A stretch of DNA of 35,131 nt from Planctomycetota bacterium (GTDB lineage: Bacteria > Planctomycetota > Phycisphaerae > UBA1845 > Fen-1342): the NCBI GenBank assembly GCA_022574815.1, contig JACZRH010000008.1:1-35131 (forward strand), in the 5' to 3' direction. A program made the position numbers and the translations under genes. Positions 1 to 35,131 of the stretch are shown here, in pieces. Within the stretch, counting starts at the first letter, position 1. Each line of letters starts with the position of its first letter. The notes below the pieces were generated by a model. It saw only the letters and a list, made by a program, of their open reading frames with translations, did not search any database and had not been told where the DNA came from.

Positions 1-5
1 GATGG

Positions 6-11
6 TATAAT
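6..11 (+). promoter_or_regulatory. Candidate -10 box of the FBPase remnant
   Basis: A perfect TATAAT hexamer lies at the very left edge. Any -35 box would fall outside the window. It precedes the truncated fructose bisphosphatase reading frame by about 145 bases. Assignment rests on the hexamer alone. Confidence 0.35.
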
Positions 12-156
12 AACCTCCGATTGAGGGTGCCTCGGTGTCCCGTGATTCAGAGCCTGCGGCACTCTCAGGTCCGGCTGTCGCGGTCCCCGCTCTACGAGCT
101 AGCATCTCCGAGGTCAACTGGCAGACGAGCAAATCTCTCAGAAGGAGTTCATTCTC

Positions 157-408
157 ATGAAGCTCACACTATCGCTCATCAAGGCAGACGTAGGTTCCAT
201 CGGTGGCCACACCAAACCCTCCGATCGGATGATGGACGTGGTCCGGGACGAGGTGCGGGCAGCCATTAGCAGAGGCCTGCTCATAGATGGCACTCGGCGG
301 CGTTTTGCCGAATCAGATCACGGCCTTAATCAAACGAGGAGTTTAACCGTTTCACCACCATCGCCACCACGGCCGTTTGGGTGCAATCCGCGCCATCAAC
401 TGTGCTGA
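157..408 (+). pseudogene. Truncated archaeal-type fructose-1,6-bisphosphatase (N-terminal remnant)
   Basis: The first 45 codons look like the start of the bifunctional FBP aldolase/phosphatase (class V FBPase) that removes the 1-phosphate in gluconeogenesis. MKLTLSLIKADVGSIGGHTK is the family's opening, with the metal-binding Asp11 and His18 in place. An AAGGAG ribosome site sits 10 bases before the ATG, and a TATAAT box lies further upstream, so the expression signals look intact. After LLIDG (about base 291) the expected continuation with the THTGDD-like segment is absent in every frame. The frame then runs through unrelated residues to a stop at 408 and overlaps the end of the opposing gene. 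Normal members are about 370 residues. This is a gene cut by a rearrangement near base 290-350, not a simple frameshift. Function is presumably lost. Confidence 0.75.
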
Positions 409-1008
409 CCGCAAGAGGCCCTCGTCGTGGACGGCAAAGTAGCCGCGGAGTCCGTTTACTCGCACGTTACCGCAACGACACGACAGGTCGTGTGTCGTTG
501 CCTTGGGCAGGAATTCACCGCATGATCGGCACTCCCACAACCGGTCACTGCGGGGCCAGTCAATCGTGCGGCAAAAGACGCAGTGAACACTGGGCGGTCT
601 TATCTCTCTCTCGAAAAGACCGCCATTACGAAACTCAAAGCCCGTGCCGCAGCGACATTTCGGCTTCTCTTGGCATATATCAAGCAATTCCCCGCACTGT
701 GAACAAAGGTGTGGCAACGGGTCCTGTCGCGCACAGCTCGGCAAGCGCGCGGATGGATAGAAATCTGAGTAATCGAAATCCCTCGCACGCACGAGGAATT
801 GCTTTCGAACGTACCTCGCATCCAACACTTGGTCAGATTCCCGAAGCGCAGCGCCGCGTTTCCTTAACTCAATCTCATTACGGACGTACTCATCGCTTTC
901 GAACTTGGCAGGGTTCAGTCGGGCCAAGTCCGCTTCAAGTTCAGCGGACTGTTTTTCCACGAACTCACGTCCGAGCTTTCGGAGACGCCTTCGTTCACCG
1001 TCTTGCAT
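352..1008 (-). CDS. Cysteine-rich, zinc-ribbon-like protein of unknown function
   Basis: I do not recognise the family. The 218-residue product begins with a charged helical segment (MQDGERRRLRKLGREFVEKQ), followed by a second half rich in paired cysteines: CSQC, CRC, CVFC, CRSC and CRC in order. These look like two or three zinc ribbons. It ends in an odd Trp-rich tail (PWWRWW). I chose the ATG at 1008 because the longer frame, up to 1179, has no coding character before it. No strong ribosome site is visible, which leaves the start uncertain. The gene converges on the broken FBPase, and its 3' end lies where FBPase homology stops, so it may have arrived with the event that truncated that gene. 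A nucleic-acid-binding role is only a guess from the zinc ribbons. Confidence 0.6.
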   Translation of the reverse strand: MQDGERRRLRKLGREFVEKQSAELEADLARLNPAKFESDEYVRNEIELRKRGAALRESDQVLDARYVRKQFLVRARDFDYSDFYPSARLPSCARQDPLPHLCSQCGELLDICQEKPKCRCGTGFEFRNGGLFEREIRPPSVHCVFCRTIDWPRSDRLWECRSCGEFLPKATTHDLSCRCGNVRVNGLRGYFAVHDEGLLRSAQLMARIAPKRPWWRWW

Positions 1009-1264
1009 CTGAATCCCACGCTTGCGTCCGGAGAGAACTTTGGACGGCCAAACGGAACCGCTCGACCCTGGAACCCGCGCCTTGACCCGCGCCATCCCGT
1101 GAACTAGAATACCTAGGACTCCCGGAGCACCGTCATGACCCGACCGCCGATCCCCCGGCCCCCGCACACCACGCTGCATAAACTCAGCCCCCCCTCCGAC
1201 TCCCGCTCCTCACCCGGTCCCCGCAATCAACGTGCGCAAATAGAGTTCGCAAAATTTGAGCGCC

Positions 1265-1341
1265 TTGATCACCTTCAGCCCACGGCCCGCCAGCGCGGGT
1301 TTTCTAGGACCTTCCGCCTCCCAGAGGGCCAAGGTGATCAA
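1265..1341. repeat. Nested inverted repeat in the thiC 3' non-coding stretch
   Basis: The region between the cysteine-rich gene and thiC (1009-1411) holds no gene that I can support. It does contain perfect 11-base arms TTGATCACCTT (1265-1275) and AAGGTGATCAA (1331-1341). Inside them are GGCCC/GGGCC (1284-1288 and 1326-1330) or, as an alternative, a small hairpin CCCGC-CAGC-GCGGG followed by TTTT (1286-1303). The inner hairpin looks like a plus-strand terminator, but no intact plus-strand gene ends here. The whole could be a bidirectional terminator, a small structured RNA or a dispersed repeat unit. Confidence 0.55.
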
Positions 1342-1411
1342 TCACCAGCTCATACACACCGGCTGCCGCGTGCCATGCCGACGGCCATTGCGTCGGCAAG
1401 CGACCACCGAC

Positions 1412-3121
1412 TCACGACCGCTCGGAAACCCCTCCCACACTCACTTGCACCAAGCGCTGCTGCACTTTGCGGGCTTCATCGTCATCCACAGCAATCTCGC
1501 TATGGCACGCGAGCTTCTCCTTGCTCGCCCGAGCCGCCAAGAGCTCCTGCTGCTCCTCGCTCAACCCCGGCGACTGCACCGCAACTTTCTCCGGCTGGAA
1601 GCCCTCGTGTTTGCCGCTGGCCCACTCCGGAATGTCCTTGCTGATCCGCACGCTGCACCAGTCGTGCCCGCACATCGCGCAGAAGTCGGTGTCGACCTCC
1701 AGGTCCTCGTCGTGCAACGCCCGAGCCGTCTCGCCGTCGAAGGCCAGCTCGAAGTGCAGCGGCCAGTTCAACGCCGCCCGCGCCTTGCTCAAATCGTCGT
1801 CCCACTGCCGCGCGCCCGGCACGCCGCGGGCGATATCGCCGGCATGGGCCGCGATCTTGTACGCAATGCAGCCGGCCTTGACGTCCTCGGCCTTCGGCAA
1901 ACCCACATGCTCCTTCGGCGTGACATAGCACAGCATCGCCGCCCCGGCCCGCGCCGCTTCGGTCGCGCCGATCGCCGACGTGATATGGTCGTAACCGGGG
2001 AATACATCGGTCACCAACGGGCCGAGCACGTAGAACGGGGCGTCGTCGCAAACCGTCCGCTCGGTCTCCATGTTGAACGCCACCTCGTTGAGTGGAATGT
2101 GCCCCGGCCCCTCGATCATGACCTGCACGCCCATCTCACGGGCACGCTGCATCAGCTCGGCCTGCACGTGCAGCTCGGCGAGCTGCGCGGGGTCGCTCGC
2201 GTCGGCCAGACACCCCGGCCGCACGCCGTCGCCGAGCGAATACGTCACGTCGTACTCGCGCATGATGGCGCTGATCTCGTCGAATACTTCGTAGAACGGA
2301 TTCTGTTTGTTGTGGTGCAACATCCACTTGGCCATCAGACTGCCGCCGCGGCTGACCAGCCCCATAACGCGGTTCTTGACCAGATGCAGATTCTCCTTAA
2401 GCACGCCGGCGTGGATCGTGAAATAGTCAACGCCCTGCTTGGCCTGCTGCTCGACGGTCTTGAGAATGTCGTCGTAAGTCAGATCCTGGAGATTACGGCC
2501 GATGATCATGCTGTAGACGGGCACCGTTCCGATCGGCACGACGCTGTTATCGATGATTCTCTGCCGGCACTCGTCCAGCTCGCCCCCGGTCGAGAGATCC
2601 ATGACGGTGTCCGCGCCATAAAGAATCGCGTACCGCAGCTTCACGAGCTCTTCGTCGGTATTGCTGGTGACCGGCGACGCACCTTGGTTGGCGTTGATTT
2701 TGGTCGTAATCGGCCGCCCGATCCCGCAGGGATCCAGCCGCTTGGGCGCATGCGCCCCGCGGCAATACTCCGGATCGTCCAGCCATTTCCGCCGCTGCGT
2801 CACGGTCTGGTTCACCCAAAGCCCGCCGCCGGCGGTAAAGGTCGGATGCCCGAGCGGTTCGGACGAATAGCGAGTAGCGATTCCAGAATGACGAGTCGAA
2901 GAATCGGCCCCGTTGCCGTTTCCCTTGATCCCTCGATCCCTCGATCCCTCGATCCCTTCCTTGCCCCCACTCCCCGCAAGGTGCCTCACATTCGCCGGTA
3001 TCACAATCCGCCCGGCGGCGACATGATCCCGAATAAACTCTGGTGTCACATTCTCCCGAACGGCGACCCGCGCCATCTCGGCCGTAATCACGCCTTGGCG
3101 TGCTGCTTCAAGCCGTGTCAT
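1412..3121 (-). CDS. thiC: Phosphomethylpyrimidine synthase ThiC, with an internal insertion
   Basis: Radical-SAM enzyme converting aminoimidazole ribotide to HMP phosphate, the pyrimidine half of thiamine. The core is typical: [47 protein letters not shown] and [10 protein letters not shown]. The C-terminal cluster motif CX2CX4C lies at Cys481, 484 and 489. AAGGAG sits 8 bases before the ATG and lies inside the end of the upstream HEPN gene, whose stop overlaps this start by 14 bases, so the two are probably translationally coupled. Residues 51 to about 133 are unusual. In the short-form ThiC sequences I recall, the segment ending in IPAN is followed almost directly by the IGR...KINAN segment. 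Here about 80 residues intervene, partly encoded by an 8-base tandem repeat. The core is intact, so the enzyme is probably active. No clear terminator follows. Confidence 0.96.
2925..2956. repeat. Four tandem 8-base units (TCGATCCC) inside thiC
   Basis: One TTGATCCC is followed by three TCGATCCC units without interruption. On the coding strand this reads as a GGGATCGA-type octamer. Because 8 is not a multiple of 3, each unit is read in a different frame, giving the Gly/Ile/Glu/Ser/Arg-rich stretch near ThiC residues 55-66. Just downstream in the gene, at 2863-2900, is another low-complexity piece (GAATAGCGAGTAGCGATTC and neighbours). Both look like non-coding simple repeats read through in frame. 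Confidence 0.85.
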
Positions 3122-3134
3122 CTGTATCTCCTTC
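3004..3134. repeat. Direct repeat, copy 1: thiC ribosome site and first 40 codons
   Basis: This segment starts at the CAATCCGCCC string inside thiC and runs through the start codon to the AAGGAGA ribosome site. It is repeated at 3771-3901 in the same orientation. My hand alignment of the coding part finds about 18 differences over about 115 bases, roughly 84% identity. The repeats bracket the MNT-HEPN pair. Confidence 0.85.
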
Positions 3135-3470
3135 GCTCTGTGCGGCGATGATTCTCAAGACCTCTTCATGCAAACTGGGAACGTCGATCGTCGCGGCGTT
3201 CCAGACGATGTGCCAATCGATGCCGAAGTACTTATGCACGGCGATGTTCCGGAAAGCAACGATATCCTGCCAGGGGAGGGTGGAATGCTGCTGCTTCAGG
3301 GCATCACTGATGCGCGCTGCCGCTTCACCTATGACGGTCAGCTTTTGCAAAACGGCGCTGCGAACCATGTCGTTGCCGACGAAGCCTGCTTCGTCAGCCC
3401 CGGAAATGAAGCCCGTTACAGCCTCGGCGGCCTCGACAATGTCGGCCAGATACAGGTCGTCACGCCGCAA
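3108..3470 (-). CDS. hepT: HEPN-family (HepT, DUF86-like) RNase toxin
   Basis: Small all-helical HEPN protein of about 120 residues. The family active motif RX4HXY is present as RNIAVHKY. In known HEPN-MNT modules this protein is an RNase toxin, silenced when its MNT partner adenylylates the motif's tyrosine. I place the start at TTG 3470 ([13 protein letters not shown]) because GGAGGT lies 4 bases before it and family members begin at this point. The longer frame up to 3554 encodes residues that read as a shadow of the mnt gene. It overlaps mntA by 11 bases. Its last eight codons (EGDTDDTA) are made of the thiC ribosome site and start region, so the stop codon is supplied by the target gene. 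It overlaps thiC by 14 bases. Confidence 0.85.
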
Positions 3471-3756
3471 AGACCACCTCCGCTTCGGCCAGCACGCGGT
3501 CACGGATGCGTGCGTTGAGGCCTCGCTTGGTGGCGACATCGACGCGCCGGCCAAAGAGAACCTCCAGATCGCGGGTCAGCCGCGAAAGCGCGATAAAACC
3601 AATCCGGGCCGAGGGCTCGAACTGTACCAGCACGTCAATGTCACTATCCGGGCCCGCGTCGCCGCGCGCCGCAGAGCCGAACACGGCCAGCTCGCAAACG
3701 TGGTGCCGCCGACAGACATCGGCGAGTTGCTCGGCTTCGACCGTTAAACCCATCAT
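3460..3756 (-). CDS. mntA: MNT-family nucleotidyltransferase antitoxin
   Basis: Minimal nucleotidyltransferase of 98 residues. The polymerase-beta-like signature GSX10DXD is complete (FGSAARGDAGPDSDIDVLV), and the third acidic residue is probably in the VDV of the late strand. By family precedent it transfers AMP to the HEPN partner encoded next. GGAGG lies 5 bases before the tandem ATG ATG, so I start at 3756 and not at the longer 3792. The start overlaps the stop of the thiC remnant as ATGA, so translation may be coupled to that broken frame. The order antitoxin then toxin and the 11-base overlap with hepT fit this module type. Confidence 0.88.
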   Translation of the reverse strand: MMGLTVEAEQLADVCRRHHVCELAVFGSAARGDAGPDSDIDVLVQFEPSARIGFIALSRLTRDLEVLFGRRVDVATKRGLNARIRDRVLAEAEVVFAA

Positions 3757-3887
3757 CGCGACCCTCCTTTCAATCCGCCCCGCGCGACACAATCGCGGAT
3801 AAACGCCGGCGTTGCGTTCTCCCGAACGGCGACCCGCGCCATCTCGGCCGTCATCACGCCCTTGCGGGCTGCTTCAAGCTGTGTCAT
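3753..3887 (-). pseudogene. Remnant thiC 5' end (44 codons)
   Basis: The frame begins [20 protein letters not shown] and matches the intact ThiC at 29 of the first 35 residues. It keeps its own AAAGGAG ribosome site. A small deletion near codon 35 changes the frame, and it then ends at a TGA inside the ATGATG of mntA. It lies 24 bases after the stop of the other HEPN gene. The remnant and the intact start are the two ends of a direct repeat around the MNT-HEPN cassette. Either the cassette duplicated its target, or it brought a replacement thiC 5' end with it. Confidence 0.85.
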
Positions 3888-3901
3888 GGTCTTTTTCTCC
3901 T
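3771..3901. repeat. Direct repeat, copy 2: remnant thiC start
   Basis: Second copy of the repeat at 3004-3134, in the same orientation, carrying the AAGGAGA ribosome site and start of the thiC remnant. The two copies are 767 bases apart, start to start, which equals one cassette plus one repeat. Homology ends at CAATCCGCCC on one side and at the ribosome site on the other. Confidence 0.85.
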
Positions 3902-3911
3902 TTGGTATTAC

Positions 3912-4367
3912 TTACTTACTCTTGGGTCTCGATTGCCGGCGCTTCCGTGCCTCGCTCTTCGCCTTCGGCTTGCTGCTTGATGTGGCCGACATGCCGAGGT
4001 GTTCACGCAGTGTTTCTCGAACAACCTCACATGCTTGAAAGGCGATCTTCGCCATTGCCTTGTCCGCGCTGCTGCCCGGGTAACGAAAACGCACTGCGTA
4101 GTCCGACAGTGTCGTTGCGGCCTGTCGCAGCGCCTCCCAGAACGCGTTGATCGCCCGCAATAGATCCAGCAAAGCGGGCAAGTCGTGCGTTCGCTCGAAC
4201 TGTATTCCGGCCTCGATCGGCGTCGCCTTCATAAACTTCTCCGCACACTGCTGGGAGTGAAAACACGCCGAATCGTAGTTCGGTTGCTTCCTGGCCCGCA
4301 ATTCGCGCCCGGCGGAGGCGAGATCACCTTCGGCCTTTTGGATCCATTCTCGCGTTAGAGGTTTCAT
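3912..4367 (-). CDS. HEPN-domain protein paired with a nuclease-MNT fusion
   Basis: A 151-residue protein of the second HEPN type (PF05168-like). It opens MKPLTREWIQKAEGDLASA and has the core ACFHSQQCAEKFMKA, a THDLPALL segment and FRYPGSS. It lacks the RX4HXY motif of the neighbouring HepT, so RNase activity cannot be assumed. The last 25 residues are a Ser/Lys/Arg tail (KPKAKSEARKRRQSRPKSK) that would bind nucleic acid and is unusual for a HEPN protein. Its start overlaps the stop of the upstream fusion gene as ATGA. This is a typical toxin-antitoxin arrangement, but with a much larger partner. Confidence 0.8.
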   Translation of the reverse strand: MKPLTREWIQKAEGDLASAGRELRARKQPNYDSACFHSQQCAEKFMKATPIEAGIQFERTHDLPALLDLLRAINAFWEALRQAATTLSDYAVRFRYPGSSADKAMAKIAFQACEVVRETLREHLGMSATSSSKPKAKSEARKRRQSRPKSK

Positions 4368-5557
4368 GCCACGCCCTTTCGTGGATACAGAGTTTTTCCC
4401 TTGTCGAGAATCTCTCGTATGAATGGATCGCCCATCATCATGCGACGCTCCACCTCACCCGCCGAGCGGGTCAGCAGGTCCAGAGGAAAGTCGGGATTCA
4501 GGCTTTTGAGAATATCGAGGGAACGATCCGCGGCGTTGCCGTCACCGGCAAGAATGACGAGAAGATCCACATCCGAGCCGGACTCCGGACATCCGTACGC
4601 GTAAGACCCAAAGCGCACGATTCGCTTTGGCGCGAACCGCTCGACAATAGCCTGTGCAAAACGGTCGATCTTGGACGACAGGTCGAATTCGGCTTCCGTC
4701 ACCCGCTCGGCCTCTTGGAGACCTCGGCCGGCGAACACCCGTTCAATCTTCCCCAAGCTGTCATTGAACCGGTACCTCGCGTCGTACTCACCATCGAGAA
4801 CGTACGTAGGCAACGGTTTGCGGGCAAGGGGGTTGTCAAAGACCCTAAGCTTCAACGCCTCCCCGAGCGTCGGGCGAAGTTCCCGATATAGGTCGATCCT
4901 TATTCCCAGACTTTCTTCAACCGGAAGGTTACCTGTACCATCAGACTTGCGTAGTATGACGCGACTCTCATACTCCTGCTCGAACTCGGGATTCGGGATC
5001 GTGATGGCACCCAGAACAGCGATGGCGCTGATAGTCTTATTCCGAGCCAACCGCCGATTGGGTGTGACCATTTTGCCTCCATCGAGAAACGCGGAATGAG
5101 CATCCTCCATCAGAAGTTCACCGCGGTCCGGATCGAACGGCACTTGCATCCCCGCGTCTCCCAGCATCGCGCCGAACACGACGTAGGGCCAGTCACGAAA
5201 CTCCCAGTCATCGACGTTGTAGAGCACGAGAACGCAACAGTAATCCTTGAATTCGCGAAACTTCTCCCGCGCTTTTTCGATTGCTTTCCGAATATGCCCG
5301 AATGGATCGAAGTTGGCAGCGCGCGACCTTTCTGGGCGCCGTGCGTGCAGTTCCTTTACTTCGACAATCAACTCGCGATCGCCCCAACGAACGTGATAGT
5401 CCGGTTTGCGCCTCTTCCCAGGAACAGTCGGCTCGTAATCATAGCTAGCATCGTTCGCTCGGAGATACCTCTCAAAGAGCAATTCTGATACGGGTCTGTT
5501 CGTAGTGCGCCCTACGTGACTTCGCTTCTTGGATGTTGCCTTGCGAGCCATCGTCAT
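4364..5557 (-). CDS. PD-(D/E)XK nuclease-like domain fused to MNT nucleotidyltransferase
   Basis: A 397-residue, two-part protein. Residues 20-140 look like a restriction-type nuclease: a helix with Glu25 and Glu29, then KPDYHVRWGDRELIVEVKEL, which supplies Asp53, Glu66 and Lys68 of the PD-(D/E)XK core. Residues 140-290 have no motif that I recognise. Residues 300-395 are an MNT nucleotidyltransferase, with GSX10DXD complete (Gly317-Ser318, Asp329, Asp331) and a possible third Asp at 360. The second ATG (codon 3) has the better spacing from AGGTG and may be the true start. The stop overlaps the start of the HEPN gene by four bases. MNT-HEPN pairs are known toxin-antitoxin modules. The nuclease fusion is the novelty and may add a DNA-cleaving effector. 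Domain calls rest on motifs only. Confidence 0.75.
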   Translation of the reverse strand: MTMARKATSKKRSHVGRTTNRPVSELLFERYLRANDASYDYEPTVPGKRRKPDYHVRWGDRELIVEVKELHARRPERSRAANFDPFGHIRKAIEKAREKFREFKDYCCVLVLYNVDDWEFRDWPYVVFGAMLGDAGMQVPFDPDRGELLMEDAHSAFLDGGKMVTPNRRLARNKTISAIAVLGAITIPNPEFEQEYESRVILRKSDGTGNLPVEESLGIRIDLYRELRPTLGEALKLRVFDNPLARKPLPTYVLDGEYDARYRFNDSLGKIERVFAGRGLQEAERVTEAEFDLSSKIDRFAQAIVERFAPKRIVRFGSYAYGCPESGSDVDLLVILAGDGNAADRSLDILKSLNPDFPLDLLTRSAGEVERRMMMGDPFIREILDKGKTLYPRKGVA

Positions 5558-5580
5558 TCACCTTGCAAGCCGGCGCCGCT

Positions 5581-6123
5581 TCATTTTACGCGCTCATCGT
5601 CAAGCGTCGTCCGCTTCAATACCAACTCAAACCCCGCTCCCAGCTCGCCGTCCTTCTCGCCCTGCACGCGAATCCGCAGCACATCGTCACCGACGCGCGT
5701 GTACGTGATGCGCTTCGGGTTGGTCTGCACCGCGCTGTGGAAGACCGCCTTGCTCTCGCTCACCTCGATCAGATCAAACTCCAGCGGCTTGTCCGGCTTC
5801 TCCCACGGCTTGTGCCCGGGGCCGAAGTGCCGGAAGCGGTATTTCACGTGCTCGCCTTCCTGCTCGATCAGGAGCAACTCGAACACGGTCGCTTTCCCGT
5901 CCTTGTTCACCAGCCGAAACATGCCGAGCATCGACCCGCCGGCCGGCGCGGTCCAGTGCTCCTCGGTCTGCCCGCCGAGGCCCGGGCCACTCCATATGCC
6001 TGCCATCCAGGCGATTTCGCTCAGGTTGGCCTTGACCGGCTTGGTGGCGGCGGCCTGGGAGGGTTCACCACGGAGGCACGGAGACACGGAGAGGATGAGA
6101 GTTGACAGTATTGCGAGATTCAT
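5581..6123 (-). CDS. DUF6265-like exported protein
   Basis: A 180-residue protein of unknown function with an N-terminal hydrophobic segment (ILSTLILSVSPC) suggesting export. The rest is a beta-rich domain typical of DUF6265: IAWMAGIWSGPG, a TEEHWTAPAGGSMLGMFR turn, EHVKYRFRHFGPGHKPWE and a final LVLKRTT. No catalytic residues are known for the family. The signal-peptide junction (SPCLRGEPSQAAA) is encoded by a CACGGAG tandem repeat, so the export sequence may have been built or altered by a repeat element. The gene lies 23 bases before the nuclease-MNT fusion on the same strand, but nothing ties their functions together. Confidence 0.7.
   Translation of the reverse strand: MNLAILSTLILSVSPCLRGEPSQAAATKPVKANLSEIAWMAGIWSGPGLGGQTEEHWTAPAGGSMLGMFRLVNKDGKATVFELLLIEQEGEHVKYRFRHFGPGHKPWEKPDKPLEFDLIEVSESKAVFHSAVQTNPKRITYTRVGDDVLRIRVQGEKDGELGAGFELVLKRTTLDDERVK
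6067..6094. repeat. Short CACGGAG tandem repeat inside the DUF6265-like gene
   Basis: Three CACGGAG units with 7-8 base spacing lie here. Strings of this type recur as dispersed non-coding repeats in many planctomycete and related genomes, as I recall them. Here it falls inside coding sequence for the signal-peptide region. Confidence 0.6.
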
Positions 6124-6262
6124 ATCACGTCACTCCAACCGTTCAGGGAGGGGAACAAACCACAGCCCCGCTGAGCCGCTGAGACGGAGAATAAAGCGTC
6201 GAAGCGGCGAAACGCACCAATCTTTCGGTGACACGCCGCCAGCAAATCATTCGGCATCTCAA

Positions 6263-6294
6263 CGCTCTTCTCTGCGCCTCTGTGGTTCCTCCTC
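6263..6294. repeat. Related repeat (CAGAGGCGCAGAG) before the DUF6265-like gene
   Basis: On the minus strand this reads GAGGAACCACAGAGGCGCAG followed by AGAAGAGCG, the same style of purine-rich repeat as at 6067-6094. A third, weaker piece (CCGCTGAGCCGCTGAGACGG) lies near 6168-6187. The 169-base gap between the two genes (6124-6292) is largely made of such pieces. No promoter is evident in it. Confidence 0.5.
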
Positions 6295-6793
6295 ATGTTT
6301 CGCGACTCGCATAGAGCCGCTTCAGAAGTTGAATCTGCCCGGCGTGATACACGTCGTGCAGCGCGATGCCGTAGAGCAGCCGCCGGATGTCGATCTTCGC
6401 GCCTTTCGTGACGCGCATAAGATCACGATCGCTCAACTCGGCCGCAACTTCGCGCAGTCCCTTGTGGGCGTCGTCCGCAATCTTCACATACGTTTTCCAC
6501 GTCGCGACGCTAAGCGGCTCTTCCAGCGTGAGCCAGTTGCTACCCTTGAGCGGAAACGAACCGCGCTTTTCGCCGGTCAGCCGCCGCCGGGCTGCGTACT
6601 TCCAATACGCGGCGTGAACGGTGTTGTCGGCGATGGACTTGCGACCCGGCCCCGGCCGCCAGCAGGCCTGCTCCGCATCGACGCGGCGAATCGCCCCCCG
6701 CATGTTCGGCCCGTGCCAAGCGCTCTTGTTGAAACCCTCGTCCAAGATGCGCAACAGCAGCACAACTTGGGCGTTACTCGTTTTCTTCACCAT
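6293..6793 (-). CDS. DinB-fold protein, single domain
   Basis: A 166-residue four-helix-bundle protein of the DinB/YfiT superfamily, whose members use a three-His metal site; many are thiol transferases or have no known role. Visible marks are FNKSAWHGPNMRGAI near the start, a middle helix with HAAYWKYAARRRL, and ALHDVYHAGQIQLLKRL near the end, giving candidate ligands in each. The frame stays open to an ATG at 6832, overlapping the upstream gene by 20 bases. I favour the ATG at 6793 because GAGGTG lies before it and family members start close to the first helix. It is the third gene after the riboswitch on the same strand. Confidence 0.75.
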   Translation of the reverse strand: MVKKTSNAQVVLLLRILDEGFNKSAWHGPNMRGAIRRVDAEQACWRPGPGRKSIADNTVHAAYWKYAARRRLTGEKRGSFPLKGSNWLTLEEPLSVATWKTYVKIADDAHKGLREVAAELSDRDLMRVTKGAKIDIRRLLYGIALHDVYHAGQIQLLKRLYASRET

Positions 6794-6812
6794 CAGGTCG
6801 GTTCTCACCTCT

Positions 6813-7871
6813 TCATCTCTGCGTTGTGTCATACCAATCGAGGTAGTCGATCTCCTGCGTCTCGACTGCGAGATGCCGCAGCATGTTGCGGCACTGCGCG
6901 CGGTGGTGCGTGCCGTGAGGAGGGAGCTGGAGCATGGTCTCGCCCAGCCGGAAGCGGAGCAACAAATCCGGCGTCACTTCTGCGGAAATGACCTCCTGCA
7001 ATTTCGCCGCCGTCAGCGTGGCAAAGAACCCGTCGCGCGCTGCGATGTGCGTCTCCAGCAGCACCTTCAATTCCGCGATCGAAGTCGTCGGCGGAAGCTG
7101 CTGGTACGCCTTGTTCTCAGCGTCCGTCCAATTCGCACACCACCACGCCTCGGCGTCGTAGATGTGCAGCAGCGTCTTGCGGAGCGTGCCGATACCCATC
7201 TCGAATGCCCGATCGAGCCGTTCGTCGGTCAGCTTTTCGGCATGGTCGCACAGGAGCAACGTCGCCCAGTCGCTGTAGCGGTAGTATTCGCGAATCGTTT
7301 CCACATCCAGCTCGTCGGGCGCCGCGAGCGTGGCGCCCGGCGCCATGCCCATTTCGCCCAGCTTCGCACGTCCGGCCTCATCAAATTCGACCGTCGGGCG
7401 CTCGACGCGCAAATGCAGAAAATCGATCCCGGGCACTTTCACCCCCAGCCGCCGAAGCATGTTCAGCGCTTGCGCTCGATGGTGGACGCCATGATTGCTC
7501 ACGTGCAGGACCATGTCGCCGAGCGGAAACGTGTGCGTCTCGCCGCTGTCTGCTGTGAAACTGATCTTGTTGGAGAAACCCGGCTCGCCGACGCTGTCGA
7601 AGAGGGCGTCCCGCTCGACGGCCGTCTTGCGAAAGCGGTCCCAGAGCACGTCCATCGCGAGGTTCGGCTCGGTTCCGAGCCCCGCCATGCCGCGCCATCG
7701 GTTCAACCAATGTTGTTCACACGCCCACATGTGCTGCACCGTCCGCCGTAGCGAGCCCGGCCCCATCTCGAACGGCCGATCGAGTTGCTCGTCGCTCATC
7801 GGCGACGCAAGCTCCATCACCTTGTCACGTGCCCAGTCGTTGTGTGCGAACAGTGTGCGCAAGACGCTCAC
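6813..7871 (-). CDS. Tandem DinB-domain protein
   Basis: A 352-residue protein made of two DinB domains. The first (residues 1-165) has LFAHNDWARDKVMELA, FEMGPGSLRRTVQHMWACE and NHGVHHRAQALNMLR. The second (about 190-350) repeats the same plan with YYRYSDWATLLL, FEMGIGTLRKTLLHIYDAE and PHGTHHRAQCRNMLR. Each domain keeps a full set of metal-binding His candidates, including the HHRAQ pair. The start is GTG with GGGAG 7 bases upstream. It is the first full-length gene after the TPP riboswitch, and its start overlaps the stop of a possible 20-codon leader as GTGA. A close paralog with the same duplication lies at 9924-10997. The substrate is unknown. Confidence 0.85.
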   Translation of the reverse strand: MSVLRTLFAHNDWARDKVMELASPMSDEQLDRPFEMGPGSLRRTVQHMWACEQHWLNRWRGMAGLGTEPNLAMDVLWDRFRKTAVERDALFDSVGEPGFSNKISFTADSGETHTFPLGDMVLHVSNHGVHHRAQALNMLRRLGVKVPGIDFLHLRVERPTVEFDEAGRAKLGEMGMAPGATLAAPDELDVETIREYYRYSDWATLLLCDHAEKLTDERLDRAFEMGIGTLRKTLLHIYDAEAWWCANWTDAENKAYQQLPPTTSIAELKVLLETHIAARDGFFATLTAAKLQEVISAEVTPDLLLRFRLGETMLQLPPHGTHHRAQCRNMLRHLAVETQEIDYLDWYDTTQR

Positions 7872-7930
7872 GGTGCTTCTCCCAATCCGGCTCGCTGCGG
7901 CGGGTGGTCAATCGGGCGGTTTGCCGACAT
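7868..7930 (-). CDS. Possible 20-codon leader ORF at the riboswitch edge
   Basis: An ATG at 7930 follows the riboswitch's closing strand directly and opens a 20-codon frame rich in Pro and charged residues. Its TGA overlaps the GTG start of the DinB gene as GTGA. The only ribosome-site-like string, AGGGA, belongs to the conserved 3' strand of the TPP aptamer (GTAGGGAAGCG), 8 bases before the ATG. If real, ligand binding would hide this site and coupling would pass the effect to the DinB gene. A frame this short could be chance. Confidence 0.35.
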   Translation of the reverse strand: MSANRPIDHPPQRAGLGEAP

Positions 7931-8077
7931 GAGTCGCTTCCCTACGCAGCCGAAAAACGCAGCACCGGTCACAACGCGTGCCACAGCTTCATCAGACGCT
8001 GATCAGGTTCAGAGGGTCCGCGAGCCGATCGCGCCCGCATCTCATGCCCGCCGCGGCGGACCACCCCTAGCAGTCCG
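7931..8077 (-). promoter_or_regulatory. TPP (thi-box) riboswitch with an enlarged 3' arm
   Basis: Read on the minus strand, the thi-box landmarks appear in order: CTAGGGGTGG (8070-8061), a GC-rich P3 hairpin, the TGAGA core (8044-8040), GGGACC-side ACCCTCTGAACCTGATC (8017-8001) and finally GCGTAGGGAAGCGACTC (7947-7931). This is strong agreement with the thiamine pyrophosphate aptamer. Between GATCAGC and GCTGCGTAGGGA, where a 10-12 base loop is normal, about 50 bases are found. They include a candidate extra hairpin GGCAC...GTGCT. No classic terminator follows; 60 bases separate the aptamer from the DinB start. It probably acts on translation. Such switches usually precede thiC directly, but here thiC is 4.8 kb downstream. 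Confidence 0.85.
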
Positions 8078-8140
8078 GTGCATTGTAGCTCGCAGTCGGC
8101 GGCACCGCCACCGCGCCAGCGACCCGCCGTCGAGCTATTT

Positions 8141-8674
8141 TCAATCGTAGAAGTACCCGGGGCAGGGCCCGTTGTGCGCTTCGAGCTCGCGGTGCTTTTT
8201 CCAGCCGAGCGCGGCCAGCCGCCAGAGCCAGGGCGGGCGGCGAAAGCGATAGCCGGTGCCCGACTCGCAGGCGACGACCGCGGCGGCGAGGCCGCTGTTG
8301 CTGTTCGGGCCCAGCAGGCGGTACGCCCCGCACGGCCCGTAGAAGTGCGGCAGGCGGTGTTTCAGAAACTCGCCCACGACACGCGGCGCCCGAATGAAAC
8401 GCGTGGCAAAGTACAAACGCCCGAACGGCGTGCGCACCGGCGGCCAGTCGCGGCCGTCCGGCGAGTCGCGGGGCTCATAGCGGGCGATACTCTGACGATA
8501 ACCCGATTGCGAGCCGTCGCCGGGAAGGCCGTAGTCCACGTGGCGCAGGAGAAACTCGGCCGAATCGTCGTCGGGGTCTTCGAACGTGTAGTCGATCGCG
8601 AGGTGCCCCCAGAGGCCGTAGACCGGCTGAAAGCGCCAGCGCCAAAAACACGCGTCCTCACGTTGCAGCGGCAT
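8141..8674 (-). CDS. Uncharacterised protein with a GPNSNS motif
   Basis: I cannot place this 177-residue protein with confidence. It is rich in Trp, Tyr and Arg. It contains a PVYGLWGHLAIDYTF segment, an acidic EDPDDDSAEF stretch, and near residue 120-135 YRLLGPNSNSGLAAAVV. A GPNSN turn followed by a hydrophobic helix resembles the conserved part of DUF3750-type proteins, but the match is too short to claim. There is no signal peptide or membrane segment. The start overlaps the end of the cupin gene by 17 bases, so the two are probably co-transcribed. It ends 64 bases before the TPP riboswitch, which therefore starts a separate unit. Confidence 0.6.
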   Translation of the reverse strand: MPLQREDACFWRWRFQPVYGLWGHLAIDYTFEDPDDDSAEFLLRHVDYGLPGDGSQSGYRQSIARYEPRDSPDGRDWPPVRTPFGRLYFATRFIRAPRVVGEFLKHRLPHFYGPCGAYRLLGPNSNSGLAAAVVACESGTGYRFRRPPWLWRLAALGWKKHRELEAHNGPCPGYFYD

Positions 8675-8975
8675 ACTGCTCGGATCCCATGAAGTGCCGC
8701 GACACGTACGGCTCGTCGCCGAAGACCCAACTGTCGTGGCCAGGCCCGATGTGAAAGAAGTCGCCGGGCGTCAGCTCATACTCGGTCCCGTCGTCCATCT
8801 GCACGATCGCACGGCCGGAGACGACCATGCCGACGTGCTCGGACCATTTCCAGCCCGGCTCGTAGCAGGCCCGGCCGATCGTCATCCCGCCCAGTGTCAC
8901 GATGTCAAACCGGCCTTTCTCGAACGTGCGCGTCTCGTCCGGCGATTCCAGTCGTTTGAGAGCAACTCCATTCAT
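8658..8975 (-). CDS. Small cupin-domain protein, apparently shortened
   Basis: A 105-residue single cupin. The barrel is recognisable from GGMTIGRACYEPGWKWSEHVG, VVSGRAIVQMDDGTEYELTP, GDFFHIGPGHDSWVFGDEP and a final FMGSEQYA. In the close relatives I recall, about 15 residues with a Cys and a second EHVG lie between the first SEHVG and the MVVSGR strand. Here one EHVG leads straight into MVVSGR, as if a deletion had occurred between two EHVG repeats. That region carries part of the first cupin metal motif, so metal binding may be impaired. No ribosome site stands out before the ATG. No substrate can be given. Confidence 0.75.
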   Translation of the reverse strand: MNGVALKRLESPDETRTFEKGRFDIVTLGGMTIGRACYEPGWKWSEHVGMVVSGRAIVQMDDGTEYELTPGDFFHIGPGHDSWVFGDEPYVSRHFMGSEQYAAAT

Positions 8976-9150
8976 GCTGCCTCCATTCGCGGCTGGTGCA
9001 AGGCGGGAGTTCGCAGTCCCTCACGGCGGCCTTGGCAGCCGACGCGGCATAATTCCAGCGCATCGTTAGGGGAGCTGGTGTCGGTCGCCGCGGACCCCAA
9101 GCCGGTCCGTGATCAAGAATAGCGTAATATCATAGAGCGCGCCGTCGCGT

Positions 9151-9879
9151 CTACGGCGTTCCGCCGCCGCCGCCCATGCTCGTCATGTCCATCACCTGCA
9201 CGCCTTCGGGTATCTCGAGCTCGAAGCGCTTCGGGTCGATTTTCGGGTTAATCTTGATGTCGCTCAGCGTCATCTTCTCGACCGATTGTCCGTCCTTGCT
9301 GAAGCCCTCGCGCTTGGCGTATATGCCGTCCTGCTTGCGGAAGTAGTGCATGTACTTGACCGGCCCCTGCGCCGCATCGGATTCCTTCAGGTCCGCGCGT
9401 ATGACCCAGCACTTCGCACCATCCACCTCCGCGTCGTCCACGAGCGTCAGATTGAACTTGGCGTGCATTTCCTCGAAGAGTTTCTTGCCTCCGAAGTCCA
9501 TGTTGTTCTTCCCGCTGGCGCGCGTCTTGGTGGCCATCTTCCGGCCCATCCGGTCGATCAGCGCCGTGACCGTCTCGCCGTCGCTGACCATCAGGATTTT
9601 CGTTTTCATCTCGCCCTGCCCGCCGGGCATCTTCATCGTGGCCGTCATGTCCATGCGCATCTTCGATTTCTCGCCATGCCGTACGACCTCGACGGCACCC
9701 TTCCGTTCTTCCGTCGCCATGGGGGAGATCGTGATCATGTTCATGTTGGCCGTGAACGACTTGACCGCGTCCCACTGCGCGATCAGCTTCTTTTCGACCT
9801 GCTCGACGGTTTCCAACGCCGGCTCGGCGGGGACCGCGAGCAGAATCGTGACGACGGCCATCCAAGTCCAATGAAGCAT
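9151..9879 (-). CDS. LolA-like exported protein
   Basis: A 242-residue protein with a signal peptide (WMAVVTILLAVPAEPA). The mature part resembles the LolA/LolB-like half-barrel of DUF4412- or sigma-E-sensor-type proteins: ALETVEQVEKKLIAQWDAVK, a Met-rich strand (FTANMNMITISPM), KSKMRMDMTATMKMP, then GDGETV-like and KRFELEIPEGVQVMDM segments. The C-terminus is a Gly-rich tail. Such proteins carry or sense lipids or lipoproteins in the periplasm, but the substrate here is unknown. GAGGAGG 5-10 bases before the ATG fixes the start; the much longer open frame upstream overlaps the DinB gene and is not coding. The unusual Met content (more than 15 in the first 130 residues) is notable. Confidence 0.75.
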   Translation of the reverse strand: MLHWTWMAVVTILLAVPAEPALETVEQVEKKLIAQWDAVKSFTANMNMITISPMATEERKGAVEVVRHGEKSKMRMDMTATMKMPGGQGEMKTKILMVSDGETVTALIDRMGRKMATKTRASGKNNMDFGGKKLFEEMHAKFNLTLVDDAEVDGAKCWVIRADLKESDAAQGPVKYMHYFRKQDGIYAKREGFSKDGQSVEKMTLSDIKINPKIDPKRFELEIPEGVQVMDMTSMGGGGGTP

Positions 9880-9923
9880 CGTGTCCTCCTCGAGCGGGCA
9901 AACGCGCGGCGGCCCGGCCCGCC

Positions 9924-10997
9924 CTACGCGGTTGCGTGACACCAGTCCAGGTAATCCAGCGGCGGCACCTCGACGCCGCTGTGTCGTAGCATATTGAGCA
10001 CCTGCGCGCGGTGATGCACGCCGTGCCCGCAAAGTTGCAGCATCGTCTCGCCGAGCCGGAAGATCAGTTCCGTGCCCGGCCGAACGGTGGCCGACACAAC
10101 GCGCTTCAATTCCTCGTTCACCAAGCCGTCCAGAAACGCGCTGCGTGTCTCGGCGGTCCGCCGGGAAGCATCGTTCAGGTCGGCGATGGAGGTCGTCTCG
10201 GGCAATTCGTCGAACGCCCGCTCCGGCCCGGACGTCCAGTTTTCGTACCACCACTGTTCGGCGTCGCGGATGTGCAGGAGTGTTTTGCGAATGCTGCCGG
10301 GCCCCATCTCGTAGGGTTGCTCGAGCTGCGGGTCGTTCAGACCCGCGGCCAACTGATGCACGCGGTCGCGGGCCCAGTCGCAGTAGCGAAAATACTCGCG
10401 AATCGTGCCTATGTCGCAGTCGACCGGCGGCAGCGGCGCCGCCCCGGGCTCAAATCCCATTTGGATGATTTTCTCACGGGTGACGATGTCGAACTCGACC
10501 GTCGGCTCCTCGATGGTCATGAACAAATAGTCCAGCCCCGGAGGTTTCGGGAACCCGACGTGTCGCAGCATGTTCAGCGCTTGGGCGCGATGATGAATCC
10601 CGTGATTGGTGACGTGCAGGAGCAGGTCGCCGAGCGGGGTCGCGTGCGCCCCGTCCGAACCCTCGTAGCGCACCCGCGTCGCCAGGTCACTCTCGGTCAC
10701 GCCGTCGAGGAACGTGTCGCGCGCCGCCGCGAGACGCCGAAAGGCGTCCCACAACGCCCCCGGCTCGGCGACGTCCCTGGAGCGCGGAAACTGCGGCAGC
10801 TCGTGGCCGTGCCACTTTTCGAACCAGTAGCGCTCCGCCCCGTAGAGATGGCGCAGCGTTTTCCGCAAGCTGCCGGGCCCCATCTCAAACGGCCTGTCAA
10901 GCTGCTCGCTCGACAGCGACGACGCCAGCAGCATGAGCTTGTCCCGGGCCCAGTCGTTGTGAGCGAAGAGGGCCCGTAGCGTGTGTCTGGGCTCCAT
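9924..10997 (-). CDS. Tandem DinB-domain protein, paralog
   Basis: A 357-residue protein with two DinB domains in the same layout as the gene at 6813-7871. Matching segments include LFAHNDWARDKLMLLASSLS, FEMGPGSLRKTLRHLYGAER and NHGIHHRAQALNMLRHVG in domain 1, and YFRYCDWARDRV, YEMGPGSIRKTLLHIRDAE and GHGVHHRAQVLNMLRH in domain 2. Both domains keep the HHRAQ pair and an upstream His. The two proteins are clearly close paralogs and imply a domain duplication before the gene duplication. AGGT lies 8 bases before the ATG. The LolA-like gene follows after 44 bases. Metal-dependent thiol transfer is a family possibility, not shown here. Confidence 0.85.
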   Translation of the reverse strand: MEPRHTLRALFAHNDWARDKLMLLASSLSSEQLDRPFEMGPGSLRKTLRHLYGAERYWFEKWHGHELPQFPRSRDVAEPGALWDAFRRLAAARDTFLDGVTESDLATRVRYEGSDGAHATPLGDLLLHVTNHGIHHRAQALNMLRHVGFPKPPGLDYLFMTIEEPTVEFDIVTREKIIQMGFEPGAAPLPPVDCDIGTIREYFRYCDWARDRVHQLAAGLNDPQLEQPYEMGPGSIRKTLLHIRDAEQWWYENWTSGPERAFDELPETTSIADLNDASRRTAETRSAFLDGLVNEELKRVVSATVRPGTELIFRLGETMLQLCGHGVHHRAQVLNMLRHSGVEVPPLDYLDWCHATA

Positions 10998-11042
10998 GTT
11001 CGTACCTGCCTGATTCGACGACTTTCCCGGGCCGCAATCACG

Positions 11043-12248
11043 TCAGGCCGGCGCGACGGATTCCTCGTCCGTCGTCACGCGGGTCCGCGTGCGAAGGTTG
11101 TCGAGCACATTCATGAAATTGATGTACGAGTCGTACGGCGAGTCGTAGGGGTTGAAGTACTTGTGAACGTCGCCGTCGGCGAAGTACTTGGTACACATGT
11201 AGTAGAAGTGATCGGAGGTCTGCAATCGCCGCCAGTCCTCGAGCAGCTCCGGATCGTCGGCGCCCTTGACGCTCTCCTCGAGGCGATACAACTCGTGCAG
11301 CGCGTTGGACTGCATCGCGTTGCCCAGCCAGGCCGAAAGATCCCGCTCGGTGTCCGCCCATGAGATCATGTACGGAACGTCGTATTCGCCGTCGGTCCCA
11401 TAGCGTTCGGCGCACTGCGACGGCGTCTGAAAATCATTGTCGGCGTGCGCGAGGACCTGTTCGGGCAGATGGTGCATGAAATCGAAAATTCCCGTCTCCG
11501 ACCATTGGTGCTCGCCGAACGTCTCGTAGTCCATGAACAGGTTCACGACGTAGCCGTTGCCGTGGATCTGATTGATCCACTTTGCGAACTTGTCCGCGGT
11601 CAGCGGCCACTCCTTCCAGCCGCGGTCGCCGAAACGAAACGCAATGTCGTCGGAGAGCCGGTAGTTCTTCAGCAGCAGCTTGAGGCCGGACAATCCGGGC
11701 GGATGGTACAGGTACGTGGGCGAGCGGTATCCGAGCAGCCTGTCAGCCCCCTCGCAGAGGATCGCTTTGAAGCCCATCGCCGAGACGCGGCGTGCCAAGT
11801 CGTTGTTGTAGATCAACTCGGTGTTGCGAAAGACGGTCGGGGTCTGGCCGAAGAGGTCCTTGATGCGGCGGCGGTGCAACTCGACCTGCGCGATGAATTC
11901 GCGCTCCGAATAGAGAAAGCTCAGCGAGTGGTGGTAGGTCTCCGAGAGAAACTCGACGCAGCCGGTGGCCGCCAGCCGCTTGAACGAATCGAGCACTTCG
12001 GGCATGTACCGCTCGAACTGGTCGAGCACGACGCCGGTCAGGCTGAAGGCGACTCGATAGCGGCCTTGGTGCCGCTCGATCTGGTCGAGCAGCATTCCGT
12101 TGGCCGGCAGGTAACACTTGTGGCCGACTTTTTGAAGAATCTCACGGTTGGCGTTGTCGTCGAAATACCGCGCGTCGCTGTCAAAAACGCTGTAGCGGCG
12201 CAGCCGGAACGGCTGATGCACCTGAAAATAGAAGCAGACCGATGCCAT
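11043..12248 (-). CDS. GH57-family alpha-glucan glycosidase
   Basis: A 401-residue cytosolic glycoside hydrolase of family 57 (alpha-amylase or related). The family's first motif HQPFR is at residues 11-15. The nucleophile motif is FRNTELIYNN with Glu144. The acid/base motif is FMDYETFGEH with Asp240. The family is known for thermostable amylases, 4-alpha-glucanotransferases and branching enzymes; the short length favours an amylase-type member. There is no signal peptide. It lies 24 bases after a glycogen-synthase-like gene on the same strand, so the pair probably makes and trims an intracellular alpha-glucan. Which reaction it performs cannot be told from sequence alone. Confidence 0.92.
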   Translation of the reverse strand: MASVCFYFQVHQPFRLRRYSVFDSDARYFDDNANREILQKVGHKCYLPANGMLLDQIERHQGRYRVAFSLTGVVLDQFERYMPEVLDSFKRLAATGCVEFLSETYHHSLSFLYSEREFIAQVELHRRRIKDLFGQTPTVFRNTELIYNNDLARRVSAMGFKAILCEGADRLLGYRSPTYLYHPPGLSGLKLLLKNYRLSDDIAFRFGDRGWKEWPLTADKFAKWINQIHGNGYVVNLFMDYETFGEHQWSETGIFDFMHHLPEQVLAHADNDFQTPSQCAERYGTDGEYDVPYMISWADTERDLSAWLGNAMQSNALHELYRLEESVKGADDPELLEDWRRLQTSDHFYYMCTKYFADGDVHKYFNPYDSPYDSYINFMNVLDNLRTRTRVTTDEESVAPA

Positions 12249-12272
12249 GCGATTCGCCCGAGGCGCGGATTG

Positions 12273-13694
12273 TCAACCGAGCGCTAGTTTGTAGACCTTC
12301 ACGCACGCGGCGGCGGCGTCGTTCCAACTGAACGACTGGACCTCTATGCCGCCATGATCGCGCAGTGTGGCGTGCAGCGGCGGATGACGCAAGACCGCGA
12401 CGATCTTGTTGGCCATCTCGTCGATGTCCCAGAAGTCGACCTTCAAGGCGTGCGTGAGCACCTCGGCCACGCCGCTCTGCTTGGAAATCAGGACCGGGAC
12501 GTCGTTCGAGAGGGCCTCGAGCGGCGTGATCCCGAACGGCTCGGAGACCGAGGGCATGACGTACAGGTCGGCCATGCGGAATACGCGCCGCACGTCGTCG
12601 CCGCGCAGAAAGCCGGTGAACAGGACCTTGTGCCCGATGCCCATCTCGGCGGCCAGTTCGATCGTGCGGCGGATCATGTCTCCGCTGCCGGCCATGATGA
12701 AGCGCACGTTATCCATGATTCCGAGCACGCGCTTGGCAGCGGCCAGGAAGTACTCGGGTCCCTTCTGCATCGTAATACGGCCCAGGAACAAAACGATCTT
12801 CTCGTCCTTGCTGATCGCCGGCAGGTTGCGGCGAGCCGGCCCGTTGTCGTCGATGGCGTTGTAAACGACCTCCACCCGCCGCGGATCGACCCCGTAGCGA
12901 CCAACGACCATGTTCCGCGTGAGATAGCTGACGCAGATGACGCGGGCGGCCGCGTGCATGCCGGCCCGCTCGATATCGTAAACGCGCTGGTTGACGTGCA
13001 GGCCGGAGCGATCGAACTCGGTCGAGTGGACGTGGACAACCAACGGCTTGCCGCTGAGGTTCGCGACCGCCATCCCCGCCGGAAAGGTCATCCAATCGTG
13101 GGCGTGGATGACGTCGAATTCGCTGCGCCGCGCGATGCCGTACGCCGAGCGCGCGTAACGCTCGACTTCCGAGAACAGATCGCCGCCATAGTGGCGGCCC
13201 GGGCCCGCCGCGGTCGAAACGTCGACCGGCCCCGCATCGGGGCCTTGCTCTCGGGGCTGGGCGGCGCCGTCGGAGTCCACCGGCCCGCCCGCTGTAGGCT
13301 CGCTGTCCATCGAAACCGAAAGGACCGTCTCCGACGGGTCGGCCGCCCCCGCGGACAAGGGAGCATCCGTTGGAAGCGGGGCGGATTCGTAAGGGCGCAG
13401 CGCGGCTTCGACGGCGTGGAACTCGACCCGCTGAAAGTCCGGGGGTGTTTCACCGGAATCGCTCACGGCGGCTCGGGTCGGCTGGAAAACGTTCTCCGGG
13501 AGGTCCGCGTCGGTGGAGACACTCGGCGAAAGTATGTTCACATGCGTCGCCTCGGTCCCCTCAACTGACTGGGGCAGGACGAACAACACGGATACACCGA
13601 GGCGGTCGAGTCCGCGCGTCAGGCCGTAGCAAGCGGTCCCCAGGCCCCCGCTGATAAAGGGGGGAAACTCCCAGCCTAGCATGAAGACTCGCAT
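12273..13694 (-). CDS. Glycogen-synthase-like glycosyltransferase (GT4/GT5 fold)
   Basis: GT-B glycosyltransferase of about 473 residues. The N-terminal domain opens MRVFMLGWEFPPFISGGLG, a close variant of the KxGGL sugar-nucleotide loop of glycogen synthases, and later has VIHAHDWMTFP. The C-terminal domain has VLFLGRITMQKGPEYF and SVSEPFGITPLEAL, with the catalytic Glu pair EX7E of retaining enzymes. Between them, about residues 65-155 are Pro/Ala/Asp-rich and probably disordered, an insertion not usual in the family. It likely extends alpha-glucan from ADP- or UDP-glucose, with the GH57 enzyme as its partner. An in-frame GTG at 13703 could add three residues. No convincing ribosome site is seen for either start. 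Confidence 0.9.
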   Translation of the reverse strand: MRVFMLGWEFPPFISGGLGTACYGLTRGLDRLGVSVLFVLPQSVEGTEATHVNILSPSVSTDADLPENVFQPTRAAVSDSGETPPDFQRVEFHAVEAALRPYESAPLPTDAPLSAGAADPSETVLSVSMDSEPTAGGPVDSDGAAQPREQGPDAGPVDVSTAAGPGRHYGGDLFSEVERYARSAYGIARRSEFDVIHAHDWMTFPAGMAVANLSGKPLVVHVHSTEFDRSGLHVNQRVYDIERAGMHAAARVICVSYLTRNMVVGRYGVDPRRVEVVYNAIDDNGPARRNLPAISKDEKIVLFLGRITMQKGPEYFLAAAKRVLGIMDNVRFIMAGSGDMIRRTIELAAEMGIGHKVLFTGFLRGDDVRRVFRMADLYVMPSVSEPFGITPLEALSNDVPVLISKQSGVAEVLTHALKVDFWDIDEMANKIVAVLRHPPLHATLRDHGGIEVQSFSWNDAAAACVKVYKLALG

Positions 13695-13783
13695 CGAGTT
13701 CACGACCGCCGCCGGTTCCGGGTGTGATTGCCGCGCCTGATCACCGCTTCCCCGATAGCGCCTTCTGGATCTGGGGGCGCCCT

Positions 13784-13837
13784 AGCCGGTATGGATACGC
13801 AATTCGCTCGCGTCAATCTCGCCAGCGAGAACCGGCT
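13784..13837. repeat. Nested inverted repeat in the divergent region before infB
   Basis: The 520-base gap 13704-14223 lies between two divergent operons. I find no gene, tRNA or clear promoter in it. It does hold AGCCGGT (13784-13790) and ACCGGCT (13831-13837), a perfect 7-base inverted repeat. A second pair, CTCGC (13807-13811) and GCGAG (13825-13829), is nested inside. The combined stem would lie in the leader of the glycosyltransferase gene on the minus strand. Confidence 0.45.
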
Positions 13838-14223
13838 TTGCACGGTATGGGCGAATCGAAAGCCTGTCAATCGGCCGACCGGGTCGGGCGGACGGGGGAC
13901 CTGTTCGCTTTCCATCGCGTCGCCGCGAGTCGGATCGGGTCCCGGGAAAACCAAGCGGAAATTGCCCGAACATCCTCCGGGGCGGTGGCGTAATCTCTCC
14001 GTAGCGGGTATGTTACCGTGTTATTGAGGTGCCGGCCAATCGGTTGAGTCCGGAGTCTCGCCTAGGCGCGTTGCCGGATCGTCGGGTGGCGATCGCGCGC
14101 GGGCGGGTGAGGCTCTCGGCATCGTGGGTTGGGCAGCTATTGGAGGCGTTCATCATGTTGACGTTCGCGGCGCGTTAGTGATGAGCAAGTTACACCGGGT
14201 TGTGGAGCCGTACGGAGAGTTGC

Positions 14224-17052
14224 GTGGCCAAGACGCTGAGAGTTCACTCGCTGGCCAAAGAGCTAGGCGTTTCCAGCAAGGATCTCATTGCCAAGTGCGG
14301 CGCCGAGGGCATCGAGCTGAAGAATCACATGGCCGCGATCACGGCCGGTCTGGCCGAGTCGATCCATGAGTGGTTCTCGGTTGACGCCGACGTTACCTCC
14401 GTCGAAGTAGCCTCCCCCGTCGACCTCCAGAAAGTCCGCAAGAAACCCAAAGTCAAGATAAAGTCCAATGAGCAGATCGAGACGGTGGAGCAAACGCTTG
14501 CCCCTGCCGCAGAGACTGCCGCCCCTGGCGCCGCGGTCGAGTCCGAAGTCGGCGGGACCGGCGAGGCCATGCCGGCCGAAGGACCTGCGATCGCAATCGC
14601 CGAAGCGCCGGCAATCGCCGCGTCCGCGGCGGACAGCACCGAGAGCTCGGACTCCGCCGGCGCGCATCCGATAGTACTCGAGCCGGCGGCAACGCTCGGG
14701 AGTGAGACGGCGGCGCTGCCCGTCGTCGAAGAGGGCCTGGCCGCTGCCGCTTCGGAAGTTGATTCGGTCGGTGCGCAAGAGGCCGCCGAAGCCGACCAAG
14801 CTGAGCGCGTCGTCTCAAAGTCGCCGTCCGAGCCCGTTGTGCCGGCGGGACCACAATTGGTTCCGAAACCGGCCGAACTCAAGGGGCCGCGCGTCGTGCG
14901 GATCGAGTCACCGGAAACCGACACGCTGCGCTCTCCGCGCGTGCCGAGACCGCCCCGCCGGGATCGACCGGCGGCGCAGCTTTCGACAGCAATCCGGCCG
15001 CCACCGGCGGCTGACCCACCCACGGAAACAGCACGACGCGGGCGCAGCCGTGGAACGCCGGGTCGGGGGCCCGCTACCGACGCGACCCGCGCGCGTAGCC
15101 CACGCCGCCGTGGCGCGGACCTCGATCTGGTTGGCGAGCGTCTTCGCGAATGGCGTGACCAGGATCTGATCGAGCGCAAGGAGCGTCTGGCCAGCGCGAC
15201 CGGGCACGGGCTGCGCGACCGTCGGGCGGCCGAGAAACGACGCAGCGCTTCGTCGCCGGGCGGTGCGCTACCCGCCGAGCGCAGCTCGATGGTCGAGATC
15301 CAGGAACCCATTCTGCTGAAGAGCTTCTGCAGCGCCGTGGGCGTCCCGTTTACCTGGGTCATGAAGAAAATGCTCGAGCACGGCGGGGCCGCGCCGCGAA
15401 ACATTAACGAGGCCATCGACGCCGAAACCGCCGAAATGCTCGCTCTGGAACTGGGCGTCACGCTCAAGGTTCTCAAGGCCAAGACGGCGATGCAATTGCT
15501 GGAGGAAGAGTTCGCCGCCGTCGAGCGGAAAAACCTCCAACCGCGCCCGCCGGTGGTCGCGATGCTGGGGCACGTCGACCACGGCAAAACCTCCCTGCTC
15601 GACCGCATCCGGAAATCGGACGTCGCGGCCGGCGAGGCCGGCGGGATTACGCAGCACATTGGTGCCTACCGGATCGATCGCGGCGACTGGCACGTGACCT
15701 TTTTGGACACGCCCGGGCACGAAGCGTTCACCGCGATGCGCGCCCGCGGCGCCAACCTGACCGACGTGGTCGTGTTGGTCGTGGCAGCCGACGACGGTGT
15801 GATGCCGCAGACCGTGGAGGCCATCAATCACGCCAAGGCCGCCGGCGTGCAGATCGTGATCGCGCTCAACAAGATCGACCTGCCCGGCGTGGACCTAAAC
15901 AGGATCTACGCCCAACTGGCCGAGCACGATCTTGCCCCCGCCGAATGGGGCGGACAGACCGACGTCATAAAGACCAGCGCCACGACGGGCGAGGGCATCG
16001 ACGAACTGATCGAGCATCTCAGCACCTTAAGCGAGGTCATGGACCTGACCGCCGACCCAACGGTCGCGACCGTCGCGACCGTCATCGAGGCGGACATGCG
16101 TGAAGGCCGCGGCTTCGTCGCCGAGGTCCTGGTGCGCGAGGGCACGCTGGAACGGGGGCAGGTGATCGTCTGCGGCCCCGGCGCGGGCCGCGTGCGCACG
16201 CTGCGCGACGACAAGGGCCGCGACGTGGCCAAGGCTCTCCCGGGCTCGCCCGTGGCGGTTTCGGGGCTCGACGAATTGCCGCAGGCCGGCGACGATTTAT
16301 TCGCCTTGAAGAATCTGAAGCGCGCGAAGGACATCGCGACGGAGACGCGTGACGCGCGTCGCGCCGCCGCCTTGCACACGCCGCAGAAGGTCGCCAGTCT
16401 CGAGGATCTGCTGCGCGCCGGAGACGAGAGTCAGGTTCCCGAGTTGGCGGTGATCATCAAGGCCGACGGTCAGGGTTCGGTGGATGCGCTGCGTGACAAG
16501 CTCCTGGCGTTCCCATCAAACAAAGCCCGCCTGAACCTCCTGCACGCCGGCGTCGGCGCGATCTCCGAAGCCGATGTCGCTCTGGCACAAGCCTCCGGCG
16601 CGCTGATCATCGGGTTTCACGTGGTGGCCGAGGATCGCGCCCGAAAATCCGCCGAGCGGGGCGGCGTGGAGATCCGCCAATACCGAATCATTTACGAGAT
16701 CACCGACGACGTACACAAGGCCCTGGAAGGACTGCTCGAGCCCGAGCGCCATCAGGAGCCGCGCGGCTCGGTCGAGGTGCGACGCATCTTCAACGTCTCG
16801 CGGCTGGGCACCGTCGCCGGTTGCTACGTTTCCGACGGAGTCGTCCAACGCAATCATCGCGTCCGGCTGGTCCGCGACGGCCGGATTGTGCTCGAGGATG
16901 CCGCGATCGCATCGCTCAAGCGCTTCAAGGACGACGCCCGCGAGGTGCGCAGCGGGTTCGAGTGCGGGCTCAAGATTGCGGGCTTCGACGACGTCAAGCC
17001 CGGCGATGTGATCGAGGCGTTCGAGGTCGTCGAGGTAGCGCAGCGGCTTTAG
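14224..17052 (+). CDS. infB: Translation initiation factor IF-2
   Basis: GTPase of 942 residues that places initiator tRNA on the 30S subunit. An N-terminal IF2_N segment ([20 protein letters not shown]) is followed by a long Ala/Glu/Pro-rich linker, a second IF2_N-like helix bundle at about 358-410, and the G domain: GHVDHGKT 449-456, DTPGH 495-499, NKID 549-552 and a SAT-type G5. Domains II-IV continue to the end without a gap. I start at the GTG at 14224 because GGAGAG lies just upstream and the family opening begins there; an ATG 24 bases earlier has no such site. nusA, its usual neighbour, is not present upstream. It heads a cluster with DUF503 and rbfA. Confidence 0.97.
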
Positions 17053-17089
17053 GCCGACCGACGACCGCGAAGCGCGCGGGAGGCCGTCC

Positions 17090-17374
17090 GTGATGGTGGT
17101 TGGCGTGTTGCGAGTGCGGCTCGGGATATTCGAGGCGCGCTCTTTGAAGGACAAGCGGCGTGTGACCCAGAGCCTGAAGGCCCGCTTGGGATCGCGCCAC
17201 AATGTGTCGGTGGCGGAGATCGACGATTTGGACCACCGCCAGGCGGCCACGCTCGGTGTGGCGATGGTCGCGAACGAAGCGCGGTTCATCCAACGATCAC
17301 TCGACAAGATCGTGGACGAGATTCGCGCATCCGGCCGCTGCTCGCTGATCGATTACGAAATCGAGTGGCTCTAG
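17090..17374 (+). CDS. DUF503 (YlxP-like) protein
   Basis: A 94-residue member of DUF503. Signature pieces are VGVLRVRLGIFEARSLKDKR, a small alpha/beta core with VSVAEIDDLDHRQAATLGVA, and a final SLIDYEIEWL. YlxP in Bacillus sits in the same place, between infB and rbfA. It is thought to have a ribosome-related role, but its biochemistry is not settled. The start is GTG at 17090 or ATG three bases on; GGGAGG lies 6-9 bases upstream of either. The gene is 38 bases after infB and 24 before rbfA, which supports one operon. Confidence 0.9.
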   Translation: MMVVGVLRVRLGIFEARSLKDKRRVTQSLKARLGSRHNVSVAEIDDLDHRQAATLGVAMVANEARFIQRSLDKIVDEIRASGRCSLIDYEIEWL

Positions 17375-17398
17375 CCGCCGGACACAGGAGCCGTAGAG

Positions 17399-17830
17399 TT
17401 GTCAAGACGCCCCTTGCGAGTCGCCAGCCTGATCCGTTCGATCGTGGCGGACGCGATCCAGACGCGGCTGAGCGATCCGCACATCGAGCCCATGACCTCG
17501 GTGACGCGCGTCGAGGTTTCGGGGGACCTGTCGACCGCGCGCGTGTACGTGAGCGTCATGGCCGACGACCGGCGCCGGCGGCGCTGCCTGGCGGCGCTAG
17601 AGCGCGCCGCCGGCCGAGTGCGGGGCATGGTGGCGCGTCAAATATCGTTGCGCAAGGCCCCGCAGATCAGCTTCCACCTCGATGAATCGGTGCGCGGGAG
17701 CTTCGCAACCGTGCAATTGATCGAGCGCGTGATGAGCGAGCACGAGCCGGCGACCGAGACGCCCGGCGGAGGCGACGGGACGACGAACGGCGTCGTCCCG
17801 GATGGTCCGAGTGGTAAGGAGGACACTTGA
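17399..17830 (+). CDS. rbfA: Ribosome-binding factor A
   Basis: A 143-residue KH-fold maturation factor for the 30S subunit and the 5' end of 16S rRNA. Diagnostic are VASLIRSIVADAIQTRLSDP at the start, VTRVEVSGDLSTARVYVSVM, and the C-terminal KAPQISFHLDESV helix-strand region. About 25 Gly/Thr/Asp-rich residues trail the domain. The start is TTG, supported by AGGAG 10 bases upstream and by alignment of the family start. The gene follows DUF503 closely and precedes the HhH protein by only three bases. Confidence 0.93.
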   Translation: MSRRPLRVASLIRSIVADAIQTRLSDPHIEPMTSVTRVEVSGDLSTARVYVSVMADDRRRRRCLAALERAAGRVRGMVARQISLRKAPQISFHLDESVRGSFATVQLIERVMSEHEPATETPGGGDGTTNGVVPDGPSGKEDT

Positions 17831-17833
17831 GAC

Positions 17834-18868
17834 ATGAGGGGTGCCACCGAATGCGGGCGACGCTTGAAACGGCTCTTCACTGCGCTGCGCTCGAAACTGG
17901 GCAAGGTCCACCACCCTCCGATCGGCGATCCGATCACGCAGTTGGTGCTGGGCGTGTTTTCGCGCGACGCACCGGAAGCCAAGGCGCGGGAAGCCTTGCA
18001 AAAACTGCGCGCGATGGTTGTCGATTACAACGAACTGCGCGTGGTCGCACCGATCGAGCTTGCCGATGCGCTGGGCGCGTCGCCCGAGGTGCGTCGCAGG
18101 TGCGAGGACCTGTCGCGCGCTTTGAACCGAGTCTTCGCGGTTGAGCACGTTGTGTCTCTCGATCGGCTCCGGACGATGCCCCGCAAAGACGTCTTGGCTT
18201 ACCTCAAGCAGATCGACGGTCTGGAAGCGTATTCGCGGGCACGGATCCGCTTGCAGGGCCTCCAGTCGCACGCGATCCCGCTCAACGAAGCCGCTTGGGC
18301 GTACGCCCGCGAGGCGCGGATCGTCAACGCGCGCTGCGGGCTCGAGGAAGCCCAGTCCTTCCTCGAACGACAGATCGCCGAAGAGGACGCCTTCGAGTTC
18401 GTCGCGCTAATCCACAAGCAGGGCTGGGCTGAGATGGGCGCCAAGGTGCGCCGCGGCGAAACCGAGAGGATCCGGAGCATCCCGCCGGACCGCACCTCGC
18501 GAAACATGCTCCAGTTGGTCGTGCCGTCAGCCAACGATGGCCTCGCGGCAAATCAACGGCTTGAGCCCGCGCTCGAAGAGGATTCCACCGCGGACACCCG
18601 GCCCGGCCGGGCCGCCCCCGCGCCGAAGCGTAAGCCCGCGCAGCGGCGTGCGACCGCCAAAGCTCCTCGCCGCCCAACGCCCAGACAAGCGACCCCCACG
18701 GCCAAGAAGAGACCGGCTCGCGCCAAAGCCAAAACGACCGCGAAAGCAAGACCCACGGGAGCCGCGAAGGCGAAGCAGAGGGCGTCGGCGACCACCCGAA
18801 AACGGAAGGGAACCGAGGCGCGACGCCGCGAGGCCCGAAAGTCGCCGGCGAAAGCCAAGTCGGCCTGA
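17834..18868 (+). CDS. Endonuclease III-fold (HhH-GPD) protein with histone H1-like tail
   Basis: A 344-residue protein in two parts. Residues 25-220 follow the HhH-GPD plan of endonuclease III: PITQLVLGVFSRDAPEAKAR for the first helices, then a hairpin region KQIDGLEAYSRARIRLQGLQ and SHAIPLNEAAWAYAREA. The hairpin lysine of true glycosylases is missing and the VDTHV aspartate position reads PLNEA. There is no C-terminal four-Cys iron-sulfur loop. Residues 240-344 are a Lys/Ala/Pro/Arg-rich, low-complexity tail (PTAKKRPARAKAKTTAKA), very like histone H1. I infer a non-catalytic DNA- or RNA-binding protein. GGAGG precedes the ATG by about 12 bases. It sits directly behind rbfA and is probably co-transcribed. 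Confidence 0.75.
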   Translation: MRGATECGRRLKRLFTALRSKLGKVHHPPIGDPITQLVLGVFSRDAPEAKAREALQKLRAMVVDYNELRVVAPIELADALGASPEVRRRCEDLSRALNRVFAVEHVVSLDRLRTMPRKDVLAYLKQIDGLEAYSRARIRLQGLQSHAIPLNEAAWAYAREARIVNARCGLEEAQSFLERQIAEEDAFEFVALIHKQGWAEMGAKVRRGETERIRSIPPDRTSRNMLQLVVPSANDGLAANQRLEPALEEDSTADTRPGRAAPAPKRKPAQRRATAKAPRRPTPRQATPTAKKRPARAKAKTTAKARPTGAAKAKQRASATTRKRKGTEARRREARKSPAKAKSA

Positions 18869-19006
18869 GATCGCGTCGCAAGGAAGTCCTCGCCGATTTC
18901 GTGTGCCGCCCGCGGCCATCGACGACGGGCAACTTGTACCAGGGACGGTATCGCAGGCGGCACGGCCGTCGCGGCGAGCCAGGCATTCTAAGCAGGAGCC
19001 AGCGCA

Positions 19007-22000
19007 ATGCCACTCCGCCCCCCCCGCCGCACGCCGTCGAGTACCTCCCGAACCAAGCCGTGCGCCGGCCCAGCCTGGCCCTGCGGTGGCTCGTTTCTTC
19101 TGGCCGCGGTGGCCGCGAGCCTCTGCGCCGGCTACGGGTGGGGCCAGTCACCATCCGGCGCCGACAGGTTTTCCGCCGAGCAGGATGAAACCGCTAGAGC
19201 CCGAACCCCCTTGTCGCGAATCGAGTCGGTCCCCGCGCCGGTCTCGCGGCCCACGCTGGCACTTGGGGACGCTCCGGCCGTCCGCACTCTCTACGAAACG
19301 GCGCTCGAATCCATGCAGGACGTCGCGTACGAGAAGGCCACCGAGACGCTCGACGCCGCCTTGCACGAAGCCAGAGGCGACGTCTACGAAGTGCTCTATC
19401 TGATGGCGCTGGCCAAGTATCGGCTGGAGCGCTTCGGTGAGGCGCGCATGACGGCGGAATTCGCCGCTTCGCTACGGCACGGCGAGGCCGACGTTCATTT
19501 TCTGCTCGGCCGACTGTACGAACGCCAGGGCCGGCGTACCCGGGCGATTCGGCAGTTTCGCACCGCGACGCTAGCAGCCGAGCGCGAGCTGAACAACCCG
19601 CGCGTCACGGCCGCTTGGTATCGGCTCGGAGCGGCACTGGCCGAAGAGGCGTATTTCCAGGCCGCGGCCGAAGCATACGAGCGTTTCGACCGAGCCATTT
19701 GGGAAACGCACGCCGAGCACCGAAACGACGACGAAGTCGCGATCGTGCTGCACGACCATCCGCACGGGGCCATTTCGCTGCGCATCGGATTGCTCGAGCG
19801 CCTGGGGCAACGCGAGGCGCTGCTCGCGGCCACGGCGTCCGCGACGGAAAACCAACCGGACAGCGCCTTTTTGGCACGCCTTCACGCGCGCAAGCTGCTG
19901 GAGAATGACCGGCCCGACCGGGCCCTGGAATTCTGCCGAGCCCGATTGGACGATGGGCCGCTCTTCGACGCACTCATGCGCCCGGCCCTCGCGGCGGCGC
20001 GGGCGTCGGGCCGGCTCGACGAATGGATACGCGAGATCGAAGCCGCGGTCGGCGAGGGCCGTTGGAAGCAGACCGCCGGTCGCATGGCGCGGCGACTGGA
20101 CGAGGCCGGCTCGCACGAACACGCGAGCAAGCTCTGGCATGCGTTGTTGCGCGCCGCGCCGCAAGACGCGAACGCCGCCTGGGGCCTGGCCGCATCGCTG
20201 AAATCGTCCGGAAAGCTCGCGGAGGCGCTCGAGGCCCTGATCGACTTTGTGCGCGCCGATCCGGACAACGCCGACGTGCCGCCCGAGCGCCTGGCGGCGT
20301 GGATGACGACGTTCGAGGCAACCGACGAGTTCCTCGAGATCGTACACGCTGCCGGCGAGCGCGGCGACCGCGACTTCTCCACGGATTTCGTGCTCGGGGC
20401 GGTGGCGGCGGCGGCGCGTCAGACCCAGCTGGCTGAGCAGTTGTTCGCGTCGGCTGTCAATTCGCGGCCCGGTTTCGCGCTGGCCCACGTCACGTGGGGC
20501 CGCCTGCTTCTCACGCAATACCGCTGGGAGCAGGCCAAGCAGCAGGCTTCCCAAGCACTCGAGCACGCGCCGCGGCTGGCAGCCGCGCACTACGTGATGG
20601 CAGAAGCGCACTCCGGCCTCGACGAAAACGGGGACGCCGAGAAAGCGTACAAAAAAGCGCTACGCTTTCGGCCCCAAGACGCGGCCTACGCGCTGGCTCT
20701 GGCGCGGCACTACCGGCGGATGGGCCGCGCGGCGGCCCTCGGCGCGCAGCGTTATTTTCAGCAGGCTCTGTCCATCGACCCGTCCAACGGCGAGGCCGCC
20801 GAGAGCCTGATCGAGAGCTATCTGGCGGCCGGCAAATTCGACGTGGCCCGCGCGCAGCTCGAACAGGCCGAGGCTTCGGACCTGCCAGACGACGTGTTGC
20901 GCCGCGTACGAACCGCGATCCGCTATTCCCGCGGACCCTCCGCGGACCAGCTCCTGGAAGAGCTCACGCGCCAGCATGAGCGTTTCCCGAAGGACTGGAT
21001 GACCGCTCTCAAGCTGGCCGCGGCCGAGTGGAAAGTGCGACAACGACCGGACGACGCGCATCGCGTGCTCCAGCGCGTCCTGGCGCTCGTGCCGGACAGC
21101 GATCAAGCGCTCGAGATGTTCGCCGGCGTGCAAATCGACCGGCTCGAATACCCCCAGGCGATCGAGGCGATCGAAAAACTCGCCGCCCGCTATCCGAACC
21201 GCCGCGCCGTGCTGATCGCGCTGACAAAGACGTACCAGTACGACTTTCAGATCGACAAATCCCTGGCCGTGCTGCACCGGCTGCTCGCGTTGGCGACCGA
21301 AGACGACGAGCGAGCCGCCTTGCGCGAGGAGTTGTTGAGCGTCCAAATGACCTTTCAGGACTATGACGGCGCGTTGGCACTCGTCGACACGTGGCTGAAG
21401 GACTCGCCGAACGACGACGTCTTCGGGCGCTATCGGCTCGGGGTGCTCCGCGCCGCGGAGCGCTGGCCGGACGCCGTCAAGCTCGCGACCAAGCGTCTGG
21501 AAGCGACTCCGGCGGACAGGAGCCGCCGGCTCGAATTCGTCGAGACGTGTTCCCGCGCGGGACGCTACAAGGAAGCCGAACGTCGCGTACGCGCGTGGCT
21601 GCGCGGCGATTCCGGCGACGGCCCCTGGGCCGGAAAGCTGGTCGAAATCCTGCTGAAAGACAAACGCCCGGAGGAGGCCCTCGACATCGTCAACGACCTC
21701 ACGCCGCCCAACCCGACGGCGGCGCTCGAGGTGGGGCGGATGCGGGCCCGCTGCTACGCCGCTGCCGACCGCGTGGACGCCGCCGTCGAGGAGTTGGACG
21801 ATCTGATGGCGGAGGTCAACGGAATGCCCCGCGAGTTTCGCCCGCAGGTGCGTTACTTGTTCCGGGCCGAGATCGCACGCATTCTGATGGAGGCGCAGCG
21901 CTACGAGGAAGCGTTGCGACGCTGCGAGAAATGGCTCGAGCAAACCCCCAAGAACGGCGCGCTGGCCCGCGTCAGGGCACTCGAGCTCAAACGCGCCGTC

Positions 22001-22504
22001 GTCCAGGCCATGGGCAACGACGAGGAGGACGCGAAGGTCGCCGAGGCGTTGTTGGCAATCGTGCCCAACGACGCCGGCCTGAACAACGACCTGGGCTACA
22101 ACTGGGTCGATGCGGGCCTGCACCTCGAGCGGGCGACGCGGATGATCCGCAAAGCGGTCGTCCGCGACCCGCTGAACGCAGCTTTTCTCGACAGCCTGGG
22201 GTGGGCGTACTACAAGGCCGGCGATTTCGCCGCCGCCCGCAAGTACCTCGGCCGCACCGTCCGCCTCGCCGCCGGGCAGGACCCCGTCATCTACGACCAT
22301 CTCGGCGACGCCGATTACCGGCTCGGCGACGAGGGCAGCGCCCGCCAGCACTGGGAAAAAACGCTCGCGCTGCTCGAGGATTCCACGAAGGAGAGCCCCG
22401 ATCCGCGCGACGCCGAACTGACCTCGGCAGCGCGCGAGAAGCTCGCGGCGCTGCGGAAGTCCAAACCACCGAAAGTGGCCCCCACCGCCAAGGAGCAGGA
22501 GTGA
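19007..22504 (+). CDS. Very long exported TPR-repeat protein
   Basis: A 1165-residue protein. A hydrophobic stretch (GSFLLAAVAASLCAGYGWGQ) near residues 28-48, after a basic Arg/Pro stretch, suggests export or membrane anchoring. The rest is almost entirely helical TPR-type repeats, for example AWGLAASLKSSGKLAEALEA, HYVMAEAHSGLDENGDAEKA and YFQQALSIDPSNGEAAESLI. The C-terminal 130 residues (NDLGYNWVDAG, FLDSLGWAYYKAGDFAAARK, VIYDHLGDADYRLGDE) are a conserved module also seen in proteobacterial exopolysaccharide or outer-membrane TPR proteins. It probably acts as a scaffold. GCAGGAG lies 9 bases before the ATG. The stop overlaps the next gene as GTGA, so the two are coupled; the overlap does not prove a shared function. 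Confidence 0.85.
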   Translation: MPLRPPRRTPSSTSRTKPCAGPAWPCGGSFLLAAVAASLCAGYGWGQSPSGADRFSAEQDETARARTPLSRIESVPAPVSRPTLALGDAPAVRTLYETALESMQDVAYEKATETLDAALHEARGDVYEVLYLMALAKYRLERFGEARMTAEFAASLRHGEADVHFLLGRLYERQGRRTRAIRQFRTATLAAERELNNPRVTAAWYRLGAALAEEAYFQAAAEAYERFDRAIWETHAEHRNDDEVAIVLHDHPHGAISLRIGLLERLGQREALLAATASATENQPDSAFLARLHARKLLENDRPDRALEFCRARLDDGPLFDALMRPALAAARASGRLDEWIREIEAAVGEGRWKQTAGRMARRLDEAGSHEHASKLWHALLRAAPQDANAAWGLAASLKSSGKLAEALEALIDFVRADPDNADVPPERLAAWMTTFEATDEFLEIVHAAGERGDRDFSTDFVLGAVAAAARQTQLAEQLFASAVNSRPGFALAHVTWGRLLLTQYRWEQAKQQASQALEHAPRLAAAHYVMAEAHSGLDENGDAEKAYKKALRFRPQDAAYALALARHYRRMGRAAALGAQRYFQQALSIDPSNGEAAESLIESYLAAGKFDVARAQLEQAEASDLPDDVLRRVRTAIRYSRGPSADQLLEELTRQHERFPKDWMTALKLAAAEWKVRQRPDDAHRVLQRVLALVPDSDQALEMFAGVQIDRLEYPQAIEAIEKLAARYPNRRAVLIALTKTYQYDFQIDKSLAVLHRLLALATEDDERAALREELLSVQMTFQDYDGALALVDTWLKDSPNDDVFGRYRLGVLRAAERWPDAVKLATKRLEATPADRSRRLEFVETCSRAGRYKEAERRVRAWLRGDSGDGPWAGKLVEILLKDKRPEEALDIVNDLTPPNPTAALEVGRMRARCYAAADRVDAAVEELDDLMAEVNGMPREFRPQVRYLFRAEIARILMEAQRYEEALRRCEKWLEQTPKNGALARVRALELKRAVVQAMGNDEEDAKVAEALLAIVPNDAGLNNDLGYNWVDAGLHLERATRMIRKAVVRDPLNAAFLDSLGWAYYKAGDFAAARKYLGRTVRLAAGQDPVIYDHLGDADYRLGDEGSARQHWEKTLALLEDSTKESPDPRDAELTSAAREKLAALRKSKPPKVAPTAKEQE

Positions 22505-23502
22505 GCTCGGACAAAAGCGCGCTGCAAGTCGCGCGCGACGTGATTTCGGAAGAAGCCGAAGCCCTGCGGCAGCTCGCGTCGTCGTTCGGCAACGGCTTCG
22601 ACGGCATCCTCGAGACGATTCGCGCCAGCCGCCAGATCGTCGTCAGCGGTCTCGGCAAAAGCGGACACATCGCGCAGAAAATCGCCGCTTCGCTGACGAG
22701 CACCGGCACGCCCGCCATGTACATGCACCCGGTCGAAGCGTTGCACGGCGACCTGGGAATCGTGACCGAGTCGCACTGCCTGGTCGCGCTTTCGCGCAGC
22801 GGCAACACCGAAGAGGTCCTGCGGTTCGTGACGCACTTTCGCCGGCTGGGCGGCCCGGTGATCGGCATCACGCAGGGGCGCGAATCGCGCCTGGCCGAGC
22901 TGGCCCGGCACACGATCCTGCTGCCGGAAGTCCCCGAGGCTGGTCCGCTGAACTTGGCGCCCACGACGAGCTGCATACTCATGCTTGCGGCCGGCGACGC
23001 GCTGGCGATGGCCTTGTTGCACGCCAGCGGCTTTCAACGCGATGACTTCGCTCAGTACCACCCCGAGGGCACGCTCGGGCGGCGGCTCCTGCTGCGGGCC
23101 AACGACCTGATGCACACCGGCGACGACCTCCCGCTCGTTTACGCCGACGATCCGTTCGACCGCCTCATACTCGAAATGACGCAAAAGCGCCTCGGATTGG
23201 CACTGATCGTCGAGCGCGACGGGCAGCTCATGGGCACCTTCACGGATGGCGACCTGCGCCGCGCGCAAGAGCGCGTGCCGGACCCGCACAAGCTCGATGC
23301 CCGCACGCTCTTCGGTAAGACCCGCCGCCCCTCATCGGCCCCCGACGTGCCGGTGTCCCGCGTCCCCGGCAATCACCCCGCCGTCGAGTGCCTGCGGATC
23401 ATGCGCGAGGCCGAGATCACGAGCCTCGTCATCGTCGATGAACACCAGCATCCGACCGGCGTTTTGCGGCTGCTGGACCTGCTGCGAGCCGGTCTTGCGT
23501 AA
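22501..23502 (+). CDS. kpsF: Arabinose-5-phosphate isomerase, KpsF/GutQ family
   Basis: A 333-residue enzyme that interconverts ribulose-5-phosphate and arabinose-5-phosphate, the first step to KDO for lipopolysaccharide. A SIS domain (residues 25-190) carries VVSGLGKSGHIAQKIAASL, MHPVEALHGDLGIV, SRSGNTEEV, and the diagnostic YHPEGTLGRRLLLRANDLMH. Two CBS domains follow, about 205-330 (LALIVERDGQLMGTFTDGDL and SLVIVDEHQHPTGVLRLLDL). The start is GTG at 22501, overlapping the TPR gene's stop. Presence of the gene fits an organism with a Gram-negative-type outer membrane. Other KDO genes are not seen in the window. Confidence 0.94.
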   Translation: MSSDKSALQVARDVISEEAEALRQLASSFGNGFDGILETIRASRQIVVSGLGKSGHIAQKIAASLTSTGTPAMYMHPVEALHGDLGIVTESHCLVALSRSGNTEEVLRFVTHFRRLGGPVIGITQGRESRLAELARHTILLPEVPEAGPLNLAPTTSCILMLAAGDALAMALLHASGFQRDDFAQYHPEGTLGRRLLLRANDLMHTGDDLPLVYADDPFDRLILEMTQKRLGLALIVERDGQLMGTFTDGDLRRAQERVPDPHKLDARTLFGKTRRPSSAPDVPVSRVPGNHPAVECLRIMREAEITSLVIVDEHQHPTGVLRLLDLLRAGLA

Positions 23503-23773
23503 CGCCGGTCTGTTTCTGCACGCCAATTATCGAACACATGCGCGTCGAAACTGCCCTGGAAACCGGTGCGGCTCCCCGCGCTGATCGGACGTTCGCGGTC
23601 CGGGAACCGCCGGTGCGGCCCTATCTCGGCCGGATGATGCACCGGCTCTTCACCTTCACTCCCCGGCCGGCGCCGTTACGCAAGAAGTGCGCCCGCTTTG
23701 CCGAACTAACAGCATAGGTGTCGGCTTTCATTTTGACACCGAATGCTCGTGTTTGCGCCGTGGGAGCAGAATC

Positions 23774-25366
23774 GTGTCCTCTAAGAGCGTCAAGACGGCC
23801 ACGCGACTGGAGGTCGTGTTCGCCGAGGATCGGATGCGGGCGTGGTTCCAGCTTCGCGACCCCGCATCGGTTCGCGAGGATGAGCCGATCAGTGCGGAGG
23901 AAGTGGCCAGAGCGTTGAAAGCGGGGCGCATCGAAATTACGGAACAGGTCAAGACGCGCGTGGCGAATTATATCGCTCTGGTGGGACCGAACGCCGTGAA
24001 GCCCGCGCGGCCGACAGAGGACACGGAAGACGAAGAGGACGGTCCGCGCGAGATACCGGAGCGCTTCCTGATCGCGGAAGGCCGACCTCCGGTCGAGGGG
24101 CGCCACGCGGAATTCGAGTGGGACGAGCAATTCAAGGGCGAGGCCCACGACTGGAACCAAGAGGCCTCGATCGACTATTTCAGCTTGAACACGATCCTGA
24201 CCGTACCCGAAGAGACCCTCATCGGCCGCATTGTTCCGCCCGAGAACGGACAGACGGGGGTCGACGTTTGCGGACGGGAGCTTCGGCCCCGCATCCTGCA
24301 AGGTGTCGCGCTGTCCTTGGGAGAGGGGCTCAAAGCGGCCGAGGGCGAAGCCTGCGGTGTCGTCACACAAACGGCGGGCCGCGTCGTCGTCGAGCGAGAC
24401 ACGATTCGCGTCGACCAAGTCCTGGTTATTCGCAACGATATCGACTTCGACTCCGGAAGTGTGGACGCGTGCATCGACGTCGACGTCTCCGGCACCGTGC
24501 GGTCCAGGTTTTCGGTCAAAACCCCCAAATCGCTCAAGGTCGGCAAGGCGATCGAGGCCGCCTTCGTGGAGACGGGCGGCGACATCGCGGTCCGCGGGGG
24601 CATTCTGGGGCAGGAGCGCGCCGGCAAAATTCGCAGCGGCGGTTCGGTCACGGCGCGGTTCTGTGAGGAAGCGGACGTGCGCGCCGTGGGGGACATCCGC
24701 TTCACGCGCGAGAGCCTCAACAGCGTCCTGCACACCGACGGCAAGCTGCTAGTCGCGCACGGGTCCATCATCGGGGGCAGCACCTATGCCCGCGGCGGCG
24801 TCGAGGCGAAGGTGTTGGGCAGCGCAGCCGGCGTGCCCACGGACATCGCGATCGGAACCCACCCGAAAGTTCTGCTCCGCATTCGGCAGCTCGAAAGCGA
24901 AATCAAGGCCGCCCACAAGACGGCCGAGCAGATTCGCGAACGCGTCCAACCCCTGATTGCCAACATGAAACGCCTGACGCGCGAGCAGCGCGAGCAGGCG
25001 ACCGAGCTCTTGAGCAAGGCCGACGAGATCGAATTCAGCGCCTCAGACAAGGAGGCCGAGCGAAAGGACCTGATCGAGAACTCCGGGCCGGCTGAGCCGC
25101 CTTTCGTTCGCGTCGAGAAGCTCGTCAACCCGGGCGTGCGGATCGCGATCGGCATGCGCGAGACGCGCTTCGCCGAGCCGCTGCGCGGACCGCTGCGAAT
25201 CGAGATTCGGAAGATCGAGGGCGCCAGCGAGATCGTCGCCGCCAGCAAACGAACGGGTTCGTTAACCGTGTTGCCGAACAACGAAATCGACCTCAAGAGC
25301 CTCGCCGCAGCAGCGCAGGCCGACGGAGAAAACGATGGAACCGACGAAGACGACCACACGAACTGA
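23774..25366 (+). CDS. FapA-like DUF342 protein
   Basis: A 530-residue protein of the FapA (DUF342, flagellar assembly protein A) family, beta-helix forming. Landmarks are EASIDYFSLNTILTVPEETL, GRIVPPENGQTGVDVCGREL, GRVVVERDTIRVDQVLVI, repeated strands such as GGDIAVRGGILGQERAGKI, then a coiled coil at about residues 375-440 (IRQLESEIKAAHKTAEQIRE). An acidic linker (EDTEDEEDG) lies after the N-terminal domain. I start at the GTG at 23774 with GGGAG 7 bases upstream. The 271-base gap before it holds no gene; a small inverted repeat, GGTGTC/GACACC, lies at 23717-23740. It overlaps cheX by 32 bases, tying it to a chemotaxis-like unit. Confidence 0.9.
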   Translation: MSSKSVKTATRLEVVFAEDRMRAWFQLRDPASVREDEPISAEEVARALKAGRIEITEQVKTRVANYIALVGPNAVKPARPTEDTEDEEDGPREIPERFLIAEGRPPVEGRHAEFEWDEQFKGEAHDWNQEASIDYFSLNTILTVPEETLIGRIVPPENGQTGVDVCGRELRPRILQGVALSLGEGLKAAEGEACGVVTQTAGRVVVERDTIRVDQVLVIRNDIDFDSGSVDACIDVDVSGTVRSRFSVKTPKSLKVGKAIEAAFVETGGDIAVRGGILGQERAGKIRSGGSVTARFCEEADVRAVGDIRFTRESLNSVLHTDGKLLVAHGSIIGGSTYARGGVEAKVLGSAAGVPTDIAIGTHPKVLLRIRQLESEIKAAHKTAEQIRERVQPLIANMKRLTREQREQATELLSKADEIEFSASDKEAERKDLIENSGPAEPPFVRVEKLVNPGVRIAIGMRETRFAEPLRGPLRIEIRKIEGASEIVAASKRTGSLTVLPNNEIDLKSLAAAAQADGENDGTDEDDHTN

Positions 25367-25811
25367 CGGGCGTGAACTGGCGGCCGTCGTTTCCAAGATT
25401 CTCGGCGACCTGGCCTTCATGGTCGGCGACGGCGAGAGCCACGGCAAGATACCGGCCGACGCCATCTGGCTGCAAGGTGAGATCAGCTACCGCGGGCCGC
25501 TAGCCGGCACGTTGCGCTGCTTTTGCACGCGCGACTTCGCGGTGCAGCTCACCGCAAACCTGCTCGGTCTCGACCCCGACGAAGAGGACGCGCGCGACGG
25601 CGCCGACGACGCGATGCGCGAGTTCATGAACGTGCTCTGCGGGCACCTGATCACCGTCTGGCACGGGACCGAAGCCGTTTTCAATATCACCCTCCCGAAG
25701 GTGGTCGAGTGCCGCGAACCCCCCAATCCGGAATCGTGGGCCTCAACCTGTCATTGCCGGCTGTGGGTCGCGGGCGAGCCGTTCTTCTGTTCCTTCGAAG
25801 TAAGAGACTGA
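25335..25811 (+). CDS. cheX: CheX-type CheY-P phosphatase
   Basis: A 158-residue CheX/CheC-fold protein. It carries the family's phosphatase motif ExxN in MREFMNVLCGHL, with Glu96 and Asn99, the same numbering as in Thermotoga CheX. Supporting pieces are GEISYRGPLAGTLRCFCTRD and FNITLPKVVE. It would remove phosphate from a CheY-type response regulator. The start overlaps the end of the FapA-like gene by 32 bases. The stop is 40 bases before cheR. One domain only, so it probably works as a dimer. Confidence 0.85.
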   Translation: MEPTKTTTRTDGRELAAVVSKILGDLAFMVGDGESHGKIPADAIWLQGEISYRGPLAGTLRCFCTRDFAVQLTANLLGLDPDEEDARDGADDAMREFMNVLCGHLITVWHGTEAVFNITLPKVVECREPPNPESWASTCHCRLWVAGEPFFCSFEVRD

Positions 25812-25851
25812 CCCGATCGCGGCCGACGCGGGACGGGCGGAGGAAGCTACG

Positions 25852-26703
25852 TTGTTAGCCGAAGTGATCCGGGATCTGACCCACGCCGAATACGAGCTGT
25901 TTCGCAAGCTGGTCTACGCCCAGAGTGGCATCAACCTCGGCTCCGAGAAGAAGCAGCTCGTGCGGGCGCGGCTGGGAAGACTGCTACGGCGGGGCCAGTT
26001 CCGCTCCTACCGGGCTTACTACGACCATGTGAAGAACGACGCCAGCGGTCAGGAACTATGCGAGCTGCTGGACGCCATCTCGACCAACACGACGCACCTG
26101 TTCCGCGAAAAGACCCACTTCGATTTCCTCCAAACAGCCTTGCGGCGCTGGACCCAGACCGGCGCCGACCGCGCGGCGCGCTCGACGATCCGCATTTGGA
26201 GCGCCGCCTGCTCGAGCGGCGAGGAGCCGCATTCGATCGCGATGACGGCCCACGACGCGCTGCGTGCCAGCCCCAGCGTGCAAGTGAAGCTGTTGGCGAC
26301 GGACATCTCGACGAAAATGCTCGAACGGGCCCGCGTCGCCCGCTACGAGCCGCACCGCGTCGGCACTGTCCCGCCCCCGTTTCAAGAACGCTATTTTCGG
26401 CGTGTGCGGCAGGACGCGACCGAGTGGCTCGAGCTGGTTCCCGAGTTGCAACGCCTGATCACGTTCTCACGCTTCAATCTGATGTCCGAGCAATTCCCGT
26501 TTCAGCACAGCTTCGACGTGATCTTCTGCCGAAACGTCATGATCTACTTCGACCGCCCGACGCAGCAGACGCTGGTGAACAAGTTCGCTCGCCACCTGCG
26601 CCCCGGCGGGTTTCTGCTGATCGGGCATTCCGAAAGCCTCAACGCGATCCAGCATCCGCTCAAGTACGTGCGCCCCACGATTTACGAAAAGGCCCGCGCG
26701 TGA
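25852..26703 (+). CDS. cheR: CheR-type protein-glutamate methyltransferase
   Basis: A 283-residue SAM-dependent enzyme that methylates glutamates of chemoreceptors. An N-terminal helical domain (LTHAEYELFRKLVYAQSGIN) is followed by the Rossmann domain. This has FREKTHFDFL, IRIWSAACSSGEEPHSIAM for SAM binding, ATDISTKMLERAR, FDVIFCRNVMIYFD and a C-terminal LLIGHSESLNAI. It lacks the TPR extension of FrzF-type relatives. The start is TTG, backed by GGAGGAAG 5-8 bases upstream. It overlaps cheD by four bases. No chemoreceptor gene is present in the window. Confidence 0.94.
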   Translation: MLAEVIRDLTHAEYELFRKLVYAQSGINLGSEKKQLVRARLGRLLRRGQFRSYRAYYDHVKNDASGQELCELLDAISTNTTHLFREKTHFDFLQTALRRWTQTGADRAARSTIRIWSAACSSGEEPHSIAMTAHDALRASPSVQVKLLATDISTKMLERARVARYEPHRVGTVPPPFQERYFRRVRQDATEWLELVPELQRLITFSRFNLMSEQFPFQHSFDVIFCRNVMIYFDRPTQQTLVNKFARHLRPGGFLLIGHSESLNAIQHPLKYVRPTIYEKARA

Positions 26704-27206
26704 GCACGCGGCGCAAACGCGTCGACGTCTACCTCGCCCCCGCCCAAGTCGGGGTCTTCACAACGCCGACCCGCGTCAGGACGATCCTCGGAAGTTGCGT
26801 GGCCCTGTGCCTCTGGGACCGCGGGAAGCGGATCGGCGGAATCAACCATTACCTGCTCGCCCGCGCCCCCGCCACACCGGATGGGGATAGCGATCTGCGC
26901 TACGGCAACTCGTCGAACCGAATTCTGTTGGAGCGAATGCGCGCCGCCGGAGCCCGCCCGACACACCTGGAAGCCGCGGTGATCGGCGGGGGCCACCCGG
27001 CTAGCGCTACGAGTATGGGCCGGCAGGTCGGCCTGGACAATGCCCGCGGCGCGCTCGAACTGCTGCAAGAGCTCGGCATCCGCGTCGTTCGCCAGGAGAC
27101 CGGCGGCGCGCGCGGGCGTCAACTGCTGTTCGGCTCGCACAGCGGCGAGCTGATCGTGCGCTTGCTGGGCGGCGACCCGGGCGTGGTCGGCGGAGCGAGC
27201 CGGTGA
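26700..27206 (+). CDS. cheD: CheD-type receptor deamidase
   Basis: A 168-residue enzyme that deamidates glutamines of chemoreceptors. The Cys-His catalytic pair is in ILGSCVALCLWD (Cys33) and RIGGINHYLLAR (His50). A later GGGHP and LGIRVVRQETGGARGRQL region is typical. The start is GTG at 26700, overlapping the cheR stop, and its own stop overlaps the start of cheB by four bases. Tight coupling of cheR, cheD and cheB supports a single translational unit. CheX at the head is a usual CheD partner. Confidence 0.92.
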   Translation: MSTRRKRVDVYLAPAQVGVFTTPTRVRTILGSCVALCLWDRGKRIGGINHYLLARAPATPDGDSDLRYGNSSNRILLERMRAAGARPTHLEAAVIGGGHPASATSMGRQVGLDNARGALELLQELGIRVVRQETGGARGRQLLFGSHSGELIVRLLGGDPGVVGGASR

Positions 27207-28297
27207 GACACAACGGGCCGATTCGCGTTCTGCTGATCGACGACTCGCAGGTCTTGCGGGAGCGACTGAGCGAGGCCCTGCACGCGGGAAAGAGCATCGT
27301 GGTCGTCGGCGCGGCGCGTGACGCCGTCGAGGGGCGCGAGTTGGTCATCCGGCACCGGCCCGACGTAATCGTCCTCGATCTGGAATTGCCCGGCGTCGAT
27401 GCCCTGGAGTTCCTTGGAAAGCTGCGCGAGTCCTACCCGGTTCCGGTCCTGATGTGCAGCGACAGCCGGCAGCGCAACGGGCCGCGCGCCATCCAGGCCA
27501 TCGAAATCGGCGCCCTGGACGTGTTACTCAAGCCCGGCATACGCTCGCGGTCGGCCGTCGGCGCGTTCTCCGAGGAACTGGCCGAAAAGATCCGCGTCGC
27601 ACATACCGAAGCCAGACCCGTAGCCAAGGCGCCCGTCCAACCCGACGGCGCGGCGCCTTCCTTCCGCGAAACCGGCCTGGATCCCGGCAATTATCTCGTC
27701 GTGGTCGGCGCGTCGACCGGCGGCACCGAGGCCTTGCGGGCCATGCTGTCCAAAACGCCCGTGGATTTTCCCGCGACCGCAATCGTGCAACACATGCCCG
27801 CCGACTTCACCGGGTCGTTCGCCGACCGGCTCGACGGATACAGCCCCATGCACGTCAGCGAGGCGGGCGAGAACCAGATCCTCGAAGCCGGACACGCCGT
27901 CATCGCCCGCGGCGACACGCACCTGATCGTGCGCCGCCGGGGAGCGACCTGGCGAACGCTCTACACCGACCGGCGCCCGGTCAACCGGCACTGCCCCAGC
28001 GTCGACGTGCTCTTCGATTCGGCCATCAAGGCGGCCGGCCCGCTCGCAATCGGAATCCTGCTCACCGGCATGGGCTGCGACGGCGGGCACGGGTTGTTAC
28101 GGCTCCGCCAAGCCGGCGCGTTAACGCTCGCGCAGGACCGCGAGTCGTGCGTCGTCTATGGCATGCCCAAGGTCGCCGCAAACCTGGGGGCCGTGCAATA
28201 CACGGGCCGCCCCGAGGAGCTGCCCGAGCTGGTGCTGCGCGCACTGCGCAGCCGCCGCGAGAAAACGCCGCATGCGTCTACGGCACCGGCAACATGA
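27203..28297 (+). CDS. cheB: CheB-type methylesterase/deamidase response regulator
   Basis: A 364-residue enzyme that reverses CheR methylation. The receiver domain (residues 6-120) has Asp13-Asp14, phospho-acceptor Asp59 in VIVLDLELPG and Lys110. After a linker, the esterase domain has the triad Ser171 (VGASTGGTE), His197 (QHMPADF) and Asp293 (GMGCDGGHG; family norm GMGxDGAxG). All expected residues are present. GTG start overlaps cheD's stop. No cheA or cheW occurs in the window, so the kinase that would phosphorylate it must lie elsewhere. About 215 bases without a gene follow, containing a possible -10 TACACT at 28401. Confidence 0.94.
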   Translation: MRHNGPIRVLLIDDSQVLRERLSEALHAGKSIVVVGAARDAVEGRELVIRHRPDVIVLDLELPGVDALEFLGKLRESYPVPVLMCSDSRQRNGPRAIQAIEIGALDVLLKPGIRSRSAVGAFSEELAEKIRVAHTEARPVAKAPVQPDGAAPSFRETGLDPGNYLVVVGASTGGTEALRAMLSKTPVDFPATAIVQHMPADFTGSFADRLDGYSPMHVSEAGENQILEAGHAVIARGDTHLIVRRRGATWRTLYTDRRPVNRHCPSVDVLFDSAIKAAGPLAIGILLTGMGCDGGHGLLRLRQAGALTLAQDRESCVVYGMPKVAANLGAVQYTGRPEELPELVLRALRSRREKTPHASTAPAT

Positions 28298-28512
28298 TGG
28301 TCTCGTTTTCACGCAGGAAATTACGCCCCGCCGGCCAACGGCAAGCCGCTCGGCTTGAGCCAACGCGTGCCTGGGGAAGACCTCCGCTCCCCTGATCGAG
28401 TACACTTTCAGGCGCCCCGGGGCGGGTTCCACCCGCCGAGCGATGGCGGCGGGCCATGTCCGCCTCAAACGGCGCCGCAGCGCAGACGACAGAGGAAAGC
28501 CTGGAAGCCCGC

Positions 28513-29259
28513 ATGGCAGACAAGACCATCACGCTCGAAGTCTTCCGCTACGACCCCGCCGCCGGCGGCGACCCGACCTTTCAGCGCTACGACGTGCCCT
28601 ACCGCAGCGACTGGGTCGTGCTCGATGCGCTCAACTGGATCAAGGACACCACCGACGGCTCGCTCACTTTCCGTTGGAGCTGCCGTATGGGAGTCTGCGG
28701 CAGTTGCGGCATGATGGTCAACGGCCTGCCGAAGCTGACTTGCTCGACCTTCCTGAAGGATTACTACCCCGATCCGCTACGGATCGAGCCGCTGGCAAAC
28801 TTCCCGGTGCAGCGCGACCTGGTAATCGAATTCGACGGCTTCGTCGAAAAGCTCAAGAGCATCAAGCCCTGGCTGATCCGCAACGACCAGCGCGACCCGG
28901 CCGACGGCGAGCTGCGTCAAACGCCCAAGCAATTGGCGCAGTACAAACAATACACGATGTGCATCAACTGCATGCTGTGCTACTCCGCCTGCCCGGAATA
29001 CGCTTTCATCCCCGGCTTCATCGGGCCGGCCGCCATTGCGCTCGCGCAGCGCTACAACCTGGACTCGCGCGACCAGGGACAGGCCGAGCGCCGCAAATTG
29101 CTCGGCGTGCAGGAAGCGGTCTGGGAGTGTACCTTCGTCGGCGAGTGCAGCGCCGTCTGCCCCAAGCATGTCGACCCCGCCGCCGCGATCCAGCAGGCCA
29201 AGGTGACCAGCACGATCGACTGGTACAAACGCTTTCTCATGCCCTGGGGGAAGAAATGA
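28513..29259 (+). CDS. frdB: Fumarate reductase iron-sulfur subunit, E. coli type
   Basis: A 248-residue electron-transfer subunit. The 2Fe-2S site is Cys57, 62, 65 and 77 in [20 protein letters not shown] and KLTCSTF. The 4Fe-4S and 3Fe-4S sites are [12 protein letters not shown] and [18 protein letters not shown]. Segments such as [20 protein letters not shown] and [12 protein letters not shown] closely follow E. coli FrdB, as do the two membrane subunits encoded next. An ATG at 28456 extends the frame by 19 residues. I prefer 28513 because GGAAG is well placed and the family start (MA...I/LEV.RY.P) aligns there. The stop overlaps frdC by four bases. The flavoprotein frdA does not precede it. 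Confidence 0.93.
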
Positions 29260-29642
29260 GGCCGCGCCCGCCCGAGCCGCCGACGCGCACCTGGTTCATG
29301 CGAACGACGGCGTACCGGTTGTTCATGATCCGTGAGTTCACGAGCGTCTTTCTGGCCGGCTACTTGATCTTTTTGCTGGTGTTGCTGGCCCGCGTGGGTG
29401 AAGGCCCGCAGCCGTTCGAATCGCTGCTAGTCACGCTGCGCAGCCCCATCTCAATCATCCTGCACGTGCTGGTGCTGCTGGCGGCACTCTATCACGCGGT
29501 CACGTGGTTCAACCTGACGCCGCGCATCATGCCCGTCCGCTTGGGCGAGGAGCGCCTGCCCGACGCCGTGGTGGCGATCGCCGCGGGCTATCTGCCCTGG
29601 ATCGTCGTGAGCCTCGCGATCGGCTGGGCGGTGTTGGGATGA
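29256..29642 (+). CDS. frdC: Fumarate reductase membrane anchor subunit C
   Basis: A 128-residue membrane protein with three hydrophobic helices at about 27-45, 66-86 and 104-126. Like E. coli FrdC it has [12 protein letters not shown] with Glu27 at the position linked to quinol chemistry, and [20 protein letters not shown] with His80. Length matches E. coli FrdC (131 residues). It would hold FrdAB on the membrane and bind menaquinol. ATGA overlap with frdB shows coupling. Confidence 0.9.
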
Positions 29643-29700
29643 AGGAAGCGATGTCCTGGGCTCGAGACCCGATCGGCCCGCGGCGCCCTGAGGTGTGGGC

Positions 29701-30048
29701 ATGAAACAATCCAACGAGGCCTTCTGGTGGTCGCTCTTCTCGGCGGGCGGCGTCGCGGCGGCGCTGTTTCTGCCGGCCATCGTCGTGCTCACCGGTTTCG
29801 TGCTGCCCTTCGCCGAGGGCGACACCGCCACGCGCCACGAGCAATTGCGAGAGCTGATCGGTTGGTGGCCGGTTCGAGTCCTGTTGATGCTCGTGATCTC
29901 GCTCTCCTTCTTTCATTGCGCCCATCGCATGCGGCACCTGCTTATGGACTTCGGCGTGCGCTCGACGCCGCTCCTGCTGGCGGTCGTGTTCTACGCCGGC
30001 GCCATCACCGGGACCGTCGCGACGGTCGTGGTCATTTCCCGGCTGTAG
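29701..30048 (+). CDS. frdD: Fumarate reductase membrane anchor subunit D
   Basis: A 115-residue membrane protein with three helices. It has the FrdD pattern EAFWWSLFSAGGVAAALFLP at the start, and FFHCAHRMRHLLMDFGV in the loop after helix 2, like HRMHH in E. coli. GAGGTG lies 7 bases before the ATG; a GTG two codons earlier is possible. With FrdC it forms the haem-less quinol site of the E. coli-type enzyme. It ends the operon. Confidence 0.88.
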   Translation: MKQSNEAFWWSLFSAGGVAAALFLPAIVVLTGFVLPFAEGDTATRHEQLRELIGWWPVRVLLMLVISLSFFHCAHRMRHLLMDFGVRSTPLLLAVVFYAGAITGTVATVVVISRL

Positions 30049-30051
30049 CGC

Positions 30052-30067
30052 TGAGGCGCGGGCCTCA
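30052..30067 (+). terminator. Hairpin after frdD, without U-tract
   Basis: TGAGGC-GCGG-GCCTCA forms a six-base GC-rich stem with a four-base loop, starting 4 bases after the frdD stop. No run of T follows. It may be a weak terminator or an mRNA-stabilising 3' hairpin. Confidence 0.35.
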
Positions 30068-30166
30068 CTAGCAAGACCATCCTCAGCCATGGAAAGGGTG
30101 GCCCACGTCTTCAGCCGCGGACTCCCCACCATTCGCTCACGTGAATCGAGTCGCCGCACGGATGAA

Positions 30167-30194
30167 TTGACCCGACTCCACGGGCTTGTACACT
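30167..30194 (+). promoter_or_regulatory. Sigma-70-like promoter of the small TPR gene
   Basis: TTGACC and TACACT are separated by 16 bases, 23 bases upstream of the ATG at 30218. This is the clearest -35/-10 pair in the window. Confidence 0.5.
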
Positions 30195-30217
30195 GGTTCC
30201 TAATTCAGGAGCCGCGT

Positions 30218-30733
30218 ATGGCCGAACTCAAACCGCTCTCAAAAGAAGCCATTCCGCACGCCCAAGAGCGCGCCGAGCGTTATCGGCTGCTCAACGAGCC
30301 CTTGCACGCCGAGAGCATTTATCTCGATATCTTGAGCGCCGACCCGGGAAACCACGCCGCCACCATCGGGCTCGTGCTCTCGCTGACGGACCAGTTTCGT
30401 GACGGGACCAGCCACGGCCTCGAGCACGCCCGCGAGCAGGTTCGCGATCTGCCCAGCGAGTACGAGCAGGCCTACTACTCCGGCATCATTTGCGAGCGCT
30501 GGGGCAGTGCCCAGCTCGCCAAAGGCGTGCCGGGGTATGCCGCCGTCGACTGGTTCCGCGAGGCGATGCGCTCCTACGAAACAGCCGAGGCACTCAGTCC
30601 GCCGGACAACGCCGAGGCCATCCTGCGTTGGAACGCCTGCGCGCGGATCATCGAACGCACCGGCGCGGTCCAGCCTCGCCCCGCCGCGCCGGGTTTCGAA
30701 TCGCCCGCGCAGGGCGAGATGCCGCTCGAATAG
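30218..30733 (+). CDS. Small TPR-like helical protein
   Basis: A 171-residue helical protein, probably cytosolic, with two or three degenerate TPR units: AERYRLLNEPLHAESIYLDI followed by LSADPGNHAATIGLVLSLTD, and a later AVDWFREAMRSYETAEALSP. There is no signal peptide. The C-terminal 30 residues are Pro/Ala-rich and probably disordered. CAGGAG lies 6-8 bases before the ATG, so I reject the longer frame from 30089. A promoter pair sits just upstream, which marks it as a separate transcript from frdBCD. Function unknown; a protein-binding adaptor is the default reading of TPR proteins. Confidence 0.75.
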   Translation: MAELKPLSKEAIPHAQERAERYRLLNEPLHAESIYLDILSADPGNHAATIGLVLSLTDQFRDGTSHGLEHAREQVRDLPSEYEQAYYSGIICERWGSAQLAKGVPGYAAVDWFREAMRSYETAEALSPPDNAEAILRWNACARIIERTGAVQPRPAAPGFESPAQGEMPLE

Positions 30734-30801
30734 TGGCGCGGGGAGCACCGGGGCCCCGCCGGTTTGTCACGGGTGTTTCCCTGCCCGTACGGCGGTATTC
30801 C

Positions 30802-30831
30802 TTGACTCCCCGGATTCAAAAACGGTACCCT
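30802..30831 (+). promoter_or_regulatory. Candidate promoter of the M14 carboxypeptidase gene
   Basis: TTGACT and TACCCT are separated by 18 bases, about 95 bases before the ATG. The spacing and hexamers fit a sigma-70-type promoter in a non-coding stretch of 190 bases. Confidence 0.4.
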
Positions 30832-30925
30832 GAATCTTGGTGAGGCTAGAAGCGCTGGGTGAGGACCCAGGAACCCACCTGACGGCCCCCGCCTTGTGCG
30901 CTGCCCACACCTGAGGAGTCGAGAG

Positions 30926-33352
30926 ATGACGATACGCACGGTGCTGATGATGGTCTTATTGGCTGCGCCGCTGGAAGCTGCAGCCCAAACGCTCTCGCGC
31001 GTCCGCATCGATTCGCCACAAGCCCGTAGCCTCGCGGATAAGCTGCACGCCGAGGGATTCGACATTCTGCGGCCCACGATCCGCGACGATTCGTTCGAGC
31101 TGATCGTTTCCGACGCGGAATGGAAGGGACTCGAACAGCGCGGGCTCGAGCCGATCCTGATCGCCCGCGGCCGCCCGTTTCGCGACATCCAGGGTGAATG
31201 GGACAAACCGGACGGCTATCTGAACCTGGCGGAAATCCTCGCGGCCATGGACGCCGCCGCCGCGGCATTCCCCGACGTTTGCCAGGTCGTCGACCTGACC
31301 GCGACCTACAACATGCCGACGACGGTCGAGGGCCGGCACCTGTTCGCGGTCAAGATCTCGGACAATGTGACCCAGATCGAAAATGAACCCGCTACACTGC
31401 TCGTGAGCAATCACCACGCGCGCGAGATCGTCAATCCCGTCATCGCGCTGCACACGATCGAGCAGCTCACGACGCGCTACGGCAGCGACCCCCAGATCAC
31501 CCGCCTCGTCGACGAAAACGAAATCTGGATCGCCCCCGTCTGGAACCCCGACGGCTACAACTGGGTCTTCATCGGCGACAACTTCTGGCGCAAGAACCGG
31601 CGCGTCTTCCCGCAGGGCATCGGCGTCGACCAGAACCGCAACTACCCCTTCGGCTGGGGCTCCCCCTGCGGCGGCAGCAGTACCGTAACATCTCCAACAT
31701 ACCGCGGCCCCGCCCCATCCTCCGAACCGGAAACGCAGACCATGATCGCGTTCGCAGAAGACCGCCGCTTCGCGCGGGTCGCCGACATGCACTCATCCGG
31801 CCGCGAGGTGCGTCAGGGATTCGGGTGCTTGAACTACCCGTTCAGCTCCTTCCTTCAATCCGAGGCCGGCGACCTGGCCGCGACCATGGCAGGCTACGTT
31901 CCCGCCTCCTCCTGCTGCACCGGCGGCGACATCCACTACCACATGGCCACGAAGGGCACTCACGCCTTCCTCTGGGAGACTGCGCTCGAGTTCCAGCCAC
32001 CGCATGCCAACGCGCTTGCCGAAGCCGCACTCGTTTTACCTAGCTTTCTGGCGCTGCTCGAGCGCCCCATCTCGGTCAGCGGGCGCGTGACGGACCTCGG
32101 GACCGGCGATCCGCTCGAGGCAGCGATCGAATACGTCGGGGTCGTATTCGAAAACGGCGAGACGAATTCCAGCGGCGGGCCGCTCGGCCGCTACCATGCC
32201 ACGCTGCCGCCCGGAACCTACACTCTGGAATTCTCCGCCCCCGGGTTCAATACACTAAGCCGCGTTGTAAACGTCACTTCGACCAGTGCTGAAATCCTCG
32301 ACGTGCAACTCGGGATCCCCGCGCTCACGATCCAGTTCATCAGCGGACCCAGCGGCCTGATCGATCCGGGAACCGCGCCCGATGTCGAGGTCGAGATCAC
32401 GCCGGGCTCCCAGCAGATCGTCCCCGGCAGTGAGACCGTTTTCTATCGCTACGACGCCGGCGCCTTCGTCGGGCTGCCGCTTAATCCGATCGGCGGCGAC
32501 CGCTACGCCGCCACGCTGCCCGCGGTGGATTGCGGCGATACGCCCGAATACTACTTCCAGGCCCAAGGCGATGGCGGCACCACCGTGACGCTGCCCTTCG
32601 ACGCGCCGACCACCGTTTTCGACTTCGCCGTCGGCACCCAGGTCGAGATCGCCAACTTCAACTTCGAGACCGCCCCCGGCTGGACCGCCGAAAACCTCGG
32701 CGCCACGAGCGGCGACTGGGAGCGCGGCGTGCCGGTCAACGACCCCAACTGGCAATACGATCCGATCTCCGACTCCGACGGCAGCGGCCAGTGCTTTCTC
32801 ACGCAGAACGAACTGGGCAATACGGATGTGGATGAGGGCGCAGTCCGCCTCACCTCACCCAACCTGGACATGTCCGCCGGCGACGTCACGCTCAGCTACG
32901 ACTATTACCTGAACATGACCAACCCGGCTGGTGTGGACATGCTGCTCGTCGAGGTGAGCTCGTCCGGCGTGGGCGGGCCTTGGACCGAGATGGCCCGGCA
33001 CGAAACGGACGGCGGCCTCGCGTGGCGAACGCACACTCTCACGACCGCCGACTTCACCGCCGCGGGTGTGGCGCTGACCGGCACCATGCGGGTGCGGTTC
33101 ACCGCCAACGACGCTGATCCGCAGAGCATCGTCGAGTCGGGGCTCGACGCGTTCGACCTCTCCGTGCTGACCTGCGCGGCGTGCTACGCCGACTGCGACG
33201 GCAACGGCACACTCGACATCTTCGACTTCCTGTGCTTCCAGAACAGTTTCGTGCTCAGCGAGCCGTACGCCTGCGACTGCGATCCCGACCCGGCCTGCGA
33301 CATCTTCGACTTCCTCTGCTTCCAGAACGCGTTTGTGGGCGGGTGTCCGTAG
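30926..33352 (+). CDS. Secreted M14 zinc carboxypeptidase with dockerin-like tail
   Basis: An 808-residue exported protease. A signal peptide (VLMMVLLAAPLEAAA) is followed by a propeptide-like segment and the M14 domain: zinc motif HXXE at His164 and Glu167 (NHHAREIVNP), WNPDGYNWVF, QNRNYPFGW for substrate arginine/asparagine, and GTHAFLWETALEF with the catalytic glutamate. A carboxypeptidase-regulatory-like beta domain (residues 380-450; VSGRVTDLGTGDPLEAAIEY) and further beta domains lead to a tail with DCDGNGTLDIFDFLCFQNSF and a second IFDFLCFQNAF. That tail is a GC-rich dockerin-like repeat typical of Phycisphaerae exported proteins and may anchor the enzyme. The start is the ATG after GAGGAG at 30926. 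It is probably a scavenging protease. Confidence 0.9.
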   Translation: MTIRTVLMMVLLAAPLEAAAQTLSRVRIDSPQARSLADKLHAEGFDILRPTIRDDSFELIVSDAEWKGLEQRGLEPILIARGRPFRDIQGEWDKPDGYLNLAEILAAMDAAAAAFPDVCQVVDLTATYNMPTTVEGRHLFAVKISDNVTQIENEPATLLVSNHHAREIVNPVIALHTIEQLTTRYGSDPQITRLVDENEIWIAPVWNPDGYNWVFIGDNFWRKNRRVFPQGIGVDQNRNYPFGWGSPCGGSSTVTSPTYRGPAPSSEPETQTMIAFAEDRRFARVADMHSSGREVRQGFGCLNYPFSSFLQSEAGDLAATMAGYVPASSCCTGGDIHYHMATKGTHAFLWETALEFQPPHANALAEAALVLPSFLALLERPISVSGRVTDLGTGDPLEAAIEYVGVVFENGETNSSGGPLGRYHATLPPGTYTLEFSAPGFNTLSRVVNVTSTSAEILDVQLGIPALTIQFISGPSGLIDPGTAPDVEVEITPGSQQIVPGSETVFYRYDAGAFVGLPLNPIGGDRYAATLPAVDCGDTPEYYFQAQGDGGTTVTLPFDAPTTVFDFAVGTQVEIANFNFETAPGWTAENLGATSGDWERGVPVNDPNWQYDPISDSDGSGQCFLTQNELGNTDVDEGAVRLTSPNLDMSAGDVTLSYDYYLNMTNPAGVDMLLVEVSSSGVGGPWTEMARHETDGGLAWRTHTLTTADFTAAGVALTGTMRVRFTANDADPQSIVESGLDAFDLSVLTCAACYADCDGNGTLDIFDFLCFQNSFVLSEPYACDCDPDPACDIFDFLCFQNAFVGGCP

Positions 33353-33387
33353 GCGTCACAGCGCCTCGCCGCTCATCCTCAACCGCG

Positions 33388-33774
33388 TCATTCCTCATCG
33401 TAAGCTGCGGTTGTACCTGAGCCGTCCCACCCAGGCCAGACACGGTCGTTCCGTTCATATCGTCCCGACTCGAATCTCTCGAAGAGATGAGGCACGAGCG
33501 AATGGTGGATGGGTTGATCGCCCAGATCGGCTTCCAGGCTCGTCTGCGCGGCATAGGTCACGGCGTCCGAACCATCGACCAGCACGTGGTACCAGGGCTG
33601 GTCGCGGTCGGGCTGGCTCCGGTTGCTGCTGTACCACTGGTCATCCGCCCGGCAGTTCAGGTCAAAGTCCACGACGACCCCGCGATATCGATAACGCCGA
33701 TGGCAGACCAGTTGTCCGATCGAAAAGCTCGGCGGGTCATCCTGGAAGTACTCGGTGGGCATCGGGTCTGACAT
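33388..33774 (-). CDS. HspQ/YccV-like protein
   Basis: A 128-residue protein with the YccV-like (hemimethylated DNA-binding/HspQ) fold. Characteristic are FSIGQLVCHRRYRYRGVVVD, a variable acidic loop, PWYHVLVDGSDAVTYAAQTS and HLFERFESGRYERND. HspQ in E. coli is a small heat-shock factor that tunes Lon proteolysis; DNA binding has also been claimed for the fold. I start at 33774 (MSDPMPTEYFQD); the open frame continues upstream without coding character, and no strong ribosome site is visible. The gene is convergent with the carboxypeptidase gene; the 35-base gap holds a short AGGCG/CGCCT stem. Confidence 0.85.
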   Translation of the reverse strand: MSDPMPTEYFQDDPPSFSIGQLVCHRRYRYRGVVVDFDLNCRADDQWYSSNRSQPDRDQPWYHVLVDGSDAVTYAAQTSLEADLGDQPIHHSLVPHLFERFESGRYERNDRVWPGWDGSGTTAAYDEE

Positions 33775-34056
33775 ACAGCTGATCCTATGCCCGCACAGCC
33801 AGGTCCTCGTCGGGCTGATCCGAGGCGGCGATCGATGAGTGCCCGCGCCGGACCTTGTTCTGGCCTGCAGTGATGACGGGCAAACGCGGGCGGCGAGGCG
33901 TGGGGCAGACCTCATCCACCCCCGATAGCGACCCGGAATCAGGGCTGAATCGGCCCATTTGACTCCTTGACCCGGAATCTGCCCCAATCCGGTGGCTTTT
34001 TCCTGTACAATCGCGGTTCGGCGAACGCCAGTCCGCGCTCGCCCGGAGGACTAAGC

Positions 34057-35131
34057 ATGACCTGGCCAACACTCAATCGGAGGCTCGCAGGTATTCTCGC
34101 ATCGGCGTGTCTGGTGTCCGGTGCACTTGCCCAGACCACGTACTACGTGAACGGCTCGTGTGGTAGCGACGCCTGGACGGGAACAAACTCCGTCTGCGTT
34201 GCACCGGATGGTCCCAAGCGCACGATCCAGGCCGGGATCGACACCAGCGCCACCGGCGACACGGTGATCGTGGCCGACGGCACGTACACCGGGGCCGGGA
34301 ACCGGGATCTGGACTTCGCCGGCCGGGACATTCATCTGCGGTCCGAGAGTCTTGACCCGAGCCTGTGCATCATCGACTGTCAGGGCAGCGCGGTCGACCC
34401 GCACCGAGGCTTCCACTTCCACAGCGGCGAGACCAATGACGCCGTGCTGGAGGGCTTCACCATCACCAATGGCTTTGTCACCAGTGCCAGCCCCGGCGGC
34501 GACATCGGCGGCGGGATGCTGAATGAAAACAGCAGCCCGACGGTGAGCAACTGCACCTTCGACTCGAACATTGCCCAGCTACGCGGTGGCGGGATGTACA
34601 ATGACGTAAGCAGCCCGAGGGTCACCAATTGCACTTTCAGTGCGAACACGGCCAGCGGCGGCTCCGGCGGCGGGATGCTCAATCGCAACGGCAGCAGCCC
34701 GACGGTGACCGACTGCACGTTCAGCGGCAACACGGCGGCGGGGCCTCTCGGCGCGGGCGCTGGCGGCGGGATGCTCAACGCGTTGGGCAGCAACCCGTCC
34801 GTGACCGGCTGCACGTTCATCGGCAACATGTCGCCGGCGGATGCCGGCGGCGGCATGGCCAACGTCTCCGGCTCCAGCCCAATCGTCAGGAACTGCATGT
34901 TCAACAACAACACGGCCCCCTTCGGCGGCGGCATGTTCAACATTCGCACCGGCAGCAATCCGACCATCACGGCTTGCACCTTCCGCGCCAACACCGCCGG
35001 TATCAATGGCGGCGGGATGTCCAATGGCGACAGCAGCAGCCCGACGGTGACCGACTGCACCTTCGACTCGAACATCGCACGGCAAAACGGCGGCGGGATG
35101 TACAGCAGCAGCAGCAGCCCCACGGTCAGCG
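34057..35131 (+). CDS. Right-handed beta-helix surface protein, 3' end outside window
   Basis: The frame is open from the ATG at 34057 to the right edge, so the gene is partial at its 3' end (at least 358 residues). GGAGGA lies 8-11 bases before the start. A signal peptide (LAGILASACLVSGALAQ) is followed by YYVNGSCGSDAWTG and a TIQAGIDTSATGDTVIVADG segment, the usual opening of polymorphic-membrane-protein or parallel beta-helix proteins. From about residue 145 a 27-35-residue unit recurs: GGGMLN..SSPTVS.CTF..N.A. At least seven copies are seen, and one unit is cut by the window edge. It is probably a secreted or surface-anchored adhesin-like protein or carbohydrate-active lyase relative. The preceding 280-base gap holds a TACAAT -10-like hexamer at 34006 but no well-spaced -35. 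Confidence 0.88.
   Translation, partial: MTWPTLNRRLAGILASACLVSGALAQTTYYVNGSCGSDAWTGTNSVCVAPDGPKRTIQAGIDTSATGDTVIVADGTYTGAGNRDLDFAGRDIHLRSESLDPSLCIIDCQGSAVDPHRGFHFHSGETNDAVLEGFTITNGFVTSASPGGDIGGGMLNENSSPTVSNCTFDSNIAQLRGGGMYNDVSSPRVTNCTFSANTASGGSGGGMLNRNGSSPTVTDCTFSGNTAAGPLGAGAGGGMLNALGSNPSVTGCTFIGNMSPADAGGGMANVSGSSPIVRNCMFNNNTAPFGGGMFNIRTGSNPTITACTFRANTAGINGGGMSNGDSSSPTVTDCTFDSNIARQNGGGMYSSSSSPTVS
34490..35131 (+). repeat. Coding tandem repeats of the beta-helix gene
   Basis: Within the beta-helix gene, units of about 80-105 bases recur. Each includes GGCGGCGGGATG, a stretch encoding SSP, and GACTGCAC(C/G)TTC. Spacing varies, and the unit encodes one helix turn or two. Short simple-repeat pieces (AGCAGCAGCAGC) are also present near 35103-35115. 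Confidence 0.75.

Follow-up and report, generated by a model that had tools for sequence, protein, structure and literature searches.

The window, as we call the whole 35,131-nucleotide stretch of DNA that was analysed, carries a fusion gene that encodes a predicted PD-(D/E)XK-like nuclease domain joined to a C-terminal MNT nucleotidyltransferase domain, followed by a gene for a HEPN protein (Table 1). The two open reading frames, 4364-5557 and 3912-4367, share the four nucleotides 4364-4367, where the 3′ end of the fusion gene overlaps the ATG of the HEPN gene. Both the overlap and the MNT-then-HEPN order agree with the initial annotation of this DNA, which had also placed Asp53, Glu66, Lys68, Asp329 and Asp331 in a 397-residue protein, and all five residues lie as described. 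The C-terminal nucleotidyltransferase had been called complete, and this is confirmed by a Pfam match to PF01909 (E 9.6e-8) and the presence of G317, S318, D329 and D331 of the GSX10DXD motif. In structure comparison the MNT model matches 2rff and the MNT antitoxins 8xeh and 7bxo, and it also matches aminoglycoside nucleotidyltransferases and HI0073. Solo relatives of this MNT are about 110 residues long compared with 397 for the fusion, and the MNT here is thus not a minimal single-domain protein.

Table 1. Features of the fusion module and the adjoining Class I pair, with coordinates in the window
Feature	Position	Strand	Details
Class I HEPN (HepT-like)	3108..3554	-	PF01934 E 2.5e-22; 34.9 bits with the HepT model, under its cut-off of 60; ORF from an early TTG
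Class I MNT (MntA-like)	3460..3792	-	PF01909 E 2.8e-15; 44.2 bits with the MntA model, under its cut-off of 60
Duplicated 5′ end of thiC	3784..3887	-	104 nt at 86%; borders the Class I pair on its upstream side; second copy at 3018-3121
Partner HEPN, Class II / HEPN-T	3912..4367	-	151 aa; PF05168 E 8.4e-23
Fusion gene	4364..5557	-	397 aa, ATG start; N-terminal PD-(D/E)XK-like nuclease domain and C-terminal MNT; five homologous fusions
MNT domain, residues 294-395	4373..4678	-	GSX10DXD (G317, S318, D329, D331) and D360; PF01909; pLDDT 93-98
Remaining N-terminal domain, residues 116-290	4688..5212	-	Motifs GAMLGD, N-TTISAIAVL, ENP-A--PLP and G-(F/Y)DERY from alignments; pLDDT mostly <50
Predicted nuclease core, residues 20-115	5213..5500	-	Helix 23-34 with E25, strands, D53, E66/K68, helix 87-103, strand 107-114; AlphaFold2 and VIA-align

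A second MNT-HEPN pair, of Class I, lies at 3108-3792 and is separate from the fusion module. It is flanked by a direct repeat of the start of thiC (3018-3121 and 3784-3887), and the similarity extends into the thiC ribosome-binding site. The Class I pair thus looks as if a cassette of about 766 bp had been inserted before thiC, duplicating part of that gene. Class II MNT-HEPN genes, fused or solo, are found upstream of thiC in six genomes (the window, 1412-3121, and L016, L160, L026, L038 and L039), either directly or with further MNT-HEPN pairs in between, and this proximity could reflect a housekeeping or functional link or a hot spot. In genome G406 three consecutive pairs precede thiC (L160, 4146-8463): the fusion with its HEPN, a solo Class II pair and a Class I pair. 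The window also contains tandem DinB-like genes within 6293-10997 (6293-6832, 6813-7871 and 9924-10997), and a DinB-like gene is present upstream of the fusion in G429 as well.

Predicted fold of the N-terminal domain

No family in Pfam, NCBIfam or PADLOC matches residues 1-291 of the fusion or covers the nuclease-like domain elsewhere. AlphaFold2 modelled the fusion with pLDDT values of 93-98 in the MNT domain, 69-80 over residues 21-70 and 53-62 over residues 71-110. At this moderate pLDDT the N-terminal part is predicted to contain elements in the order αβββαβ (helix 23-34, strands 38-41, 54-58 and 61-71, helix 87-103, strand 107-114), which is the helix-strand-strand-strand-helix-strand order of the PD-(D/E)XK core (PMC1913061). 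Its best structural matches in VIA-align were the archaeal Hjc Holliday-junction resolvases (2wiw, Z 7.2; 1gef, Z 7.1), and bunyavirus cap-snatching endonucleases were placed on the same part with a Z of about 7; VIA-align values below 8 are suggestive only, and a Z of about 7 can reflect merely a shared arrangement. The PD-(D/E)XK-like core that had been proposed from the sequence is supported with moderate confidence. Foldseek matched HJC (4tkd, probability 0.94) and SfsA (4dav, probability 0.80).

The spacing of D53, E66 and K68 in the fusion equals that of D33, E46 and K48 in Hjc (Hjc residues from PMC1913061). Our alignment shows E25, D53, E66 and K68 to be kept in all six known fusions, together with GSX10DXD and D360. 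Motifs I-III of the PD-(D/E)XK type are conserved across the domain family, with the exception of one distant solo member (L014) that has E at position 68. The family is much longer than a PD-(D/E)XK core, and its second half is also conserved (GAMLGD, TTISAIAVL, ENP-A--PLP). Family matches were weak, namely SfsA in one relative (E 0.07), Cas4 in PADLOC (0.05) and Bax1 in register (E 0.6), and a domain profile searched against the PDB returned Bax1 (E 0.6) and unrelated chains alone. A model of the domain by itself, built with two sequences, reached a mean pLDDT of 38.5 and was set aside. We conclude that the N-terminal domain is probably a PD-(D/E)XK-like nuclease.

Occurrence of the fusion and of the solo domain

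Using a profile of the N-terminal domain we identified the same fusion in five further planctomycete genomes (G416, G429, G413 and G410, L009-L012; G406, L013), with 38-49% identity to the window protein. A search for the fusion next to HEPN genes, as the initial annotation had suggested, thus gives six genomes, with an adjoining, overlapping HEPN gene in five (the window, L010, L011, L012 and L013); at L009 the contig ends before the HEPN, and the HEPN of L011 is apparently frameshifted. An assembly or gene-prediction artefact was rejected, since six genomes carry the same fusion. The fusion is a real, conserved but rare arrangement in a few planctomycetes: within the order the domain occurs in 10 of 114 genomes, six of them with the fusion, and within the class in 17 of 397. 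A scan of genome contigs gave at least one full fusion (L051, which seems to belong to genome G429), together with solo MNTs, among the matches listed. Outside the class, Pseudomonadota yielded one weak partial match in 299 genomes and Cyanobacteria none in 292. On plasmids there were ordinary MNTs and a single solo domain, from Streptomyces, with no obvious defence genes nearby, and no relatives were found in viral contigs (five queries) or phage records.

Solo MNTs of the same subfamily, of about 110 residues, precede Class II HEPNs across many phyla, and an overlapping or adjacent HEPN is present at 54 of 75 related loci. In a tree of 106 MNT domains, which includes five full-length fused proteins (the row L040_2574 being the G406 fusion), the fused MNTs group in a single clade (support 100/95) that lies within the solo Class II MNTs. 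This is most simply read as one fusion event, and that reading rests on the MNT tree because the tree of nuclease domains is poorly resolved.

The nuclease-like domain also occurs as a solo protein. It follows an MNT (MNT2) with a truncated HEPN in L155, where the domain itself is frameshifted; a lone MNT in L159, where its start is frameshifted; an MNT-HepT pair and a VapB-like/PIN pair in L153, where one stop codon interrupts the PIN gene; and a PemK/MazF-like toxin in L020. In L014 it faces a PIN gene. Two copies lie among restriction genes, one inside a type I restriction-modification operon (L156, 582-6046; HsdM-IrrE-DUF4411-domain-HsdS) and one in a type II neighbourhood, after a C5-methylase, an EcoRII-C endonuclease and Vsr (L178, 1-3424). 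In L150, L151 and L154 it stands on either side of a PF05635-type four-helix protein (Pfam-checked in L151), and the solo domains of L006/L158, L008, L152 and L179 have no clear defence neighbour. Most, though not all, solo copies are therefore found among conflict genes, which speaks for a role in conflict and for an enzyme able to work without the MNT. In L180 (1418-3257) a Class I MNT-HepT pair is immediately preceded, in the same orientation, by a different nuclease-like gene (324 aa, no Pfam match), which was left out of the family counts.

The HEPN partner, proposed role and known systems

The module is of Class II, with a PF05168 HEPN beside a PF01909 MNT, GSX10DXD in the MNT, and a Tyr but no RX4H in the HEPN. 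In this class the MNT keeps GSX10DXD and the HEPN lacks RX4HXY but has a Tyr; RNase activity has never been demonstrated for a Class II HEPN (Yao et al. 2020, PMC7641770). Here the RX4HXY motif is absent from the partner HEPN, and H61, R95 and Y96 are present instead. Among 34 HEPN homologues D15, Q40, E43 and H61 are invariant, and R95 and Y96 are each found in 32. For HEPN-T an alternative His and the motif Arg were proposed as the active site (PMC3710099), and these correspond here to H61 and R95. In a Legionella pneumophila HEPN the RNase activity is carried by the Mg-binding residues Q44 and E47 and not by R98 and H103 (PMC11586414). We infer that Q40-X2-E43 of the partner HEPN has the same spacing and lies in the corresponding helix, and the protein may be active.

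The initial annotation had reasoned that, with RX4HXY missing, the nuclease and not the HEPN might be the effector. The motif is indeed missing, but all Class II HEPNs lack it, so its absence does not argue for the nuclease, and H61/R95 and Q40-X2-E43 offer alternatives. Modification of the HEPN by the MNT, which had been taken as established, holds for Class I; its demonstration is limited to that class, whereas the partner here is of Class II. The broader proposal, a toxin-antitoxin (TA) or defence module combining a nuclease with an MNT-HEPN pair, lost this effector argument but is sustained by the domains, the conservation in six genomes and the TA and restriction neighbours of the solo copies.

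We favour, with a probability of roughly 45%, a two-gene conflict module (TA or defence) in which the MNT of a Class II pair gained an N-terminal PD-(D/E)XK nuclease domain once, and in which the MNT-HEPN complex would restrain that domain until its release. The computed basis is the architecture, the conserved catalytic-type residues, the gene order in five of six genomes, the single clade of fused MNTs and the neighbours of the solo domains. While the cell is at rest, the MNT domain would bind the HEPN and probably AMPylate it, with Tyr96 as the candidate site, and the complex would keep the attached nuclease inactive. If stress or invasion upset the complex, the nuclease would be set free to cut DNA; the HEPN would serve as the switch and perhaps also as a second, RNA-directed effector. 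The nuclease, the HEPN or both may be effectors, and we lean towards the nuclease as a DNA-directed one, since every fusion retains its catalytic-type residues and the domain also occurs without MNT and HEPN. Against the favoured module stand the moderate confidence of the nuclease model (pLDDT 53-80), the lack of a Pfam match, the several solo copies with a frameshift or without defence genes beside them, and the position of the Class II pair next to thiC. As a speculative and rather doubtful extension, the module might belong to a TA or defence type whose MNT-HEPN complex uses AMP transfer to control a DNA nuclease carried on the 'antitoxin', with DNA and RNA attacked under one switch.

It is possible, if on balance unlikely, that this is an ordinary Class II TA pair, with the HEPN as RNase toxin, the MNT as AMP-transferring antitoxin and the nuclease domain as an accessory, for example a DNA anchor or a second-line part. 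The gene order and overlap are those of other MNT-HEPN pairs, as at the 54 of 75 related loci, and the HEPN retains H61/R95 and Q40-X2-E43. A mere anchor would, however, have no need of the four nuclease-type residues that are invariant in the fusions; the RNase activity of Class II HEPNs is putative, and the Q-X2-E correspondence is one of spacing and helix, not of a solved structure. An improbable role outside TA systems would be a two-subunit nucleotidyltransferase, comparable to HI0073/HI0074 or kanamycin nucleotidyltransferase, in which the HEPN is the substrate-binding subunit and the nuclease is regulatory or acts in repair. The matches of the MNT model to aminoglycoside enzymes and HI0073 as well as to antitoxins, the HEPN without RX4H, and the conserved position of the Class II pair beside thiC in six of the order's genomes fit such an enzyme, but the solo nuclease domains accompany TA and restriction genes and the distribution is patchy (17 of the class's 397 genomes).

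Quite improbable, in our view, is defence against foreign DNA in which the nuclease itself recognises or cuts invading DNA, and the MNT-HEPN pair serves as a back-up that would arrest the cell when cutting does not succeed. Homologous domains do occur in the type I restriction operon and beside the C5-methylase, EcoRII-C and Vsr genes, whereas the module in the window has no methylase or sensor; the lack of relatives in phages and viral contigs is neutral for this explanation. Because the MNT chain bears an additional predicted enzyme, the fusion opens a direct route to the function of the widespread Class II MNT-HEPN modules, and catalytic mutants in the three sites would reveal the harmful part and the target of the MNT. 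It further delimits a nuclease-like domain, not covered by any Pfam family, that is found repeatedly among TA and restriction genes.

Among known systems, Class II HEPN/MNT (PF05168/PF01909; PMC7641770; HEPN-T of PMC3710099) shares with our module the HEPN family, the lack of RX4HXY, the conserved Tyr, GSX10DXD and an MNT gene upstream of and overlapping the HEPN gene, and the fused MNTs nest among Class II MNTs; the difference is the extra N-terminal nuclease-like domain of about 290 residues. Type VII HepT/MntA (Class I) has the same two-gene order, MNT fold and motif, but its HEPN is of PF01934/PF08780 with RX4HXY, whereas here it is of PF05168 without RX4HXY and the MNT is not single-domain. 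Assignment to Class I type VII was rejected on that HEPN and on an MNT score of 19.6 bits against the NCBIfam MntA cut-off of 60, and Hailong HalB on 12.6 bits against a cut-off of 190. Archaeal Hjc has no sequence match here, and the nuclease-like domain is bacterial, joined to an MNT and has about 170 further conserved residues.

The nearest precedents date from 2013, when Table 1 of PMC3710099 listed archaeal HEPN-T (Parep1/8) operons that include 'proteins with MNT and REase (DUF1626)', as well as fusions of HEPN-M to an Hjc-like REase. These share with our module the presence of REase, MNT and HEPN in one neighbourhood. The fusion has no DUF1626 (PF07788) match, and we found no description of a nuclease-MNT fusion in the open-licence papers searched, in keeping with the initial annotation, which had called the module a candidate undescribed one. 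The cases in PMC3710099 have an archaeal Parep HEPN with a DUF1626 REase, or the REase on the HEPN; for the former the paper does not say clearly whether MNT and REase form one protein. The parts are known, as are REase/MNT/HEPN neighbourhoods since 2013; judging from the open-licence papers, the fusion described here appears to be new.

Follow-up and report, generated by a model that had tools for sequence, protein, structure and literature searches.

A family of proteins descended from the DNA-repair enzyme endonuclease III is encoded in nearly every genome of one class of Planctomycetota, and in the window analyzed here (the entire stretch of 35,131 nucleotides, in which all positions are counted) its member lies directly behind rbfA. 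On balance, and with modest confidence, we favor the view that this family consists of pseudo-glycosylases, non-enzymatic descendants of endonuclease III, that may serve as RNA-binding factors in Planctomycetota, taking part in the building of the small ribosomal subunit or in its function. What chiefly points to the ribosome is that the family is linked both to rbfA and to rpsP, two distinct genes of small-subunit assembly. The family is real, phylum-wide and previously undescribed; it has no Pfam entry, is near-universal in the class and covers much of Planctomycetota. A literature search found no paper joining an HhH-GPD protein with rbfA.

The gene behind rbfA

The ORF at positions 17834-18868 of the plus strand encodes a protein of 344 amino acids (P0001). 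Three bases separate the rbfA stop codon (TGA, 17828-17830) from the ATG at 17834, and both the coordinates and this spacing are as the first-pass annotation had given them. An artefactual ORF or a wrong reading frame is ruled out, since dozens of genomes share the core and the composition of the tail. A promoter scan returned nothing useful. The features of the locus and of the protein are collected in Table 1.

Table 1. Features of the rbfA locus and of the HhH-GPD-like protein, in window coordinates
Feature	Position	Strand	Evidence or remark
infB (translation initiation factor IF-2)	14200..17052	+	TIGR00487 E 3e-205
DUF503 (ylxP)	17090..17374	+	PF04456 E 1e-26
rbfA (30S maturation factor)	17399..17830	+	PF02033 E 1e-27; TIGR00082 5e-25
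AAGGAGG, likely ribosome-binding site	17816-17822	+	read directly; inside rbfA end, 11 bases 5' of ATG 17834
Degenerate HhH-GPD (endonuclease III-like) core, residues 1-205	17834..18448	+	profile search of PDB; hhalign to Nth
VDYNELRV, residues 63-70, family signature	18020..18043	+	Asn66, Arg69 invariant
Tyr133 at catalytic lysine position (Nth K120)	18230..18232	+	HMM alignment to 4unf/8a5f
Asn151 at catalytic aspartate position (Nth D138)	18284..18286	+	HMM alignment to 4unf/8a5f
Linker, residues 206-250	18449..18583	+	conserved only within same family
H1-like basic tail, residues 251-344, net +30	18584..18865	+	composition
TPR-repeat protein gene, 3' of HhH gene	19007..22504	+	TPR families

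Further along the window, a KpsF/GutQ-like sugar isomerase was recognized by eye at about 22507-23502, downstream of the TPR-repeat gene. The plus strand at about 34070-35131 holds the start of a secreted-looking protein with GGGMxNxxSSPTVTxCTF repeats, likely a beta-helix, which is cut off by the window edge; a minus-strand ORF of 247 amino acids in the same interval is a shadow of this repeat protein.

Endonuclease III ancestry and distribution

P0001 has no match in Pfam, and so falls below the HhH-GPD cut-off; among the NCBIfam models, one for a monofunctional glycosylase of Deinococcus matches best, at E 4e-4, far under its cut-off. Searched alone against the PDB, the protein matches Deinococcus EndoIII at E 6e-5. 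A profile of 30 family members (A2), none of which has a PF00730 match, was used in an hmmsearch of the PDB and gave EndoIII-1 (8a5f/4unf) at E 6.6e-16 over query positions 8-168, EndoIII-3 at 2.7e-10 and ROS1 at 3e-9, and hhalign of the A2 profile with canonical Nth gave a probability of 98.4% and E 1e-14. Judged by these matches to EndoIII-1 and Nth, the HhH-GPD ancestry of the window protein is well beyond chance, and the HhH-GPD plan proposed from the letters in the first pass is upheld. AlphaFold2, run on three sequences, gave a mean pLDDT of 41 and no reliable structure, and the fold is assigned by profile homology alone.

Separate canonical PF00730 glycosylases are present in 60 of 60 class genomes. 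Replacement of the cell's sole Nth is thereby ruled out, and the window family is an additional, diverged paralog of Nth, because the canonical proteins are found alongside it. The window's own genome (84% complete) has just one PF00730 match (L073), whose frame can be read as a transporter permease too, perhaps through an assembly join, and this match carries no weight in the argument.

Two relatives, from Planctomycetota and Phycisphaerae, share 54 and 51% identity with the window protein, and whole-genome searches detected the family in 99 of 101 order genomes and 188 of 198 class genomes (153 of 154 of the high-quality ones). Outside the class, the profile matched canonical Nth (L132, L146), a MIG-like methyltransferase fusion (L134) and many proteins carrying VDWNEVRV. 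The last group is without the GVGxKT hairpin, often has all four Fe-S cysteines, and is intermediate between A2 and Nth in profile comparison (A2-A4 99.9%, A4-A3 99.7%). A FastTree phylogeny of 59 cores placed canonical Nth outside the pseudo-glycosylases, with weak support for the deep inner branches, so that any order of the losses read from it is tentative. One genome missed by the first profile has a weak N-x-x-R relative that shares its locus (L233) with yebC. For family f69, a wider profile returned just canonical Nth and other HhH-GPD enzymes and no clear pseudo-glycosylase; f69 is either a real exception or the bearer of a strongly diverged copy.

The methyltransferase fusion is a protein of 617 amino acids (L134:2276-4126, minus strand). 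Its HhH-GPD domain (GIGKYA, VDFHM), which has the Fe-S cysteines but Tyr in place of the lysine, is joined to an apparent DNA cytosine methyltransferase, and the whole looks like a mismatch glycosylase combined with the enzyme whose damage it would repair.

The basic tail

The tail of the window protein is 94 residues long (A25 R18 K15 T12 P11), in agreement with the roughly 100 Lys/Ala/Pro-rich residues first noticed there. Basic C-termini occur in 65 of 68 order members. Basic tails were counted in 64 of 68 order members, 14 of 20 class members and 52 of 76 relatives from the wider phylum (26 of these 52 with the Fe-S cysteines), and tail length across the family varies widely, with mere stubs at one extreme and about 150 residues or more at the other. 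Some other members of the phylum have an acidic tail or none. In L109-L113, five of the 20 class members with the gene behind rbfA, the chain extends past the core by just 4-14 residues, mostly lysines. Homologs lacking the tail at the same position, which the first-pass annotation had taken to count against its reading, do therefore exist in part, as stubs in these five, with tails in most of the others. Given these stubs, the tail is accessory to the core and not the whole function. Very long basic tails, of 187-329 residues, were seen in the relatives at L144, L148, L202 and other rpsP-linked loci.

Basic C-terminal 40-mers are restricted to certain proteins of the same loci. They were found in 0 of 104 RbfA and 0 of 97 IF2 proteins, counts that rule out the tail as a genome-wide protein trait, and are absent from DUF503, HisG, Maf, RF1 and the TPR protein; YebC has one in 1 of 37 cases, S16 in 13 of 32 and Ffh in 25 of 28. 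S16 and Ffh are RNA binders, and the occurrence of basic C-termini on these two, and not on IF2, RbfA, HisG or Maf, supports the ribosomal reading.

The tail also lies at the center of a different proposal, that of a DNA architectural (nucleoid) protein in which the dead HhH-GPD domain would bind DNA that is bent or damaged, with the H1-like tail condensing it. DNA binding is general in the HhH-GPD superfamily, condensed nucleoids are documented in planctomycetes, and the K-rich H1-like tails of AlgP (PMC9239181) and Streptomyces TopA (PMC7398561) act on DNA. Because H1-like tails elsewhere act on DNA, the tail by itself cannot discriminate between DNA and RNA as ligand. These considerations, namely the DNA binding of the superfamily and of other bacterial H1-like tails (AlgP, actinobacterial TopA), weigh against a ribosomal role, as does the circumstantial nature of the neighborhood. 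However, neither the hairpin glycine nor the wedge glutamine nor the Fe-S loop, with which EndoIII contacts DNA, is conserved in the family, the tail is reduced to a stub in five class members and acidic or missing in others of the phylum, and the neighboring genes are ribosomal or translational rather than chromosomal. A nucleoid function is, on these grounds, doubtful.

Gene neighborhood

The arrangement infB-(DUF503)-rbfA-HhH-TPR was found in every locus of the order long enough to show it, and each of 20 further class members has the HhH gene directly 3' of rbfA. The infB-ylxP-rbfA-HhH order, the conservation of which had been suggested as a check, is thus kept across the order in the form infB-(DUF503)-rbfA-HhH, with the rbfA adjacency extending through the class members. 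The TPR gene comes next in most order loci, whereas most class members do not have it at this place.

Of the loci first inspected outside the class, five have the relative directly behind rpsP, which encodes ribosomal protein S16. Among 77 non-canonical phylum relatives, drawn from a score-ranked match list so that the proportions are no census, the gene immediately upstream is rpsP in 26 and rbfA in 12, and a further 20 immediately precede yebC. The remaining 19 adjoin none of these three genes: five are beside hisG only, three before maf only, and 11 beside none of the five. All three canonical Nth controls are away from rpsP, rbfA, yebC, hisG and maf. S16 is needed for 30S assembly, and binds the 30S subunit early.

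The placements before yebC, together with the maf and prfA genes that often lie downstream of the rpsP-linked relatives, could also indicate a factor of the translation phase rather than of assembly, one whose partners on mature ribosomes would be YebC, RF1 or IF2. We consider this quite unlikely, since the constant neighbor in the class is rbfA, the gene of an assembly factor, and the rpsP product is itself an early-binding protein.

Active site and conserved surface

The first-pass annotation was correct in finding that the window protein is without the catalytic lysine, the catalytic aspartate and the Fe-S cysteines: Tyr133 and Asn151 occupy the first two positions, and the cysteine cluster is absent. 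In addition, Glu131 replaces the second hairpin glycine. Among 70 relatives from the order, the lysine position is never K (Y42, H9, F8, A4 and others, C included), the aspartate position reads D54, N10, S2, T2, G1 and Y1, and the second hairpin glycine position is mostly E or D. The four Fe-S cysteines occur in 0 of 68 order, 0 of 20 class and 37 of 76 wider phylum relatives. In contrast to these variable positions, no variation is seen among the 70 at Asn66, Arg69 or Pro149, nor at Asn66 or Arg69 in 28 phylum-wide relatives. Because active-site positions vary and N66 and R69 do not, the conserved surface of the family is evidently not the active site. The description "catalytically stripped" fits the window protein but not the family uniformly, since 54 of 70 order relatives retain the Asp, a conservation that may leave some room for activity in other members.

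An active or lesion-sensing monofunctional glycosylase, with an aromatic residue at the lysine position plus Asp as its unusual active site, would account for this Asp, for the Tyr in 42 of 70 and for the sub-threshold NCBIfam match, and would have a counterpart in the Tyr-Asp pair of the MIG thymine-mismatch glycosylase, but is very improbable given the Asn of the window protein, the N, S, T, G or Y in 16 of 70 relatives, the H, F, A and C residues at the lysine position, the 0 of 30 members with a PF00730 match, and the separately encoded canonical glycosylases.

A proposed role in small-subunit assembly

The preferred reading, that of a ribosome-linked pseudo-glycosylase, draws on the rbfA adjacency in the order and class, on the independent rpsP, rbfA and yebC placements elsewhere in the phylum, on the separate PF00730 repair enzymes, on the variable active site set against invariant N66 and R69, and on the absence of RimM. 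The first-pass annotation had suggested a DNA- or rRNA-binding architectural protein co-expressed with ribosome maturation factors; the rbfA, rpsP and yebC context favors the ribosomal half of this suggestion, and the nucleoid half is less well supported. We infer that the ligand is RNA rather than DNA and that the site of action is the 30S subunit. The helical core, via a surface with the invariant N-x-x-R, would recognize a site on pre-16S rRNA or a 30S protein, and the flexible basic tail, where present, would make non-specific RNA contacts, anchoring the protein or aiding rRNA folding. Co-translation with RbfA would lead both proteins to act on one particle.

The RimM searches used two models, each positive in all ten bacterial controls. 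PF01782, at E 0.001, was found in 0 of 148 Planctomycetota genomes at least 90% complete, and TIGR02273 gave nothing above cut-off in these genomes, with sub-threshold fragments only at a maximum E of 1. By these searches, Planctomycetota seem to be without RimM, the usual ribosome-assembly factor. The gene after rpsP in E. coli is rimM. Loss of rimM in that organism is compensated by extra rbfA (PMC9032327). We raise, tentatively, the possibility that RimM was lost in Planctomycetota and a dead endonuclease III was recruited as its functional replacement, a 30S-head assembly chaperone encoded in the rimM slot behind rpsP in some lineages and behind rbfA in others. With RimM undetected and extra rbfA compensating for rimM loss in E. 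coli, the hypothesis is coherent, though not a finding. Family f69 has neither RimM nor a clear pseudo-glycosylase, and so the link between RimM absence and pseudo-glycosylases is imperfect.

If the ribosomal reading is true, a bacterial phylum has turned a DNA-repair enzyme into a non-enzymatic protein that is linked to the ribosome and present in nearly all of its members. The question is also raised of how a phylum with no detectable RimM matures the small-subunit head.

Comparison with known systems

Profile comparison gives the window protein the fold of the endonuclease III/HhH-GPD glycosylases, such as E. coli Nth and Deinococcus EndoIII-1 (DR2438). Unlike these enzymes, it is without the catalytic Lys and Asp, the hairpin GxG, the Fe-S cysteines and a Pfam match, and it has a basic tail and a ribosomal gene neighborhood. 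DrEndoIII3 resembles it as an EndoIII fold with no detectable activity (PMC9268735), but only DrEndoIII3 retains the Lys, the Asp, the Fe-S cluster and binding to damaged DNA.

The likeness to RimM is one of genetic context. The E. coli rpsP-rimM order resembles the order of rpsP and the HhH-GPD relative in part of Planctomycetota, and RimM is genetically linked in E. coli to rbfA, the gene that the window family adjoins. However, RimM consists of two beta-barrels, an unrelated fold, whereas the window protein is of the HhH-GPD type and has no RimM sequence match. AlgP, PhaF, Streptomyces TopA and HupS, like the window protein, end in a long, flexible tail rich in K, A and P that follows an unrelated folded domain; the window family differs from them in its folded domain, its variable tail length and its ribosomal neighbors.
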